Below are positions 1 through 64,000 of a DNA stretch of 64,000 nucleotides, piece by piece (position 1 is the first letter of the stretch; every line of letters begins with the position of its first letter). Source of the stretch: Natronococcus sp. A-GB1. Its GTDB lineage: Archaea; Halobacteriota; Halobacteria; Halobacteriales; Natrialbaceae. The DNA lies in assembly GCF_029688845.1 (NCBI RefSeq), contig NZ_JARUKW010000013.1, positions 1 through 64,000 of the forward strand, written 5' to 3'. The notes under the pieces are model-generated. The model had not been told where the DNA came from and ran no database searches. It worked only from the letters and a program-made list of their open reading frames with translations. The translations under genes and the position numbers were made by a program.

Positions 1-412
1 CAATACACCGTACTTCCGCAGGTATCAAGACGTGCTGGAGACGCATATCGAACTACTAGGTGACTTCCTGAACCGGGGAGCTGGAAAAACCCTCTACAGC
101 GGCCGGCCGGACATCGTCGTCGAGGTATACGAGAAGGAGACAGACACTACGCTTCCTCGCCGCGTTCTGTTAGGTGAAATTAAGTATACCGAGAGCGAAC
201 AAACGTTTGCCCGCGGACTCCGTGAATTGCTGGAGTACACACGGTTCGCTCGCGTTCGAGATACGTATCTTCACGAGACACCGGGAGTCGATGTTGCTGG
301 TCTATTGATCACTGACGGCATAAAAACGGAATCCGTTGATGGACAAATACGACACCTCACGGCGGAAGACCTTCCTACACAGAAAGAAACGGTAGCTGAT
401 TTGCTTCGATGA
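1..412 (+). CDS. PD-(D/E)xK nuclease-like protein, 5' end outside the window
   Basis: The frame is open from base 2, so the GTG at 32 is probably internal and the protein begins outside the window. The visible 136 or so residues contain GRPDIVVE followed about 25 residues later by LLGEIKYT, the D...(E)xK spacing of the PD-(D/E)xK nuclease fold (compare the C-terminal halves of McrC-like restriction proteins). This is a motif-level assignment. No other active-site residue can be confirmed in the fragment. It lies in the AT-richer, mobile-element-like part of the window and fits restriction or defence cargo. Confidence 0.55.
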   Translation, partial: NTPYFRRYQDVLETHIELLGDFLNRGAGKTLYSGRPDIVVEVYEKETDTTLPRRVLLGEIKYTESEQTFARGLRELLEYTRFARVRDTYLHETPGVDVAGLLITDGIKTESVDGQIRHLTAEDLPTQKETVADLLR

Positions 413-575
413 CCGTCTCGTGTGAGCGGCTACCTCGGAGGAAGCCATCGTGATGAGGGTTTCGGAGACTTACTACGACGAAGGTCATCGCTCTCGTCGT
501 GGTTTGTTTATTATCAAGTAGTTGCCGAACGGGAGTCCGCTCGCTGTTAGATAATCGATAGATGTCTTGATTCGG
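413..575. other. Intergenic stretch, nothing recognised
   Basis: AT-richer sequence between the partial nuclease-like gene and a minus-strand small gene. I see no convincing coding frame or structured RNA. Confidence 0.4.
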
Positions 576-794
576 TTATTCCTCGCGCTGTACGCCAAGC
601 ACTTCCATCCGTGAATTGCGGTGCTTGCACGAAGGACATCTCGCTCTAAAAACATCCCCCTCTTCTACTGGTGGAACTTCTTGATACTCAACCAAGACTC
701 TGTCACCGCAACCAGAAAGCTTCTCATCGGAGATATCGTTATTGTAACCGTCCTGTTCGGGGTTCGGATGCAAGGCTCGAATGTACTCTACCAT
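576..794 (-). CDS. Small CxxC protein of unknown function
   Basis: 72 residues from the ATG at 794; a TTG at 851 would add 19 residues but is less likely. The C-terminal half carries CPSC at about residue 55 and a lone SGCGD upstream, so a small zinc-ribbon-like fold is possible, though only three cysteines are seen. Acidic residues fit a halophilic cytoplasmic protein. Neighbours are accessory genes and give no functional hint. Not recognised. Confidence 0.4.
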   Translation of the reverse strand: MVEYIRALHPNPEQDGYNNDISDEKLSGCGDRVLVEYQEVPPVEEGDVFRARCPSCKHRNSRMEVLGVQREE

Positions 795-1068
795 TGCACC
801 TTCCCTAGACAGTCCTTGTATATAAACCTCGAACTGATAGACTGCCAACAAATATTACTTTTTGATTCAATCTACTAAGGACTTGGTTTGGTTAGATACC
901 GTTTGATACACATACATCTCCTACTCAACAAGTATGTTGAAACTCAGCACGACATGAAATTTTCAAGGAACTCTATTGAGATCGCTCATTGTGGAAAAGT
1001 AACTACAATGTCCGACCCGCTCAGCCAACGTGCTTTTTTGACATCCATTCTTTACAATTAATTGACGG
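795..1068. other. Intergenic, possible promoter for the following genes
   Basis: No gene seen. An AT-rich stretch (tttacaattaat, about 1050-1063) lies just ahead of the GTG at 1069 and may hold its TATA element. Confidence 0.3.
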
Positions 1069-1436
1069 GTGGAACAACCCGATTCGGAAGACCAGCCAAC
1101 CGATTCTGCAGAAAACCAATCTGAAAAAAGCCATACAACCTTTCACGTAACACGTTCAGTCCCAACAGAATCATCCACTCCCTCTGGGCCTCAAATCCGA
1201 GACCTCATTACTCGAACTGACCGTGCTGTCGATCACCTCCATCGCGAAGCCGAAGTGATGGGATTCAATCCCGGAGAAGTCTACGCCGCTTTCGAACGCG
1301 TCCACAGGGATATGAAAGTCAGATTGAGGACTTAGCTGCGAGCCGGCTGCTCGTCGGCGGAGGTGACGATTACGTCGCAGTCGCCCTCAATGGCTATGAG
1401 TGGTATCACCTCGTCCAACGTGTCAGAGAAATGTGA
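1069..1436 (+). pseudogene. Frameshifted unknown gene
   Basis: The first frame starts with GTG at 1069 and ends at the TAG at 1333-1335 after ...FERVHRDMKVRLRT. A second frame, open through the same area, continues with YESQIEDLAASRLL and VALNGYEWYHLVQRV to the TGA at 1434-1436. The second frame is protein-like and begins where the first degenerates, so one gene with a one-base loss (or equivalent) somewhere in about 1300-1320 is the simplest reading. The intact product would be about 122 residues with a Ser/Thr/Glu-rich N-terminus and an alpha-helical centre. Family unknown. A sequencing error is the alternative. Confidence 0.55.
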
Positions 1437-1624
1437 GCGATGAGACACACGTTGAGATCATCACCAGAATCACATTCGAGACAATGGCTGAAATTGCCGG
1501 GAAAGAGTGGTATTGCCAGTATGCCGTGGTAGTGGTGTTGCCCAAAAATAGAGTCAAGATGGCAATCAAAAGGCAGCGGGATGAATTCAGAACTGGACAT
1601 ACTGGTCAGTGGGAACGTGTCTGA
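1433..1624 (+). CDS. Small hypothetical protein overlapping the frameshifted gene
   Basis: 63 residues starting at the GTG at 1433, which overlaps the TGA of the preceding frame in the typical GTGA arrangement of translationally coupled genes. This start is preferred over the ATG further upstream in the same frame because of that overlap. The protein begins SDETHVEIITRITF and contains the aromatic segment EWYCQYAVVVV. No known motif. The overlap supports the frameshifted upstream gene having once been a functional partner. Confidence 0.4.
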   Translation: MSDETHVEIITRITFETMAEIAGKEWYCQYAVVVVLPKNRVKMAIKRQRDEFRTGHTGQWERV

Positions 1625-1955
1625 GGTGATCTGGAATCATCTGTCATTTCGACGAATCTGAATTGTCTTTGGTGAGATGGGTTAATCAGAGATCAGAATT
1701 ATTTCTCACCTTTCAACTGAAAAGGCTTTGATCGTTCCTACACAGACGAAAGAGATAACGCTGTCCACTTAATTGGCCTCAATCCTCTTGAATGTGAATC
1801 TACTGTCGTTCCTGGTTTGGCAACCGTTCCGACGTCACTCTGTAGTAGAATTGAGCTTGTAGTCAGAAGTAGGGCTCCAAGAGTGCTATGACTTCTTTCA
1901 CAAGTCGTCAGTAGTCTTCTACTGCTTATTAACATCACTATAGGTGTTCGCCGCA
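1625..1955. other. Intergenic, nothing recognised
   Basis: AT-richer sequence with short random frames on both strands. I see no gene. Confidence 0.4.
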
Positions 1956-1970
1956 CCGAAATTTTATAAT
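1956..1970 (+). promoter_or_regulatory. BRE/TATA promoter for a leaderless transcript
   Basis: CCGAAA (BRE-like) at 1956-1961 is followed by TTTTATAAT at 1962-1970. Its centre lies about 21-25 bases before the ATG at 1987, the spacing of a leaderless haloarchaeal mRNA. Confidence 0.55.
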
Positions 1971-1986
1971 CCATGAAATAGATATC

Positions 1987-2352
1987 ATGCCCAATGACAA
2001 CAAAATCAAGAAGTACACCGAGATTGTGATTGAACGGAATTCGGGCAAGGTTCTTTTAGAATGTACATATTGCGGCGGAAACGGAAAACCCAAAGGAACC
2101 TGTAATATTTGTGGTGGGAATGGAAAGATATGGAAAAATGTCTCAGATGGGGACTTGTACAGATGTCGGTTCTGCGGAGGGGATGGAAAGTACAAAGGAA
2201 CATGTGATATTTGTAGCGGTATCGGAGTTATAACTGCTGAATCCCCACGGATTGAGTGTACTTATTGTGAAGGTAATGGGTAATACAAGGGAAAATGTAA
2301 GAAGTGTGGTGGTTATGGGAGTGTTCCATTAGATGATATAGAAGAATATTGA
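1987..2352 (+). pseudogene. DnaJ-type CxxCxGxG zinc-finger protein with one in-frame stop
   Basis: The frame starts at the ATG at 1987 and stops at the TAA at 2281-2283, but continues unchanged to the TGA at 2350-2352. Zinc-finger repeats CTYCGGNG, CNICGGNG, CRFCGGDG, CDICSGIG and CTYCEGNG are seen before the stop, and CKKCGGYG after it. In earlier repeats the residue after GNG/GDG is lysine (GGNGKPKG, GGDGKYKG); here TAA stands in that place before YKGKC. A single AAA-to-TAA change explains it. The intact product would be 121 residues, two DnaJ-like zinc-binding modules without a J domain, as seen in small disulfide or chaperone-like proteins. The truncated 98-residue form loses the last cysteine pair needed to close the second module. 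Confidence 0.7.
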
Positions 2353-2443
2353 GTGACTATAACACACAGCCACCGCACCGGACACTCAACAACCAACCGC
2401 CAGCGGAGGTGCTAAACTAGACAGTGCCGTTTATGGAGTCCGG

Positions 2444-3049
2444 TCAATCACTAATCTTTTTGATGGATACGTCGTCCAGTGGTAGCGGATCGACGCCCAC
2501 AAAATCATTTTCGTATGTTATTATTCTCGTAGATATCTCGGAGATATTTGAGTTCTGTAAGGCCGTGATTAGTTGGTACTCTTCATACTCTTGTGGAATA
2601 GCGATATTACCGTGATTCGGTGGATCATAGGCTTGAACAAATTTTGGAAGACGTTGTGCTACACCAATAATTGGAGCATCTTTCGCTTCCATTTCCAGTG
2701 CTTCAGCTAACGCCGTTGTTTCTGGCTGGCGACGTCGCACTGACACATTTTTGCGGTAGGGGTTGTGTGCACCAAGTTCAAACACAGGAATAAATGCTGT
2801 ATCTGACTTATCTAGTGACTTATGTAATTTAATCGCATTTTCTTCTGAGTCTGCTCGGTTAATGCTGTCCATTGCATTATAGAACTCTGCAATAATATAT
2901 CGAGGAATATAGACTGCGCGATCTTCATCTATAACCTCATTGTATAGGTTCACTGCCTTGGAATATTGCTGGCTCGTCGAATTTGTGATTAGTGATGAAT
3001 TGTTCGCAGCATACACCCATATTTGGGTATCAAAGATATCTACCTGCAT
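2444..3049 (-). CDS. PIN-domain-like toxin
   Basis: 201 residues from the ATG at 3049; the TTG just upstream is less likely. PIN features: an N-terminal acidic strand (VDIFDTQIWVYAA), a central KDAPIIGVAQ helix, and a late TRIITYENDF strand like the usual 'TxDxDF' metal-site segment. PIN proteins of VapC type are Mg-dependent RNases. The protein is longer than a standard VapC (about 130 residues), so this is a divergent member. It starts 24 bases after the small upstream gene ends (3310 to 3074), the antitoxin-toxin order. Family-level call; RNase activity is inferred. Confidence 0.6.
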   Translation of the reverse strand: MQVDIFDTQIWVYAANNSSLITNSTSQQYSKAVNLYNEVIDEDRAVYIPRYIIAEFYNAMDSINRADSEENAIKLHKSLDKSDTAFIPVFELGAHNPYRKNVSVRRRQPETTALAEALEMEAKDAPIIGVAQRLPKFVQAYDPPNHGNIAIPQEYEEYQLITALQNSNISEISTRIITYENDFVGVDPLPLDDVSIKKISD

Positions 3050-3073
3050 CAACAGAGTATGGAAAAGAAAGAA

Positions 3074-3310
3074 TTAATCTAGTTTATTTTCAGACAAACT
3101 CTGGGCTATTAGGGTTTGAGAGTCGTGGAACCCGTCGATCGTTTTGGGAATCTCAGTTTCAGTATTCGCAGAGTCTCGCCACTCTTTATATGCAACTTCA
3201 ATGTCAAAGTCTAGGCCACTGCCAGCCTCAATAACGCTACGAGCAAGGGCCTGAGCTTCCGGGTTTGGATCCCCTGCGTTCGGCATAGCCTCAGCAAGTT
3301 CCTTACTCAT
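3074..3310 (-). CDS. Candidate antitoxin of the PIN module
   Basis: 78 residues from the ATG at 3310. The frame is open further upstream to a GTG at 3457, but the upstream part is basic and unlike the rest, so the ATG is preferred. It begins MSKELAEAMPNAGDPNPEAQ; the middle reads SGLDFDIEVAYKEWRDS. Small, acidic, directly before the PIN gene and on the same strand, it has the place and size of an antitoxin. I do not recognise a DNA-binding motif, so the role rests on context. Confidence 0.5.
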   Translation of the reverse strand: MSKELAEAMPNAGDPNPEAQALARSVIEAGSGLDFDIEVAYKEWRDSANTETEIPKTIDGFHDSQTLIAQSLSENKLD

Positions 3311-4113
3311 AAAGACAACTATCGGGCTTGGCGTATTAGTACCTTTGGGTGATTCGTACACTGAGGCGTCCGAGAGAACACGTCGCGTGTGACAGCGCAA
3401 CTGATGGGAGTGTACCAGATCAAGGATCGGTGTGAACGAATTGTCAGCACACGGCACACAGGGTGTTTAGCACGGTTATTCTCGTGGTTGGGTTCGGTAT
3501 TCAAATCGCGGGCTCAGCACTATAAAGATTTCTTAACGTTTAGTTCGGATGATTCGATTCAATTCCAGAACTTTGTTGGTACTGACTCAGATCAACAATA
3601 CCTGATGAGGAACGGTGCAGTTGACTCAGTTCGATCCAAGCAAATTTACTCTGGTACACCTCTGATCTGTATTCAGCACGCCGTTTTCGACAGCAATCGG
3701 ACATACGAATTGTTGGGCCGACAACTGTACTGTCTGTACTTATCGTTCGTCGGAGAGCGGAGAGAGAGGGAGAGTATGCGAACTGTTCTATGACACCCAT
3801 GACGACGGCGGCTACACGGAAGGCGACGAGCAGTAATCCGGTCGCCGCCCTGCTTCTCTACGCGACGCGTCCGCGGGAATTGAACGCATTTGTAGCTGTG
3901 ACTAATATCAAATCCCAGTACATCAGTCAAATTAACTGATTACGCGGAACCTTTGCCGTATTCCTCGTAAAACTATTCTCACGGTAGCTCCATTTGTGCT
4001 GTTAAGACAGTGAGAGATTATGACGGTGTGAGTTGAAAAAAGAGCGCGGCGAGGAGCGGTTATAGGGATCCACTGCGACAGCGGTGTCCAGTTTCACTCT
4101 GGCTGGGGTGCTC
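3311..4113. other. Long stretch without a convincing gene
   Basis: Several overlapping frames of 80-130 codons exist on both strands, but none shows protein-like composition or a motif. The sequence is mixed AT- and GC-rich and may contain decayed remnants. The antitoxin gene promoter should lie just above 3310. Confidence 0.4.
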
Positions 4114-4145
4114 TTATTGTATCTGACGTGGGATCCGCTGCAGCG

Positions 4146-5108
4146 ATGCCCGATCCCTCAGAATACGTCGATGATTTCGGGGTGCCACATTACCAGCTCG
4201 AAGCCGCTGTCAATATCGCAGCCAGAAACGTGTACAGCGGTCAAATTCTTCCAGACGGCCCGCCAGGGAGCTACTACAGCGATGGACGGAGAGCCGCCAT
4301 TTCGGCGCGTTCCATTGCAGAATTCGCCGACTACAGTCAACTACCCGCAGATCATCAACTGTACGAACCAGAGAACACTGGTGCTGGAACCGGGAGGACA
4401 CCACGTGAATCAGAACGAATTCGTCTGTACACGTCGGCGCGTGGATCGGTTTTTCACCGCCATCAAGAACTGCCCGCAAAGGCGGAACTGAGCATTGGTC
4501 AACTGGTGCGTGAGGAGCTGTCCTCGCCACCGCCCTGTGATAACTGGCGTGACGTACACAAAACGCTGGCAGACTACAACGGGGCGCCGCTGGTCGACCC
4601 GCCAGATTCGTCGATTAAAACCGGACGTGAGGCGCTCGTGAAAGCGATGGTCTTAGAAGTAACCGAAGCTCGAGACATTTTCCGAAACGAATGGGGTGAA
4701 ATCGAAAATTGGACGGTCGGGCGTGAGAAACCGTTCTTGTCTGACGTAGACGGATATCTGTTTGGCGGATGTGTCGACCGGTTTAGCATCGTCCTCGACG
4801 AGTCCTCGAGGTACGCAGGCGTATTTTCGACGGAACTCAAGTTCACTGATAGAATTCGCCCAAAACACTATCTCCAAGCGGCTTCATACCGATATGCCTT
4901 TGAGCCGGTCTCGACAGTTGTTCGTCCGCTTGATGCAGCCCTGGTGAGGATCGATATCGAAGAGGGTACGTGCGAGATCGAAACTTCACGAGACTCCGAC
5001 TGGCCCGATGACGCGTGGAACAAATTCAAGGCTGCATACGACAGATACTTCGATAAATATCCGCTTTCCGACACATGGTTGCAACTGTCTGCTAACACAA
5101 TCAAATAG
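4146..5108 (+). CDS. Cas4/RecB-like PD-(D/E)xK nuclease family protein
   Basis: 320 residues from the ATG at 4146. A GTG at 4128 is possible, but a TATA-like ttattgta at about 4114-4121 sits about 28 bases before the ATG. The order of elements matches Cas4/AddB-type nucleases: a histidine-containing segment (GSVFHRHQE, about residue 100), GCVDRFSIVLDE (about 212), STELKFTDR (about 231, the ExK motif) and YLQAASYRYAF (about 245, the Q...Y motif). The four-cysteine iron-sulfur signature of Cas4 is not seen. There are no cas genes or repeats nearby, so it is a solitary nuclease. A role in element replication or defence is inference. Confidence 0.6.
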   Translation: MPDPSEYVDDFGVPHYQLEAAVNIAARNVYSGQILPDGPPGSYYSDGRRAAISARSIAEFADYSQLPADHQLYEPENTGAGTGRTPRESERIRLYTSARGSVFHRHQELPAKAELSIGQLVREELSSPPPCDNWRDVHKTLADYNGAPLVDPPDSSIKTGREALVKAMVLEVTEARDIFRNEWGEIENWTVGREKPFLSDVDGYLFGGCVDRFSIVLDESSRYAGVFSTELKFTDRIRPKHYLQAASYRYAFEPVSTVVRPLDAALVRIDIEEGTCEIETSRDSDWPDDAWNKFKAAYDRYFDKYPLSDTWLQLSANTIK

Positions 5109-5483
5109 TGTGCTCCCTTCGGTCGGTAGAATCACTCTACGAACTCATCCATCCGCTCGGTCATCTCTTTATGTCCCAGATGGGATCTATCGGGTTGTTC
5201 GACAAGTGCTGTCAAAAGAGGAACTGCACGGGAAGGCGAAGATGGTCAGTTGTCTGTAAGGTACTCGGCTGCCTGTTCAGACGTGTCGTACAGGCCACCC
5301 CCGAGTTCGAGTTAGTTCAACGAGTTTTCGAAGGTGTACAGTCTGTGCCAGTCCCATACGGCGAAAAGATAGCGAAGTACCACCGAAGCGGATATCAACT
5401 CAAGCTTTCTGAACAAGAACCGAATCCTACCCCGGATTCCGGATGACTAACCAGCCAACGGGGAGACTCTCCTTCTCTCCCGA
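5109..5483. other. No convincing gene
   Basis: A 112-codon forward frame covers most of this stretch, but it is Cys/Arg-rich and unlike halophilic proteins. The reverse strand holds a frame ending ...LYDTSEQAAEYLTDN interrupted by a stop, perhaps a decayed gene end. Not called. Confidence 0.35.
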
Positions 5484-7181
5484 TCAATAAAGCACGCCCA
5501 CAATAATGCACTTCTCCCGTTCATCCCCAACAGGGAGGTTCAACAACTCGAAATCATTATATTCGACCGTCCGCTCCTCTAACTTCTTATCAACGTGGCT
5601 CTGGATGCCTGAGACCCGATCATCATCCCACCGCTGTTTCCGAAGCCCATCAATCCGCCGAGTCTCCTCGTCTACGCCCCACAAGAACACCTTCTCATCG
5701 TGCCTCTTCCGCTCCTTCTCAATGTTGTCAACAATGCTCTCCGCTGCATCCTCCTTCTGAGTTAAATCCGCCCGATCCTTGTACTCAATCAGGCCAGTAC
5801 CATCGTGCTCCTTCGTCGTCACTACGTCGTGCTGACGGGGAGTACCGTGGTTGAGGTTAATCACTTGATCTAAACCACGCTTGAATCCGACCTCAACACA
5901 ATCGCAATCGGAGAGAATGTGCAAGAACACGAACCCGAGGCATCGACGAACAGTCTCACCAGTCGAGTTGACGAGATGATTGTGAATAGTGTTCAGCACC
6001 TTCTCCCGTTCTGCGGCGAGTTCCTCTTCCTCGATATTAAACAGAGACAAGCCGTTGATGCTGAACTCGTTGGCTGCGAAAGGATTGGACGGATGGTAGA
6101 GTGAAACGTCAGAGGTGTCGATCAGTCCCTGAAAAATCTCTGAAGCGAAGTCCGTGCTGAGTGAAATAGCCTTGTTTGCATACAAGACGTGGATGTGACT
6201 GGGGAGTTCACCTTTCTCTTGGATTTCCTCTTGACCTTCCCCGTCCCTGATTACAACGTGAGACTTGTGGTCAATTACTTCGGTATCATCACTGTACGCC
6301 GATGCGACACCGCTAACCGGAAGCCGTTTCAGGTCGTTGTACCGACGGGATTGGCCATCAAGGTTGTAACTGTACTCCCGGAACTCGCTCATAAAGTTCT
6401 GAGGATTAGTATACGTACTCCGACCCCATCTGATCTCCTTGATGGCGTGACTTCGACCGTTTGAAAGCGAGAGTCTGTCGTTCTTGATTTTGAGCGATTC
6501 CTGTTGCATCCACCGTTGCTCAAACTGATCGTTCCCAAACTCGAACTTGCACTCCAAACCAGTCTTCCCCTCATACTGGCAGATAATCTGGATGCTTTTC
6601 CGTCGATAATTGACGCGTTTCTCCGATACTCCAATGAAGTTCCTGAACGAGCCGGAATCGGTATCGGTGAAGTGTGAGAACTGTATTTCCTGGCCGTCCT
6701 GTTGCTCGAAGTACGCTGCGCTCAGGATGTTATCCACGTCGAGAAAACGGCGAACGAGTTCGACTTTTCCGCTCTCTTCTTGGAGTGACATTCCCCGTTT
6801 CGTTTTTACGTGTGCTAGTAAGAAGTCAGAGCCGTAGCAGACGAGCATCGCGTACTTGTTTTTCGTCCGTTGTTTGGACTGGAGGGAATCACAAAAGCTG
6901 GAGAGTAGAAGTCTTACGTTCGAATCGGGATCCGGGCCGTTCTTAGCGAGTTCTGTGACGTGTGAGTATGCGACTTCGCCCATTTCCGAGTCTTCTAGTT
7001 TGCTCGGATACCGCAGCTTTCGATCTTTGATGTACTCGAGGAGTTCCTCGACTTTGCTCGGATGGGAGATGTTTGCTTCTTCGGGGTCGGGGATTCCTCG
7101 CTCGTCAGTGATGATGGGGCGGTAGTAGACACTGGCGGACTCGGGGGTGGAGTCTTCACCGAATGTCTCCTGTTCGGACAT
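5484..7181 (-). CDS. Large protein with Schlafen/AlbA_2-like C-terminal domain
   Basis: 565 residues, starting MSEQETFGED. The N-terminal 350 or so residues are soluble and unfamiliar (NKYAMLVCYGSDFLLAHVK, YRRKSIQIICQYEGK). The last 110 residues resemble an AlbA_2/Schlafen-like fold: GLIEYKDRADLT, then DEKVFLWGVDEETRRIDGL, then DDDRVSGIQSHVDKKL, mirroring the 'E-x-K ... GVd...i.Gl' layout of the family, without its usual N-x-GG loop. Schlafen-like domains occur in nucleic-acid-binding and defence proteins. It is third in a minus-strand series after a metallopeptidase and a small acidic protein. Function unknown; the domain call is by eye. Confidence 0.5.
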   Translation of the reverse strand: MSEQETFGEDSTPESASVYYRPIITDERGIPDPEEANISHPSKVEELLEYIKDRKLRYPSKLEDSEMGEVAYSHVTELAKNGPDPDSNVRLLLSSFCDSLQSKQRTKNKYAMLVCYGSDFLLAHVKTKRGMSLQEESGKVELVRRFLDVDNILSAAYFEQQDGQEIQFSHFTDTDSGSFRNFIGVSEKRVNYRRKSIQIICQYEGKTGLECKFEFGNDQFEQRWMQQESLKIKNDRLSLSNGRSHAIKEIRWGRSTYTNPQNFMSEFREYSYNLDGQSRRYNDLKRLPVSGVASAYSDDTEVIDHKSHVVIRDGEGQEEIQEKGELPSHIHVLYANKAISLSTDFASEIFQGLIDTSDVSLYHPSNPFAANEFSINGLSLFNIEEEELAAEREKVLNTIHNHLVNSTGETVRRCLGFVFLHILSDCDCVEVGFKRGLDQVINLNHGTPRQHDVVTTKEHDGTGLIEYKDRADLTQKEDAAESIVDNIEKERKRHDEKVFLWGVDEETRRIDGLRKQRWDDDRVSGIQSHVDKKLEERTVEYNDFELLNLPVGDEREKCIIVGVLY

Positions 7182-7308
7182 CTTCGTGTTCTCTCAAATC
7201 TCGTAACTGGAATGATATCATTGTTGGGATGATGTCTCTTTTTAGCGTGACGGTGGGTATATCTAGGGAAGACACAACCCCTACTTGACAGAGGAAGATA
7301 ACCGGCTC

Positions 7309-7539
7309 TTATTTTTCCTCAATGAGATCGACGTGTTTGGGGTCTCCAATCCCGTCGAAGAGGTCAGCAGATTCAACCTTTCCCTCATCAATTAGGATGC
7401 ACACTGCTCGATCTCCATCATCAACTGTTACCTCAGGTTCTCCCTCTCGTTCGTCTACCGTGATTGAGACGCTGTCAAGGTTGACGGTAACCCGGTCTCC
7501 GTCTTCACTGCGTGTCAGGTCTGTTGTGCTGATCGTCAT
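7309..7539 (-). CDS. Small acidic protein in the metallopeptidase/Schlafen-like series
   Basis: 76 residues, ATG at 7539, highly acidic and beta-strand-like (DRVTVNLDSVSITVDEREG, VTVDDGDRAVCILIDEG). No signal peptide, membrane segment or metal motif. It lies on the same strand between the metallopeptidase gene (77 bases upstream) and the 565-residue Schlafen-like gene (127 bases downstream). It could be a small partner or inhibitor of either neighbour; this is inference. Not recognised as a family. Confidence 0.5.
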   Translation of the reverse strand: MTISTTDLTRSEDGDRVTVNLDSVSITVDEREGEPEVTVDDGDRAVCILIDEGKVESADLFDGIGDPKHVDLIEEK

Positions 7540-7616
7540 CGCAGTTCCAAAGATGAACTCAGCGACCGTATACTTAATTGAGTTTACAATAAATAAGTAT
7601 TAAGATGGAGGTTTAG

Positions 7617-8456
7617 TTAGTCGTCAGCGACAGCCGCATCACCACCCACATCCTCGTCGGAATCCACCACCTCAACAGTCATCAGATCCTCACTGCACTT
7701 CCCCAGACCATACCTACGGATGCCCGCACGCTTCTCACCCTCAACCACACGATAACCGCCATCCGACGTTTTGACAGCTTTCGGCGGCGTCACGTGGTAG
7801 ACGTTCTTGTCTTTCCAAATTCCAGGTCGCGGCCGACTGCGGAAATGAGCAGCGAGTTCTACCGGGTCATACTCCTCATACTCAACGTCCGCCATCGGCA
7901 CGGCAATTTCTTCGTTACCATTCGGTTGATGCCCACTCCTAATTTCCATACCACTGATCGGATCAATGTCTTCCGTGGGATGTCCCAGTTTCTCGGCCAA
8001 TTTCAACCGCCGTTCATACGCGGTTTCGATCCGATTATCAACCATACTGGTAATCGGGTTCTTAACAACCTCTTCACGACCAGCTTTCCGACTGACGGGC
8101 TCTCCAACAATATCTTCAACTTCTTCCCAACGTTCCTCGAAGCGGAGATAGGAGTCTGCGACCTCCTCCCAGAACTCAGGCGAGTGGTTGACGTGTTGGG
8201 TATGAGCCATCTCGTGAATGACGAGTCTCACTCGTTCGGGCCATTCCCACTGCTTCCACTCAGACGCATTAACACGATAGTAGATGCGTCCTGCCGGTCG
8301 TGGCCCGCATTTGGCGTTGTAGATCTGGAGGCCCATACCGAAGTCAACAACTTCCGGTTTCAGCTTTAGATCGGCTCACCCGTAGATCTCCCAATCGGGA
8401 TACGATAGGTTGAACAGGTCGACGAAGACTTGGAGTCTCGGGTCTACGTCACTCAT
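7617..8456 (-). pseudogene. YgjP/SprT-like zinc metallopeptidase broken by an in-frame TGA
   Basis: An ATG at 8456 begins MSDVDPRLQVFVDLFNL, reads YPDWEIYG, meets TGA at 8376-8378, then continues in the same frame as ADLKLKPEVVDFG into the 239-residue downstream frame that could restart at the ATG at 8336. That frame carries VIHEMAHTQH followed by NHSPEFWEEV, the HExxH...NHSxxFW signature of YgjP/SprT-like (DUF45/WLM) metallopeptidases. Residues after about 100 are unfamiliar. The expected product is 278 residues plus the altered codon, likely from TGG, CGA or GGA. The HExxH remains intact, so a shorter protein from the internal ATG is possible. Confidence 0.65.
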
Positions 8457-8856
8457 CGCTGACCACCCCGAGAGAGGTTTTGATTCCGTCGTTAATTTTT
8501 AGGCTGTACAATTCGATATTCGATTCGCACACAGTCTTGTTGTTCATTCTTTGTGTTTTCGATAGCAGCTGCTGTTCATCGGTTGATTCATCTACGCAGT
8601 CTCGTACCTAACTACTGATATTTCATCGCTCGCCTCGGCTGTGTATGGCGCTTTACCTGTCTTTTTACGTCGACATTTCGCGGCTGTTGACGTCTATTGA
8701 TAGGATGTGTGGACATTATGTTTAAACTCTGTACTTTTTCCGGTTTTCGGCACTTCAGCCTTTGAAGGGCAAGAAAACACCGGAACAAGGGGTTAATTCC
8801 ACAACTGGAATGTGGAATAAATCTGTGTCTTGTCGAGAAGGAACAGGAAGAAGTAG
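8457..8856. other. Intergenic, no gene
   Basis: AT-richer and non-coding on both strands as far as I can see. A short imperfect stem, ttccac...gtggaa (about 8797-8817), lies near the 3' end of the recombinase gene and may take part in its termination. Confidence 0.4.
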
Positions 8857-9870
8857 TTATAGCGAGTCTGGTAGTTGTTCCCGGCGCACGTCAGCCTTCT
8901 CGGTGTCAGATAGTGTTGAGTAGTGCTCGTCAATCACTGAAGGTGAAACATCCGCCCTGTCGCTTACCGTCTGCTTCCCCGTTTCTTCTCGAAGGTGCCA
9001 ACTGATACTCCCTCGTCTGATTGCGTGAGTGCTTTCAGAGGAGTCGCATTTACACGCATCATTGTTGGTCTGAGCAGCCTCGCAAGTCTCTGGATCTTCC
9101 TCGTGAGGACAGTCCCGAACAAGACACGGCCGAGTAACTGCGTACACGTGATTGCGCAGAGTATTCCTATGATATCTACCGTACTTGCTGGCGAGTAATG
9201 GTTCGCGGTCGTACTCATCCGTTACTTCGGGTCTGGTTTGTTCGATGTAGTCGCGTAGGATTTGGCACGTTTTGCGGTTGATGCTGATAGTGCGCTCGCT
9301 CTCGTCTTGATTCTTCAACGATGTACCCTTGTCAGGCCGGTGTTCAAGCGTGATATACCCACCTTCCAAGTCGATATCGTCGAGGTCAATCGAATGAGCG
9401 GCACCAATGCGGATCATCGTCCACCACAACAGGTGTACGAGAGTATGTTGGAGAGACGCGTACTGATACCGGTCGAGGTGGGAGAGGATGTTTTTCGCTC
9501 GTTCTGCGGTGATCTCGTTGCTACGCTGGCCACCACGATTTGGACTTTCTACTTTCTCCGGCAACCGAGGATCGATTGCGTCGATGTTCCTGAGGAATTT
9601 GCAGAACACGCGTAGGGTATCCAGTTGTGTGGCGATTGTGTCGTTGGAGTGTTCGTCGAATCGCCACGAGCGGAACCGGCGGATGTCCAGTCCACCCAGT
9701 TCGTACGTGTACTCGTAGTCTGTCTCCTGCTGGAACCACGTGATGAAGTGGCTGAGTCGGCTTCGGTGGCTTCGGATGGTCGCTGGACTGCATTCTTGCG
9801 CTTTCTCGTCCAAGTACAGTTCTAGGGCGTCTGATGGTGTGATGTGTTCGTAATCGTTGTCGTGTGCCAT
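8857..9870 (-). CDS. Tyrosine recombinase (XerC/D-type integrase)
   Basis: 337 residues from the ATG at 9870; a GTG at 9894 in the same frame is less likely. The N-terminal SAM-like core-binding domain (LELYLDEKAQECSPATIRSH, about residues 15-35) is followed by a catalytic domain with the first Arg in TMIRIGAAHSIDLDDI (about 153), HAIRRGSISWHL giving the HxxR box (about 285), and DEHYSTLS supplying the nucleophilic Tyr (about 315). A Cys-rich insertion (CLVRDCPHEEDPETC...CKC) typical of haloarchaeal integrases precedes the HxxR box. The gene's 5' end faces a tRNA 3' fragment about 115 bases away, the usual layout at an integration site. It probably integrates and excises the element that fills 1 to about 9985. 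Confidence 0.85.
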   Translation of the reverse strand: MAHDNDYEHITPSDALELYLDEKAQECSPATIRSHRSRLSHFITWFQQETDYEYTYELGGLDIRRFRSWRFDEHSNDTIATQLDTLRVFCKFLRNIDAIDPRLPEKVESPNRGGQRSNEITAERAKNILSHLDRYQYASLQHTLVHLLWWTMIRIGAAHSIDLDDIDLEGGYITLEHRPDKGTSLKNQDESERTISINRKTCQILRDYIEQTRPEVTDEYDREPLLASKYGRYHRNTLRNHVYAVTRPCLVRDCPHEEDPETCEAAQTNNDACKCDSSESTHAIRRGSISWHLREETGKQTVSDRADVSPSVIDEHYSTLSDTEKADVRREQLPDSL

Positions 9871-9984
9871 TTTTGGAATCGCTCCTCGTGGCACGCCTAG
9901 GGGTTCCCGTTACCCGCATCGGATGGGAGCTGGTGTCCCGATTTCCGACGCGATAGCCCGTCACGGCATTATTTTCACGATGAT

Positions 9985-10013
9985 GTCGCGGGTTCAAATC
10001 CCGTCGCGCCCGC
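9985..10013 (+). repeat. tRNA 3'-end fragment, probable attachment site of the integrated element
   Basis: The T-arm (GCGGG, loop TTCAAAT, CCCGT, 9988-10004) is followed by a 7-base acceptor strand CGCGCCC and a G discriminator. No D-arm, anticodon arm or 5' acceptor lies upstream, so this is not a whole tRNA gene. Next to a tyrosine recombinase, it is best read as the duplicated tRNA end created by integration. The intact tRNA would lie beyond the left edge of the window. Confidence 0.65.
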
Positions 10014-10124
10014 TATTCTACGACGAACGGACGTGAGGAGGAATAGCGAATCGCGCGGGATTTGAAGTAGAGAACGCCGAGCGAAGCGAGCCGTTCGCGT
10101 AGTTCACAATCCCGTCACGCCCGC
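9993..10124. repeat. Degenerate inverted and direct repeats around the tRNA fragment
   Basis: The tRNA-end sequence (ttcaaatcccgtcgcgcccg, 9993 on) is followed by an imperfect inverted copy ending gcgcgggatttgaa (about 10056-10069), and then by a second direct copy, agttcacaatcccgtcacgc (10101-10120, continuing to 10124). Successive integrations or recombination at one tRNA would produce such a pattern. Confidence 0.55.
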
Positions 10125-10292
10125 TCGGCTCGTTGCACTCCTCTCGCGAGCGTAACGTAGCTCACGAACGCGTTGCGTTCGCTCACTCTCCCCGTGATTC
10201 ATTTGCGAAGTGAGTTAAGAGGGTATATTCTTATCTTTCTCTCACTACTCGTTTCGGTCAGTCTGCTATTCTCACCTGAGGGGGTCTGTAGC
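10125..10292. other. Intergenic, short inverted repeats only
   Basis: Contains gcgagcg/cgctcgc-type inverted repeats (ctctcgcgagcg, gaacgcgttgcgttc) common between haloarchaeal genes. No gene is seen. Confidence 0.35.
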
Positions 10293-12758
10293 TCATCCGA
10301 CCAGTTCTTCTTCTCCTGGCTCTTCTTCAGGTGGGTCTTCCTCTTCCGGCTCTTCTTCAGGTGGGTCTTCCTCTTCCGGCTCTTCTTCGGGTAGGTCGTC
10401 CTCTTCCGGCTCTTCTTCAGGTGGGTCTTCCTCTTCCGGCTCTTCTTCGGGTAGGTCGTCCTCTTCCGGCTCTTCTTCGGGTAGGTCTTCCTCTTCCGGC
10501 TCTTCTTCGGGTAGGTCTTCCTCTTCCGGCTCTTCGATCGTGATCGTGGTTTCGGCGGTGTCGTCCTCGCTCGAGACGGTGATGGGGTACTGATCGGGTT
10601 CCATCCCCGCGGTGTCGTGGTCGAGCTGGACGGACTCGGACTCCTCGGCCCCGAGCGTCACCGTCGCAGCGTCGGATGCGGCGCCGTCAACCGTGAGTTC
10701 GACCTCCTGTGTGTCCTCCTCGCCGCCGACGTTCTCCACGCTAGCGTCGACGGTGAGCGTCGTACCCGGCTCGAGGGGATCGTTCGTCTCGTCGATCTCG
10801 ACGGTGAACTCGGCAGCCTCGGCCACCTCCTCGATCGTGAACGTCGTCTCGTCGGAATCGTCGTCGATGGTGACGGTCGCGGTGTGCTCGCCGGGCTCGA
10901 GGTCCGTCGTCTCGTGGGTGAGCTGGACCGTCTCGGGCTCCTCCGGCTCAAGGGTGACGCTCTCGTCGTCGGCCTCAACCTCGTCGACCGTCAGCTCTAC
11001 CTCCACGGTCTCCGCTTCGTCGCCCACGTTCTCGACGGTCGCGTCCACCTCGAGCGTCTCGCCGGACTCGACGGGGTCGTTCGTCTCGACGATTTCGACG
11101 GTGAATTCGCCGGGCTCGTCCGGATAAATCTCGCCGGCGGGCTCGGTCTCGGCGATGAGCACCTCCTCGTCCTCAGTCGGATCGACTTCCCAGACGAGCC
11201 GCTCATCAGCGTCCGCGGGCGTCCACCGCACGGTGAACGTGTGCTCGCCCGGCTCGAGCTCCGTCGGCGGCTCGTCGTCGGTCGTCCCCTCGACGAACTC
11301 ACTGCCGACCTCGAGGGGGTCCTCGTTGGGATTGTCGTACTCGAATGTGACCTCGATTTCGCCGAGGTCATCGTCCTCGTCCGCGTCTTCCTCACCCTGG
11401 ACTGCATCTCCGTCCTCGTCCTCGACCGCGTCCTCTTCCTCGATCGGCTCGGCCTCGCGGACGTCGATCTCGGGGAGCTCCGGCTGCACCTCGTACTCGA
11501 TCGTACCGCGCTCCACGACCGGATCCTCGTCGTCGACCTCGTCTTCGTCGACCTCGTCTTCGTCGGCCGGTTCTTCCTCTACCGCTTCGTCCGGTGCGCC
11601 TTCCACCAGCAGTTCCTCCTCGTCGTCCTCGTCCTCGCCCGTCGCGACCACGCTCACCTCGAGGCTCGTATCCTCCTCGAGCGGCGGATCGAGCGTCAGT
11701 TCGAGGTCACTGGCTTCCTCGTCGGCGGCAAAGGGTTCGCTCCGCGCTCGCTCCTCGCTGCCGTGGACGGTGACGACGTAGGGAACCGTCGCGCTCGCCT
11801 GGTCGACGACTAACGTCTGCCCGTCCGCGGCCTGGTCGGCCACCGACAGGCTGGCCTCGACGTCCTCGTCGAACGTCACGAGTAGCTCCTGGTCCGTCGT
11901 CTGTCGAATCTCGTCGAGTTCCACGAGTTCCCCGTCGACGACGAGGGTCATCGTCCGCTCGCCCGTCGAGAGGCACAGCTGTTCGATCACGTCGACGTCG
12001 GTGATCCCGACCCTGATCACCCGCCGGCAGACCGACCAGCAGCAGGTCCAGGGACAGCACCACCAGCAGCCCGGCGGGTCCGGTTGCGGGGGTTTCCCGC
12101 GGACGGTGCCGGTCACGGTGCCGCGACAGATGGGCTGCAGGAATCGCGGGCGGATCACCACGAACCACCAGCTGGTCCCGAAGCAGGTGCTCCAGCAGAT
12201 GACGTACAGCGAGATCACCGTCCGCTGATCGCGCAGTGCGAGGGCGCCGTCGACGCAGCCGTAGATGGTCGCGTGAATCTGATCCTGTGTGCGTATCCGG
12301 TGACGACGCGTCAGCCGCTGGAGTTCGAACCCGTCATCGTTCGCCCCCTCGCCGCCGTCCGGTTCCTCGGCCGCCTGCAGCTCCGCCGGTTCGTCGGGGG
12401 GTTCGAGCTCCGGCGGTTCCTCCGCCTGCGGATTCTCGGGCAGTTCCGCCTGGAAGGTACCCACCGTGCTGCCCGCGACGGATGCGAAGACTGCCTCGTC
12501 GCTGGCCTCGGGGTGTTCCTCGGCCGCCTCCCGACCGCTCTCGATCGCCTGCTCGCGCTGTTCCTCGGTCAGTTCCACGCCGAACTCGTCGGCTAAGATG
12601 TCGATACCAGCGTCGACGCCGGCTTCGACGGGTGACTCGTCCTGGGCGAGTCCGACTTCCGGAATCACCGCGCCCGCGCCGAGCGCCGTGCCGGTACTCG
12701 CCAGTACCGAGCGACGAGACAGACCAGAATCGTCCCCGTTTCGTTTGGAATCGCGCAT
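10293..12758 (-). CDS. Tat-exported protein with Trp/Cys-rich segment, CARDB-like domains and acidic Pro/Glu repeat tail
   Basis: 821 residues. The start shows a Tat signal: SRRSVLASTGTALGAGAVIP (residues 15-34). After an acidic linker comes a segment (about residues 160-245) with many Trp and Cys, including CWWCCPWTCCWSVC. A very acidic central part (about 380-470) follows, then two related CARDB-like beta domains beginning EFTVEIVETNDPVESGETL and EFTVEIDETNDPLEPGTTL (about 575-765). The C-terminus is seven 10-residue repeats of the PEEEDLPEEE type and has no membrane anchor or sorting motif. It is probably a cell-surface or secreted folded protein. The cysteines could bind metal or form disulfides. 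Function unknown. Confidence 0.75.
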   Translation of the reverse strand: MRDSKRNGDDSGLSRRSVLASTGTALGAGAVIPEVGLAQDESPVEAGVDAGIDILADEFGVELTEEQREQAIESGREAAEEHPEASDEAVFASVAGSTVGTFQAELPENPQAEEPPELEPPDEPAELQAAEEPDGGEGANDDGFELQRLTRRHRIRTQDQIHATIYGCVDGALALRDQRTVISLYVICWSTCFGTSWWFVVIRPRFLQPICRGTVTGTVRGKPPQPDPPGCWWCCPWTCCWSVCRRVIRVGITDVDVIEQLCLSTGERTMTLVVDGELVELDEIRQTTDQELLVTFDEDVEASLSVADQAADGQTLVVDQASATVPYVVTVHGSEERARSEPFAADEEASDLELTLDPPLEEDTSLEVSVVATGEDEDDEEELLVEGAPDEAVEEEPADEDEVDEDEVDDEDPVVERGTIEYEVQPELPEIDVREAEPIEEEDAVEDEDGDAVQGEEDADEDDDLGEIEVTFEYDNPNEDPLEVGSEFVEGTTDDEPPTELEPGEHTFTVRWTPADADERLVWEVDPTEDEEVLIAETEPAGEIYPDEPGEFTVEIVETNDPVESGETLEVDATVENVGDEAETVEVELTVDEVEADDESVTLEPEEPETVQLTHETTDLEPGEHTATVTIDDDSDETTFTIEEVAEAAEFTVEIDETNDPLEPGTTLTVDASVENVGGEEDTQEVELTVDGAASDAATVTLGAEESESVQLDHDTAGMEPDQYPITVSSEDDTAETTITIEEPEEEDLPEEEPEEEDLPEEEPEEDDLPEEEPEEEDPPEEEPEEDDLPEEEPEEEDPPEEEPEEEDPPEEEPGEEELVG
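10321..10530. repeat. Seven 30-bp in-frame tandem repeats
   Basis: Seven exact-length 30-bp units encode the acidic Pro/Glu tail of the Tat-exported protein. Three variants occur (cttcaggtgggtcttcc, cttcgggtaggtcgtcc, cttcgggtaggtcttcc) in the order A-A-B-A-B-C-C. There are no spacers, so it is not a CRISPR. Copy number is likely to vary between strains. Confidence 0.9.
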
Positions 12759-13333
12759 CGTGTAATCACCTTCGGTGGGGGTGTCAGCTCGCTCCCGTCG
12801 GTGCTTCCCGTCGTGTCCCGGTGGTCGGCTTCGGGTCGGCCCCGTCTCCTTCGATCGTGGCCGGACTTGAGTAGACCGAGCCGTTCCGCCCCGCTGTGGT
12901 CCATCCTTGCCCGTCGATCGCGACCGCCGGTTTCGCCTCGCCGCGAGGAACCGACCTCCTCTATCGAAAGCTCTCGCCGACGGTTTCTTTAGTTATATCC
13001 GGTGACCGAGTGACGACCCCTGTCGATCGAACGAGGGTCGTCCGACCGTCAGGGGGTGAGCGGGTCACCTCGTTCCGGGAAGTCTAACGTGTGGTCCACT
13101 CGCGATCCTCGTCTGCGTCGGTCTCAACCGACCGGATTGGTGGCCGATCGGCAGGGCGGCGGTCGTCTCCTCCCGCCATCCGTCGTCACCAATCGTAGTG
13201 GGCGACCTCCCTCCGAGGGCCCCGCCGCACCCGCTGTGTTATCGACGCTCCTCGAGCACCGTTCCACCCTCGAGCGCCGACCCGTCGAACTCCGGGCGAA
13301 GGTTCAGGCCCGTCGACCCGATGGTTCCGACGG
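12759..13333. other. Intergenic, probable promoter region
   Basis: No convincing gene. On the minus strand ATATAACT (about 12991-12998) is TATA-like, but lies about 235 bases before the Tat-protein start, so a long leader or another promoter is needed. Confidence 0.35.
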
Positions 13334-13432
13334 ATGACCGACGACGAGAAAACCGAGGAGATCCCCGAGGACGGATCGCGACAGAACGAGACCGACCCCG
13401 ATTCCGATGAGGGCGACGCGGACGACGCGTAG
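13334..13432 (+). CDS. Possible 32-residue acidic peptide
   Basis: ATG at 13334 to TAG at 13432. It begins MTDDEKTEEIPEDG and is almost wholly polar and acidic, as in halophilic proteins, without a motif. An overlapping minus-strand frame of 64 codons exists but reads like the mirror of an acidic frame. Low certainty. Confidence 0.3.
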   Translation: MTDDEKTEEIPEDGSRQNETDPDSDEGDADDA

Positions 13433-13515
13433 CCCGACCGAGACAGCGTCCGTTTTCGCCGCTCCCTCGAGCCGAGAGCCGTAGCTACTATACGCCACGG
13501 TGGGTAGCCGTCCCT

Positions 13516-15189
13516 ATGTCCGAACGCGAGTGGTGGAAGGAGGCGATCGTCTACCAGATCTATCCGCGCAGCTTCAACGACAGCGACGGCGACGGCGTCG
13601 GCGACATTCCCGGGATCGTCGAGAAGGTCAACTACCTCGAAGAGCTCGGCGTCGACGTCGTCTGGCTCAACCCCGTCTACGAGTCGCCGATGGAAGACAA
13701 CGGCTACGATATCGCGGACTACCGGGCGATCCACCCTCGCTTCGGGACGATGGACGACTGGGAGCGCCTGCTCGAGGAGCTTCACGACCGGGACATGCGC
13801 CTGATCATGGACCTGGTGGTCAACCACACCTCCGAAGAACACGAGTGGTTCGTCCGCTCGCGGGACGGCGATCCGGCGTACCGGGATCACTACGTCTGGC
13901 GCGAGGGCGAGCCCGACGGTCCGGCGCCGAACAACTGGGAGTCGTTCTTCCGGGGGTCGGCCTGGCGCTACGACGAGGATCGCGAGGCGTACTTTTTGCA
14001 CCTCTACGACGAGAGCCAGCCGGATCTAAACTGGGAGAACCCCGACGTTCGTGCGGACGTCTTCGAGATGATGCGCTGGTGGCTCGAGAAGGGGATCGAC
14101 GGCTTCCGGATGGACGTCATCAACCTCATCTCCAAACCCGACGGGCTGCCGGACGGCGATCCCGAGACCGACGGCCTCCCCGTCGGGGCCGAGCACTACG
14201 TCAACGGGCCGAACCTCGAGGCGTACCTGGAGGAGATGTACGAGGAGGCACTGGCCGACTACGACGCGATGACCGTCGGCGAGACGGTCGGGATGGCGAC
14301 CGAAGAGGCCTCGGCGTACATCGGCGACGATCGGGCGCTCAATATGGCGATCCACTTCGAGCACATGAACGTCGACCGCGGTGAGGGTGGGAAGTACGAT
14401 CCCGTCGACCTCGATCTGCTCGAGCTCAAGGAGATCGTTACCCGCTGGCAGGAGGCGCTGGCCGACGAAGGGTGGAACTGCCTGTACTTCAGCAACCACG
14501 ACCAGCCCCGGACCGTCTCCCGGCTCGGCGACGACGGCGAGTACCGCGAGGAGTCCGCCAAGATGCTCGCAACCGTACTCTGTACGCTCCGGGGGACGCC
14601 GTTTCTCTACCAGGGTCAGGAGATCGGGATGACGAACACGAGCTTCGAGGATCCCGCCGACGTCGAGGACGTCTGGGCGGAGAACTTCCTCGAGGAGGCT
14701 CTCGAGAGCGATCGGTACGACTCCTTCGAGGACGTTCGTCCGGTGCTCGAGGAGTGCTCGCGGGACAACGCCCGGACCCCGATGCAGTGGGCCGACGACG
14801 ACAACGCCGGCTTCACGGAGGGCGAGCCCTGGATCGGCGTTACCGACAACTACGACGAGATCAACGTCGAGGCCGCCCGCGCGGACTCCGACTCGATCTG
14901 GCACTACTACCGGGAGCTGTTCGCCCTCCGGGAGGAACACGAGACGCTCGTCTACGGCGAGTACGAACTCCTGTGTCCCGACCATCCGGAGGTGTTCGCC
15001 TACGAGCGCAGCCTCGAGGACGAGCGGCTGCTGGTCGTCTGTAACTTCTTCGGCGAGCGAGCGGAGATCGAACTCGGCCTCGAGGACGAGGTCGCGAACC
15101 GGCTGCTCGGCAACTACGACGAAGAATCGTCGTTCAGCGAGACGCTCGAGTTGCGACCGTACGAGGCCGCCGTCTACCGACTCTCGTAG
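13516..15189 (+). CDS. GH13 alpha-glucosidase / oligo-1,6-glucosidase
   Basis: 557 residues, ATG at 13516, the full length of oligo-1,6-glucosidase/trehalulose-type GH13 enzymes. The start WWKEAIVYQIYPRSFND is diagnostic. Catalytic elements: GFRMDVINL (nucleophile Asp about 200), VGETVGM (acid/base Glu about 255) and SNHDQPRTVSR (stabilising Asp about 328). DLVVNHTSEEH (about 95) is conserved region I, and the C-terminal beta domain ends in LRPYEAAVYRLS. No signal peptide is seen, so it acts in the cytoplasm, hydrolysing alpha-1,6- or alpha-1,4-linked oligosaccharides or sucrose-like sugars. Its 3' end overlaps the convergent aminotransferase gene by 16 bases. Confidence 0.88.
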   Translation: MSEREWWKEAIVYQIYPRSFNDSDGDGVGDIPGIVEKVNYLEELGVDVVWLNPVYESPMEDNGYDIADYRAIHPRFGTMDDWERLLEELHDRDMRLIMDLVVNHTSEEHEWFVRSRDGDPAYRDHYVWREGEPDGPAPNNWESFFRGSAWRYDEDREAYFLHLYDESQPDLNWENPDVRADVFEMMRWWLEKGIDGFRMDVINLISKPDGLPDGDPETDGLPVGAEHYVNGPNLEAYLEEMYEEALADYDAMTVGETVGMATEEASAYIGDDRALNMAIHFEHMNVDRGEGGKYDPVDLDLLELKEIVTRWQEALADEGWNCLYFSNHDQPRTVSRLGDDGEYREESAKMLATVLCTLRGTPFLYQGQEIGMTNTSFEDPADVEDVWAENFLEEALESDRYDSFEDVRPVLEECSRDNARTPMQWADDDNAGFTEGEPWIGVTDNYDEINVEAARADSDSIWHYYRELFALREEHETLVYGEYELLCPDHPEVFAYERSLEDERLLVVCNFFGERAEIELGLEDEVANRLLGNYDEESSFSETLELRPYEAAVYRLS

Positions 15190-16391
15190 CCCTGCTTTGC
15201 GGCCGTCGTCGACTCCGATCGCGCCCGACGGATCGCCCGGACGGCTCGCTCGCCGACGTGTTTCGCGTCCTCAAGCGAGAGGTCCCGGTGGATCGGCAGG
15301 CAGACGTGTCGTCCCATCGCTGCGGTCCCCTCGGGCGCGACGCCGTCGGTGTCGTAGCGATCGGTAACGAACGGCTGGCGGTGCAGGGGCGGATCGTACG
15401 CCCAGTCGATCGTGATCCCCTCCGCTTCGAGGCAGTCCCGAACGCGAGTTCGGTCGCAACCGGGATCGAGCGCGACGGGGTAGCGCCAGTAGCTCGAGCG
15501 AACGGTCGGCGGCGGCGAGATCGGGTCGGCACCCTCGAGCCCGACCAGCAGATCGTCGTAGATCCGGGCGATCTCGTTGCGGTAGGCGACGAACGCCTCG
15601 ACGCGCTCGAGTTGGCTCCGGCCGAGGACGGCCGCAAACTCCGAGAGGCGGTAGTTGCTCCCGAGGTGAGTGAATCGTGGGTCGTCGGCGTCGGGATCGA
15701 GCCCCCGGTTGCGGATCGCCGCCACCCGTCGCGCGAGGGAGGCGTCGTCGATCAGCACCATGCCACCCTCACCGGTCGTCAGCACCTTCGTCGCGTAGAA
15801 CGAGAAGCACGCCGCGTGGCCGATGCTGCCCGCGGGCCGGCCGTCGATCGTCGCGCCGTGGGCGTGCGAGCAGTCCTCGATCAGGACGGCGTCGTGAGCT
15901 TCACAGAGGGCCCGCAGCTCGGCCGTCCGTTCGCAGACGTTGCCCGCGAAGTGGACGGCCACCACGGCCGCGGTGTCGTCGCTGATCCGTTCGGCGACCG
16001 ACTCGAGCGAGATGTTGTGATCGTCGGGCTCGATATCGGCGAACCGGAGCTCGTAGCCCGCGGTCAGCACCGACGAGGCGTTCGCGGCGAACGTCTGGAT
16101 CGGGACGATCACCTCCTCGCCGCGACCCTCAAGCGCGCGAAAGACCGTCTCGAGGGCCGACGTACACGAGTTGGTCACGATCCCGTGCTCGCGGCCGACG
16201 TAGTCGGCGAACTCCCGTTCGAACGCTCGGCAGTGCTCGCCCATCGTCAGCCGCGCGTCGCCGTCGAGCATCCGTTCGAACTCGGTCAGCACCCGTTTCT
16301 TGCCCGGAAACGAGCCGCCCGTCGCGATCGGGTACTCGTCGGTCACGGCTGACCACCCGGCCGGTTCGTCCTTGCGTTCGGTTCCCACCAT
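15174..16391 (-). CDS. DegT/DnrJ/EryC1-type PLP-dependent sugar aminotransferase
   Basis: 405 residues from the ATG at 16391; a GTG at 16403 in frame is possible. Fold type I features: TNSCTSALETVFRAL (cofactor phosphate loop, about 75), LIEDCSHAHGAT (Asp/Ser-His segment, about 170), and SFYATKVLTTGEGG with the PLP lysine at about residue 202. HLGSNYRLSEFAAVLG (about 240) is the family's substrate-side motif. Such enzymes transfer an amino group to keto-sugars for surface glycans or antibiotics. No other sugar-nucleotide genes are adjacent, so the substrate is unknown. Confidence 0.85.
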   Translation of the reverse strand: MVGTERKDEPAGWSAVTDEYPIATGGSFPGKKRVLTEFERMLDGDARLTMGEHCRAFEREFADYVGREHGIVTNSCTSALETVFRALEGRGEEVIVPIQTFAANASSVLTAGYELRFADIEPDDHNISLESVAERISDDTAAVVAVHFAGNVCERTAELRALCEAHDAVLIEDCSHAHGATIDGRPAGSIGHAACFSFYATKVLTTGEGGMVLIDDASLARRVAAIRNRGLDPDADDPRFTHLGSNYRLSEFAAVLGRSQLERVEAFVAYRNEIARIYDDLLVGLEGADPISPPPTVRSSYWRYPVALDPGCDRTRVRDCLEAEGITIDWAYDPPLHRQPFVTDRYDTDGVAPEGTAAMGRHVCLPIHRDLSLEDAKHVGERAVRAIRRARSESTTAAKQGYESR

Positions 16392-16563
16392 CCGTCCGTC
16401 CACCCGTCGAAGCGCATAATCGCCGGTGACACTCTTGGGGACATAAGTATGGGGCCGGAGAACCGTCCCTAGACGACGGTTTCTCGATCCTCTCGAGGCC
16501 GGTTTCCCGAACAGCGATGGTGTGGAACCGACCGACGGACGCGGTCGTCACGGTACGAGCACC
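16392..16563. other. Intergenic, no gene
   Basis: Contains upstream sequences for the aminotransferase gene on the minus strand. Nothing else recognised. Confidence 0.4.
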
Positions 16564-17811
16564 CTACTGTCCGTCCCAGACCGACTCGCGAAGCGCCCAG
16601 ACGTCGCTGGTCGGCTCGAGCCGGTGTGGCTCGCGGCCGCGCTCGGTGAGGATCCCGACGTGGTACAGCATCGTCTTCAGCTGGAACACCGTCGGCGCGT
16701 GGTAGGTCGCGCCGTCCTCGAGGGGTTCCCGACGGAGGTCGCCGTCGGTCGTCAGCGCGCGACGCCGAACCATTCGGTCGCCCCGGATGAACAGTTCGAC
16801 GGCAAACGTCGGGTGGAGTTCGTGGAGGTAGGTGACGAACTCGACGAGTGACGGCTCGCGGCTCCCGTCTCGGTGGAGGCGCTGAAGTTCGGTCACGAGC
16901 AGTTCGGTCGCGGGGTAGTCGAACACGACTCGGCGGGCGAGCTGGCCCCAGGCCGGCGCCAGATCGACGAAGCGTTTCGGGGAGCCGTACCACGACCCGA
17001 ACTCCTCGAGGGCGCCCTCGACAGTCCCGTAGTTGCGCTTTGCGAACCGAACTACCTCCTCACCGAGCGAGGTGAGTTCCGCTCCGCCCGGGGCCTCCTC
17101 GAGCAGTCCGAGAAACACGGCGCCTCGCCGGGCGTCGTCGACCGCGCCGACGACGTCGTACGTCGTCAGCAGCGTCTCGGTGTCGCCGTCGGCGTAGTGG
17201 GCCAGCGGATACCCCAAGTAGTTCTTCGGGTGGTTCAGGCCGAACGACTGATTCGCGACGCCCTGCGCGCTCGCCTGAAACCGGATCGCTGTCGCCTCGG
17301 TCGTCGTCCTGTTCCCGACCACGCGCGGCACCTCGAGGGGCGCCACCCCGCCGTCGGACCCGACGCCGAGGACGCCGACGTTCAGCTCCCGCGCCAGCGT
17401 TCGGTCGGTCTCGGAGACGGCCGATGCGGGCGCCGCGAGGTAAGTCGCGTTGGCCTCGCCGAGTCGGTCGTACGCCTGGACGATCCCGCGCTGGGTGTCG
17501 ACACCGTCGCTCGCGTACCCTTTCGCCTCCACGGCGACCAGCGGTGGCTCGTCGCCGAGTCGATCGACGGCTACGAACTCCGGCTCGAGCCGGCCGACGC
17601 CGACGAGGTCCGGGTAGCCGCCGCCGATCCGGACGTGGTTGAACGGCGCCAGCCGGTCCCTGATCTCGGGGTCGACGGCCCGTCCGGGAAGCCACTCCTC
17701 GCGGGCGAACTGCGTGTCCGCGACCGCATAGGCGGGCCCGCCATCGTCGGGAAAGAGTCCTCTTTTGGCGTCGGCCAACACCTCGGGCTCGGCCAGTGAC
17801 CGGACGCTCAT
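16564..17811 (-). CDS. Conserved haloarchaeal-type protein with PD-(D/E)xK-like segment and winged-helix-like tail
   Basis: 415 residues, start MSVRSLAEPEVL. IGGGYPDLVGVGRLE followed by PPLVAVEAKGYASD (about residues 60-100) has the D...ExK spacing of the restriction-endonuclease fold and a downstream helix (DTQRGIVQAYDRL) as in nuclease families. After residue 185 the protein is helical (RYPVALxx is absent; TTYDVVGAVDDARRGAVFLG, TVFQLKTMLYHVGILTERG) and resembles winged-helix repeats. Not recognised as a named family. A nucleic-acid role is inferred from the motif only. Composition matches the surrounding chromosome, so no sign of recent transfer. Confidence 0.55.
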   Translation of the reverse strand: MSVRSLAEPEVLADAKRGLFPDDGGPAYAVADTQFAREEWLPGRAVDPEIRDRLAPFNHVRIGGGYPDLVGVGRLEPEFVAVDRLGDEPPLVAVEAKGYASDGVDTQRGIVQAYDRLGEANATYLAAPASAVSETDRTLARELNVGVLGVGSDGGVAPLEVPRVVGNRTTTEATAIRFQASAQGVANQSFGLNHPKNYLGYPLAHYADGDTETLLTTYDVVGAVDDARRGAVFLGLLEEAPGGAELTSLGEEVVRFAKRNYGTVEGALEEFGSWYGSPKRFVDLAPAWGQLARRVVFDYPATELLVTELQRLHRDGSREPSLVEFVTYLHELHPTFAVELFIRGDRMVRRRALTTDGDLRREPLEDGATYHAPTVFQLKTMLYHVGILTERGREPHRLEPTSDVWALRESVWDGQ

Positions 17812-17925
17812 GGTTCGGCATCGGCCGTCGGCGCCAAGAACGTTCCGGCGCAGCGACTGTCGGCTCGAGCGACACGGTGAGCGTCCGGTTCCGGCGTCCC
17901 TCCTCGAGCGACGGCGACTACCGGT

Positions 17926-18120
17926 CTACGGCTCCCGTCCGAACTCGCTCTCGAGTTCGAGCTCGCTCGCGATCCCGACAGCCAGCGCACCCGTTCCGAG
18001 GACCGTCAGCGCGAGCCCCAGCACCCAGCCCACAGCTCCTGGCTCGAGGAGCGCGAGCAGCCAGAGTCCGGCGACGAGGGCGAACCCGCCGGCGACGATC
18101 AGTCCGACGAATCGCTCCAT
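17926..18120 (-). CDS. Small two-helix membrane protein
   Basis: 64 residues from the ATG at 18120. Two hydrophobic segments (VGLIVAGGFALVAGLWLLAL and VGWVLGLALTVLGTGALAV) fill the protein, with an acidic tail SELELESEFGREP. Typical of haloarchaeal small membrane proteins of unknown function. It is divergent from the DCC-family gene (85 bases between starts). Confidence 0.6.
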   Translation of the reverse strand: MERFVGLIVAGGFALVAGLWLLALLEPGAVGWVLGLALTVLGTGALAVGIASELELESEFGREP

Positions 18121-18205
18121 ATCGGTCGGTCGGTTGCCCGAGCCAAGTATCCCGGCCCCGTCGGGCGAGAAGCTAAGTGAGCCGACCCCGAAGATTTTCG
18201 ATAGG

Positions 18206-18583
18206 ATGACCGAACCGACGCTCGTCTTCGACGACGACTGCGGCTTCTGTACGTGGTGGGCCGAGTTCTTCGATGACCGAGCCGACATCCGCATCGTTGG
18301 CTTCACCGACCTCACACCGGAGCTCCGCGAGCGACTGCCCGAGGACTACGAGGACTGTTCGCACTTCGTGACCGACGACGAGGTCTACTCCTGTGGCGCC
18401 TCCCTCGAGGAGGGGATGGCTCGAGTCGACGACGCCGGCGTGGTGCGAGAGGCCGTCGGGTTCCTGCGGAACTTCGAGGACTACGAGCGACTCCGCGAGA
18501 GTGGGTACCGACGAGTAGCGCATAACCGCGACTTCTGGGGGCAGTACCTCTCGAAAACTCCACCGGTCCGACGAGAGGAGTAA
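18206..18583 (+). CDS. DCC-family thiol-disulfide oxidoreductase-like protein (DUF393)
   Basis: 125 residues from the ATG at 18206. VFDDDCGFCTWWAEFF (residues 7-22) is the DxxCxFC signature of the DCC family, thioredoxin-fold proteins thought to act in thiol-disulfide exchange. RVDDAGVVREAVGFLRN in the middle is the usual helix after the fold's central strands. No signal peptide, so cytoplasmic. The exact partner is unknown. Confidence 0.75.
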   Translation: MTEPTLVFDDDCGFCTWWAEFFDDRADIRIVGFTDLTPELRERLPEDYEDCSHFVTDDEVYSCGASLEEGMARVDDAGVVREAVGFLRNFEDYERLRESGYRRVAHNRDFWGQYLSKTPPVRREE

Positions 18584-18630
18584 GCGGCGGCGCGCTCGAT
18601 CGGTCTTCGACGTTTCACACCGATCGCGAG

Positions 18631-18789
18631 CTACGACGAAACCTCGTTCTCCGGTGGCCCCTCGCTCGAGCGCTCGGTTCGCCAGCGAGGCGTCGGCGTT
18701 CGACCCAGCGACCGGAGGACGGCGGCGATCGCCACGAGATACGCGCCGCTACCGATCAGCAAGACGCTGAGACTCGGAAGCTCGATCAT
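18631..18789 (-). CDS. Small single-helix membrane protein
   Basis: 52 residues. The ATG at 18789 overlaps the TGA of the upstream gene (ATGA), so the two are translationally coupled. One hydrophobic helix (LSVLLIGSGAYLVAIAAVLR) is followed by a basic then acidic tail. Unknown function. Confidence 0.5.
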   Translation of the reverse strand: MIELPSLSVLLIGSGAYLVAIAAVLRSLGRTPTPRWRTERSSEGPPENEVSS

Positions 18790-19058
18790 CGGCGAGCGGC
18801 GTCGGTCGGCACCGCGGCGAGGTTCGGTCGGCGGCCGACGATGTCGTCTACCTCGCGGTCGTCCGTGCCGTCCGCGACGACGTAGTCGACGTCGCGCCCG
18901 AGGTGGTAGTACGTCGTGGTCTCGTCGAACTCCATCCGCCGACTCGGCTCGGATCGCACACACCGGATCCACGAACCGTTGTCGCGGTCCAGTACCGTCA
19001 GTTCGTCGACCGTGATCTCCCGTCCGTCCGTCAGTCCGACGGTGATCTCCTCGCTCAT
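18786..19058 (-). CDS. Small conserved-looking acidic protein
   Basis: 90 residues from the ATG at 19058; codons upstream in frame are not protein-like. It begins MSEEITVGLTDGREITVDEL and contains WIRCVRSEPSRRMEFDETTTYYHLGRDVDYVV, a beta-rich fold of unknown family. Coupled by ATGA overlap to the small membrane protein downstream. Not recognised. Confidence 0.55.
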   Translation of the reverse strand: MSEEITVGLTDGREITVDELTVLDRDNGSWIRCVRSEPSRRMEFDETTTYYHLGRDVDYVVADGTDDREVDDIVGRRPNLAAVPTDAARR

Positions 19059-19256
19059 GTTACTAACGATGGAAGTCACAGGTATTGTTATGTGGTTGTT
19101 TCCTGACGTTAGTCGACGGTTACCCGTTTCACCGGTGCCGATTGTGAGGTTCTCACACGCGGCCTTTCGCGTAAACATCTGACTAACCGAGGTGATCAGT
19201 GTCCCGAGCGGTTTCGACGACGTTCGCCCCTCCGTTTCTTCGGCGCGGAGTTCACC

Positions 19257-20819
19257 CTACAGGCCGAATCGCCGAACGCGCAGTTCCTCGACCGAAACCG
19301 GATCGACGTAGGTACCGACCCGTTCCCGGTGCCACCACGCGCCCGTCTCGGCGCGTTCCTCGGGGGTCGTAAACCGGTAACGATAGCGAAGCACGCGGAC
19401 ATGTTCGGGAGACTCCTCGGCGCCTTCGAAGGGGTCCTCGGCCAACAGCGAGCGCGTGGGCTCGTCCTCCTCGAGCAGTCGCCGGAGGAATCGCAGCACC
19501 CACGGGCTGCGACGCGGGGTCGGTGACATGGCCGCGAACCAGAGCTGCCAGTCCAGTCGCAGGTGGTAGGGGGCGATCTGTGGCGGCCGTCGCTCGGGAT
19601 CCGTCGGCTTCCCCCGGAACCGGTACGTTTCCCACTCGGTATCGTCGGTGACCCGCCCGTCGCCGGTCCCCTGAATCACGAGCTCGTAGCGATCCCGCGT
19701 GACCGAACCGAACGCCCCGTAGGTGTTGACCAGGTGCAGCGGATCGAAGGCGGTGTTCATCGCCTGCCGTTCGGAGAGCATGTTCCGAACGGGGTAGATG
19801 CTCAACACGAGGACGACCACGGCGACGAGGATCGCCGCGGCCTCGAGGTAGATCGGCGTCGCCGTGGTCGCCGGCGCCGTCACCGGGAGCAGGGCCTCGA
19901 GGATCCCGTCGCTGAAGGTGGCGATCGCCAGCACGATCGTCAGCGCGTTCAGCCAGGCGAAGTTCCCGGTGACCATCAGCCAGCCCTGGAAGCCGATCGT
20001 CGCCGCGCCGGCCAGCGCCGCGGCGGGCTGGGGCGCGAAGTAGAGAAACGGCACCGCAAGCTCGAGGACGTGATTCCCGAACGTCTCGAGTCGGTGAAAG
20101 AGCTTCGAGCGATGGTGGGCGTACCAGCTCACGGGGTTGGGGATGGGCTGGGTTTCGTAGTGGTAGTCCAGACAGGAGAGGTCGCGCCAGCAGTCGTCGC
20201 CACGGATCTTGATGAGTCCCGCGCCGAACATATTTCGGAAGAGCACCCACTGCAGCAGGAGGAAAACGACCGCGGGCGGGGAGGCCGAGCCGGCGCCGAG
20301 GAAGATCGCCAGGAAGCCGGTCTCGAGCAGCATCGACTCCCAGCCGTAGCCGTAGAAGAGCTGGCCAGCGTTGACGAAGGAGAGGTACAGCAGCCACAGC
20401 GTCGCCCACAGCGCCATCGAGGCGGGCGTCGCGTAGCCGTCGGGAAGCTGGTAGGGAACCGCGAACAGCGCCAGCGCGGAGAGACCGACCCCGGTCCAGG
20501 CGGCGACACCGATCGCGCGGTCGCTGGGGACGAGATAGAAGAGGCTCGGTTGTTCCTTGAACGAGGCACCCTCGGCGTACCACTCGAGGGGGAACAGGCC
20601 GTCCTCGCCGGCCAGCGGGCGAAACTGGACGGCGGCGACGAGGAAGGCGAGCAGATAGAGGAGCGCCAGCCCGCGCTGGAAGAGGAAGCGAACGAGCCAG
20701 AACTCCTCGCCGTGGAACACGTTCCGCCTGAACGTGCGAACGGGCAAAGGGATACCGCCGAAACGGGTCGGCCTACTGCGGCGGAAGTCGGACGCGATCG
20801 AACCAGAACGTCTCGACAC
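19257..20819 (-). CDS. Lipase maturation factor (LMF1) family membrane protein
   Basis: 520 residues. Several hydrophobic helices (ALLYLLAFLVAAVQF, MALWATLWLLYLSFVNAGQ, AVVFLLLQWVLFRNMFGAGL, ILVAVVVLVLSIYPVRNML) precede a C-terminal soluble domain. RLDWQLWFAAM (about residue 425) and RYRYRFTTPEERAETGAWW (about 490) are LMF-family signatures. LMF1 in animals helps fold lipases; the archaeal role is unknown and may involve exported proteins or the membrane. The start is uncertain: the GTG at 20819 overlaps the response-regulator gene by 47 bases, and no better start is seen just downstream. Confidence 0.8.
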   Translation of the reverse strand: MSRRSGSIASDFRRSRPTRFGGIPLPVRTFRRNVFHGEEFWLVRFLFQRGLALLYLLAFLVAAVQFRPLAGEDGLFPLEWYAEGASFKEQPSLFYLVPSDRAIGVAAWTGVGLSALALFAVPYQLPDGYATPASMALWATLWLLYLSFVNAGQLFYGYGWESMLLETGFLAIFLGAGSASPPAVVFLLLQWVLFRNMFGAGLIKIRGDDCWRDLSCLDYHYETQPIPNPVSWYAHHRSKLFHRLETFGNHVLELAVPFLYFAPQPAAALAGAATIGFQGWLMVTGNFAWLNALTIVLAIATFSDGILEALLPVTAPATTATPIYLEAAAILVAVVVLVLSIYPVRNMLSERQAMNTAFDPLHLVNTYGAFGSVTRDRYELVIQGTGDGRVTDDTEWETYRFRGKPTDPERRPPQIAPYHLRLDWQLWFAAMSPTPRRSPWVLRFLRRLLEEDEPTRSLLAEDPFEGAEESPEHVRVLRYRYRFTTPEERAETGAWWHRERVGTYVDPVSVEELRVRRFGL

Positions 20820-21204
20820 TCCTGATCATCGAGACGAGGTCGTCGGGTGCGATCGGTTTCGTCAGGTAGGCGTTGGCGGCCCGTCGGTAACACGCCTCGA
20901 CGTCCTCGCTGGCCTCCGAACTCGTCAACACGATAACGGGGAGCCGTCGGAGGTCCCGCGACTTCCTGATTCGCTCGAGGACGGTCTCGCCGTCTGTCCC
21001 GGGCAGGTTCAGATCCAGCAGGACGAGGTCGGGAAGCGTTCCGTTGGCGTCCCGGGCTCGTCGCTCGAGGAACCGCATGGCATCCTCGCCGGTCGGTACC
21101 GCGTGGAGTTCGTGATCGCCGTCGGTCGCTTCGAACGCCTCCTGGACGAGTCGGACGTCGCCGGGATTGTCCTCGACCAGCAACACCTCCCGCGAGGGAA
21201 TCAT
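20773..21204 (-). CDS. Response regulator receiver protein
   Basis: 143 residues from the ATG at 21204. VLLVEDNPGDVRLVQEAFE (about residues 6-24), DLVLLDLNLPGTDG with the phospho-acceptor Asp (about 62), VIVLTSSEA (about 88) and AYLTKPIAPDDL with the conserved Lys (about 112) define a stand-alone CheY/Rcp1-like receiver without output domain. Its partner kinase is not in the window. It overlaps the lipase-maturation-factor gene, so the two are probably co-transcribed. Confidence 0.88.
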   Translation of the reverse strand: MIPSREVLLVEDNPGDVRLVQEAFEATDGDHELHAVPTGEDAMRFLERRARDANGTLPDLVLLDLNLPGTDGETVLERIRKSRDLRRLPVIVLTSSEASEDVEACYRRAANAYLTKPIAPDDLVSMIRSVETFWFDRVRLPPQ

Positions 21205-21417
21205 TGTCCTCCTCGGACGACCGACCGTTCGTCCCCGTTCCCCGACGTCTCGCGAGCGACTGCCACCCTCGTTCGCCGCGACAGTCGTCTCAGTTTTCCC
21301 CGAAAGTATACGGATAAAATGAACTCGAATCCGTCTGCCATTACCGTACGGCGGCGTTTCGAACGGTTGAGCGTACTGCTGCGTGTGCAGCATCCTTTTT
21401 ATACGGACCGTGTCGAT

Positions 21418-22056
21418 TCAATCGAACATCGTGGTTCCGACGAGTCGCCGGAGTCCGCGCTGCAACCGCGAGGAAACCGACTGGCGCGTAATGTCGAGTT
21501 CCGCGGCGAGCTCCGCCTGGGTGATCTGTCGCGGCGAGTCGAAGTAGCCCCGCTCGTAGGCCAGGAGCAACGCCTCGCGTTGAGCGGACGTGAGGGCGTC
21601 GCTCTCGTCCGTCCGCGACGAAAGCGACTGGAGTCGCGTGAGGTCGATCGGGATCGACGCCTCGCGGCAGGCCGACTGGAAGGCGGCGAGCGACTCGCGG
21701 TCGTCACCTCGGATCTCGAAGGACCAGCGCCGCCTCGTGCCGACCGCGGAGACGAGGACGACCGCCGACTCGAGCAACACCGTCAGGAGGTTCTCCCGGT
21801 CGGGAGCCCACTCGACGCGAACCAGCCGCTCCTCGCCGACAGTTTCGACGACACTGATCGCCCCGATATCCGGGTGTGAGACCGCGTCCGGGTCGAACGA
21901 CGCGACGTTCGGACCGCGCAACCAGAAGTACGGTATCGTTTCTCCGTTCGTCGGGACGGTCCGATCGAGTTCGGCTATCGCGTCCGGAAGCTCCTCGAAC
22001 ACGCATGTCAGCGGAAACCACTCCCCCGACACGTCGAATGCGGCCTCGATCGCCAT
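21418..22056 (-). CDS. Bat-type HTH-10 transcriptional regulator
   Basis: 212 residues, ATG at 22056. The N-terminal 145 residues form a beta-rich sensor-like domain as in bacterio-opsin-activator-like regulators. The C-terminus has LTSAQREALLLAYERGYFDS then ITQAELAAELDITRQSVSSRLQ, the HTH-10 (Bat) signature. It lies upstream of the response regulator on the same strand (213-base gap). Binding sites and ligand are unknown. Confidence 0.85.
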   Translation of the reverse strand: MAIEAAFDVSGEWFPLTCVFEELPDAIAELDRTVPTNGETIPYFWLRGPNVASFDPDAVSHPDIGAISVVETVGEERLVRVEWAPDRENLLTVLLESAVVLVSAVGTRRRWSFEIRGDDRESLAAFQSACREASIPIDLTRLQSLSSRTDESDALTSAQREALLLAYERGYFDSPRQITQAELAAELDITRQSVSSRLQRGLRRLVGTTMFD

Positions 22057-22338
22057 AATTCCTCCATACTTTCGCTGTAGTAAATTCTATGGTCGGCAGT
22101 AGAAACCTCGTGTCCGCAAACGACTCGCGGGCGGACGACGCGGTCGCCGCCAGGATCCGCTCGTGGGCCGCGATGCCACAGTGACCGCGATTCTGGTGAG
22201 TGCCGATCCCCGGATTACGCCTGTCAGTGGCGTTCACCGCACGCCACGTCGCTCGTTCCACGAGCACGCGCCTCAGAGACCGACGCCCGACAGTCGAACC
22301 GTCGTCAACGGAGTCGCGGCTGCGGCCGCGGCGGGCGC
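22057..22338. other. Intergenic, no gene
   Basis: GC-rich with only mirror frames. A TATA-like aatttacta (about 22080-22088) on the minus strand lies about 28 bases above the HTH regulator's ATG. Confidence 0.35.
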
Positions 22339-23493
22339 TCACTGCTCGAGCGACCGCGGCTCGGCCGGGATCGAGCGGCTCCGCTGGGCGATCTCCAGGG
22401 CCTTCATCAGGTCCGTCCGCGAGAGCAGCCCCGCGAGCGAGCCGTCGTCGTCGACGACGAGGATGCGTCCGATATCCTCCCGCTGGATCGTCCGCAGGGC
22501 TGACGTCGCCTCGTCGGTAGGCGCGGCAGTGACGAGGTCGGTCGACATCACGTCCGTGACGACGTCGTCGGCGTCGTCAGCCCGCTCCTGGAGGTCCTCG
22601 AGGGTGACGATGCCGACGAGTTCGCCGTCCTCGAGGACGGGGTAGCCGGTGTGGCGCTCGCGCATCATCCGCTCGAGGAGCCGATCGAGCGGGAACTCCG
22701 GCGTGACCGTATCGAGCCGCGCCGCGGGCGTCATCAGGTCGGCGACGGACAGCCCCTCGAAGGCGGTCTCGACGAAGATCTGCTGGGTCTCGCTCGAGGC
22801 GGCGATGTAGATGAAGAAGGCGATCGCGATCGCGAAGATGCTGAGCGTAAGAATGCCGAAGAATCCGAGCAGGAGTGCAAACCCCTTTCCGACGCCGGCG
22901 GCGATCTGCGTCGCCTCCAGCCGCGATCGGTTCCGCGAAAGCAGCGCTCGAAGCACCCGTCCGCCGTCCATCGGGAACCCCGGGAGCATGTTGAAGATCG
23001 CCAGCACGACGTTGAGTATCGCCAGGTAGCCGAGCACGAACAGCATCGCCGGGAACTCGGCGGGCAGCAGGACGAACCCGACGTAACAGACGACTCCGAC
23101 AGCGACGCTGACGATCGGACCTGCGATCGCGATGACGAACTCCTTGTGCCAGTCCTCGGGCATCTCGGCGAACTGCGCGAGCCCGCCCAGAAACCACAAC
23201 GTGATCGACTGGGTCTCGAGGTCGTAGCGGCGGGCGGCCAGCGCGTGTCCCAGCTCGTGGAAGAAGACGCTGACGAACAGCCCCAGCGCGGCCGCCAGCC
23301 CGAGCAGCCACGGCGTCACGCCGTCGGTCAGCGGGACCGGATCGATCCCCGCGCCGAAGGTGTCGTTGAGCAACTGGACAGTGAGTTCCATCTGGACGCC
23401 GATGAGGTAGGCTAACAGCGGAACGACGAGGAGAAACGAGACGCCGAGCTTGATCGGAATGCCGAACGCCGAACCGATACGGATACTGGCCAT
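22339..23493 (-). CDS. Site-2 protease (M50) with paired CBS domains
   Basis: 384 residues. VFFHELGHALAARR (HExxH, about residue 79) and NMLPGFPMDGGRVLRALL (about 168-185, the NxxPxxPxDGG motif) are the two metal-binding signatures of intramembrane M50 proteases. About six hydrophobic helices are visible. CBS domains run from about 248 to 370 (SVADLMTPAARLDTV, VVTDVMSTDLVTAAP). Such proteins cleave membrane-bound regulators, and CBS pairs usually sense adenine nucleotides. The substrate is unknown. It is upstream of the HTH regulator on the same strand. Confidence 0.9.
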   Translation of the reverse strand: MASIRIGSAFGIPIKLGVSFLLVVPLLAYLIGVQMELTVQLLNDTFGAGIDPVPLTDGVTPWLLGLAAALGLFVSVFFHELGHALAARRYDLETQSITLWFLGGLAQFAEMPEDWHKEFVIAIAGPIVSVAVGVVCYVGFVLLPAEFPAMLFVLGYLAILNVVLAIFNMLPGFPMDGGRVLRALLSRNRSRLEATQIAAGVGKGFALLLGFFGILTLSIFAIAIAFFIYIAASSETQQIFVETAFEGLSVADLMTPAARLDTVTPEFPLDRLLERMMRERHTGYPVLEDGELVGIVTLEDLQERADDADDVVTDVMSTDLVTAAPTDEATSALRTIQREDIGRILVVDDDGSLAGLLSRTDLMKALEIAQRSRSIPAEPRSLEQ

Positions 23494-23550
23494 ACTGGCG
23501 TTAGGAACCGGAGCCTCTTCAGACGATATGCTGCATAGGTCTCTCGGACC

Positions 23551-24792
23551 TCAATCGGCGAGGCGACGCAGCGCCGCGCCCGCGGCCGCGACCACGATCC
23601 CCGCCGCTGCGATCAGTCCCAGTCCGGGGGCGTACGAGCCCGTCAGATCGTGGCTCGTCCCGATCAGCACCGGACCGAGGAAGCCGCCGATCTCGCCGAC
23701 GGCGAAGATGAAGCCGACGGCGGTGCCCGTCAGCCGCGCGCCGATCCCCTCGAGCGCGGGCGGGATCGCTCGAACGAGCGGCGAGAGCCCGCCGACGCCG
23801 AGTCCGGCGACGACGATACTCGCCAGGAGCGCGACCCACATCCGATCGGCGAGCACGATACCGACCATCCCAACACAGAACACGATGCCGCAGCAGATCA
23901 GCGCCGACGGACGGGCCTCGTAGCGGTCGGCCAGTGCCGGGACCGTAAAGATTCCCACGGCGTAGGCCGCGACGAAGAGGCTCGTCGTCTGGCCCGCGAG
24001 CCCGGGCGAGACGCCCCGGGCCTCGAGCACCGTCGGGAGCCAGCCCTGTATCCCGTGACTCGCCAGCAAGTACATCGTGCCGACGACGACCACGAGCTGG
24101 AGCTCCCGGTGAGTGAGGATCAGCCGGAGGTCCCGTCGGATCGACTCGAGGGGCGATCGGTCGCCGTGGTCGTTCTCGTTTGCGTCCTTTGCCGCGGCGC
24201 GGTCGTCGAGCCTCAGTTGCCGGGCGAGGAGGTACCAGCCGAGCCCGTAGCCGATCGCGACGAGCCCGCTCCAGAGAAAGAGCGGGCGCCAGCCGCCGAG
24301 CCACGGGCCGAGGATCGGCCGTCCGACCCCGAAGGCGAGCGCGGTCCCCGCCGACGCGCCGACGAGGTAGATCGAGGACGGAAGCCCCGTTCGGCTCGGC
24401 GGAAACAGCGTCGAGACGAGCTTCGGCAGGCCAAACGTGATCGCGGTCGCGCCGACTCCGAGCAGCAGGGTCAGCGCCAGCAACGACGGAAACCCTTCGG
24501 CGACGCTCCGACCCGACTGCGCGACGCCGAAGATCGCCGCGCCGGCCGCGAGGCTCCGTCCGGGACCGATCCGATCGACCGCCAGTCCCGAGAACAGCGC
24601 CAGCGGGATGTAGGTCAGCGGTACCGCACCCGCGACGACGCCGGCCTGCGTCCCCGACAGCTCGAGCTCCGCGATGATCGTCGAGAGGTACGCCGGTAGC
24701 GAGAACCAGACGAACATCAGGCAGGTGTAGGCGAGTGTCGCGGCGACGACGATCCCGTAGCTCCGTCGGCGCCCGAGGGTGTCGTCGGCCAT
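23551..24792 (-). CDS. Major facilitator superfamily transporter
   Basis: 413 residues from the ATG at 24792; the frame is open upstream but the extra residues are not membrane-like. Twelve hydrophobic helices can be traced, from YGIVVAATLAYTCLMFVWF to LGLIAAAGIVVAAAGAAL. The loop GLAVDRIGPGRSLAAGA after helix 2 matches the MFS motif A. The overall pattern resembles the CynX/NarK/OxlT group, but no substrate can be assigned. Same strand as the P-type ATPase upstream (107-base gap). Confidence 0.85.
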   Translation of the reverse strand: MADDTLGRRRSYGIVVAATLAYTCLMFVWFSLPAYLSTIIAELELSGTQAGVVAGAVPLTYIPLALFSGLAVDRIGPGRSLAAGAAIFGVAQSGRSVAEGFPSLLALTLLLGVGATAITFGLPKLVSTLFPPSRTGLPSSIYLVGASAGTALAFGVGRPILGPWLGGWRPLFLWSGLVAIGYGLGWYLLARQLRLDDRAAAKDANENDHGDRSPLESIRRDLRLILTHRELQLVVVVGTMYLLASHGIQGWLPTVLEARGVSPGLAGQTTSLFVAAYAVGIFTVPALADRYEARPSALICCGIVFCVGMVGIVLADRMWVALLASIVVAGLGVGGLSPLVRAIPPALEGIGARLTGTAVGFIFAVGEIGGFLGPVLIGTSHDLTGSYAPGLGLIAAAGIVVAAAGAALRRLAD

Positions 24793-24898
24793 TCGTCCGC
24801 GAGATGCGGGCGTTTCGTCCTGTAGGTTGGCCTTGCCCCGCCCGGTTGCCGCTTCGCGATCTCGAGGGGAACCCTCCGTTACTCCGCGCACTCGAGCG

Positions 24899-27406
24899 CT
24901 ACCGGTCGAGCAGCGGTCGCGAGGCGTTCGCGGCGACGAGCGATGCGCTCACCGCAAACGCGCCCGCCGTCATCAGCGGGCTCAACAGGCCGGCCAGTGC
25001 GACCGCGATCGCGATCGCGTTGTACGAAAGTGCCAGCCAGAGGTTCTGGGTGGCGCGGTCCCCCGCGGCTCGAGCGAGCGCGATCGCCCGCTCGACGCCG
25101 GCCAGGTTGTCTCCGAGGATCGCGAGGTCGGCAGCGTCGGCCGCGAGCGCGGTCCCGCCGCCGAGCGAGATCCCCAGGTCAGCCGCGGCCAGCGCGGGCG
25201 CGTCGTTGGTCCCGTCGCCGACCATCGCCACCTGCCGATCCGCCGCCAGCCGCTCGATCGCCGCGGTCTTGCCGGCCGGCGGGACATCGGCGAAGACCTC
25301 GAGGCCGGCCCGACGCTCGAGGAACGCGCTGGCGGCCGTGTCGTCGCCGGTGAGGACGACGATCTCGATGCCCGCATCCTGAAGTCGGGTCAGGCTCTCG
25401 ACCCACTCGGCGCGGGGCTCGTCGCCGACGACGACGAGCCCGCACGCGCGGCCGTCGGCGCCGACGAGGACCGGAAGCCGTCCGCGCCTGCGGGCCTCAG
25501 CGGCTCGCTGGGTGAGGTCGCCCTCGAGCGTCCAGCCCCGTTCGCGGAACAGATCCGGGTGGCCGACCAGCACCCGTCGTCCGTCGACGACGCCCTCGAC
25601 GCCGGTCTCGTGGGAGTCGAACTCCCGAACCGTCGGCGGAGCGCCGGCACCGTCGCCGACGGTCGTTTCGCCCCTGTCGGCCCCGTCCTCGCCGGCCTCG
25701 AAGCCGGTCCCGCCGGCGAACGCCTCCCGGATCGCGGTCGCAGCCGGATGGGCCGCCCGTTCCTCGAGCGCGCCTGCGGCCCGGAGCAGTTCCTCCGGTG
25801 CGTCGGCCTCGAGCACCCGCATCTCGCCGGTCGTCAAGGTTCCCGTCTTGTCGAAGACGACGACGTCGACCGCCCGGAGCCGTTCGAACACCGTCTCGTC
25901 GAAGACGACGATCCCCCGATCCAGGGCCTCTCGAATGCTCGTCGCGACCGAAACCGGGGCCGCGAGGCCGAGCGCCCAGGGGCTCGTGACGATCGCGGCC
26001 GCCAGGATAGCGGTCACCGCCGTCGTCGCGTCCCAGCCCAGCGCGAGCGCGGCTGCGCCGACGCCCCCCACGGCGAGGACGACCAGCGGAGTCGCACGCG
26101 CGGCGAGTCGATCGGCGCGCCGGCCGACGCCGTGGGTCGCGCTCTGGAGATCCCAGACCGTCTCAGTGAGGCGCTCGAGACTGCTCTCGGTTCTGTCGGC
26201 CGCGTCGACGATCGCCGCACCGGAAACGACGAGCGAGCCGCCGACGGCGTCGTCGCCCGCCCGCTTTGCCACCGGAAGCGACTCCCCGGTGACGACCGCC
26301 TCGTCGACCGTGCAGCTCCCCTCCGCGAGCCGGCCGTCGACCGGGATCCGCTCGCCCTCGCGGACGAGCAGCCGATCGCCCGCGGCCAGCCGCTCGGTCG
26401 GCACTGTCCGTGTCGTCCCGTCGGCCTCGAGCAGGCGCGCCTCGCCGACGTCAGAGACGGTGAGGTCGGTGAGCCGGGCCAGCGCCCGCCGTTTGACGGT
26501 CGCCTCGTAGAACAGCGCCGCCATCACCGTCGCGGCGACCAGGATCGTCAGGTCGTAGTAGACGTCGTTGCGACCGAGCGCGAGGGCGACGGTGCCGTAG
26601 GCGAAGGCGGCGACGACGGTGACGGCGGCCAGCAGCTGGGTGTTCGGCCGGCGGAGCTTCAGGCTGACGTAGGCGCCCCGGAGGAGGGGCATCCCGCTCA
26701 GGTAGAGGACGGCGCCGGTGACGGACAGAAACAGCGGCAGCAGTATCAGCCCGTCGAGGGTTGCGAACGCCCCCTCGTACGGTGCGAGAAACCGCCAGTC
26801 GACGACGTCCGCGAGATAGACCGGGTAGAGGATCGTGACGTACGGCACCAGCAGGAAGGAGCCGAAGACGATCCCGACGACGTAGCGCATCTCGAGGACG
26901 TCGTCGGTGCGTCGCTTGCGAAGGCCCGCCATCTCCCGGGACCGATGGGTGGTCTCGCTCGAGTCGTCCCCGTCGCTCCTGCTGTCCTCGGCGCTCCCGC
27001 TGGCGATCCCCTCCCGGCGGTAGGCCGTATACCCGGTCGTGGTCAGAGTTACCCGAAGCTCGTCGGCCGAAGTCAGCGCGGGATCGTAGTCGACCCGCAC
27101 CGTTTCGCTGACGTAGCTCGCGCTCGCCTCGAGAACGCCCTCCCGTTTCTCGGCGATCGACTCGAGGTAGGCCTCACAGAGCGCGGAGTACATCCCGTCG
27201 ATCCGGAAGAACGCGCGGGCCGCGTCGTCGGGTGTGTCGCTCGAGATCGTCGCGTCGTCCGCCGTCCGCTCGTCGGCTGCGCCCTCGGGTGGCTCGCCGA
27301 GGCTCTCGTGGATCTCCCGACAGCCCCTCGAGCAGAACCGCTCGTCGCCGTCGACGTCGGCGCCACAGAGCCGGCAACTGCCCGTCTCCGCGCGGGTATC
27401 GGACAC
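24899..27406 (-). CDS. P1B-type heavy-metal-translocating ATPase with altered transmembrane metal motif
   Basis: 835 residues from the GTG at 27406; further upstream codons are not protein-like. The N-terminus has CRLCGADVDGDERFCSRGC, a treble-cysteine metal site as in FixI/CcoI-type copper pumps, then an HMA-like domain (RIDGMYSALCEAYLESIAE) in which the usual GMxCxxC keeps only one Cys. The core is normal: GESLPVAKRAGD, FDKTGTLTTGEM (phosphorylated Asp), VLTGDD and MVGDGTNDAPALAAADLG. The helix-6 motif reads TSPWALGL, so the usual CPC/CPH/SPC is SPW. Transport of Cu or another cation out of the cytoplasm is likely by family, but selectivity is uncertain. Confidence 0.88.
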   Translation of the reverse strand: MSDTRAETGSCRLCGADVDGDERFCSRGCREIHESLGEPPEGAADERTADDATISSDTPDDAARAFFRIDGMYSALCEAYLESIAEKREGVLEASASYVSETVRVDYDPALTSADELRVTLTTTGYTAYRREGIASGSAEDSRSDGDDSSETTHRSREMAGLRKRRTDDVLEMRYVVGIVFGSFLLVPYVTILYPVYLADVVDWRFLAPYEGAFATLDGLILLPLFLSVTGAVLYLSGMPLLRGAYVSLKLRRPNTQLLAAVTVVAAFAYGTVALALGRNDVYYDLTILVAATVMAALFYEATVKRRALARLTDLTVSDVGEARLLEADGTTRTVPTERLAAGDRLLVREGERIPVDGRLAEGSCTVDEAVVTGESLPVAKRAGDDAVGGSLVVSGAAIVDAADRTESSLERLTETVWDLQSATHGVGRRADRLAARATPLVVLAVGGVGAAALALGWDATTAVTAILAAAIVTSPWALGLAAPVSVATSIREALDRGIVVFDETVFERLRAVDVVVFDKTGTLTTGEMRVLEADAPEELLRAAGALEERAAHPAATAIREAFAGGTGFEAGEDGADRGETTVGDGAGAPPTVREFDSHETGVEGVVDGRRVLVGHPDLFRERGWTLEGDLTQRAAEARRRGRLPVLVGADGRACGLVVVGDEPRAEWVESLTRLQDAGIEIVVLTGDDTAASAFLERRAGLEVFADVPPAGKTAAIERLAADRQVAMVGDGTNDAPALAAADLGISLGGGTALAADAADLAILGDNLAGVERAIALARAAGDRATQNLWLALSYNAIAIAVALAGLLSPLMTAGAFAVSASLVAANASRPLLDR

Positions 27407-27637
27407 GTCTACCCGTACGACGGCCCACAACAATAACGATGGCTGGTGGTGTTCAATCGAGTTGAGCGAGGCGGCTGGAGAGGGCAGGGGATCCAATGTG
27501 TTAGGGGGGGGGAGTAGAACGTTCACTCCGCTGGTATTCCCGTGCTGGCTCGAGTGTACGTCACCGATGACTGTCAAGAACAGCGCGCTGAATACAGGTG
27601 GTGCAGTTACCGTATTGGAAATCGAAGCCCAGAAAGT
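27407..27637. other. Divergent promoter region
   Basis: No gene. On the minus strand TTATTGTTGTG (about 27425-27436) is a TATA-like element just above the ATPase start. A run of nine G near 27504-27512 is unusual. Confidence 0.35.
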
Positions 27638-27646
27638 ACTTTAATG
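27638..27646 (+). promoter_or_regulatory. TATA-like box for the small membrane protein
   Basis: actttaatg, centred about 25 bases before the ATG at 27667, suits a leaderless transcript. Confidence 0.4.
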
Positions 27647-27666
27647 TCAGTCAATGAGAACAGCCT

Positions 27667-27852
27667 ATGGTAGACATCATAGGCATCCTCATCATAGGAC
27701 TTATCATATTCCTCTTCATCGCCGGTGCTTCTTATTTAGGGGCTATGATGGCGCTTCAGTCTTTCCACTATGGGACACGACCAAGTATAACTACAGTTAT
27801 AGAGATCATCCGACAAGACGGGATTCGACAAGGCGGGGACGAACGGAACTAA
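27667..27852 (+). CDS. Small membrane protein
   Basis: 61 residues, ATG at 27667. One long hydrophobic stretch (IIGILIIGLIIFLFIAGASY) occupies the first third. The rest is polar (TTVIEIIRQDGIRQGGDERN). Codon use is more AT-rich than in neighbouring genes, hinting at different origin or relaxed selection. Unknown function. Confidence 0.5.
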   Translation: MVDIIGILIIGLIIFLFIAGASYLGAMMALQSFHYGTRPSITTVIEIIRQDGIRQGGDERN

Positions 27853-27939
27853 TTGATAAATAAGCACGTTCTACGTAACGAATCGGGCGAATTAGATTCA
27901 CGAGCCAGCTAAAAACGAACCCGTCCCACCAATTACTGG

Positions 27940-29424
27940 TTACAGATACCCCAGATCCGCCAGTCGCTCCTTGGTTCCGGCCTGCATTTCGACCTCCCCG
28001 CCCGCTTCGGACGCCTCGAGCGAGTCGAAGTGCTCCTCGAGTCGTTTCCGAAGCTCCCGAACCCGCTCGGGGCGGTCGGCCGCGAGGTCGGTCCGCTCGT
28101 CGGGATCGCCCTCGAGGTCGTGGTAGCGTTCGAAGCCGTCGTCGCCGCAGACGTACTTCTCGTCGTGGGTGCGGATCGCCCGGAGCCGGCGATCGAACGC
28201 GCGCACGCGGTCGGGGATCTCGTCGAAGCGGGCCTCAAGGCGGTCGATCGAGGGCTGGGGGGCGGCATACTCGGCGAAGATCGCGTCCCGTCGCTCGCCG
28301 TCGCTGTCGGGGTGGAACGACCGACCGTGGCCCTGCTCGAGCAGTTCCGGGTCGTCGATCCCGACGGTCTCGAGCAGCGTCGCAGGGAGGTCGAGCAGCT
28401 GGACCAGCTCCCGTCGCCGACCGCCGCCGGTGAAGGGACCGCCGTGACAGACGAGGGGGACGTTGATCAGGGTGTCGTAGAGGTTGTACTGGTGGCCGAA
28501 GAAGCCGTGCTCGCCGATGTGTTCGCCGTGGTCGCCACAGACGACGAACAGGGTGTCCTCCCACTCGCCGGCTGCCTCCAGGGATTCGCGAAGCCGAGCG
28601 AGGTGATCGTCGACGTAGGCCAGTTCGGCCCGGTAGAGCCCCCGGAGGAGCCGGAACTCCCGCTCGGTGAGATCGTAGTCCTCGCAGTCGAAGGCGCGCG
28701 GGTCCTGTCGGATCGCGGTCGCCTCCTCGTAGCTCGCTCCTTCGGGGAGAAAGCGCTCGGCGTACGACCGCGGCGGGTCGTACTCGACGTGGGGCTCGAT
28801 GAGGTTACAGAACAGGAAGAAGGGGTCGTCGCCCCGCCCCTCGAGCCAGTCGCCGATCCAGTCGACCGACCGCGAAGCGCCGTCATCGCCGGTCGGCTGG
28901 AACACCTCGCTGTAGAGGACGTTCGCCGCGTTGACGAGGGGGTTGCCCTCGAACAGCCGGTCGCGGGTCGCTTGCAGCTTCTCGCGGGCGTCCTCGCCCC
29001 TGACGACGGCGCCCATGTCGGTGTCGGACTGGATGTACTGCCAACCCTTCCGGAGGTCGTCGAACCCGCGGTCGAAGCCGAACTCCTCGGTGATCCAGGT
29101 GTTGTTCGAGACGCCGACCGTCTCGTACCCGCCCTCAGAGAAGGCCTCCGCCAGCGTTCGAAGATCGTCGTCGAGGAACGTATGTCCGCCGTGGGCACCG
29201 TGTTCGGACGGGTAGCAGCCGGTGAATATCGAAGCGTGTGAGGGCAGCGTCCACGGCGCGGTCGCGAACGCGTTCTCGAAGCTCGTCCCCTCTTCGGCGA
29301 GCGTCGTCAGCGTCGGCGCCGTCTCCGGGCTGACGCTTTTCGCTCGAGCGGTGTCGAGAACGACGAGAACGACGTTCCGAACGTTAGTGTGTGACTCTCC
29401 GTCACGCTCGTTGGGTTCGCTCAT
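27940..29424 (-). CDS. Sulfatase/alkaline phosphatase superfamily hydrolase with Thr at the nucleophile position
   Basis: 494 residues from the ATG at 29424. Metal-site elements VVLVVLDTARAKSVSPE (about residue 20) and VVCGDHGEHIGEHGFFGHQY (about 280) are intact. At the catalytic turn the sequence is FATAPWTLPSHASIFTG: the usual C/S-x-P-S-R is replaced by T-L-P-S-H, so no formylglycine can form. In this superfamily a Thr nucleophile is known from lipoteichoic-acid-synthase-like enzymes. A sulfatase name is therefore doubtful; a phospho- or phosphonate-ester hydrolase or transferase is possible. Divergent from a second family member. Confidence 0.82.
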   Translation of the reverse strand: MSEPNERDGESHTNVRNVVLVVLDTARAKSVSPETAPTLTTLAEEGTSFENAFATAPWTLPSHASIFTGCYPSEHGAHGGHTFLDDDLRTLAEAFSEGGYETVGVSNNTWITEEFGFDRGFDDLRKGWQYIQSDTDMGAVVRGEDAREKLQATRDRLFEGNPLVNAANVLYSEVFQPTGDDGASRSVDWIGDWLEGRGDDPFFLFCNLIEPHVEYDPPRSYAERFLPEGASYEEATAIRQDPRAFDCEDYDLTEREFRLLRGLYRAELAYVDDHLARLRESLEAAGEWEDTLFVVCGDHGEHIGEHGFFGHQYNLYDTLINVPLVCHGGPFTGGGRRRELVQLLDLPATLLETVGIDDPELLEQGHGRSFHPDSDGERRDAIFAEYAAPQPSIDRLEARFDEIPDRVRAFDRRLRAIRTHDEKYVCGDDGFERYHDLEGDPDERTDLAADRPERVRELRKRLEEHFDSLEASEAGGEVEMQAGTKERLADLGYL

Positions 29425-29581
29425 GACTATATCTCCTCCGCCTCTCGTCGGCAAGGAGCCAGACCCGGCTAATGCAGGGGATTCAGGGATTCGGATCGGG
29501 TCGAGTGACCGTCTCCGTCGGCGACCGATCAGGCTGTAGCCGGCCCAACGCTTACTCGACCCGGTTGCGTACGCCGGTGCA
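29425..29581. promoter_or_regulatory. Shared divergent promoter region of two sulfatase-superfamily genes
   Basis: The 157-base gap holds both starts on opposite strands. I cannot place a clear TATA box. Confidence 0.35.
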
Positions 29582-30943
29582 ATGGCCCCGCCAAACATCG
29601 TTCTGATGCACTGCCACGATCTGGGGCGCTATCTCGGCTGCTACGGAGCGGCCGTCGACACGCCGCGGATCGACGGACTCGCCGAGGAGGGGGTCCGCTT
29701 CGACCGCCACTTCGTGACAGCCCCGCAGTGTTCGCCGAGCCGCTCGAGTCTGATGACCGGACGCCACCCCCACCAGAACGGGATGTTGGGGCTCGCTCAC
29801 GGCGACTGGGAGATCGGCCCCGACGAGCGGCTCCTTCCGCGGTTGCTCGGCGAGGCCGGCTACGAGACCCACCGATTCGGCCTTCAGCATATCACCGAGT
29901 ACCCCGACCGGCTCGGCTACGATCACGAACACGTCGAGGAGTCCCTGCGGGTGAACACGCCCCCGTCGGTCCACGAAACCGCCCGCGCCCGCGACGTCGG
30001 TGAGGAGGTCGCCTCGGTGCTTTCGGCGGGCGAACACGACGACCCCTTCTTCGCCTCCGTCGGCTTCTTCGAACTCCACCGGGTCGAGGAGGAGGATCGG
30101 TTCGGCTTCGAGGCCGACCGCTACGAGACCCCCGATCCGGAGCGCGTCGAGCCGCTCCCGTTTCTCCCCGACCAACCGGGGATTCGCAGCGACATCGCCG
30201 AAGTACAGGGGATGCTCGGGGCGCTCGACGACGGCGTCGGAACGGTGCTCGACGCCCTCGAGGAGGCGGGGCTCGCCGAGGATACCCTCGTCGTTTTCAC
30301 GACCGAGCACGGACTGGCGTTCCCTCGGGCGAAGGGCTGTTGTTACGACGCCGGTATCGGCGCTGCGCTGGCGATGCGTTACCCCGACGGATTCGAGCCG
30401 AGCGTCGTCGACGACCTCGTCAGCAACGTCGACGTCTTCTCGACGCTGCTCGAGTTCGCCGACGTCGAGGTCCCGGCGAACGTCGCCGGGCGGAGTTTTC
30501 GGAACCGGCTTGTCGACGAGGGCGAGGACGAATACCAACCCCGGGAGCGGCTGTTCGCGGGGATGACCTGGCACGATCGGTACAACCCGGTACGGGCCGT
30601 CCGCACGGACCGCTACAAGTACGTCCGCAACTTCTGGCACCTGCCCGGTGTCTACCTCACGCGCGACATCTACGAGAGCGCGGCCGGCAGCGAGGTCCGC
30701 GAGGAGTACTACTGCGAGCAACGCCCCTACGTCGAGCTGTACGACCTCGAGACCGACCCCCACGAACAGGAGAACCTCGCCGAGGATTCCGACCACGAGG
30801 ACGTCAGGGACAGCCTCCGGGACGAACTCATCGGGTGGATGATCGAGACCGACGACCCGCTGCTCGAGGGTCCGGTCCGACCCAGCGACTGGGACGCGAT
30901 CCACCCACAGATCGAGAGCGAACCCGAGCAGGACGGACCGTAG
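29582..30943 (+). CDS. Sulfatase with canonical CxPSR motif
   Basis: 453 residues, ATG at 29582. Early metal residues are in IVLMHCHDLGRYLGCYG. APQCSPSRSSLMTGRHPHQ (about residue 47) is the complete sulfatase signature whose Cys is converted to formylglycine. FTTEHGLAFPRAKG (about 240) supplies the later metal ligands. No signal peptide, so cytoplasmic. The family hydrolyses sulfate esters; its substrate and activating enzyme are not seen here. It forms a divergent pair with the Thr-type enzyme, suggesting linked roles on a polysaccharide or glycolipid. Confidence 0.85.
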   Translation: MAPPNIVLMHCHDLGRYLGCYGAAVDTPRIDGLAEEGVRFDRHFVTAPQCSPSRSSLMTGRHPHQNGMLGLAHGDWEIGPDERLLPRLLGEAGYETHRFGLQHITEYPDRLGYDHEHVEESLRVNTPPSVHETARARDVGEEVASVLSAGEHDDPFFASVGFFELHRVEEEDRFGFEADRYETPDPERVEPLPFLPDQPGIRSDIAEVQGMLGALDDGVGTVLDALEEAGLAEDTLVVFTTEHGLAFPRAKGCCYDAGIGAALAMRYPDGFEPSVVDDLVSNVDVFSTLLEFADVEVPANVAGRSFRNRLVDEGEDEYQPRERLFAGMTWHDRYNPVRAVRTDRYKYVRNFWHLPGVYLTRDIYESAAGSEVREEYYCEQRPYVELYDLETDPHEQENLAEDSDHEDVRDSLRDELIGWMIETDDPLLEGPVRPSDWDAIHPQIESEPEQDGP

Positions 30944-31055
30944 TCCGGCTCCGCCTACACGAGCCAGCGCTTTTTAACATCCCGGAGCGGGCGACTCGTC
31001 GACCCCTCGAGACCGAACGACGGCCCTAACACGCCCGGCCCGCTGCGTTCAATCG

Positions 31056-31913
31056 ATGTCTCTGCGCGCGTTCCGGATCGCCTACGACGGCAGTGGCTAC
31101 TACGGCTTCCAGCGCCAGCCCGACGTGTCGACGGTCGAGGACGCGCTCTTCGACGCCCTGCGCGCGCTGGGTGTTCTCGAGCCCGACGCGAGGAAACCGA
31201 CCGACTACGCCGCAGCGGGACGAACCGACGCCGGCGTCTCCGCGCTCGCCCAGACGATCGCCCTCGAGGTGCCCGACTGGCTGGCGCCGCGCGCGTTCAA
31301 CGGCGAACTCCCGGCCGACGTTCGTGCGTGGGCGGCCGCCGCCGCACCTGAGGGGTTCCACGCGACCCACCACGCGACCCGACGCGAGTACACGTATCAC
31401 CTGTACGCACCGCCCGCGAACCGCCGCGAGGAGAACAGCCCCGCTCGAGACGGCCGAGCGGCCGTCGACGACGACCGCTTTCGAACCGCCTGTGGCGAGC
31501 TGTCGGGAACGCACGACTTCCACAACCTCACGCCCGACGAACGCAACACCGAGCGGTCGCCGACGCTCGAGGCGACGCGGGACGGCGACTATCTCGTCGT
31601 CACCGTTTCTGCCAGCGGCTTCGCCCGCGAGCTCGTTCGGCGGCTCGTCTCGCTCGCCGAATCGGTCGGAACAGGCGAGCGATCGTTCGCAGACCTAGAG
31701 CGCGCCATCGAGCCCGAGTCGCTGCCCGGTCACGAGGGGATCGCGCCCGCTCCGCCCGAACCGCTCGTGCTCGCCGACGTCGACTATCCCGATCTCGCGT
31801 TCGAAGTCGACGGGGACGCCGCGGCGAGCGCTCGAGCGGTGTTCGACCGTCGACAGATCGATCGACGGACCGGGTCGCGAGTGGCGGGACAGCTCCGGGA
31901 CGGCCTACGATAA
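31056..31913 (+). CDS. truA: tRNA pseudouridine synthase A
   Basis: 285 residues, ATG at 31056. FRIAYDGSGYYGFQRQP opens the fold, and AAGRTDAGVSALAQ (catalytic Asp about 58) is the TruA signature. DFHNLTPDERNTERSP and SGFARELVRRLVSLAESVG are archaeal TruA elements. The enzyme makes pseudouridine at positions 38-40 of tRNA anticodon stems. Followed 58 bases later by a small membrane protein gene. Confidence 0.9.
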   Translation: MSLRAFRIAYDGSGYYGFQRQPDVSTVEDALFDALRALGVLEPDARKPTDYAAAGRTDAGVSALAQTIALEVPDWLAPRAFNGELPADVRAWAAAAAPEGFHATHHATRREYTYHLYAPPANRREENSPARDGRAAVDDDRFRTACGELSGTHDFHNLTPDERNTERSPTLEATRDGDYLVVTVSASGFARELVRRLVSLAESVGTGERSFADLERAIEPESLPGHEGIAPAPPEPLVLADVDYPDLAFEVDGDAAASARAVFDRRQIDRRTGSRVAGQLRDGLR

Positions 31914-31971
31914 CTCCCGTTCGACCCCACGCAGGAGAGCGTTTTTGCCCCCTGCGTTCGATCGACGGCAC

Positions 31972-32217
31972 ATGGAGCTCTCTCCCGAGGAGTACGGCGC
32001 CTACTGGCGTGCATCGATCTACGTCGCCGCGGGCGTCGTCCTCGTCTTCCTGAGTTATCGGTTCGTCATCTCGACGCTGTTCGCCCAGTCGGAGGGCGGC
32101 CCGATCGCGATCGGACTGTTCCTGTTTGGGACGTTAACGTTCGCTGGCTGCTTTCTCGCCATGCTGGGCGTCGCACGAGTCGTCCGGACCGCCGTCGACG
32201 CGGAGATGCGAGGGTGA
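31972..32217 (+). CDS. Small two-helix membrane protein
   Basis: 81 residues from the ATG at 31972, preferred over an upstream in-frame start that adds non-membrane residues. Two helices: YVAAGVVLVFLSYRFVISTL and IGLFLFGTLTFAGCFLAMLG. Looks like the general run of haloarchaeal DUF membrane proteins. Possibly co-transcribed with truA. Confidence 0.65.
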   Translation: MELSPEEYGAYWRASIYVAAGVVLVFLSYRFVISTLFAQSEGGPIAIGLFLFGTLTFAGCFLAMLGVARVVRTAVDAEMRG

Positions 32218-32239
32218 GAACGAATCCGCTCGAGAGCCG

Positions 32240-32401
32240 TCACCTGACGAGTGCTTCGGTCTCGGTTCGATCCTGCTGTGAGACGACGTAGCGTACGACC
32301 TCCCGCTGGGTGTGTTTTTCCACGAGATGATCCTCGAGACCACGGTCTAACTCCAGGACTTCCTCGCAGACGGGACACGTAACTGGTGGATCGAATGTCA
32401 T
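32240..32401 (-). CDS. C2H2-type small zinc-finger protein
   Basis: 53 residues, ATG at 32399-32401 to TGA at 32240-32242. CPVCEEVLELDRGLEDHLVEKH (positions 9-30, two Cys and two His, C-x2-C-x12-H-x4-H) is a classic C2H2 finger; the tail QREVVRYVVSQQDRT is helical. Haloarchaea carry many such single-finger proteins, some acting as regulators. It lies between convergent and divergent neighbours with its own promoter region. Confidence 0.7.
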   Translation of the reverse strand: MTFDPPVTCPVCEEVLELDRGLEDHLVEKHTQREVVRYVVSQQDRTETEALVR

Positions 32402-32475
32402 GTTCTCCTTCGATATTTGCCAACTGCGGACAAACCCCTACAGCCTGCATATGCTCGCACCCGAATCCGACCCCG

Positions 32476-33864
32476 CTACTCCCAGGCCGACGGCCAGACC
32501 TCGGCCGCCCGCATCCCGGGGACGTAGTTCTGGGCCTCGAAGCGCTCCCGAAGTTCGTCGGCTGACACCCGCGGAACTTCGGCACCGGTCAGCTCCCGAA
32601 CCAACAGCGCGACCAGCATCGCGTGTTCGCGCAGGTTGCGCGGTTCGACCTTGTCCCTGGTGTCGGCCGCGGTGTGACCCCAGCCCCGTCCCCGCTCGCC
32701 GCCGTCGGCTGGCTCGCTGTGGAGCTGCAGCGAGGGAACGCCCGCACGCAGGAACGGCCAGTGATCGCTGAACGGGTGGGGATCCCGGTCGTGAACGATC
32801 GGCTGGCCGACCGAGTCGGTTACGTCCTCGGCGAGCTCCGCCAGCGGTTCCGAGGCGTGGGAGAGCGCCTGCAGGTTTCGGAATCGGCCGGCACCGTCGA
32901 CGTTGACGACCGCCCGGACCGATTCGAGCTCGAGGCCCTCGGCCAGAGCCTCGGCGCCCAGCAGCCCGATCTCCTCGCAGCCGACGCCGGCGATTCGGAC
33001 CCGACACTCGAGATCGTCCTCGAGGTCGGCGAGGATCGACGCCGCACCCACGACGGTCGCGATCCCGCAGCCGTTGTCGAGCGCCCCCTCGGCGGTATCG
33101 TGGGCGTCGTAGTGAGCCAGGACGAGAACCTCCTCGTCGGTGTCGGGGCCCAGGGTCCCGTGGACGTTCCGGCTCGTGCCGTCCGTCGTCGAGGCGTCGA
33201 CGCGCAGTCGGGCTCGAGCGTCCCGCGTTGCGTACTCGACGAGCCAGTCGTGGGTTTCGGCGCTGACGCCGACGCCGGGGATCGCGGCCTCGGCGTCGAA
33301 CTTCAGCGCGCCCGTCGGCGGCAGCTGGCCGGGGACGTGGTTGGCGAAGACGAACGCCTCGGCGCCCGCGGCGGCCGCGTGGCCGAACTTCTCCATCCGG
33401 TGGACGAACCGTCGATCCGGGGGGGTCGTCGTGCTCGCGACCGCGATCGCGCCCCGCAGATCGGCCTCGTCGATCTCCTCTGGGGTGCCGTAGCCGACGT
33501 CGACCAGCGGCCCCTCGAGGTCGCCCGGCGGACAGTACGGTAGGGCGATCGCCTCGAAGCTGCGCTCGGTTGGTGTGTCCGTCCCGTCGTCGCCGACGTC
33601 GGTGACCGCGAACTCGGTCGTCCCTCGCTGCCAGTGTCGCATCGAAAACTCGTCGGTCCGAACGTCGGCGACCCCCGCCTCCTCGAGGCTGTCGCGGACG
33701 AACGCCGCGGCTCGTCGTTCGCCCGAAGACCCGCCCATTCGGTCCGGCAGGGCGGTCAGTCGACTCAGCAGGTTCCAGGTTCGGTCGTCGGCCCACGCGC
33801 GGCCGAGCGCTCGCTCAAGGGTCGGGTCGCGCTCGCGAGTTGTCGATCCGCCGATGTCGTCCAT
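32476..33864 (-). CDS. M28 family zinc aminopeptidase
   Basis: 462 residues from the ATG at 33864. LVLAHYDAHDTAEGALDNGCG (about residue 255) supplies the first His and bridging Asp; GCEEIGLLGAEALAE gives the Glu pair; NVDGAGRF and the late GWGHTAADTRDKVE complete the M28 ligands. A PA-type insert domain lies about 100-230. No signal peptide. It is divergent from oligoendopeptidase F (92 bases), so the two peptidases may be regulated together in peptide turnover. Confidence 0.88.
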   Translation of the reverse strand: MDDIGGSTTRERDPTLERALGRAWADDRTWNLLSRLTALPDRMGGSSGERRAAAFVRDSLEEAGVADVRTDEFSMRHWQRGTTEFAVTDVGDDGTDTPTERSFEAIALPYCPPGDLEGPLVDVGYGTPEEIDEADLRGAIAVASTTTPPDRRFVHRMEKFGHAAAAGAEAFVFANHVPGQLPPTGALKFDAEAAIPGVGVSAETHDWLVEYATRDARARLRVDASTTDGTSRNVHGTLGPDTDEEVLVLAHYDAHDTAEGALDNGCGIATVVGAASILADLEDDLECRVRIAGVGCEEIGLLGAEALAEGLELESVRAVVNVDGAGRFRNLQALSHASEPLAELAEDVTDSVGQPIVHDRDPHPFSDHWPFLRAGVPSLQLHSEPADGGERGRGWGHTAADTRDKVEPRNLREHAMLVALLVRELTGAEVPRVSADELRERFEAQNYVPGMRAAEVWPSAWE

Positions 33865-33956
33865 ACCTCGCCGTTTCGCGGCGACGATCAAAAGCCGTCG
33901 GGTGATCGATGCGGGGCTTCGATACCCTTTACCAGCTTCATTCCGAACGTTCGTTC

Positions 33957-35750
33957 ATGAGTTCCGTTCCAGAGCGCTCCGAGATCGACGACGAGTACAC
34001 GTGGGATCTCGAGAGCATCTACGCGACCGACGACGACTGGGAGGCCGCCTACGAGGCGGTCGCCGAGCGCGTCGACGAACTCGCGGACTACGAGGGGGAG
34101 GCGACCGACGACGCCGAAACGCTGTACGCCGTCCTCGAGCTTCGAAACGAGATTATGCGGGAGGTCGCGACCGTCTTCTCGTACGCCCGAATGCGACGCG
34201 ACGAGGATACGACCGACCAGGAGTATCAGGCGATGACCGCCCGGGCGCAGTCGCTGGCGGCCGACGCCCAGTCGGCGGCGTCGTTCATCGAGCCCGAGCT
34301 CCAGACACTGACCCGCGAAGAGTTCGACGCGATGGTCGACGAGCAGCCGGAACTCGAGACCTACGACCACTACGTCGACGACGTGTTGCGGATGAAGCCA
34401 CACACGCGCTCGGCGGAAGTCGAGGCGCTGCTGGCGGATCTGAGCGAGGTGACGGGAGGGACGGGAGAGGTCTACAACATGCTCTCGAACGCGGACATGT
34501 CGTTCCCGACGGTCGAAGATCCCTCGGGCGAGCCCGTCGAGATCACCCAGAGCAACTTCACGAACCTGCTCAAGCGCCCCGATCGCGACTTTCGACGCGA
34601 GGTCTACGAAGCCTACTTCGAGGAGTGGAGCGACGTCCGCAACACCGTCGCCGCCTCCTACAAGAACAGCGTCAAAGCCGACGTCAAGATGGCCCAGGCT
34701 CGCAACTACGACACCGCCCGGGAGGCCGCTCTCGACGGCCCGAACGTTCCCGTCGAGGTCTACGACACGCTCGTCGACAGTGTCAACGACAACCTCGAGA
34801 AGCTCCACCATCATGCCGAGCTCAAGCGTGAAGCCCTCGAGGTCGACGAGCTGCAGATGTGGGACCTGTACATGCCCCTCACCGCCGACGAGGGGCCCGA
34901 CGTCGAGTACGACCAGGCGACCGAGTACGTCGTCGACGCCCTCGAGCCGCTGGGCGAGGCGTACCAGTCCCGCGTCGCGGAGGGTCTCGAATCCCGGTGG
35001 GTCGACGTCTACGAGAACGAGGGCAAGCAGTCGGGCGCCTACTCGGGCGGCACGTACGACACCCAGCCCTTCATCCTGATGAACTACCAGGACGACATCG
35101 CCTCGATGTACACCCTGGCCCACGAGCTAGGACATTCGATGCATTCCGAACTCGCCAAGGAGGAACAGCCCTACGTCTACTCCGATTACGAGATCTTCGT
35201 GGCCGAAGTCGCGAGTACGGTCAACGAGGCGCTGCTGACCAATCACTTGCTCGAGACCGTCGAGGACCCCCACTTCCGCAAGCACGTGCTCAACGAGTTC
35301 TTAGAGCGAGTGCGCTCGACGCTGTACCGACAGACCCTGTTCGCCGAGTTCGAACACGAGGCCCACCGTCTCGAGGAGCAGGGCGAGCCGCTCACCGCCG
35401 ACCGCCTCGACGAGATCTACGGGGGGCTCAAGGAGCGGTACTACGAGCCCGCCGAGACCGACGACCGCATCGCCCGCGAGTGGATGCGCATCCCTCACTT
35501 CTACCGGGCGTTCTACGTCTACCAGTACTCGACGGGGATCTCCGCCGCGCTGGCGATCGTCGACGGCATCGACGAGAACGGCGACGAGGCCGCCGACGAC
35601 TACCTCGACTTCCTCCGGCGGGGCTCCCGGGAGTACCCCCTCGAGTTGCTGCGGATCGCCGGTGTCGACATGAGTTCCTCCGAGCCCGTCGACCGCGCGC
35701 TCGAGACCTACGGCCGACGGCTCGAGCAGCTCGAGGACCTGCTGGCGTAG
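33957..35750 (+). CDS. pepF: Oligoendopeptidase F (M3B)
   Basis: 597 residues from the ATG at 33957; codons upstream are not protein-like. LAHELGHSMHSELA (HExxH about residue 391) and the downstream YEIFVAEVASTVNEALL Glu form the M3 zinc site. The N-terminal domain begins YTWDLESIYATDDDWEAAY, typical of PepF. The family cleaves cytoplasmic oligopeptides. Ends 13 bases before a small convergent membrane-protein gene. Confidence 0.92.
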   Translation: MSSVPERSEIDDEYTWDLESIYATDDDWEAAYEAVAERVDELADYEGEATDDAETLYAVLELRNEIMREVATVFSYARMRRDEDTTDQEYQAMTARAQSLAADAQSAASFIEPELQTLTREEFDAMVDEQPELETYDHYVDDVLRMKPHTRSAEVEALLADLSEVTGGTGEVYNMLSNADMSFPTVEDPSGEPVEITQSNFTNLLKRPDRDFRREVYEAYFEEWSDVRNTVAASYKNSVKADVKMAQARNYDTAREAALDGPNVPVEVYDTLVDSVNDNLEKLHHHAELKREALEVDELQMWDLYMPLTADEGPDVEYDQATEYVVDALEPLGEAYQSRVAEGLESRWVDVYENEGKQSGAYSGGTYDTQPFILMNYQDDIASMYTLAHELGHSMHSELAKEEQPYVYSDYEIFVAEVASTVNEALLTNHLLETVEDPHFRKHVLNEFLERVRSTLYRQTLFAEFEHEAHRLEEQGEPLTADRLDEIYGGLKERYYEPAETDDRIAREWMRIPHFYRAFYVYQYSTGISAALAIVDGIDENGDEAADDYLDFLRRGSREYPLELLRIAGVDMSSSEPVDRALETYGRRLEQLEDLLA

Positions 35751-35763
35751 GCCGCTTTCGACG

Positions 35764-35934
35764 CTACCGTTCGGTTCGAAGATCGAGCCGGCGGTACGCG
35801 AGCCCGATCGCGACCAGTACCGCCCCGAAGCCGACGGCGAGTACCTCGCCCGCGAGGAGCCCGTAGCCGACCAGCGCGATCCCGGCGACGCCGTGCGAGG
35901 CGACGATCAGCGGCCGCCGACGTTCCCGGTTCAC
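35764..35934 (-). CDS. Small membrane protein
   Basis: 56 residues from a GTG at 35934. Two hydrophobic stretches (IVASHGVAGIALVGYGLLAG, VLAVGFGAVLVAIGLAY) follow a basic start. Unknown function. Start codon uncertain because the frame is open far upstream. Confidence 0.45.
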   Translation of the reverse strand: MNRERRRPLIVASHGVAGIALVGYGLLAGEVLAVGFGAVLVAIGLAYRRLDLRTER

Positions 35935-35996
35935 GTTTCGACCCAGACGGCCCGTCCCGTTATATCGTTCGTCCTCGAGACGCCGATCCCGACGGC

Positions 35997-36455
35997 TCAG
36001 ATCGCGACCGCGAACCCGACCCCGAACCCGACGGAGACGAGCACCAGCACCAGCACGGCGACGAGTCGCCCGCGGGAGGGCTCGCGCTCGAGGTCGACGT
36101 GCGGACCGTCGGTTAGCGCCTGGACGCCAAAGAACGCGAGCGACAGCGCGCCGACTCCCACGACGATTCCGAACAGCGGCGACGAGTCGATGATCGGGAC
36201 TGTGGTAAGCAGCCAGCCGACTGCGAGCAGTATCGTGCCGATACCGTTTGCCTGCTGCCACCCGATCGCTCGCCCGCCGATCCGGAGTCGGTCGGTCGCG
36301 CTCGAGAGCACGAACGCGAGGCCAGCGAGACAGAACAGGACCGCGCCGACGATCGACGGCCAACCCGACGGCTCGGCGAGCGCGAGAAAGCCGGTCGAGG
36401 AGAGGAGGATTCCGACCCCAAGAGGGAGTGCGAGACGGCGTTGGAAGCGAGCCAT
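35997..36455 (-). CDS. Multi-helix membrane protein
   Basis: 152 residues from the ATG at 36455. Four or five hydrophobic helices (LPLGVGILLSSTGFLALA, IVGAVLFCLAGLAFVLS, GIGTILLAVGWLLTTVPII, LFGIVVGVGALSLAFFGV, LVAVLVLVLVSVGFGVGFA) fill the sequence. No motif; function unknown. Divergent from the next gene. Confidence 0.65.
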   Translation of the reverse strand: MARFQRRLALPLGVGILLSSTGFLALAEPSGWPSIVGAVLFCLAGLAFVLSSATDRLRIGGRAIGWQQANGIGTILLAVGWLLTTVPIIDSSPLFGIVVGVGALSLAFFGVQALTDGPHVDLEREPSRGRLVAVLVLVLVSVGFGVGFAVAI

Positions 36456-36595
36456 AATGAAATGACTTCGACAGATCACATAACAGTTACCCCGCCGCCG
36501 TCGGCCGAGGGGAGCCGACCGATGGCCGTCGATCACGGCCTCGCGGATCGAACCACCGAAAGAGCGATACGATTACCGGGAGATGCTACTGGAGA

Positions 36596-37546
36596 ATGCG
36601 AGAGACCATCGTCGATCGCCTCCGGCAACCGGAGTACACCGGCGAGAACCGGTGTACGCCGTGTACGGTACTCAACCTCGCCATCGCCGGCGCAATCGGT
36701 GCGGCCGTCGCACGCAGGTCGAGAATCGCGGCTGCCGCCGTCGTCGGAGCGTCGACCGCCGCGATCTATCTCCGGGGATATCTCGTTCCTGGGACGCCCG
36801 AACTGACCAAGCGGTACCTGCCGGAGCCGGTGCTCCGGCTGTTCGGCAAGACGCCGGAGCCCGAGATCCGCGGCGGGCTCGTCGCGGGGGAGTCACGAGC
36901 CGACGAGACGGGCACAGAGCCGGGAGCCGTCGACTCCGAGACCGACAGCGACGTCGACGAACCGGACGCCGTTTCCACGGCCACCGATACCGGGGACGCA
37001 TCCGACCGTCCGCAACCCCCTGAACCCGAGACCTACTTCCTCGAGGAGGGGATCGTCGAACCCTGCGAGGAGATCGACGACCTCTGTCTGACCGAGTCGT
37101 TCGAGAGCGCCTGGAGCGACGAGATCGATCGGATCGACGCCGACGCGCTCGAGGGGACCGACGCCGCGAGAGCCCTCGGATTCGACGCCGAGGATGGCGC
37201 GTTCGAGATCACCGGTCACGGCGGCGACGCGCGCACGCTCCGGCGGGACGGCCGCCTGCTCGGCAAGTGGCCCTCGCGGGCCGCCCTCGTTGCCGACGTC
37301 ACCGCCGCTCGCGTTCTCGAGTCGTGGGACAGTGACTGGACGGACTACGACCCGCGGGCGAGGGGCGAACTGCTCAACAGTCTGCGGCTGTTCCTCGAGA
37401 CCTGCCCGACGGCCGGGGGCGAGGTCGTCATGGGCGAGGAAACCGTCGAGTCCTGCTGTCGCTCCCACGACGTCATCGCGATCACCTGCGCCGAAACCGA
37501 CGAGCGGCTGTTCGAGTACCCCGTCTCCGAACTCGACCTCGAGTAA
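36596..37546 (+). CDS. Membrane-anchored acidic protein of unknown function
   Basis: 316 residues, ATG at 36596. An N-terminal CTPC motif (residues 20-24) precedes hydrophobic segments (VLNLAIAGAIGAAVARR, IAAAAVVGASTAAIYLRGYL). A long acidic linker (about 100-145) joins a C-terminal soluble domain (about 150-316) with paired cysteines (PCEEIDDLCLTES, ESCCRSHDVIAITCAE). The domain probably faces the cytoplasm. Not recognised. It lies 120 bases upstream of the PAN gene on the same strand. Confidence 0.6.
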   Translation: MRETIVDRLRQPEYTGENRCTPCTVLNLAIAGAIGAAVARRSRIAAAAVVGASTAAIYLRGYLVPGTPELTKRYLPEPVLRLFGKTPEPEIRGGLVAGESRADETGTEPGAVDSETDSDVDEPDAVSTATDTGDASDRPQPPEPETYFLEEGIVEPCEEIDDLCLTESFESAWSDEIDRIDADALEGTDAARALGFDAEDGAFEITGHGGDARTLRRDGRLLGKWPSRAALVADVTAARVLESWDSDWTDYDPRARGELLNSLRLFLETCPTAGGEVVMGEETVESCCRSHDVIAITCAETDERLFEYPVSELDLE

Positions 37547-37666
37547 CGGAGTGTTGATTCGAGCGCGGATACCGTCGTGTCCGCCCTCGGGCGACGGAAT
37601 CCGCCACGCAATCCCACCGCGACCCAAAGGCACATTTATCGTCGAAAACTAATCGACCTATAACAG

Positions 37667-38896
37667 ATGTCTCGAAGCCCGTCTATCCCCGACCGACCAC
37701 ACCGCGAGATCGACCCCGATCTCCCCGACGACGAGCGGCTCGATGCGCTTCGCGACCACTTCGAGGATCTCGTCGACATCAACGAGCAGCTCACGGAGCA
37801 ACTCGACGAGGCCGAGGGCCGCAGACAGCGCCTCCAGGAGAAGGCCAACCGAGTCGAACGCGAGAACGAGACGCTGAAGAGCTCCTCGCTGTATATCGCG
37901 ACCGTCGAGGACGTGATCGACGAGGAAGTCATCGTCAAACAGCACGGCAACAACCAGGAGGTCCTCACGGACGTTTCCCCGCGGCTGCTCGAGCGCGTCG
38001 AGGCCGGTGACCGCGTCGCCGTCAACGACTCCTTCGGGATCCAGACGATCCTCGAGGCCGAGACCGACGCCCGCGCCCAGGCGATGGAGATCACCGAGCG
38101 TCCCGAGGTCGACTACACTGACATCGGCGGGATCGACGAGCAGGTCAAGGAGGTCCGCGAGGCCGTCGAACAGCCCCTGACGAACCCCGAGCTGTTCGAG
38201 GAGGTCGGCATCGACCCCCCAAGCGGCGTGCTCCTGCATGGTCCGCCGGGAACCGGGAAGACGATGCTCGCGAAGGCCGTCGCCAACGAGACCGACGCCA
38301 CGTTCATCAAGATGGCCGGCTCGGAACTGGTTCGCAAGTTCATCGGCGAGGGCTCCCGGCTCGTTCGTGACCTGTTCGAGATGGCCCGCGAACGCGAGCC
38401 GGCAATTATCTTCATCGACGAGATCGACGCCGTCGCCACCACCCGAACCGAGTCGAAGACGTCGGGCGACGCCGAGGTTCAGCGGACGATGATGCAACTC
38501 CTCAGCGAGATGGACGGCTTCGAGGCTCGCGGCGAGATCCGTATCATCGCCGCGACCAACCGCTTCGACATGCTCGACCGCGCGATCCTCCGCCCGGGCC
38601 GGTTCGATCGGCTCATCGAGGTCCCCGAACCCAGCCAGGAGGGTCGCGAGCAGATCCTCGCGATCCACACCCGTGACATGAACGTCGACGACGAAGTCGA
38701 CTTCGCCGCGCTGGCCGAGGAGACCGACGGCTACTCCGGCGCCGAGATCGAGAGCCTCGCGACCGAGGCCGGTATGTTCGCCATCCGGAACGACCGCGAG
38801 GAGGTCCGCCAGCAGGACTTCCTCGACGCCTTAGAGAAGATCGAGGAGGACGACTCGAGCGACGTGATCTCGTCTGCGGGCTACTTCTACCAGTAA
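37667..38896 (+). CDS. pan: Proteasome-activating nucleotidase
   Basis: 409 residues. An N-terminal coiled coil (about 25-70: LRDHFEDLVDINEQLTEQLD) and OB domain (about 75-130) precede an AAA+ core. LLHGPPGTGKTMLAKAVANE (Walker A, about 190), AIIFIDEIDAVATTR (Walker B) and IIAATNRFDMLDRAILRPGR (second region of homology) are complete. The C-terminus ends AGYFYQ, an HbYX motif (F-Y-Q) that docks into the 20S proteasome and opens its gate. It unfolds substrates by ATP hydrolysis. Followed by an unusual hairpin array. Confidence 0.95.
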   Translation: MSRSPSIPDRPHREIDPDLPDDERLDALRDHFEDLVDINEQLTEQLDEAEGRRQRLQEKANRVERENETLKSSSLYIATVEDVIDEEVIVKQHGNNQEVLTDVSPRLLERVEAGDRVAVNDSFGIQTILEAETDARAQAMEITERPEVDYTDIGGIDEQVKEVREAVEQPLTNPELFEEVGIDPPSGVLLHGPPGTGKTMLAKAVANETDATFIKMAGSELVRKFIGEGSRLVRDLFEMAREREPAIIFIDEIDAVATTRTESKTSGDAEVQRTMMQLLSEMDGFEARGEIRIIAATNRFDMLDRAILRPGRFDRLIEVPEPSQEGREQILAIHTRDMNVDDEVDFAALAEETDGYSGAEIESLATEAGMFAIRNDREEVRQQDFLDALEKIEEDDSSDVISSAGYFYQ

Positions 38897-39320
38897 GCGC
38901 GAAGTTTTGCTCTACGGGTGCGCCTTCGGCGCACCTCGGCAAAATCTTCAAAAGAGTGCGAAGCACTCTTTTGCACGGGGCGATTCCCCCGGAATCGCTT
39001 GCAGTCGGCGCGAAGTCGTTCGAAACGGCGAAGCCGTTTCGTGATGCCAAAAATCTTCTATTTTTGAGCACGCCGACGACCTCGCGGGATCAAAGATCCC
39101 GCTCAGATTCGGTTAAAAGCACTCCTCTTTCCTCTCCGCTCGCTTCTCTCGCTCCGAATCAATCGTCGGCCCGCTCGCAGCCGACGACTGCTCGCGGTGA
39201 GTGTCATGAACCGCCTGCCCTTTCCCGGCTCGCGACGTCCTCATCTCTTCGGACGCCGCTCGCGGCCACGGCGCAACCGAGGATCGCAACGCCTTACGCC
39301 GCGGGAGCCCTATCCCGGCC
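38897..39320. repeat. Intergenic array of five 8-3-8 hairpins downstream of pan
   Basis: Five perfect inverted repeats, each 8 bp + 3-base loop + 8 bp: 38917-38935 (loop ttc), 38952-38970 (gaa; stem extends to 11 bp), 38980-38998 (ccc), 39022-39040 (gaa) and 39084-39102 (aaa). The first is nested in gttttgc...gcaaaat. No gene is seen from 38897 to 39320. The array may be a structured 3' UTR, a terminator cluster or a decayed mobile repeat. Confidence 0.85.
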
Positions 39321-39800
39321 ATGAGCATGATCCGAGTCGTCTGGGGTACCGGTTCGGGACCCACGAAGATGGCCTCCTACGACGCCGCGCTAGCCGACGC
39401 CGGTGTCGAGAACTATAACCTCGTCGCAGTGTCGTCGGTGATCCCGGCCGACACCGACGTCGAAGCCGTCGGAACCGCACCCGACCTCGGACCTGCGGGC
39501 GACCGTCTGACCGTCGTCGAGGCTCGAGCGACTACCGCCGGGCCGGGCCGGGCGAGCGCTGCACTCGCGTGGAACCAGTCCGTCGACGGCGGGCCGGGGC
39601 TGTTCTACGAGACCGCCGGCGAGATGGACCGCGACGACGTCGAACGCCGCGTCCGTGAGGGGCTCGAGGCGGGCCAGGAGCTGCGCGACTGGCCGTTCGA
39701 CGACCCGAGCGTCGTCGTCGAGAGCAGCCGAGCCGATGCCGGGACGTACACGACGGCGCTGGCGTTGGCTGTGTACGGCGAGAGCGAGCCGATCTGCTGA
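39321..39800 (+). CDS. pdaD: Pyruvoyl-dependent arginine decarboxylase
   Basis: 159 residues, ATG at 39321 (another ATG two codons on). VWGTGSGPTKMASYDAALADAG opens the fold. NYNLVAVSSVIP (about residues 33-44) holds the Ser-Ser cleavage site at which the proenzyme cuts itself to make the pyruvoyl group. ALAWNQ and GLFYETAGEMDRDDVERRV follow as in other archaeal PdaD. It converts arginine to agmatine for polyamine (and archaeosine/agmatidine-related) metabolism. Confidence 0.9.
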   Translation: MSMIRVVWGTGSGPTKMASYDAALADAGVENYNLVAVSSVIPADTDVEAVGTAPDLGPAGDRLTVVEARATTAGPGRASAALAWNQSVDGGPGLFYETAGEMDRDDVERRVREGLEAGQELRDWPFDDPSVVVESSRADAGTYTTALALAVYGESEPIC

Positions 39801-39858
39801 GCTGCCCGAAGGCGAACGCTTTTCACCTGTGGCCCCTATACACAGGATACAACTTCTC

Positions 39859-40251
39859 ATGAACGGAAATACGCCGTATGCGGGGCTGCCGGGCGAGACC
39901 GGTGCTGGTCAGCGTGCCGCGGCGGACGTTCCGGAGCTCTCGAGCACCCAGCGGCGGACGCTCAGCCGCGACGTGTCGCGGATCGCCGCCCGAACCCGCG
40001 AGTTCCTGCCAAACGAGTACATCGTCGACGCCGACGTCGCCAGCGGCCAGGCCGGCTTTCAGGTGACCGTCGCCGTCCAGCCGCCGATCGGCCATCCCGT
40101 CAGCGCCGGCTTCCAGCCCGACCTCGAGGAGCCAACCGAGGAACTCATCTCGGCTGACGAACGCGACGAGGTCGCCCGCGGACTGGCCGCGAGCGCGGCG
40201 CTACAGGTCAAGCAGGCGGTCAGCAACAACGTAACGCCGACGGCGAAGTAG
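39859..40251 (+). CDS. Conserved haloarchaeal protein (DUF5811-like)
   Basis: 130 residues from the ATG at 39859. It begins MNGNTPYAGLPGETGAG and contains FLPNEYIVDADVASGQAGFQVTVAVQPPIGHPVSAGF; conserved in haloarchaea as I recall it (DUF5811), function unknown. Predicted soluble, Gly/Ala/Pro-rich. It may be co-transcribed with the arginine decarboxylase 58 bases upstream. Convergent with the next gene (14-base gap). Confidence 0.7.
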   Translation: MNGNTPYAGLPGETGAGQRAAADVPELSSTQRRTLSRDVSRIAARTREFLPNEYIVDADVASGQAGFQVTVAVQPPIGHPVSAGFQPDLEEPTEELISADERDEVARGLAASAALQVKQAVSNNVTPTAK

Positions 40252-40265
40252 CCTCGAGAGTCCTT

Positions 40266-40682
40266 CTAGTACAACAGCTGTTCGAGCTGGTGGCGTCGAC
40301 GCTCGAGATCGACCGCCGGCTCGAGGGTCGGATCCGCGACGAGTCGATCGATCGCCAGCAGTGGGTCCGTGCCGGCCCGCTCAACGTCCTCGAAGAGCGA
40401 CTCGATCGCGGCGCGGTTGGTCGCAAGCGAGGACGACAGGTCGATCGCGAGAACCAGCGGGATCGCCTGCTCGGGACGGGGCGGGAGTGCGTCGCTGATC
40501 CGAGCGAAGTCAGGTTTGTCGTCGGATTCGGCGGTCGAGTCGGCCTCGCTTTCGACCGGATCGACCGTGAGACAGCGCGTACAGACGCTGACTACCGCGG
40601 CGTTCGCCGGCGCGTGGTCGCGATACTCGGCAGAAAGGGAGAGAACGATCGTCGCGTCGGAACCACACGCCGAACAGGTCAT
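40266..40682 (-). CDS. Zinc-ribbon protein downstream of atpD (DUF6276-like)
   Basis: 138 residues, start MTCSACGSDATIVLSL. Four cysteines (CSAC about 3-6; CTRC about 34-37) make a zinc ribbon. The rest is helical and acidic (ARISDALPPRPEQAIPLVLAIDLSSSLATNRAAIESLF). It starts 5 bases after atpD ends, so it is probably the last gene of the ATP-synthase D transcript. Function unknown. Confidence 0.75.
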   Translation of the reverse strand: MTCSACGSDATIVLSLSAEYRDHAPANAAVVSVCTRCLTVDPVESEADSTAESDDKPDFARISDALPPRPEQAIPLVLAIDLSSSLATNRAAIESLFEDVERAGTDPLLAIDRLVADPTLEPAVDLERRRHQLEQLLY

Positions 40683-40687
40683 CGGAG

Positions 40688-41443
40688 CTAGTCGCCGCCG
40701 GGGACGCCGCCGGCAGTCGACTGGCCCATCTCCTCGGACTCGGTGCCGGCGGTGTCGCCGGTCGCGGCCTCCTCGGTCTCCTCGACGTCGTCTTTGGCCT
40801 CGCGCTCCTCTTTCTCTTCCTGCTCTTTCTTGTCCTTGATCTTCTTCAGGCGGAAGGTCTCCTCGCGCTCCTTCTCCTCGAGTTTCTGCTCGATGTACTC
40901 CTGGCCCTCGTAGAGCTCGGGCAGGATCGTGAACTCGAGCGCGTTGACCCGACGTTTGGTCGTCTCGATCTCGCGGAGCATCTTCTTCATCGCCGTCTCG
41001 ACTTCCGCGGCGAGGATGATGCTCTCCAGTAGGTCCTCGTAGGCCTCGGCGGCCTCGTCGATGCGCGCGGAGGTCCCCATGATCCCGTAGCCGCGCTGAT
41101 CGAGGCTCTTGGAGACGCGCGAGGACTCGATCTGTGGGACGACGACGCCCATGATGTTCTTCGACTCGGTGGTGATCTCGGGGTGTTCCTGCAGGGCCGC
41201 TGCGGCGCCCCGAACCGCGACGTCGCCCTCCATCGCCCGGGCCATGTTGATCTTCTTCTGGGCGTCCTCGTAGTCGTCGGCGAGGTCGCCGCGGACGTCC
41301 TGGGCCTTGTCCAGGATGTCCATGAACTCCATGATTAGCCCGTCCCGCTTCTTTTCCAGGGTCCCGTGCCCGCGCTCGGAGAGTTCGATCCGGTCTTCGA
41401 TCTCCATCAGGTTCTTGCGGGTCGGTTTGACGTCCTTGGCCAT
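40688..41443 (-). CDS. atpD: A/V-type ATP synthase subunit D
   Basis: 251 residues, start [32 protein letters not shown]. Two long helical arms (about 1-80 and 125-205) make the antiparallel coiled coil of the central rotor stalk; GVVVPQIE (about 110) lies in the turn. The C-terminal 45 residues are acidic and Gly-rich, a haloarchaeal extension. It turns with F inside the A3B3 head. It is separated from atpB by two unrelated genes. Confidence 0.93.
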
Positions 41444-41543
41444 CTTGTGGAGGATTTGCGCTCCCAGTCGGATAACTGTTTACAGTTTTGCCGGCTCGAG
41501 CGATCGGTTTCTCGCGGCCGCACTCACGACGTGACCGGGCACG
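41444..41543. other. Intergenic gap before atpD
   Basis: The 100-base gap includes minus-strand AAACTGTAAACAGTTATCC, with an imperfect AACTGT/ACAGTT inverted repeat (about 41470-41484), which could be an operator or part of an atpD promoter. Confidence 0.35.
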
Positions 41544-42314
41544 TCATTCCTCGAGTTCGAGATCGGCAACCACCGGCAGGTGATCCGACCGGGGCGTCGT
41601 CTCGTTCGGGGGGAGCGTTCGATACTGCCTTACGTCAACGGTCGACGGAACGAACACGTAGTCGATCCGGTCACCGATGCCGCCGTCGAAACCGCGGAAC
41701 GTTCCGGCGGGACCCAACCGCTCGCTCGCGACTCGACGGGCATCCGCGAGCGGGCCCGTCGTCAGCGTCCGGTGGGGGGCCGATCCGACCGTACAGTTCG
41801 CGTCCCCGGTCACGACCGGCACGTCTCCCTGCTCGAGGCGGTTCGTCGCCCGTCGACGCAGCAGTCGTGCGGACTCGAGGCGTGCCCGCTCGCCGCGGTG
41901 GTCGAAGTGGACGCTACAGAACCAAACGGTCCGGTCACTCTCCTGGTCCCGCAGGCGAGCCCACGTGGCGACCCGGGGCAGGGACGCGTCCCATCCGACG
42001 CTCGGTTCGGCCGGCGTTTCCGAGAGCCAGAACGCACCCGTCTCGAGGCGCTCGAACCGCGACGGTCGCCACGCGATCGGAACGAACTCCCCCTCGCGCT
42101 CGCCGTCCCGTCGGCCGACGCCGTGCCAGTCGTACGCCTCGAGGCCGGCCTGCAGGTCGTCGTACTGGTGGGCGAGTGCCTCCTGACTGCCCAACAGATC
42201 CGGGTCGATCCGGTCGAGCGTCTCGAGAACTCGCGAGCGCCGCTCGTCCCACGGGTACTCGTCCGCCGGATCGTCGTACCGGACGTTGAACGTAGACGCC
42301 CGAATGAGGGCCAT
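41544..42314 (-). CDS. Endonuclease/exonuclease/phosphatase-family protein
   Basis: 256 residues, start MALIRASTFNVRYDDPAD. Family elements: LRASTFNVR (first Asn), LLGSQEAL (Glu metal ligand, about 43), CSVHFDHRG (His, about 134), VVTGDANCT (Asp-Asn, about 170), DRIDYVFV and SDHLPVVAD (catalytic Asp-His, about 245). No signal peptide. The family cleaves phosphodiester bonds in nucleic acids, lipids or inositol phosphates; the substrate is unknown. One of two genes between atpB and atpD. Confidence 0.85.
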   Translation of the reverse strand: MALIRASTFNVRYDDPADEYPWDERRSRVLETLDRIDPDLLGSQEALAHQYDDLQAGLEAYDWHGVGRRDGEREGEFVPIAWRPSRFERLETGAFWLSETPAEPSVGWDASLPRVATWARLRDQESDRTVWFCSVHFDHRGERARLESARLLRRRATNRLEQGDVPVVTGDANCTVGSAPHRTLTTGPLADARRVASERLGPAGTFRGFDGGIGDRIDYVFVPSTVDVRQYRTLPPNETTPRSDHLPVVADLELEE

Positions 42315-42469
42315 ACGTTCGATGCCGACAACCAGCCGGGTAACGGTTGCGGAGTCGCAGGTCGTGCTCTCGAACTACCAGTTGTGGCAGGAGAATCGGA
42401 CGGAACCCGGGGTCAGCCGGGAAAACGGTCGCCCGCACAACCCGAAACCGTCGGTAGCGGTCGGAGCCG

Positions 42470-44131
42470 CTATCCTTGGCCGACCATCCCCTCCTCGTCG
42501 TCCCACTCCTGCTCGCGGAGTTCGTACTTCTGGACCTTCCCGGTCGCGGTCGTCGGCAGTTCTTCGACGAACTCGATCCGCTGGACGGTCTTGTAGTTCG
42601 CGAGGTGTTCTCGAGTGAACGCGACGAGGTCGTCCTCGCTGACGCCCGGCTCGTCCGGATCGCCGCTCTCCGGGACGACGAACGCCTTCGGCGTCTCACC
42701 CCACTGTTCGCTTGGCGACGGGATGACGGCAGCGTCGGAGACCTCCGGGTGGTCGAAGAGGGTATCCTCGAGCTCGATGCTCGAGATGTTCTCCCCGCCG
42801 GAGATGATGATGTCCTTCTTGCGGTCCTGGATCGCGATCATCCCGTTCTCGTCGATCGTCGCGAGGTCGCCGGTGTGGTAGTAGCCCTCCACGCGGTCGG
42901 AGAAGGCCTCCTCGGTCGCCTCGGGTTTGTTCCAGTACTTCTCCATGACCTGGTTGCCCTGGACGACGACCTCGCCGAGCGTCTCGCCGTCCCGGGGAAC
43001 GTCCTCGCCGTCCTCGTCGACGACTCGGACCTCGGTGCCCAAGAAGCCAAGTCCCTGGCGTTTCTTGATCGCGAACCGGCTGTCGCTGTCGTCGTCGAAG
43101 TGGCGCCGGGCGTCCGAGGTCGTGATCAGCGGCCCGGTTTCGGTGGCGCCGTAGACGTGTTTCAGGTACCAGCCGAACTCGTCCTCGACGGTCCGCAGCG
43201 TCGCCTCCGGCGGCGCCGACCCCGCGGTCGCGATCCGGACGTCGTTCGCGCCCGTCGTCTTGACCTCGTTGTCCCCGTAGTAGTCGATCAGCATGTTCAA
43301 CACCGTCGGCGCCCCACAGAGGTAGGAGACGTCCTCCTCGCGGATCGTCTCGAGGATCCACTCGGCGTCGACTCCGCGGGTACAGACGTGTTTCGCGCCC
43401 ATCCCCGTGACGGCGTAGATGTGTCCCCATCCGTTGACGTGGAACATCGGCAGCGTCCAGAGGTAGACGTCGTCGTCGGTGAGGTTCTGGTGGACCGCGA
43501 CCAGGTAGGCGTGGATCGTCTCGCCGCGGTGGGTTCGACAGACTCCCTTCGGATCGCCCGTCGTCCCCGAGGTGTAGTTTATCGTGATTATCTCGTCTTC
43601 GTGCATCTCCGGGCGGTCGTACTCCGGCGTGGCGTCCCCGAGGACTTGCTCGAAGTCCTCCCACTCCCCGTCGGACGAGTCCGACGAGGATCGCCCGCCT
43701 TCGGCGGCCTCACCCCCTTCGACGGCGTCGACGTCGTTCGTGATGAACGTCTCCGTCGGCACCTCCTCGCGAATCTCTTCGATCCGATCGGCGTACTCGT
43801 AGTCGGCGTAGACGGCATCGACACCGGCGTCCTCGAGGATGTACGCGAAGTCGTCGGGCGTGAGCCGGTAGTTCAACGGCGTGTGGACCGCGCCGGCCTG
43901 CATCGAGCCGTAGGCCGCCGTGAGATGGTAGTGGGTATTGGGGTCGAGCACCGCCACACGGTCGCCCTTCTCGATGCCCCGCTCCTGAAGGGCCGCGGCG
44001 AACCGATCGGCGCGCTCGCCGAGTTCGTCGTAGGTGAACCGCTTGCCGTCCGTCCCGACGACGGCTTCCGTCTCACCGTAATGCGTTCGTGCCCGGTCGA
44101 GAAACTCTGTGACGAGCAGTGGCTTCTGCAT
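42470..44131 (-). CDS. AMP-dependent fatty-acyl-CoA/acyl-CoA ligase
   Basis: 553 residues from the ATG at 44131. ITINYTSGTTGDPKGVCRTH (about residue 185) is the ATP/AMP P-loop, VYGATETGPLIT (about 340) is motif A5, and YHTGDLATIDENGMIAIQDR with KDIIISGGENISSIELE (about 420-455) are motifs A7-A8. GKVQKYELRE near the end contains the catalytic Lys of the C-terminal lid. It activates a carboxylic acid to acyl-AMP then acyl-CoA. An acidic insert lies around residue 160. An inverted repeat sits just upstream. Confidence 0.9.
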   Translation of the reverse strand: MQKPLLVTEFLDRARTHYGETEAVVGTDGKRFTYDELGERADRFAAALQERGIEKGDRVAVLDPNTHYHLTAAYGSMQAGAVHTPLNYRLTPDDFAYILEDAGVDAVYADYEYADRIEEIREEVPTETFITNDVDAVEGGEAAEGGRSSSDSSDGEWEDFEQVLGDATPEYDRPEMHEDEIITINYTSGTTGDPKGVCRTHRGETIHAYLVAVHQNLTDDDVYLWTLPMFHVNGWGHIYAVTGMGAKHVCTRGVDAEWILETIREEDVSYLCGAPTVLNMLIDYYGDNEVKTTGANDVRIATAGSAPPEATLRTVEDEFGWYLKHVYGATETGPLITTSDARRHFDDDSDSRFAIKKRQGLGFLGTEVRVVDEDGEDVPRDGETLGEVVVQGNQVMEKYWNKPEATEEAFSDRVEGYYHTGDLATIDENGMIAIQDRKKDIIISGGENISSIELEDTLFDHPEVSDAAVIPSPSEQWGETPKAFVVPESGDPDEPGVSEDDLVAFTREHLANYKTVQRIEFVEELPTTATGKVQKYELREQEWDDEEGMVGQG

Positions 44132-44145
44132 AGTTAACCTCAAAC

Positions 44146-44164
44146 AACGATCGTTATGATCGTT
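44146..44164 (-). promoter_or_regulatory. Inverted repeat upstream of the acyl-CoA ligase gene
   Basis: Seven-base arms AACGATC (44146-44152) and GATCGTT (44158-44164) with a 5-base spacer, flanked by caaac/tttg extensions, 15-35 bases before the ATG. Candidate operator. Confidence 0.45.
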
Positions 44165-44278
44165 TTGCTTCACACGATCAAGACACTCGTCCCTGAACGG
44201 TCCGTGCCATCACTGCATCTGACATCCGTCGAAAAATCGAAACCGTTGCTACAACCGCGTTCGCAGTGCCTTGCCGAG

Positions 44279-45694
44279 TTAGGCTTCGACTTCGGCAGTC
44301 TCGGCTTCTTCTTCACGGTAGTACTTCTCGATGAGGTCCTCGTCGATCCGGTTGAGGGCCTCCTTGGGCAGCATCGACAGCAGGTCCCAGCCGAGATCGA
44401 GCGTCTCCTCGATCGAGCGGTTGGTGTCGTACCCCTGCTGAACGAACTCCGTCTCGAAGCGATCAGCGAAGTCGAGGAACTTGTTGTCCCGCTCTGACAG
44501 CGCCTCGCGACCGACGATGTTCACGAGGTCTCGCAGGTCCTCACCTTCCGCGTAGGCGGCGTACATCTGGTCGGAGACGTCGCCGTGGTCCTCGCGGGTC
44601 AGCCCCTCGCCGATCCCGTCGTCCATCAGCCGCGAGAGGCTCGGGAGGACGTTCACCGGCGGTTCAATCCCCTGACTGTTCAGGTCCCGGTCCATCACGA
44701 TCTGTCCCTCGGTGATGTAACCGGTGAGGTCGGGGATCGGGTGGGTGTCGTCGTCGCCGGGCATCGTCAGGATCGGAATCTGCGTCACCGAGCCTTCATT
44801 GCCCTCGATCCGGCCCGCGCGCTCGTAGAGCTGGGCCAGGTCGGTGTACATGTACCCGGGGTAGCCACGCCGGCCCGGAACCTCCTCGCGGGCCGCACCG
44901 ATCTCGCGCAGTGCCTCGCAGTAGTTGGTGATGTCGGTCAGGATAACCAGCACGTGGTATCCCTTCTCGAAGGCGAGGTACTCGGCCGTGGTGAGTACGA
45001 GTCGCGGCGTGACCTGGCGTTCGACCGCCGGGTCGTCCGCGAGGTTCATGAAGACGACCGAGCGCTCAAGTGCGCCCGTGCGCTCGAAGTCCTGCATGAA
45101 CTCGTTTGCCTCCTCCTGGGTGATCCCCATCGCGCCGAAGATGACGGCGAACTCCGACCCTTCCTCGTCGTCACCCTCCTCCTCTTCGGGCACCGACGCC
45201 TGGCGGGCGATCTGCAGTGCGAGTTCGTTGTGGGGCAGCCCCGATCCGGAGAAAATCGGCAGCTTCTGACCCCGGACCAGCGTGTTCATGCCGTCGATGG
45301 CGGAGACGCCGGTCTGGATGAACTCCTCGGGGTACTCCCGGGAGTAGGGGTTGATCGCTTCGCCGACGATGTCGACGCGATCGTCGGGGACGATCTCCGG
45401 GCCGCCGTCGATCGGGTTCCCGGAGCCGTCGAGCACCCGGCCGAGCAGATCCTCGGTGACGGGCATCTTCATCGTCTCGCCCAGGAACCGGACCGAGGCG
45501 TTGCGATCGATACCGCCCGTTCCCTCGAACACCTGGATCGAGACGAGTCCCTCGCTCGACTCCAGGACCTGTCCGCGCAGGGTCTCGCCCTGCGGCGTCT
45601 CGATCTCGACCATCTCGTCGTATCCGACGGGTTCGTCGACCTCGGCGAACACCAGCGGACCGCTGATTTCCGTGATTGTCTGGTACTCTTTCAT
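44279..45694 (-). CDS. atpB: A/V-type ATP synthase subunit B
   Basis: 471 residues, start [24 protein letters not shown]. The beta-barrel is followed by the nucleotide-fold-like domain, whose P-loop area reads [19 protein letters not shown] (no true Walker A, as expected for non-catalytic B). [27 protein letters not shown] (about 230-260) is typical. With A it makes the A3B3 hexamer. It begins 2 bases from the atpA stop on the same strand. Confidence 0.96.
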
Positions 45695-45695
45695 G

Positions 45696-47459
45696 TTAGT
45701 ACAGTGCTCTGATCTGCTGTTTGAGGTCCGATTCGAGCTCGTCGATGAACTCGTTCCAGTCGTCGGCGACGCCCATCCGGTTGAGCTGGGGTGCGGCGTC
45801 GACGTCCTGGATCTCTTCGACGGGGACGCCGGCCTCGAGGGCGTCGAACGCCTCGTCGTTGAACGTCTTGATCGCGCCGAGCATGCGGTAGGTCTTCTCC
45901 GGTTCGCAGTAGGTGTCGACGTCGTGGAACGCGTTCTGCTGGAGCCAGGCCTCGCGCAGGTAGCGAGCGACCTCGAGGGTCAGCTGCTGGTCCTCCGGCA
46001 GCGCGTCCTTGCCGACGAGCTGAACGATCTCCTGGAGTTCGCCCTCCTCGTCGAGGACGTCGACGCCCCACTGGCGCCGTTCGGGCCAGTCCTCGGCGAC
46101 GTTCTCCCGGAACCACGGGTCGAGCTGCTGGCGGTACAGCGAGTACGACTCGTTCCAGTTGATCGACGGGAAGTGGCGTCGCTCGGCGAGGTCGGCGTCG
46201 AGCGCCCAGAACGTCTTGACGATACGCAGCGTGTTCTGGGTAACCGGCTCCGAGAAGTCCCCGCCGGGCGGGGAGACGGCGCCGATGACCGAGATCGATC
46301 CCTCCTCGCCGTTGATCAGCTGGAACTTGCCGGCGCGCTCGTAGAACTCCGAGAGCCGCGCGGCGAGGTAGGCGGGGTAGCCCTCCTCGCCGGGCATCTC
46401 CTCGAGCCGGCTCGAGATCTCGCGCATGGCCTCGGCCCACCGGGAGGTGGAGTCGGCCATCAACGCGACGTCATACCCCATATCGCGGAAGTACTCCGCG
46501 ATGGTGATCCCCGTGTAGATACAGGACTCGCGGGCCGCCACCGGCATGTTGGAGGTGTTCGCGATGAGACATGTCCGGGACATCAGCGGCTTGCCCGTCT
46601 TCGGGTCCTCGAGTTCGGGGAAGTCCTCAATGACTTCCGTCATCTCGTTGCCGCGCTCGCCACAGCCGACGTAGACGACGATGTCGGCGTCGGCCCATTT
46701 CGCGAGCTGGTGCTGGGTGACGGTCTTCCCGGAGCCGAAGGGACCGGGAATCGCCGCGGTCCCGCCCTTCGCGATCGGGAACAGGCCGTCGAGGATCCGC
46801 TGGCCGGAGACCAGCGGTTCCGTCGGCGTCTCCTTCTCGTCGGAGGGGCGGGCCCGGCGGACGGGCCACTCCTGGTGCATGGTGATCTCCTCGCCGGAGT
46901 CGAGCTCGGCGATCACTTCGTCGACGGTGAACTCGCCGGTCTCGATCGAGGAGATCTCGCCGCCCTCGTAGTTCGGCGGTACCATCACCTTGTGGGTGAT
47001 ACTCGCCGTCTCGGGAACCTTCCCGATGACGTCGCCGGGTTCGACGATCTCGCCCTCGGCGACGGATGGGGTAAACTCCCACTCGCGCTCGAAGTCGATT
47101 CCGGGCGCGTCGACCCCGCGGTCGAGGAACGCCGATCCCATCTTCTCCTCGAGTTCGTCGAGGGGGCGCTGGACGCCGTCGTAGATAGCGTTCAGCATCC
47201 CGGGTCCGAGGTCGACGCTGAGCGGTTCGCCCGTGTTCTGGACGGGTTCGCCCGGGCCGACGCCGGAGGTTTCCTCGTAGACCTGAATCGTGGTCAGGTT
47301 CCCTTCGATCTCGATGACCTCGCCCATCAGTCCTTCGTCGCCGACGTAGACGACGTCGTTCATCCGGGCGTCGAGGTCCGTGGCGGTCACGACGGGACCG
47401 CTCACGCTTTCGATTACACCGTCTTCGTCGACGGATTCGATGTCTTCTGCCTGGCTCAT
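45696..47459 (-). CDS. atpA: A/V-type ATP synthase catalytic subunit A
   Basis: 587 residues, normal length, so no intein. The N-terminal barrel ([16 protein letters not shown]) is followed by the A-specific bulge with [12 protein letters not shown], then [20 protein letters not shown] (Walker A, about 240) and [20 protein letters not shown] (Walker B). The helical C-terminal domain ends [18 protein letters not shown]. It binds and hydrolyses or makes ATP at the catalytic sites. Directly preceded by atpF. Confidence 0.97.
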
Positions 47460-47462
47460 AGT

Positions 47463-47795
47463 TTACTCTTGATCGTCCTCTTCCATCAGGTCGATGCCGA
47501 TCGCGCGCTTGATCTGGTCGCGCAGTCCGCCGCCGCCGGTTCCGCTCCCGATGGTGACGACGACCGGTTCGACGCTCGTTTCGACGTCCTGGCGAACGCC
47601 CCGCGAGAGGTACTCGAGGTCGTCGTCGTGCATGACGACGATCCCGATCCCCTCATCCTCGAGGGCGGCCGTCGCGGCGTCGTCGAGCGATTCTTCCTTC
47701 TCGTCCTCGGGGACGTTCTCGAAGCGGCGAACGCCCGCGAGTCGGAACCCGGTGGTGAACTCCGGACTGCCGACGACTGCGATTTCCTGGCTCAT
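47463..47795 (-). CDS. atpF: A/V-type ATP synthase subunit F
   Basis: 110 residues, start MSQEIAVVGSPEFTTGFRLAGV, a Rossmann-like fold of the rotor stalk. ALEDEGIGIVVMHDDDLEYL in the middle is characteristic. It overlaps atpC by 4 bases (47792-47795). Confidence 0.92.
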   Translation of the reverse strand: MSQEIAVVGSPEFTTGFRLAGVRRFENVPEDEKEESLDDAATAALEDEGIGIVVMHDDDLEYLSRGVRQDVETSVEPVVVTIGSGTGGGGLRDQIKRAIGIDLMEEDDQE

Positions 47796-48844
47796 TGGAT
47801 CACCAGTTCCTCCTCGATCTCGCTTTCTGAAAGTCCAACCTCGCGACCGCGTGCGATCGCACGGATGTTCTCGACCTCGCGTTCCTTCGCGAGGATGTAC
47901 GACAGGACGGCCGACACGGAGGTCGGGTGGATACTCGAGAGCATGTCGGCGTACTCGAGCAGTGCAGCATCTATTGCGTGCTCGAACTGGATAAGGCTAT
48001 CAGCATCGCGCAATCGTGACAGCGCCTCCGAGAGCCGGTTGCCGTAGCGTTTGCTGTCGGCGATGTGATCGACGAGTTCGTCGGGGTTGGCGACGAGCTG
48101 GTTGAGCTCGGACTCGTCGAACAGCACACCGCCCTCGATGTAGTAGCTGGCTGGATCCAAATCCGCGCCACTGCGGGCGAGTCGCAGGGCGTTTCGGGCG
48201 TTTCGGAAGTCGATTTCGGCCTGGAGGAACTCGACGTATTTGGCCTCCGGTCCTTCCTGTGGACGGCCGAGGTCGTCGAGCAGATGCACGTAGAACTCCC
48301 GATCGAGGGCGTTCTCGAGGGGGACGAGCGTGTTCGTCTCTTCGAACTCCTCGCGGGCGTCCTCGAGCGGCTCGGCGTAGGTCGTCCCGTCGAGCAGTTC
48401 GACGACGTCTTCGATCGACTCGACCTCGAGCAGGCGGTCGAGCGTCGCATCGTCGAGCTCGCCGGCACGAATCAGGTCCGTCTGGAACTCTTCGGCAGGT
48501 GTGCCCGTGTAGATTCCACGGATGATCGTCTTGATGTTCCAGACGTCGAACTTTCGGAGATACCGAGCGATGAGATCGTACAGCCGACCCTCGGACCACT
48601 CGAGCAGGTCTCCGAAGTGTTTCGCGAGGTTGCGGTTGAGGGCGTGTTCGATCAGGTCGACACCCGAAAATCGCGCACCGAGTTCGTTGATTTCGCGTTC
48701 GTACTCCGACTCTTCCATAAAGCGTGCGATCCCGCTTGGCCCCATACGGACGAGTTTGCGATAATCCTCGTCTGTAAACAGCGCTGCTTTTCGTGCGCGG
48801 ACGCGAGCGCTGACGTACTCCGTGTTCGAGGCGCCTAAGCTCAT
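47792..48844 (-). CDS. atpC: A/V-type ATP synthase subunit C
   Basis: 350 residues, start MSLGASNTEYVSARVRARKAALF. All-helical; DYRKLVRMGPSGIARFME and ARYLRKFDVWNIKTIIRGIYTG are subunit C/d hallmarks. It joins the central stalk to the membrane rotor ring. Overlaps atpE by 4 bases. Confidence 0.94.
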   Translation of the reverse strand: MSLGASNTEYVSARVRARKAALFTDEDYRKLVRMGPSGIARFMEESEYEREINELGARFSGVDLIEHALNRNLAKHFGDLLEWSEGRLYDLIARYLRKFDVWNIKTIIRGIYTGTPAEEFQTDLIRAGELDDATLDRLLEVESIEDVVELLDGTTYAEPLEDAREEFEETNTLVPLENALDREFYVHLLDDLGRPQEGPEAKYVEFLQAEIDFRNARNALRLARSGADLDPASYYIEGGVLFDESELNQLVANPDELVDHIADSKRYGNRLSEALSRLRDADSLIQFEHAIDAALLEYADMLSSIHPTSVSAVLSYILAKEREVENIRAIARGREVGLSESEIEEELVIQ

Positions 48845-49422
48845 TGCTCGAAGAGTCGGTTGCTGATCTCCTGAAGGTTGTCCTCCCAGACGTCCTCGAG
48901 CACCGAGTCGAAGGTGTTGTTGACCCGAACGCGGGACTGATCGCTTTCGACGACGACGCCGCCGAGACAGTCGTATTCGCCGGCGTACTCGTAACCGTCG
49001 TACTCCTCGAGAATCGACTCGATCAGCTCCTCGTCGTCAGCACGGCCGTAGACGCGGACGGTGTCTGCGTTCTCGAACTCGACGCTGGATGTCTCGACGA
49101 GCGCTCGTGTAAGCTCCGTACGGGTCTCGCCTTCGAGGTCGGCGAGTTCGGCTTCGACGTGCTCACGGACGTCGCTGAGGACGTCGCGTCTGGCCTCCAG
49201 ACGTTTCTGTTTCGCCTCCAGTTTGGCACTGGAGAGGCGCTGTTCACGCAGTTGCTCGATCTCGCGCTCGACATCTCCTTCGGCCTCTTCGAGGATTTCG
49301 TCGGCATCATCCTCGGCTTCCGAGATGATCTTCTCGGCGCGAGATTCGCCCTCTTCGCGGATTTCCTCCGCACGCGCGTGGGCCTCTTCTCTGATATCCT
49401 CGACGACTGTGTCCAAACTCAT
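48841..49422 (-). CDS. atpE: A/V-type ATP synthase subunit E
   Basis: 193 residues, start MSLDTVVEDIREEAHARAEEIREEG. The first 110 residues are a continuous coiled coil with Glu/Arg/Ala repeats. The C-terminal globular domain contains GGVVVESDQSRVRVNNTFD. It forms the peripheral stator stalk with H. Confidence 0.93.
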   Translation of the reverse strand: MSLDTVVEDIREEAHARAEEIREEGESRAEKIISEAEDDADEILEEAEGDVEREIEQLREQRLSSAKLEAKQKRLEARRDVLSDVREHVEAELADLEGETRTELTRALVETSSVEFENADTVRVYGRADDEELIESILEEYDGYEYAGEYDCLGGVVVESDQSRVRVNNTFDSVLEDVWEDNLQEISNRLFEQ

Positions 49423-49444
49423 TGGTGGGAGAAGGGGGGTGTGC

Positions 49445-49708
49445 TTAGATAACGAAGACGACGACGAGCGCGAAGATGACGAGCGTCTCCGGCAGGACTG
49501 TCATGATCAGGCCCGGGACGAAGAGGTCGTCGTCTTCCGCGATTGCGCCGACTGCAGCGGCTCCGATACCACGCTCGGCGTATCCGGCTGCGAGCGCCGA
49601 CAGACCGACGGCGAGGGCGGCTGCACCCGAATCGGTCAGGAACGGCGCTTCTTCGGTGGTTCCATTCTGTAGCACGGTCTCGGTCGCGAGTACAAGTTCT
49701 TCCATCAT
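49445..49708 (-). CDS. atpK: A/V-type ATP synthase rotor ring subunit K (proteolipid)
   Basis: 87 residues. An N-terminal hydrophilic lead is followed by two transmembrane helices: ALAVGLSALAAGYAERGIGA and VPGLIMTVLPETLVIFALVV, the latter with the ion-carrying Glu in LPETL (about residue 75). Each ring holds many copies, so higher expression is expected. It is separated from atpI by 233 bases with a TATA-like box upstream. Confidence 0.93.
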   Translation of the reverse strand: MMEELVLATETVLQNGTTEEAPFLTDSGAAALAVGLSALAAGYAERGIGAAAVGAIAEDDDLFVPGLIMTVLPETLVIFALVVVFVI

Positions 49709-49767
49709 GGCTTATAGATTTCCTCTGGATCGATTGCTCCGAACAAGCGTATCTGTCTCTGCACTCC

Positions 49768-49775
49768 CTATAAAA
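49768..49775 (-). promoter_or_regulatory. TATA-like box upstream of atpK
   Basis: On the minus strand TTTTATAG, with cgtttcg-like sequence above it, lies about 60 bases before the atpK ATG, in the only long gap of the H-to-B cluster. It could drive extra atpK mRNA. Putative. Confidence 0.5.
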
Positions 49776-49941
49776 CTCTCGAAACGAATCGACGGAGCCC
49801 GCGCTATACCACCGACTCAGGCAGAGATGGTAGCTATTCCCAAGCTAGAATTCACCGGTGATCGTTCGACTCCGAAACGTATCGATACGAATCGTCCCGG
49901 CTCGAGAGAGAAAACGGTGATAACGACCGACAGCGGCGCGA
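49776..49941. other. Non-coding gap between atpI and atpK
   Basis: Part of the 233-base interval. No coding frame is seen; otherwise unremarkable. Confidence 0.4.
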
Positions 49942-52197
49942 TCAGTCCGCCTGTGGAGCGGACTGTCCCTCGTGACCGAACGGCTCGTACTCCTCGCCGC
50001 CGCCGTCGTAGAACTTCTGGAAGAACTCCACGTACTCCAGGCGGAGCATCTGGATCCCGGCTGCGGTGATCCCCAGCAGCAGGACCACGATGTGGCCGAG
50101 GACGAACACCAGCACGGCGCCGATCAGTGCCAGCGCCATCACGATGGGGCCGCCGTCGAACCCGATCCAGACGAGCCCTTCGAAGACGACTTCACCGGTC
50201 TCGGGAGCCGCCGGCGCGCCGAAGTACGCGAACTCCATGTAACCGGTCTCGTCGGCGGCAGCGCCGAAGACCAGGAGGTTCACGACGAACGCCATCCCAC
50301 CCTTCGCGAGCAGGACGGCGACCATCCGGAGATACGAGAGGACGTGACCGAACGCCCAGGCCGGCGTCTCGAGGAGGCCGGCGACGCCCTCGGCGCTGCC
50401 GACCATGACGACGCCGACGACCAACATCGCGAGCCCCGCGAGGCCGACGACCTCCGGGAGTCCCTCGAACCCGAGTGCGAACTGGTCCGTCTCGTAGAGG
50501 ACACTCTCGGTTCCGACGAGGAAGTCGGGTTTCTGTCCCTCTCCGTGGGTGCTGAACAGCCAGAGGAACAGGCCGTTCATCGCGAGGATCCAGGAGAACT
50601 TCTCCATGACGGCCGCCTTCAGGCTGTGGTTGAGCTCGTTGATGAAGCCCAGCACCAGACCGACGTTGAGGTGGACAATCCCGAAGACGACGCTCATGAC
50701 GATCCACAGCATCGCCCAGCTCTCGGGATGTTGGAGGCCCTTGGTGAGCACGCCGGCGAGGGGCAGGTGTATTCCCACGTCGCTCATGTAGACGCCGAAG
50801 AAGTCGTCGTACAGGTAGCCGAAGAGTATCGTGAACACACCGGCCCAGATGGCGATGGTCCCGAGGGCCTTGCCGGCGTCGGAGTCGAAGATCTTCCAGG
50901 CTCCCCAGCCCATCAGCATGTAGAGGATCCCGTAGCCGATGTCACCGATCATGAACCCGAAGGCGAACGGGTAGGTCAGGAAGATGAAAAACGTCGGATC
51001 CAGCTCGCTGTACTTGGGCTGGCTGACCATCTTCACGATCAGCTCGAACGGCTTTGCCGGCGTGATGTTGTCGAGCCTGACCGGCGGCTCGCTGTCCATC
51101 GTTACGGCACGACTGCCGTGTCCGCCGCCATCGGCGCGTGTAGGCTGTCCGCCGTCGGTCGCCGCCTTCTGTTTGGGCGAGGACGCTTCGTCGGATTCCG
51201 CGTCGGCGTCGGCTTCCGTCTCCGTATCGTCGGTGTGCTCGACGGGACCGTGTTCGTGCTCGTCGTACTCGGCCCGCTCGAGTTCCTCGATTTCGACGCT
51301 TTCGCCGACCGTATCGCGCAGCGCGGCAACGAGTTCCTCGTACTGCTCGGTGGGGATCCATCCCTCGGCGATAAACGCCCGGTCGCTCGTCGCAAACTGC
51401 AGGGGCGCTTCCGCACGCTGGACCTCGACGGTCAGCTCCGCCTCGAGCGCGAGCAGGAACCCCCCTTCGTTGGCCTTGATCCGTTCGAGCTCCGCATCGA
51501 TCTCGTCGGTACGAGACTGCAGTGCCTGTTTTTCCTCCTCGAGTTCGGCGACGTACGCTCCCGGCGTCCGGTCGGTCTCAGGAATCTCGTGGCGCGTAAA
51601 CTCGACGCCGACGAGCGCGTCGTCGATCAGGCCGTCGTCAGCATCGACGCCCTCGGCGGGTGCAGCGACGATGGCGACGACGTCACCGCCAGCAAACGTC
51701 TCGAACGCCCGAATCTCGTCGGCCATCTCGAGGGCGGCTTCGATCTCGTCGGTAGGCCCTTCGCCGACGACGACGTCGACCGTCTCGTAGCCCGAGAGCA
51801 GATCAAGATCCACTTCGAGTTCCGCAAAGGGCTCGACGCGGTCGAGTCGTTCCTCGACCTGCCGGAGCTCTTCGCGGATCTCGCTGCGATCGTCGTCGAG
51901 TTCGTTGACCCGCGTCCGCGTCTCCTCGAGTCGCTGTTCCCAGCCGTCGTCGACCGAACCCACGGTCGTCTCGTCGGCCGATAGGTCGAGGGTGCTTTCC
52001 AGGGCGCGAACGGTAACCAGCTTCTCGGAGGCGTCGTCGGCCCCTTCGATCGGCGTCCCGTTGTCAAACCCCTCCCACGAGCCGTCGTAGTCCGAGAGAT
52101 GAACCAGATTCAGGTTGTGAATCGTCTCGATGACCGTGGGCATGACGCCCTTCGAACCGGCCACCGAGACCTTGCTCATCCGCTCAGGTCTGAACAT
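49942..52197 (-). CDS. atpI: A/V-type ATP synthase membrane subunit I (a)
   Basis: 751 residues. The start MFRPERMSKVSVAGSKGV is preferred; it overlaps atpH by 14 bases. The N-terminal cytoplasmic stator domain (about 1-360, with helical arms around 90-130 and 225-240) is joined by an acidic, His-rich linker (EHEHGPVEHTDDTE, about 310) to a C-terminal membrane domain with seven or eight helices (from FFIFLTYPFAFGFMIGDIGYG, about 405). LLETPAWAFGHVLSYLRMVAV (about 625) holds the conserved Arg of the proton path. It carries H+ past the rotor ring. Confidence 0.94.
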   Translation of the reverse strand: MFRPERMSKVSVAGSKGVMPTVIETIHNLNLVHLSDYDGSWEGFDNGTPIEGADDASEKLVTVRALESTLDLSADETTVGSVDDGWEQRLEETRTRVNELDDDRSEIREELRQVEERLDRVEPFAELEVDLDLLSGYETVDVVVGEGPTDEIEAALEMADEIRAFETFAGGDVVAIVAAPAEGVDADDGLIDDALVGVEFTRHEIPETDRTPGAYVAELEEEKQALQSRTDEIDAELERIKANEGGFLLALEAELTVEVQRAEAPLQFATSDRAFIAEGWIPTEQYEELVAALRDTVGESVEIEELERAEYDEHEHGPVEHTDDTETEADADAESDEASSPKQKAATDGGQPTRADGGGHGSRAVTMDSEPPVRLDNITPAKPFELIVKMVSQPKYSELDPTFFIFLTYPFAFGFMIGDIGYGILYMLMGWGAWKIFDSDAGKALGTIAIWAGVFTILFGYLYDDFFGVYMSDVGIHLPLAGVLTKGLQHPESWAMLWIVMSVVFGIVHLNVGLVLGFINELNHSLKAAVMEKFSWILAMNGLFLWLFSTHGEGQKPDFLVGTESVLYETDQFALGFEGLPEVVGLAGLAMLVVGVVMVGSAEGVAGLLETPAWAFGHVLSYLRMVAVLLAKGGMAFVVNLLVFGAAADETGYMEFAYFGAPAAPETGEVVFEGLVWIGFDGGPIVMALALIGAVLVFVLGHIVVLLLGITAAGIQMLRLEYVEFFQKFYDGGGEEYEPFGHEGQSAPQAD

Positions 52198-52516
52198 GAA
52201 CGTCCTCCTGGAACAGTTCGACGACGTAGTCGGTCACTTCGTCGACCCGGCTCTGGGCACGCTCGGCGAGCGCCTCGCGCTCCTGTTCGCCCTCACGAAG
52301 GACGCGCTCGCACTCCTCGTCGATCTCGGCGCGCGCCTCCTCGAGGCGGCGCTCCTTGAGATCCCGCGCTTCCTGTTCCGCTTCCGTGCGAATCTCCTCG
52401 GCACGTTTCCGGGCCTCGGCTATCCGCTCGTCGCGGTCGTCTTCTGCCTGTGCGACGATCTCGTCGGCCTCCTCTTCCGCCGACTTGATTCGTTCGAGAA
52501 CCTGTGGCCTCGGCAT
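52184..52516 (-). CDS. atpH: A/V-type ATP synthase subunit H
   Basis: 110 residues, start MPRPQVLERIKSAEEEADEIVA. Nearly all coiled coil rich in Glu/Arg/Ala; the C-terminus ends VVELFQEDVHVQT. It forms the peripheral stalk with subunit E. First gene of the ATP-synthase operon. Confidence 0.9.
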   Translation of the reverse strand: MPRPQVLERIKSAEEEADEIVAQAEDDRDERIAEARKRAEEIRTEAEQEARDLKERRLEEARAEIDEECERVLREGEQEREALAERAQSRVDEVTDYVVELFQEDVHVQT

Positions 52517-52523
52517 ATTCTAA

Positions 52524-52539
52524 GCAAACGAACGTTTGC
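52524..52539. promoter_or_regulatory. Perfect palindrome in the atpH leader
   Basis: GCAAACG-AA-CGTTTGC (7-bp arms, 2-base centre) lies 8 bases before the atpH ATG and about 10-30 bases below the TATA-like CCATATAC. It covers the expected start of transcription, so a dimeric regulator could bind. Confidence 0.55.
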
Positions 52540-52547
52540 GGCAACGC

Positions 52548-52555
52548 GTATATGG
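52548..52555 (-). promoter_or_regulatory. TATA-like box for the ATP-synthase operon
   Basis: CCATATAC on the minus strand, 32-39 bases before the atpH ATG. Putative main promoter. Confidence 0.45.
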
Positions 52556-52673
52556 TAGTTGCGAAAGTATCGCGTTCGATCGCGACGCAGATCGGTGGTA
52601 GTCAGTGATTGTCCGGCGCCGAATCGACCGGGAACAGCAGACATATTGCCGTCGGATCAAAACCTCCTCTCCA

Positions 52674-53297
52674 ATGGGAGTCCTCGAGAACAAGGCCCGA
52701 GCTCGGCTGTTCTATAAGTACCTCTCGAAGGTGTACGACCGCATCAACCCGTTTATCTGGAACGAACGGATGCGAAGCGAGGCCCTCGAGTTGCTCGAGT
52801 TCGAGCCCGAAGCCACGGTGCTCGACGTCGGCTGTGGTACCGGTTTCGCCACGGAGGGGCTCCTCGAGCACGTCGAGGAGGTGTACGCGATCGACCAGAG
52901 CGAACACCAGCTCGAGCAGGCCTACGCGAAGTTCGGCAAGCGAGCGCCGCCGGTTCACTTCCACCGGGGCGACGCCGAGCGGCTCCCGTTCGCGACCGAC
53001 ACCTTCGACGTCGTCTGGTCGTCGGGCTCGATCGAGTACTGGCCGAACCCGATACTGGCGCTTCGTGAGTTCCGCCGCGTGCTCAAACCCGGCGGCCAGG
53101 TGCTGGTCGTCGGACCGAACTACCCCGAAAACCCGATCGCACAGCGTCTCGCCGACGCAATGATGCTGTTTTACGACGAGTACGAGGCCGATCGGATGTT
53201 CAAGGCGGCCGGCTTCGAGGACGTCAGACACGCCTTCATGGGGCCGGAGTACGAGCCCGAGGTCGCCATCACGACCGTCGCCCGCGCCCCGGAGTAG
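52674..53297 (+). CDS. SAM-dependent methyltransferase (class I)
   Basis: 207 residues from the ATG at 52674. VLDVGCGTGFATEGLLE (motif I, about residue 41), HRGDAERLPFATDTFDVVW (motif II/III, about 85-105) and RVLKPGGQVLVVGPNY (about 128-145) define the Rossmann methyltransferase. FYKYLSKVYDRINPF at the start resembles quinone and lipid methyltransferases (MPBQ/MSBQ type), but the substrate cannot be settled. Divergent from atpH; its stop abuts the pilin stop. Confidence 0.85.
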   Translation: MGVLENKARARLFYKYLSKVYDRINPFIWNERMRSEALELLEFEPEATVLDVGCGTGFATEGLLEHVEEVYAIDQSEHQLEQAYAKFGKRAPPVHFHRGDAERLPFATDTFDVVWSSGSIEYWPNPILALREFRRVLKPGGQVLVVGPNYPENPIAQRLADAMMLFYDEYEADRMFKAAGFEDVRHAFMGPEYEPEVAITTVARAPE

Positions 53298-53795
53298 TCA
53301 GTCGGCGGTCGTCTCGAGCGCGGCGACCTGTTGGCCGTCGACGGCGATGGTCACGGAAACCGTGTCACCGGAGCTGATCGTCGGCGTGTTGGTTCCCGCG
53401 ACGGAGAGCGTCGAGCGTTCACCGGCGCTCCAGGTCGAACCGCTCGCCGAGTTGAACGGACCGCTCGGTGCCTGGTCGAAGCCCGCGGCACCGGTGAAGG
53501 GAACCGGCGGCTGCTCCGAGAGCTGCTCACCGTTTACTGCGACCGTAAGCGCGAGCTCCTCGACGTCGATCGAATCGCCGGCGACGTGTTCGACCGTGAT
53601 CGTCCCCTCGCTCCCGTCGGCCGCAAGGTCGAACGCGACCGGGTTCTTAGGGGATGTCGGACTCAGCCCGCCGGCACCGACCGCGACGACTGCCGCCAGT
53701 GCCACGGTAACGCCGATCAGGAGCACTACGCCGATCACGGGGCTGACCCCGCGGTCGTCGGATCGGTGGGCTCGGAACGTCGATCCCAGTATCAC
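53298..53795 (-). CDS. Archaeal type IV pilin
   Basis: 165 residues. DDRGVSPVIGVVLLIGVTVALAAVVAV: the DRGVSPVIG segment is the haloarchaeal prepilin-peptidase (PibD) site and hydrophobic start helix. The C-terminal domain is Ser/Thr/Gly-rich (FNSASGSTWSAGERSTLSVAG). It would be cut after the short basic leader and assembled into a pilus or surface filament. Convergent with the methyltransferase gene (stops adjacent). Confidence 0.85.
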   Translation of the reverse strand: MILGSTFRAHRSDDRGVSPVIGVVLLIGVTVALAAVVAVGAGGLSPTSPKNPVAFDLAADGSEGTITVEHVAGDSIDVEELALTVAVNGEQLSEQPPVPFTGAAGFDQAPSGPFNSASGSTWSAGERSTLSVAGTNTPTISSGDTVSVTIAVDGQQVAALETTAD

Positions 53796-53842
53796 GGCAC
53801 TCTCTGGCCTCGCCTTCCTACATAAAGAGTCGGTCGCGGCCG

Positions 53843-55090
53843 CTACTCGCCGTCGCTCGGTGCGTCGCTACTCGAGACGGTTCCCTCGATACTGCCGTCG
53901 CCGGTCTCCGCTCGCAGGTCGTACTCGCCGTCGGGCGGAAGAAGCCACAGCGAGCCGTCCGGGCCCGTCTCGCCGATTTCTTCGCCGTCGACCGAAACCG
54001 TGGCTGGCTCCGGCTCGTCGGTTTCGGCGTCCGTCACGACGACTTCGACCGGTCCGTTCGCCGCAGTTTCGTTGATCGAGAGGGCCAGCCCGTCGTCGTT
54101 CCACTGGCTGTTGTTGATCGTCGGCAGCTGCCGATAGTCGAGGGTCTGAACTTCCCGATAGGCTGTGCCCGTCCCGCCGTCGAGGTACGTGGTTAGCTGT
54201 CCCTGGTCGTGGATTGCCTGAACCCGGTACAGCTGTCCCGTCCTGCTTTCGACGGCGTCGGAAGAGTGGCTCTCGTGGTCGGCACCGAACACCCACGGAT
54301 ACAGCTCCTGGGCCGTTCCGTGTGCGTCGGTGATGTCGTCGAACTGGTTCGACTGCGTCGTGTTCCGACTGTCGAACCGCGTCGTCTCCCGGACGTAGTT
54401 GCCGTCCAGCAACGAGAGGGTGTAGCCGGTCTCGGCGGTCCGGACGGCCAGCGGTTGTCCCCCACTGCCGGACCGACTCGCCGTCGTCTCGAGTTGCGAT
54501 CGGGTATCGCTACGATGCATCTCCAGCTTTCTCACATCGTCTCGAGTCGAAAGCGAGTACCCCGGAATCTCGTTTGCATATCCGACGAGGTCGTCGAGCG
54601 CACGCTCGATCGTCTCCGACTCGTGGTAGTTCCGCGAGAACGTCTGGAGTAGTTCGATCGTCGACTGCTCGTCCGCCGCGTGCGCTCGCACCACCGTTCG
54701 CTCGCGATCCTCGAGTTCGTCGATCCGCTCCTGTAGCCGATCGTACCCCGCCCGGACCCGCTCTTCGCGCTCCTCGTCGGAGGCGTTGTCGAACCCGCTT
54801 CGGACGAGCGTTTCCTGTTCGGAGGCGACTCTGAGCTCGTCGTCCGCGGCCATGAGCGACGCGCCGAGACCGCTGCCGTGCTCGACCCGTTCGCTTCGCT
54901 GCTCCTCGCCGGGATCGAGTCGGTTCGACGTCCCGTTCGCCTCGACGAACGTCGCTCCCTGGTCGGCCTCGTCCGCCTCGAAGACGATCTCGTCCGTCTC
55001 GTTCGGTTCCCCATCGACCGCGGAAACGGCCATTGCGGGCACCGAGAGGACGAGTAGTCCTGCGAGAACGACGGCCATCACACCCTTCAT
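53843..55090 (-). CDS. Secreted protein of unknown function
   Basis: 415 residues from the ATG at 55090, chosen because TTTTATAT (55113-55120, minus strand) sits about 27 bases upstream, a leaderless spacing. A Sec-type signal peptide (GVMAVVLAGLLVLSVPAMAVSA) is followed by an acidic mostly helical region (about 70-200: YDRLQERIDELEDRERTVVRA) and a C-terminal Ig/carboxypeptidase-regulatory-like domain (PVEVVVTDAETDEPEPATV, about 345 on). Divergent from a membrane-bound winged-helix regulator, which may control it. Not recognised. Confidence 0.7.
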   Translation of the reverse strand: MKGVMAVVLAGLLVLSVPAMAVSAVDGEPNETDEIVFEADEADQGATFVEANGTSNRLDPGEEQRSERVEHGSGLGASLMAADDELRVASEQETLVRSGFDNASDEEREERVRAGYDRLQERIDELEDRERTVVRAHAADEQSTIELLQTFSRNYHESETIERALDDLVGYANEIPGYSLSTRDDVRKLEMHRSDTRSQLETTASRSGSGGQPLAVRTAETGYTLSLLDGNYVRETTRFDSRNTTQSNQFDDITDAHGTAQELYPWVFGADHESHSSDAVESRTGQLYRVQAIHDQGQLTTYLDGGTGTAYREVQTLDYRQLPTINNSQWNDDGLALSINETAANGPVEVVVTDAETDEPEPATVSVDGEEIGETGPDGSLWLLPPDGEYDLRAETGDGSIEGTVSSSDAPSDGE

Positions 55091-55112
55091 CAATACATCA
55101 TAAGAACTCATG

Positions 55113-55120
55113 ATATAAAA
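55113..55120 (-). promoter_or_regulatory. TATA box for the secreted-protein gene
   Basis: TTTTATAT on the minus strand, about 27 bases above the ATG at 55090. Confidence 0.5.
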
Positions 55121-55241
55121 TACGATCGGCCGGCCGTCGTTTCGGGACCGTTCGAGAGGACCGGAAACGCTTCAAACACCGCTGTGATTTTTTATTCACC
55201 CATGGAAAGTGTTTTTTACTCTGAGGGTATTGGTGGTATGT

Positions 55242-56567
55242 ATGCGGGTTTCGATCGTCGCGTCGGTCGTACTGGTGGTGGTACTTGCCGGTTCGGTCCT
55301 CGGAGCGGCTGCCACCGGATCGACAGCGACGGCGTCGGATCCAGCGAGCACGCCCTCGGTGCAGACAACACAGCCCGCGGTCGACGACGGTTCGATGCTC
55401 GAGAGCGCGAACCCGGCCCAGGAAATCCGCATCAACGTCACGGAGAGCGGGGACGCGGTCTGGACGATCGAGAGCCGGTTTCTCCTGAGCGACGAGGGCG
55501 AGGTCGAGGCGTTCCTCGAGTATGCCGAGACGGCTTCGACCGACGAAGACGAGGGCGTCTACGATCGAAGCCTGTTCGAACCCCACGTCGAGACTGCCGC
55601 GGACGCGACCGACCGGGAGATGACGATCGAAGACGCCGGCTGGGACGACCCACAGCTACGTTCCGCGGACGACGGATCGAACGAGTCGGGATCAACGGTC
55701 GGCGTCCTCTCGTACTCGTTTACCTGGACCGAGTTTGCGGCAGTCGACGGAACGCAGATCCACGTCGGGGATGCGTTCCAGAGCGACGACGGGCCATGGC
55801 TCTCGGCGCTCGCCGAGGAGCAACGTCTCGTGATTCAGGCGCCCTCGGACCACGGCTTTCACGACTACAACCTCTCGGTGAGTCCACAGGATAGCGCGCT
55901 CATCGTCGACGGTCCCCACCAGTTCGACGAGGACGAACTCGAGGCGACGTTCCTCCGCGGGGCCGACGACGGCTCGTCCGGAGGCGCCGATTTCTACCCC
56001 GCCAGCGCCGAACTACTCTTCGGTGGGGTGTTCGTTCTCGCGATCTTGATCGGAACGGGAAGCTACGCTCTGGCGCGATGGTCCTCGGATTCGGAGTGGT
56101 CGCCGGCGCTGTGGGTCTCCGGGCTCCTCCCGTCGAACGCAGGAGAACGAACCGGCGGAGGGTCGCCACCGACCGGACGTGACGACCCGAGCAGCGCTTC
56201 GGAGCGGGACGCCGAACTGGGTGCGGTCGATACCGACGATTCTCGAGACGCTGACTCGACACCGCCAGTCGACGCTCGAGAATCGTCGGGCCAGACGTTC
56301 GCGTACGCCGAGGAGTCGGGGGCGGATGGGACGGGTGAGGCGGTCGACCCCGAGCTGTTGAGCGACGAAGAGCGGGTTCTCCGGCTGCTCAGGCGAAACG
56401 GCGGTCGAATGAAACAAGGCTCGATCGTCTCGGAGACCGGCTGGTCAAACGCCAAGGTCTCCCAACTGCTCTCACAGATGGCCGACGACGAGGAAATCGA
56501 GAAGCTCCGGATCGGCCGCGAGAACCTCATCACCCTGCCGGAAGTCGATCCGACGGAACTCGGCTGA
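55242..56567 (+). CDS. Membrane-anchored winged-helix regulator with an outside sensor domain
   Basis: 441 residues from the ATG at 55242. Signal peptide/first helix: VSIVASVVLVVVLAGSVLG. An outside beta-rich domain (about 45-265) contains VWTIESRFLLSDEGEVEAF and SYSFTWTEFAAVDGTQIHV. A membrane helix (LLFGGVFVLAILIGTGSYAL, about 265-285) is followed by an acidic linker and a C-terminal winged helix (DEERVLRLLRRNGGRMKQ, SNAKVSQLLSQMADDEEIE). This is a one-component transmembrane regulator in layout: external signal, DNA-binding inside. Its target may be the divergent secreted-protein gene (151 bases between starts). Confidence 0.8.
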   Translation: MRVSIVASVVLVVVLAGSVLGAAATGSTATASDPASTPSVQTTQPAVDDGSMLESANPAQEIRINVTESGDAVWTIESRFLLSDEGEVEAFLEYAETASTDEDEGVYDRSLFEPHVETAADATDREMTIEDAGWDDPQLRSADDGSNESGSTVGVLSYSFTWTEFAAVDGTQIHVGDAFQSDDGPWLSALAEEQRLVIQAPSDHGFHDYNLSVSPQDSALIVDGPHQFDEDELEATFLRGADDGSSGGADFYPASAELLFGGVFVLAILIGTGSYALARWSSDSEWSPALWVSGLLPSNAGERTGGGSPPTGRDDPSSASERDAELGAVDTDDSRDADSTPPVDARESSGQTFAYAEESGADGTGEAVDPELLSDEERVLRLLRRNGGRMKQGSIVSETGWSNAKVSQLLSQMADDEEIEKLRIGRENLITLPEVDPTELG

Positions 56568-57101
56568 CGGTCCCTTTTCGGCTCGAGAGCGCCGTCGGCA
56601 GAGTTAGCTTCGCTCGCGATCCCCTGCCGTTCGCACGGCTTGCGGGACCAGCGGTCCGGCACTGGAAAAAGCGGTTTCGGCAACCGGAGAGCGTTCGCGG
56701 GTTCGACGCACGACTCGGGATGGAAAACGCATCCGAGTTCTCGTCGGCCCCTTTGGAATCGGACGAGCTCGAGCCCGAACGGTTCCCGGGTGGACGGCCG
56801 ATCCCTGGAGCATTCGGTGGAAGCGGCCGTTTTCTACGGTCGCTCGCCGCACATCGGTCGACTGCCTGCCCTTCCCCGGGGAGCGCGACTCTCACTGTCG
56901 CTCGAGTCGCGCTCCCGGCCGTAAACTGCGGGACTGCGGCTTTCGTCAGTGGCGTTCGTTCGTGATACAGAAATTATGTTAACGGCGTCCGCTCGACGAC
57001 CTGCCGCGTGGTCCCTTTTTCTCGTCGAGTTCGCCCCGCTCACCCTCCTCGAAAAACCTGCATCAAAAAGCCGCTCGTTCGCTTCGCTCACTTGCAGCGC
57101 T
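56568..57101. other. Intergenic, holds a duplicated gene end
   Basis: No gene. At 56977-57005 there is a near copy of the radical SAM gene's 3' end found at 57103-57132 (aacggcgtccgctc, one mismatch, acgacctgcc). Also an inverted-repeat-rich cgctcgttcgcttcgctcac segment. Confidence 0.5.
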
Positions 57102-58097
57102 CTATGCCAACGGCGTCCGCTCAACGACCTGCCCGTCGTACGTCGGGTACTGCTCGACGATCTCTCCGTCCTCGAGGTCGCCCTCCTCGATCATCTCCTC
57201 CAGGAGCCACCAGGCGACCTCGACGTGCTCGGTTTTGACGGTGTAGAACTCCTCGGGGACGCCCAGTTCGGCGAATCGCTGGGGATCGGTGTACGTTTTT
57301 CCGTAGACGAGCGTGCCGTCGTCGGTGACGTCGTCGAACTCCCGTCGGACGTTGCGGGCGGCCCGCTTCAGTCGGCGGCGGTGCTGGGCCGCATCCTTGA
57401 ACACGGAGGTACAGAAGTAGACCCGTTCGTGGTCGCCCATCACCTCGAGGATCTGCTCGCGGGAGCCGTCGACGGCGCTCATGTGGCCCTCCTTGAGCTC
57501 GTACCCTTCTTCCTGCATCCGGCGGTAGTTCCCGTCGGACATCTCGAACTCGTTGACGTTACAGAAGTCGGCGGCGCCCTCGTCGAGAAACTCGAGAAAC
57601 TCCTCCTCGGCGCGGATGCCGGGAATCTCGAAGGCAGGGGTGAGCCCCTCTTCGCGGGCGACGTAGAGGATCTCCTCCCACTCGGTGCCGTGCATGTCGC
57701 CCCACAGCTCGTACGGTGGGTGGAAGCGGATCTCGTCGAGGCCGGCCTCCGAGAGCTTGCGCATGTTCTCGCGGCCGCCCGTGATCCCCGTGTAGAGGTG
57801 GGTGTGGTGGTCCTCGCCGAACTCGTCCTTGAGAAGCTCGAGGTAGTGACAGGTCCGCTCTAAGGCCTCCTGGGGTTCGCCGCCGGTGATCGAGGTACCC
57901 AGGGCGTCCATCCGGTGGGCCTCCTCGAGGACGTCCTCGTCGCGTTCGACCTGCCGTTCGTTCGCGTAGACGTCGGTGACGTTCTTGCGGTTCTCGCCGA
58001 GCGGGCAGTAAAAGCAGTCGCGCTGGTCGCAGTAACCGTAGACGAACAGCACCATCTTGCCGCCTTTCGCGCACTGCTCACAGCCCTTCGATATCAT
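57102..58097 (-). CDS. Radical SAM protein related to pyruvate-formate-lyase activases (COG2108-like)
   Basis: 331 residues from the ATG at 58097. KGCEQCAKGGKMVLFVYGYC is followed by the cluster-binding CDQRDCFYC: three cysteines in CX4CX2C rather than CX3CX2C, plus a preceding CEQC pair. SITGGEPQEALERTCHYLEL (about 90) is the SAM-binding GGEP motif; IRFHPPYELWGD and EIPGIRAEEEFLEF follow as in COG2108. Substrate unknown. Divergent from the DUF373 gene. Confidence 0.82.
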   Translation of the reverse strand: MISKGCEQCAKGGKMVLFVYGYCDQRDCFYCPLGENRKNVTDVYANERQVERDEDVLEEAHRMDALGTSITGGEPQEALERTCHYLELLKDEFGEDHHTHLYTGITGGRENMRKLSEAGLDEIRFHPPYELWGDMHGTEWEEILYVAREEGLTPAFEIPGIRAEEEFLEFLDEGAADFCNVNEFEMSDGNYRRMQEEGYELKEGHMSAVDGSREQILEVMGDHERVYFCTSVFKDAAQHRRRLKRAARNVRREFDDVTDDGTLVYGKTYTDPQRFAELGVPEEFYTVKTEHVEVAWWLLEEMIEEGDLEDGEIVEQYPTYDGQVVERTPLA

Positions 58098-58249
58098 TCG
58101 GAGGTACGTAGCCGGTCGAGCCTCAAAAACTGTGCGGAACGTCGGCGTTCGATCCTGTCCGTGGTTCACACGGGCCGAACAGGGCGAGCGCGCGGCGGAT
58201 TCCGTCGCTCCCAGAAGACGGAAATACCGCGGTGTCCAACCACGAAGCG

Positions 58250-59362
58250 ATGCTGTTGGTCCTGTGTGTCGACCTCGACGACGACCTCGGCCGCAAGACC
58301 GACTTTACGACACCGGTAATCGGTCGCGACGCCGTCGAGAAGGCGGCTGTTGCACTGGCGACCGCCGATCCCGAGGACTCCGACGTCAACGTCGCTTTTC
58401 AGGGCGTCCACATCTACGACGACCTCACCTCCCGAAACGAGAGCGTCGAGGTCGCGATCGTCACGGGCAACGAGGACGGCGACGTCGACGCCAACCGCGA
58501 GGTCGGCGACGAGGTCGACACCGTCCTCGCGAGCCTCTCGACGGCCGAGGACGTCACCGCGCTGGTCGTCACCGACGGCGCACAGGACGAGTCCGTTATC
58601 CCCGTCATCCGCTCTCGAGTGCCGATCGACGGCGTGCGCCGCGTCGTCGTCAGACAGGCCCAGAACCTCGAGTCGATGTACTACACGTTCAAGCAGGTGC
58701 TGAACGATCCCGAGACCCGGGGAACCGTCCTCATCCCGCTCGGGATCCTCCTGTTGATCTATCCGCTGGCACTGATCGGAACCGTCCTCGAGATGCCCGG
58801 GGTCGTCCTGGGGGTGACCTCGACGCTGCTCGGGCTCTACCTCATCTCGCGGGGGCTCGGCCTCGGGGAGCGTCTCGACGACGCCGTCGAGAGTGCGAGG
58901 CGGTCGCTGTACGCCGGCCGAACGACGATCCTCGCCTACGTCGTCGCGACCGCGCTGCTCGTTCTGGGCGGCGTCAGCGGGGCGAACGAACTCGAGCGGG
59001 TCCAGGCCGAGGCGGCCGGCGAGGTCGGCGTCCCCGTCATGCTTTCCGCACTGTTGTACGGTTCGGTCCAGTGGTTCGCCGCCGCAGGGGTCACCACGAG
59101 CCTCGGCCAGATCACCGACGAGTACATCGCGGGCCGCCTCGAGTGGCGCTACCTCAACGCTCCCTTCTACGTCATTTCTATCGCGATCGTGCTCTACGCG
59201 GTGAGCGCGTACTTCCTCGACGCCGTCGGACTCACCTTCCTCGCAACGGCACTGACCGCGGGAACGCTACTGGGGATCGTAAGCACGCTCGCGTTCGCAG
59301 TCGCCGAATCGCACTTCTCGGAGGACGAGAGCGAGGAGCCACACCGACCCGACAGCGCCTGA
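58250..59362 (+). CDS. DUF373 family membrane protein
   Basis: 370 residues from the ATG at 58250 (a GTG at 58232 would add 6). The first 150 residues are soluble (LLVLCVDLDDDLGRKTDFTT, TALVVTDGAQDESVIPVI). The rest has about seven membrane helices (VLIPLGILLLIYPLALIGTV, TTILAYVVATALLVLGGVSG). This is the archaeal DUF373 family, function unknown; the DxDDD segment could bind metal. Convergent with the prenyl synthase gene. Confidence 0.82.
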   Translation: MLLVLCVDLDDDLGRKTDFTTPVIGRDAVEKAAVALATADPEDSDVNVAFQGVHIYDDLTSRNESVEVAIVTGNEDGDVDANREVGDEVDTVLASLSTAEDVTALVVTDGAQDESVIPVIRSRVPIDGVRRVVVRQAQNLESMYYTFKQVLNDPETRGTVLIPLGILLLIYPLALIGTVLEMPGVVLGVTSTLLGLYLISRGLGLGERLDDAVESARRSLYAGRTTILAYVVATALLVLGGVSGANELERVQAEAAGEVGVPVMLSALLYGSVQWFAAAGVTTSLGQITDEYIAGRLEWRYLNAPFYVISIAIVLYAVSAYFLDAVGLTFLATALTAGTLLGIVSTLAFAVAESHFSEDESEEPHRPDSA

Positions 59363-59382
59363 GTGATCCGGCCGACGCGGAA

Positions 59383-60225
59383 CTACTGGTCGCGCTCGAC
59401 AACGAAATCCGCCAGCTCGCGCAGGTAGTCCCGGGCCTCGCGGTCGACGGTGTCGACCCGCTCTAAGGCGTCGATCGCCCTATCGGCCTCCTCGCGGGCG
59501 CGGGCATTGGCCTCCGCCGGACTCAGATCGGTCACCTGGACGACCGAGGGACGCTCGAGTTCGGCGTCGTGGCCGGTCGGCTTCCCGAGTTCCTCGGGAT
59601 CGGCGACGGCGTCGAGAACGTCGTCGCGGATCTGGAAGGCGACGCCGACGCGTTCAGCGTACTCGCCGAGGGCTTCAACGGTGAAGGGATCGGAGCCGGC
59701 GGCGATCGCCCCGAGTTCGGCCGCCGCCCGAAACAGGGCACCGGTCTTCCGTCTCGCGAGGGTCATATACTCCTCCTCGTTGGTTGGCTGCGAGGAGAGT
59801 TCAGTCGCCTCGCCGACGCCGAGTTCGACCATCGCCTCGGCGACGACCTGGGTAGCCTTGGGATCCGCCGAAAAGAGGGCGAACGCCTCCCCGAGCAGGC
59901 CGTCGCTGGTGATGATCGCCGGCCCGTAGCCGAACTCGGCCCAGGCGCTCGCGGTCCCTCGACGCAGGTCCGAGCGGTCGATGATGTCGTCGATCACCAG
60001 CGAGGCGTTGTGGACGAGTTCGATCCCGACGCCGAAGTCGACGGCATCTTCCGGCTCGCCGCCGACGGTTTCGCAAGCCAGCAGCGTCACCATCGGCCGC
60101 ACGCGTTTACCGCCCGAGAGCGCGACGTGGCGAACTTCCTCGTTGAGCGTCTCGGGTTCGACCCCGTCGACGACCGCGACGAGACGCTCCTCGATCAGCG
60201 CCCGTCGGCGCTCCAGAAGTTCCAT
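59383..60225 (-). CDS. idsA: Short-chain isoprenyl diphosphate synthase
   Basis: 280 residues, start MELLERRRALIEERLVAVVDGV. First Asp-rich motif LVIDDIIDRSDLRRG (DDxxD, residues 79-83) and second FQIRDDVLDAVADPEEL (about 195) bind Mg-diphosphate. GGKRVRPMVTLLACE (about 38) binds the allylic substrate. Residues before the first motif (NASL) lack the bulky aromatics of chain-length stops, fitting a farnesyl/geranylgeranyl synthase for ether lipids. Slightly shorter than the usual 320 or so residues. Confidence 0.88.
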   Translation of the reverse strand: MELLERRRALIEERLVAVVDGVEPETLNEEVRHVALSGGKRVRPMVTLLACETVGGEPEDAVDFGVGIELVHNASLVIDDIIDRSDLRRGTASAWAEFGYGPAIITSDGLLGEAFALFSADPKATQVVAEAMVELGVGEATELSSQPTNEEEYMTLARRKTGALFRAAAELGAIAAGSDPFTVEALGEYAERVGVAFQIRDDVLDAVADPEELGKPTGHDAELERPSVVQVTDLSPAEANARAREEADRAIDALERVDTVDREARDYLRELADFVVERDQ

Positions 60226-60332
60226 TACCCGCGCTTAGGAGAGGGCGAAAAAGTAGGTAACGGTTGTCGACGACGCTCGCTCGAGTTCCCGTCGCGAAAC
60301 GCGCCCGCCGGAACCGCTGGCGGATCGATCGG

Positions 60333-61286
60333 CTACTGGAACTCTTCGGTCAGCGCGGGGACGACGTCGAAGAGGTCGTCGTGGATCGCGTAGTCGGCGA
60401 TGTCCATAATCGGCGCGTTGGGGTCGGTGTTGATCGCGACGATCGTCTCCGAGCCCTTCATACCCGCAACGTGTTGGACGGCACCCGAGATCCCGATCGC
60501 GATGTAGACGTCGGGCGTGACGACCTTCCCGGACTGGCCGACCTGGCGGTTCTTGGGCAGCCAGCCGTTGTCGACGATCGGGCGTGAGGAGGAAATCGTC
60601 GCGTCGAGGGCGTCGGCCAGCTCCTCGATGAGCTCGAGGTTCTCCTCCTCTTCGATGCCGCGGCCCACGGAGACGAGCACGTCGGCGTCGCTGATGTCGA
60701 CGTCGCCGCCGCCGACCTCCTCGAAGCCGGTGACCGTCGAGCGGATCGTCTCCTCGTCGATCTCGGCGTGGAACTCCCGGATCTCGGCGTCGCCGGTGCC
60801 GTCCGCGCCGGCCCACTCGGCCCCGCGGATGGTGACGACGGCGTTGCCCGTCAGTTCGTTGGCCGTCTCGACCTTGCCGCCGTACATCTCGCGGGTCGCG
60901 GTCAGCGTCTCGCCGTCGGTCTCGAGGCCGACCGTGTCGGTGACGATCGGCAGGTCCAGGGTGTTCGCGACGGCGGGTGCGTAGTCGAGGCCGTTGACGC
61001 TGTTGGGCGCGACGACGTACTGGGGTGCGAGTTCGTCGTAGAGCTGAACGAGTACCTGCGTGTAGACGTCGTGGTTGAACTCCTCGCCGTACTCGACGGT
61101 GTGGACGACGTCGACGCCCTCCCGGTTGAGCTTCTCGGCGAACTCGCCGACGGGACCGCTGATGACGGCGACGTGGAGGTCGCCGCCGGTTTCGTCCGCC
61201 AGCTCGCGGCCGGCGGTGATCGTCTCGTAGCTGACGTCGCGCAGTTCGCCCCTGCGGTGGTCGGTTACTGCGAGAACATCACTCAT
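60333..61286 (-). CDS. etfA: Electron transfer flavoprotein subunit alpha
   Basis: 317 residues. The N-terminal domain begins [21 protein letters not shown]. The C-terminal FAD domain carries [57 protein letters not shown] and [20 protein letters not shown], the EtfA signature. The ATG overlaps the etfB stop (ATGA). Accepts electrons from acyl-CoA and other dehydrogenases. Confidence 0.94.
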
Positions 61287-62077
61287 GGTGCCACCCCCTT
61301 CTCGCGAAGGAGCTCACCGAGCTCCGCGGCGGTCTCCTCGGGGCTTCCTTCCCAGACCGTCGCGTCGGTTTCGCTTTCCGGTTCGTACATGTCCGTGACC
61401 GTCACGGCGCCCTCGACCGCGCCCTCGTCGACGCCGAGGTCGCCGAGCGTGTGGACGTCGAGTTCCTTGCGCTGGGCCTGTCGGATACCCCGCAGGCTGG
61501 CGTACCGGGGTTCGTTGATCCCCGTCTGGATCGTCAGCGCCGCGGGGAGTTCGATCTCGGTGAGTTCTTCGACGCCACCCTCGAGCTCGCGCCGGACCGA
61601 CGCAGTGCCCTCGGCGAGATCGTGCTCGAGGTGGTTGACGACGGCGCCCCACTCGATTCCGAGCTCCTCGGCCAGGGAGACGCCGGTGGCGCCCCAGTTG
61701 TCGTCGCCGGACTGGACGCCCGTCAGCACGAGGTCCGGATCCTCGGCCTCGACGACCGCCCGCAGGATCTCGGTCTTGGCGCCGACGTCGAGCAGGTCGA
61801 CGTCCTCGAGGGCGTCGTCCCAGACGCGGATCGCGCGGTCGGCACCCTTCGCGAGTGCTTGGCGGATCGTCTGCTCGCAGTCCTCGGGGCCGATCGTCAC
61901 GGTGACGACCTCGTCGGCGATGCCCGCTTCCTGGAGCTGGACGGCCTCCTCGACGGCGTAGTCGTCCCACTCGTTGAGGTCGGCGCCGAGGTACTGGTCG
62001 GCGATCGTCGTGCCTTCGATCTCGAACTCGTCTTCGACGGTCGAGACCTCTTTTACCGTAACGAGGATCTTCATCAT
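61283..62077 (-). CDS. etfB: Electron transfer flavoprotein subunit beta
   Basis: 264 residues (a start one codon in, at 62074, is equally possible). MKILVTVKEVSTVEDEFEIEG opens the fold; EWDDYAVEEAVQLQEAG and LTGVQSGDDNWGATGVSLAEELG bind AMP/ADP in the family; LEGGVEELTEIELPAALTIQTGINEPRY spans the recognition loop. Pairs with EtfA downstream (4-base overlap). Confidence 0.94.
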   Translation of the reverse strand: MMKILVTVKEVSTVEDEFEIEGTTIADQYLGADLNEWDDYAVEEAVQLQEAGIADEVVTVTIGPEDCEQTIRQALAKGADRAIRVWDDALEDVDLLDVGAKTEILRAVVEAEDPDLVLTGVQSGDDNWGATGVSLAEELGIEWGAVVNHLEHDLAEGTASVRRELEGGVEELTEIELPAALTIQTGINEPRYASLRGIRQAQRKELDVHTLGDLGVDEGAVEGAVTVTDMYEPESETDATVWEGSPEETAAELGELLREKGVAP

Positions 62078-62158
62078 TTATCGATCGGACGCCCCTCCCG
62101 TAAACGTTTTCGAAACACCGTGTCACGAACGACCAGTTGATACAGAACGATAGCGCAT

Positions 62159-62180
62159 ACCCGCGTCTTCAGGCGCGGGT
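62159..62180 (+). repeat. Left-end hairpin of the IS element
   Basis: 7-bp stem ACCCGCG/CGCGGGT with an 8-base loop, as used for transposase recognition in the IS200/IS605 family. Confidence 0.6.
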
Positions 62181-62273
62181 CAAGCGGTAGGCATAGTAAA
62201 CCAACCGCCGTATGACAGCAGTCCTGATTTCCCAATCACAGTGTTTAAGTTGATACAAAGTATAAACGCTGGT

Positions 62274-62420
62274 ATGGAGGACCGCTTCGAAATCAACGGC
62301 CACGAAGTAATCACAGGTGAGGTCAAACCCACCGGCAATGGAGCCCACGTCCTCGTACCCAAAGACTGGCGTGGCGCAGACGTCAAAATCGTCCGCACCA
62401 GCCAGCCCAACGAAGACTAA
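62274..62420 (+). CDS. DUF2080-like transposon-encoded protein
   Basis: 48 residues: MEDRFEINGHEVITGEVK, then NGAHVLVPKDWRGADVKIV. Matches the small AbrB/MazE-like DUF2080 proteins found beside haloarchaeal tnpB genes. Ends 3 bases before tnpB, so coupled. May regulate or aid the element; role unproven. Confidence 0.75.
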   Translation: MEDRFEINGHEVITGEVKPTGNGAHVLVPKDWRGADVKIVRTSQPNED

Positions 62421-62423
62421 CAC

Positions 62424-63608
62424 ATGAACCCTCTCACGGAGACCCTCACGCTCAAACTCGTCAATCCCAACACGCACAAAGAGCGGAAACTCCGTGAGAC
62501 TCACGGCGAATACCAACTCGCCCTCCACGACGCATTCACCCAAGGCTGCGACACGCAATCCAAAGCCAACAACGTCGTCGTCAACTACGACCTCTCTGGA
62601 TACGCGAAGAACGCACTGAAACAATACGTTCCCAACCTCCTCGACGACGACACGTACGGGGCAGAAGAACTCCAAGAAGGAGACCACCCCGTGCGATTCA
62701 CAAACGAAGGGCCAACGCTCGACCACAAGCCACAGAACGCCATCGAATGGTACGTGAAAATCCCTCACCACGAGGATTACCACTTGTGGCTCCCCGCGCA
62801 ACCTAAGTCGAATCAGCGGGAGTGGCTCGAAGCCTTGTATCGTGGGGACGCGGAGATGGGGGAGTGTCAACTCATCGGACAGGATGGCGAGTGGTATTTT
62901 CACATGAGTGCGACGAGGATAGTCGAGCAGTCCAGTTCGGTGTCTGTTGAAGAGCAGACGCCGATTGGAGTAGATATCGGGGAAGCTTCGTTAGCTACGG
63001 TGTGTCACCGTACTGAGTGCGGCTCCCCGGCCAACCCAACACTCTGGAGCAGTGAAGGCAGAGAAGTCCGACGACTCCGCGAAACCTACTTCAGAGCCGT
63101 CAAACGACTCCAAGAGCGCGATAGCGAACGCCTTGCGGAAGAGTACGGCGACGAACTCTGGGCGCGAATCGACGATATCCTCCACACCGTGTCGAGTAAT
63201 ATCGTCGAATACGCCCAGCAGGTTAACAACCCCGTACTTGTCACTGAAGACTTGACGCACATCCGTGAGAACATGGATTACGGTCAATTCATGAACCGTC
63301 GATTGCACGGGTGGGCGTTTGCGAAACTCCACGCGCAGATATCGTACAAAGCGAAGGAACACGGTATCCCAGTGGAAACCGTGGACCCCGCGTACACGTC
63401 GAAGGAGTGTCACGCGTGCGGCGAGTATGGGTATCGCTTGCGACAGGCGGTGTTCAAGTGCTCGAACGCGGAGTGTTGGATTGGCGAGTATCAGGCGGAT
63501 TTAAACGCCGCACTCAACATCATCAGTAGATACTACGCCAGTTGTGAGAGCCATGTCCGAACAGATTCGGAGTTTTTATCCGACGAGAAGGTGGTGGCGA
63601 TGACATGA
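62424..63608 (+). CDS. tnpB: TnpB RNA-guided nuclease, C-terminal tail lost by a 5-bp duplication
   Basis: 394 residues. GVDIGEASLATV (RuvC Asp about 184), VLVTEDLTHIRE (Glu about 274) and EYQADLNAALNI (Asp about 359) form the RuvC-like site. HACGEYGYRLRQAVFKCSNAEC (four Cys with ECHAC) is the zinc finger. The frame ends ...VVAMT-stop just after a tandem ATGACATGAC (63600-63609). Without one ATGAC copy the protein would continue GDGACLTVPQDTHAD... to 63742 and be about 437 residues. The lost tail lies beyond the catalytic core, so activity may persist. TnpB cuts DNA guided by an RNA from the element's right end. Confidence 0.85.
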   Translation: MNPLTETLTLKLVNPNTHKERKLRETHGEYQLALHDAFTQGCDTQSKANNVVVNYDLSGYAKNALKQYVPNLLDDDTYGAEELQEGDHPVRFTNEGPTLDHKPQNAIEWYVKIPHHEDYHLWLPAQPKSNQREWLEALYRGDAEMGECQLIGQDGEWYFHMSATRIVEQSSSVSVEEQTPIGVDIGEASLATVCHRTECGSPANPTLWSSEGREVRRLRETYFRAVKRLQERDSERLAEEYGDELWARIDDILHTVSSNIVEYAQQVNNPVLVTEDLTHIRENMDYGQFMNRRLHGWAFAKLHAQISYKAKEHGIPVETVDPAYTSKECHACGEYGYRLRQAVFKCSNAECWIGEYQADLNAALNIISRYYASCESHVRTDSEFLSDEKVVAMT

Positions 63609-63742
63609 CTGGCGACGGGGCGTGTTTGACCGTGCCACAAGACACTCACGCTGACACGAACTCTAGCATCCAGTGGTTAGGCTCTGCGGGGAGGGAGTGG
63701 ATGACGTGTGAGCGTATGCGTCTTGAAACCTTGAACGCGTAA
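63605..63742 (+). pseudogene. Detached C-terminal tail of tnpB
   Basis: A 45-codon frame: MTGDGACLTVPQDTHAD... ending in LETLNA at the TAA at 63740-63742. It reads on naturally from the tnpB frame once a single ATGAC copy is removed. Its sequence overlaps the probable guide-RNA scaffold. Confidence 0.6.
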
Positions 63743-63804
63743 CAGCAGCGACGCGGAAATCCCATGGTGGGATTCCACGGCCTAAAGGCCGTGGAGGAGG
63801 TCAA
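63620..63804 (+). ncRNA. Probable omega-RNA/right end of the IS element
   Basis: The region from the 3' part of tnpB to the right end ends in two hairpins: AATCCCA-TGG-TGGGATT (63758-63774) and CCACGGCC-TAAA-GGCCGTGG (63775-63794), then AGGAGGTCAA. In TnpB elements the scaffold lies here, and the guide is the flanking DNA just past the end (from about 63805). Start of the RNA is not defined by sequence. Confidence 0.5.
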
Positions 63805-63937
63805 TCGGCGTTCGTCCCACGAATTCCGCTCTCGTCGCGCACCCACCACACGCTCGGCGGACGAATCCCGTGGGAGACGGTCCCAGCCCGGATCTCGAGA
63901 CGGAAACGGTTTAACGGCGCCACCGGTAGTATACCGC

Positions 63938-64000
63938 ATGGCAGACTGTCCACTCGCTGATGACTGCCCGAGCTTCTCCGAGCGGATCTCGGGGATGGGC
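63938..64000 (+). CDS. 5' part of a cysteine-bearing haloarchaeal protein, runs off the window
   Basis: Begins MADCPLADDCPSFSERISGMG at the ATG at 63938. A TTTAA element at 63910-63914 lies about 26 bases upstream, so leaderless. The CPLADDC spacing recalls small cysteine proteins of haloarchaea; only 21 residues can be seen. Confidence 0.6.
   Translation, partial: MADCPLADDCPSFSERISGMG

Follow-up and report, generated by a model that had tools for sequence, protein, structure and literature searches.

Hairpins between pan and pdaD

The DNA analyzed here, referred to as the window, is a stretch of 64,000 nucleotides from Natronococcus sp. A-GB1. The gene for the proteasome-activating AAA ATPase, pan, is found at 37667..38896 on the plus strand (open reading frame; Pfam AAA, AAA_lid_3, and Prot_ATP_ID_OB_C) and terminates with the stop codon TAA at 38894-38896. 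The next gene, pdaD, is located on the same strand at 39321..39800 and encodes a pyruvoyl-dependent arginine decarboxylase (open reading frame; Pfam PF01862). The original prediction placed five perfect hairpins, each with an 8-bp stem and a 3-base loop, in a row after pan. All five were found at the predicted positions: hairpin 1 at 38917-38935 (GGTGCGCC-TTC-GGCGCACC), hairpin 2 at 38952-38970 (AAGAGTGC-GAA-GCACTCTT), hairpin 3 at 38980-38998 (GCGATTCC-CCC-GGAATCGC), hairpin 4 at 39022-39040 (GAAACGGC-GAA-GCCGTTTC), and hairpin 5 at 39084-39102 (GCGGGATC-AAA-GATCCCGC). Hairpin 3 is 8-3-8, but this geometry does not describe the whole set, since the maximal stems of hairpins 2 and 4 are 11 bp (38949-38973) and 9 bp (39021-39041), respectively. 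The accurate rule for the five hairpins is a stem of at least 8 bp and a loop of 3 bases. A sixth hairpin, at 39048-39066 (CAAAAATC-TTC-TATTTTTG), has a single mismatch beside the loop.

Seven perfect palindromes that follow this rule were found in the 64-kb window, and five of them occupy a 186-bp stretch behind pan. Positions 38897-39320 were shuffled 3000 times with the dinucleotides preserved, and no shuffle produced more than one such palindrome; the excess over shuffled DNA was thus confirmed. Genome-wide clustering was gauged on a 400-kb sample of the window's genome, where five palindromes within 200 bp were found at two places, the pan locus and L075:8745-8940. The proposed search for clusters of 8-3-8 palindromes therefore yielded one further five-hairpin place in this sample, and what the relatives carry is a dispersed repeat.

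The five hairpins are not one uniform array. They are parts of a nest of three elements, designated here as E1, M2, and M3, and each hairpin is a component of a repeat that is dispersed and keeps its backbone, which contradicts the earlier statement that they are not a copied repeat. Two things make the stems seem unrelated: the hairpins fill separate slots in the three elements of the nest, and the letters of a stem may change freely while the pairing holds.

Element E1 and its position

E1 is a dispersed multi-hairpin element of approximately 215 bp, found in the window at 38900..39269 on the plus strand by alignments and by a covariance model (R1) that matches 38901-38976 and 39077-39269. 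The window copy begins 3 nt past the pan stop codon, ends with ..CGCGGCCAC, and is 370 bp long because it carries the insert M2. The skeleton of E1 is CGAA-TTTTGC-TCTGC-[A]-TCG-GCAAAA-TTCGAT-AAAAGCACTCCTCC..[B]..TCGTCGGCCCGCTCGC-[C]-GCTCGCGGT..GCCTGCCCTCCCCCG-[D]-CCCGGCCAC, where A to D are the four hairpin slots, and the same skeleton recurs with different stems behind pan of other genera. Hairpin 1 is hairpin A, which occurs in a few discrete stem types. It is nested within the outer stem CGAAGTTTTGC / GCAAAATCTTC, and M2 supplies part of GCAAAATCTTC. The remainder of E1, at 39107..39269 on the plus strand, consists of AAAAGCACTCCTC.., a degenerate slot for hairpin B, TCGTCGGCCCGCTCGC-C-GCTCGCGGT, GCCTGCCCT..CCCG, hairpin D, and the terminal CGCGGCCAC.

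E1 was detected in 112 of the 121 Natrialbaceae genomes by DNA search and, using R1, in 132 of 194 genomes of Halobacteria, representing 49 of 65 genera. Each of four genomes of the Natrinema type gave between 29 and 38 matches to R1, some of which are weak or reverse-strand echoes. Few copies are present in the window's genome: the pan locus, C45:8169-8454 behind a TFS gene, and C54:221842-222114 behind a gene for a TbsP-like regulator, together with fragments at C5:56776 and C5:119695. Positions 56776-56922 of the window hold a decayed remnant of E1 in which chiefly the end with hairpin D survives (..CTGCCTGCCCTTCCCCGGGGAGCGCGACTC..GAGTCGCGCTCCCGGCCG), with no stop codon directly before it. 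A search of Rfam with the window sequence and one typical E1 copy returned no family near threshold, neither E1 nor M3 was found described in the open-licence literature, and nothing was annotated at the matches in the plasmid records that were inspected. E1 is apparently an undescribed, widespread element family of the salt-loving archaea.

Copies of E1 at the same locus in different genomes are 81% alike, and copies within one genome 78%. A grouping of the copies by genome, as expected from recent spread or homogenization, was not seen in this comparison. Since same-locus copies are slightly more alike, most E1 copies appear to be old and inherited in place. With copies within one genome only ~78% alike, no recent movement of E1 was seen, and no empty site for E1 was established from very close relatives.

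The position of E1 relative to genes was determined for 145 copies. Of these, 116 start at most 6 nt past a stop codon; 117 were assigned to an upstream gene on the same strand, and 116 of the 117 start at -4 to +6 nt of the stop codon, with offsets of 0 nt in 40 copies and 3 nt in 39. A further 19 copies begin 30-53 nt (one at 96 nt) ahead of the start codon of a divergently oriented gene, and thus just outside the promoter. The nine copies left unassigned by the script include some that also adjoin a stop codon. The genes upstream of E1 include those for Pan, ribosomal protein L10e, TFS, and a TbsP-like regulator, as identified with Pfam. We take other upstream genes, named from C-terminal sequence without Pfam confirmation, to encode DNA polymerase D, EngB, and others.

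No target motif was recognized for E1 beside stop codons: the only preference is for A-rich sequence, which is a consequence of TAA and TAG. For 62 copies the gene order was examined and found to be +E1+ in 32, +E1- in 18, -E1+ in 6, and -E1- in 5, with one undetermined. A bias toward convergent genes, which would have marked E1 as a two-way terminator, was rejected on these counts, as only 18 of the 62 copies lie between convergent genes. Either selection spares E1 only at harmless sites, flush with gene ends and promoters, or E1 has a role there. Most copies of E1 are now passed on at a fixed position after the same housekeeping genes, as stable 3' neighbors.

Behind pan, E1 is found in Natronococcus, Natrinema, Haloterrigena, and Halopiger, and is missing in most of the genomes examined, including the nearest relatives, whose Pan proteins are 98% identical. 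In two near relatives (L004 and L036) the first 120 bp past the pan stop codon contain an apparent decayed start of E1 (TTATTCTGCG / CTTTTACTCTACGCG) together with other hairpins.

Nested modules M2 and M3

M2 occupies 38945..39106 on the plus strand, is 107 bp long without M3, and has the ends TCTTC..CTCAG. The same module is present at loci L012, L316, L318, L319, L320, L323, and L311, and the interval 38945-39110 matches other genomes as blocks with sharp edges. As an insert, M2 separates GCAAAA from the TTCGAT/AAAAGCAC part of E1; these two are contiguous in most E1 copies. It contains hairpins 2, 3, and 5, the last of these being its final hairpin, and a broken hairpin, GTCGGCGC-GAA-GCGCCGAC. 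Paired changes were found in hairpin 2 (GTGC/GCAC in the window, GCGC/GCGC in relatives) and in hairpin 5 (GGATC/GATCC, replaced in relatives by GGAGC/GCTCC and GGAAGC/GCTTCC). The stem of hairpin 3 is nearly constant in relatives, with loops of CCC, GGA, TTC, and AAA.

M3 (39016..39070, plus strand) is a 55-bp unit of two hairpins with the structure TCGTT-H1-TGATGC-H2-GAGCA. Its insertion point, GAAG^C, lies at the tip of one of the 8-3-8 hairpins of M2. H1 is hairpin 4 and H2 is the sixth hairpin; the latter is a perfect 8-3-8 hairpin at L002/L119 and at L312, unlike the mismatched copy in the window. The backbone TCGTT-H1-TGATG-H2-AGCA is shared across the copies, and the stems change as pairs. 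Genomes G028, G011, G044, and G038 carry M2 without M3, and loci L316, L319, and L323 lack exactly positions 39016-39070. The empty site reads ..GGCGCGAAG|CGCCGACGACC.. in G028, and the filled site in the window reads ..GGCGCGAAG|TCGTT..GAGCA|CGCCGACGACC... Positions 39016-39070 are therefore a 55-bp insertion into a hairpin tip without target duplication. A still larger nest was found inside another copy of E1 in genome G064. At L002/L119 an E1/M3 nest is followed closely by the end of contig C54, which consists of a long G run and then GC-rich sequence and is perhaps an assembly artefact.

M3 was also found at a Ser|Gln boundary within genes for TnpB of the IS1341 type (Pfam OrfB_IS605). In these genes the empty site is CAGTCAAGT|CAGCGAGTT (L368), and the filled sites (L364 and others) have exactly TCGTT..GAGCA in between, with no duplication. 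The TnpB loci concerned are L340-L350 and L360-L389, from Natronorubrum aibiense and others, with the insertion in L340-L350 at approximately position 2001 in the orientation of M3. M3 is thus a frame-shifting 55-bp unit at the same boundary in many genes. In most of 11 M3-bearing copies the 3' part of the TnpB gene is long and open, and four are shortened. The dN/dS ratios between pairs of M3-bearing copies were determined to be about 0.01-0.32, mostly near 0.1, and values of 0.12 and 0.10 were obtained within one genome. The presence of M3 in these genes may reflect independent late or repeated insertions, intron-like splicing, bypass, or a split protein. A bulge-helix-bulge structure, as used in archaeal splicing, was considered for M3 in TnpB and discarded, as the fold is unconvincing.

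The ends of the transposons at L340-L350 (~1640-1675 and ~3125-3170, in the orientation of M3) have near-terminal palindromes whose stem sequence is completely different from copy to copy and yet paired, as in CCCACGAC-TTCA-GTCGTGGG versus CCCCGCCC-TTCA-GGGCGGGG. Freely changing stems are thus usual among the single-strand-type elements of these genomes. Neither M3 nor E1 has ends that match those of the TnpB elements examined (L340-L350).

Pairing, related elements, and proposed origin

The pairing of E1 was assessed with 23 copies, in which 97.2% of 1048 cells are paired. When the pairing partners were slid against one another the paired fraction fell to ~40%. Two-sided changes were found in 19 of 46 pairs, comprising 106 two-sided cells versus 29 in shuffles, and the covariation score was reached by none of 500 shuffles. 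The suggestion that structure is kept while the sequence of the stem changes is supported by these results, and hairpins 2 and 5 themselves show such paired changes. One-sided changes amount to 18 of 228 (8%) in E1, versus 56% in SRP RNA and 36% in RNase P RNA, both taken from the same family of archaea and treated by the same method. Mismatches of G.T and A.C number 18 and 32 in E1, and 50 and 5 in SRP RNA, and therefore neither strand of E1 is favored as RNA in the manner of SRP RNA. The perfect hairpins of E1 have 3-nt loops in 125 of 263 cases, and the two commonest loops, TTC (34) and GAA (26), are reverse complements of one another. Because G-U intermediates are nearly absent despite strong covariation, the palindromes appear to be kept as DNA, or on both strands. 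As judged from the sequences, the pattern points to palindromic DNA that would be under a constraint on shape or subject to copying from arm to arm. A need for both strands as RNA could give the same pattern; convergent genes, however, are a minority. Selection for structure as RNA, one form of the original proposal, is thus unsupported by a pattern that is almost purely Watson-Crick, and a generating mechanism, the other form, was borne out as being involved.

Short multi-copy palindromes, often just behind stop codons, are also found in the REP, BIME, and REPIN elements of bacteria. The stems of REP elements are conserved in sequence, and E1 differs in having four hairpin slots with free stems. 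The closest described systems to E1, M2, and M3 are the PATEs and the SMR-A repeats of Haloquadratum (PMC3119063). PATEs are palindrome-associated transposable elements of Haloquadratum and Natronomonas that, like E1, M2, and M3, are haloarchaeal and non-coding. They lack inverted terminal repeats, as do E1 (CGAA..CCAC) and M3 (TCGTT..AGCA), and have palindromes near their termini, which correspond to hairpins A and D of E1 and to H1 and H2 of M3. The absence of target duplication in PATEs was found here for M3 only (L368 versus L364; L316 versus the window). The terminal-only forms of PATEs are 52 bp long, compared with 55 bp for M3, and both systems share a preference for insertion into other mobile elements. 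The palindromes of PATEs are related to those of IS605-type transposons; for E1 and M3 the comparison covered the TnpB elements of L340-L350, whose ends differ from theirs. The stems vary freely in E1, M2, and M3, in distinction to PATEs. SMR-A is ~110 bp long, causes no target duplication, and resides inside the palindromes of other elements, as M2 does in E1; it has prominent inverted terminal repeats (PMC3119063), which M2, with the ends TCTTC.. and ..CTCAG, lacks.

We favor, with some reserve, the interpretation that the cluster behind pan consists of nested, non-autonomous hairpin DNA elements of the single-strand type that resemble haloarchaeal PATEs. Dispersal, nested insertions, and a conserved backbone with free but nearly always paired stems are observed, and exact empty sites of M3, lacking any target duplication, are seen in two types of target. 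In the proposed sequence of events, E1 would be an old dispersed element of ~215 bp in the Halobacteria that adjoins gene ends, M2 would have entered the outer stem of the first hairpin of E1, and M3 the tip of a hairpin of M2. The units may move, or may once have moved, as single-stranded DNA hairpins recognized by shape and backbone rather than by stem sequence, presumably by an enzyme of the Y1/HUH type supplied in trans, as with the IS200/IS605 elements and PATEs of haloarchaea. Such units would land in the palindromes of others of their kind. Two reasons may account for the upkeep of perfect arms: recognition that depends on the folded DNA, or template switching in replication, with one arm serving as template for the other. 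No mobilizing enzyme and no host function were found. Several points stand against the nested-element interpretation: none of the three elements could be linked to a transposase, the ends of M3 differ from those of the TnpB elements examined, E1 showed no recent movement, and the stop-codon rule is no known property of PATEs and is explained by no target motif. Neither this rule nor a class-wide, long-term presence at housekeeping loci is described in the parts of the PATE report consulted (PMC3119063).

If the nested-element interpretation is correct, many intergenic hairpins of haloarchaea would be nested DNA elements rather than terminators or RNAs, with shape and a short backbone as their chief conserved properties, and they would offer a natural setting in which to study how single-stranded DNA is recognized by shape and how template switching keeps up palindromes. 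Covariation would then be no proof of RNA structure here, and the near absence of G-U pairs would be the distinguishing sign. The strict placement of E1 at stop codons is a specific rule, so far without explanation, that the genetic tools already available for haloarchaea could put to the test.

The main rival to the mobile-element interpretation is a host function at the 3' end of genes, with E1 as a terminator or as a barrier at the mRNA 3' end into which mobile hairpins occasionally insert. This we regard as possible, on balance unlikely. The start of E1 flush with stop codons agrees with such a role, as do its retention at the same loci across genera (pan and the genes for L10e, TFS, and TbsP-like proteins), the TTTT directly after the stop codon, and the 503 mapped 3' ends of Haloferax volcanii that are preceded by hairpins (PMC7237163). 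The U-tract terminators of archaea, which may or may not include a hairpin, are likewise positioned behind stop codons (Haloferax, PMC7237163), but E1 lacks a long U tract, its T run being only 4, and nearly all of its covariation is Watson-Crick. The near lack of G-U pairs and of one-sided changes, together with the patchy presence behind pan, counts against a required RNA hairpin, and the 19 copies before divergent genes also speak against this rival. A further, rather doubtful reading is that E1 is a class-wide DNA element that acts at gene ends through folded DNA and not RNA, has long been held within a few bases of the stop codons of housekeeping genes, and serves as a landing place for hairpin-only mobile units.

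It is improbable that the hairpins are kept by mutation alone, through a switch of template during replication that repairs one arm from the other without any function. Template switching between arms is a described mechanism (PMC8794818) and would account for two-sided Watson-Crick changes without intermediates and for reverse-complemented loops (TTC/GAA) on the same stem. It does not account for the stop-codon rule, for the dispersal, for insertions as discrete units, or for a backbone that is conserved between hairpins, and the limitation of hairpin A to a few discrete stem types also speaks against it. Template switching is likely a contributing process that helps to keep the arms perfect and not the whole explanation. 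Loop inversion between orthologues was considered as a proof of template switching and set aside as suggestive only, with 4 non-independent pairs. That E1 is a structured non-coding RNA from one strand is very improbable: its conserved multi-helix fold has z values of -2.8 in a typical copy and -5.5 in the window copy, but both strands fold well, no described family is matched in Rfam, and the G-U-assisted pairing on one strand that marks SRP RNA and RNase P RNA was not found.

Other hairpin clusters are present in the window's genome. L075:8680-8960, on contig C54, holds five hairpins with stems of at least 8 bp and 3-base loops on a different backbone (GTGGTT-hp-TCATCAA-hp..), and apparently represents a further family of two-hairpin units. 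L070:7160-7390 and L072:3660-3880 are paralogous copies of another cluster, each with three hairpins of the same stem and loop size; the stems are identical in the two copies and the loops partly different (GCT/GAT and TGC/TGT).
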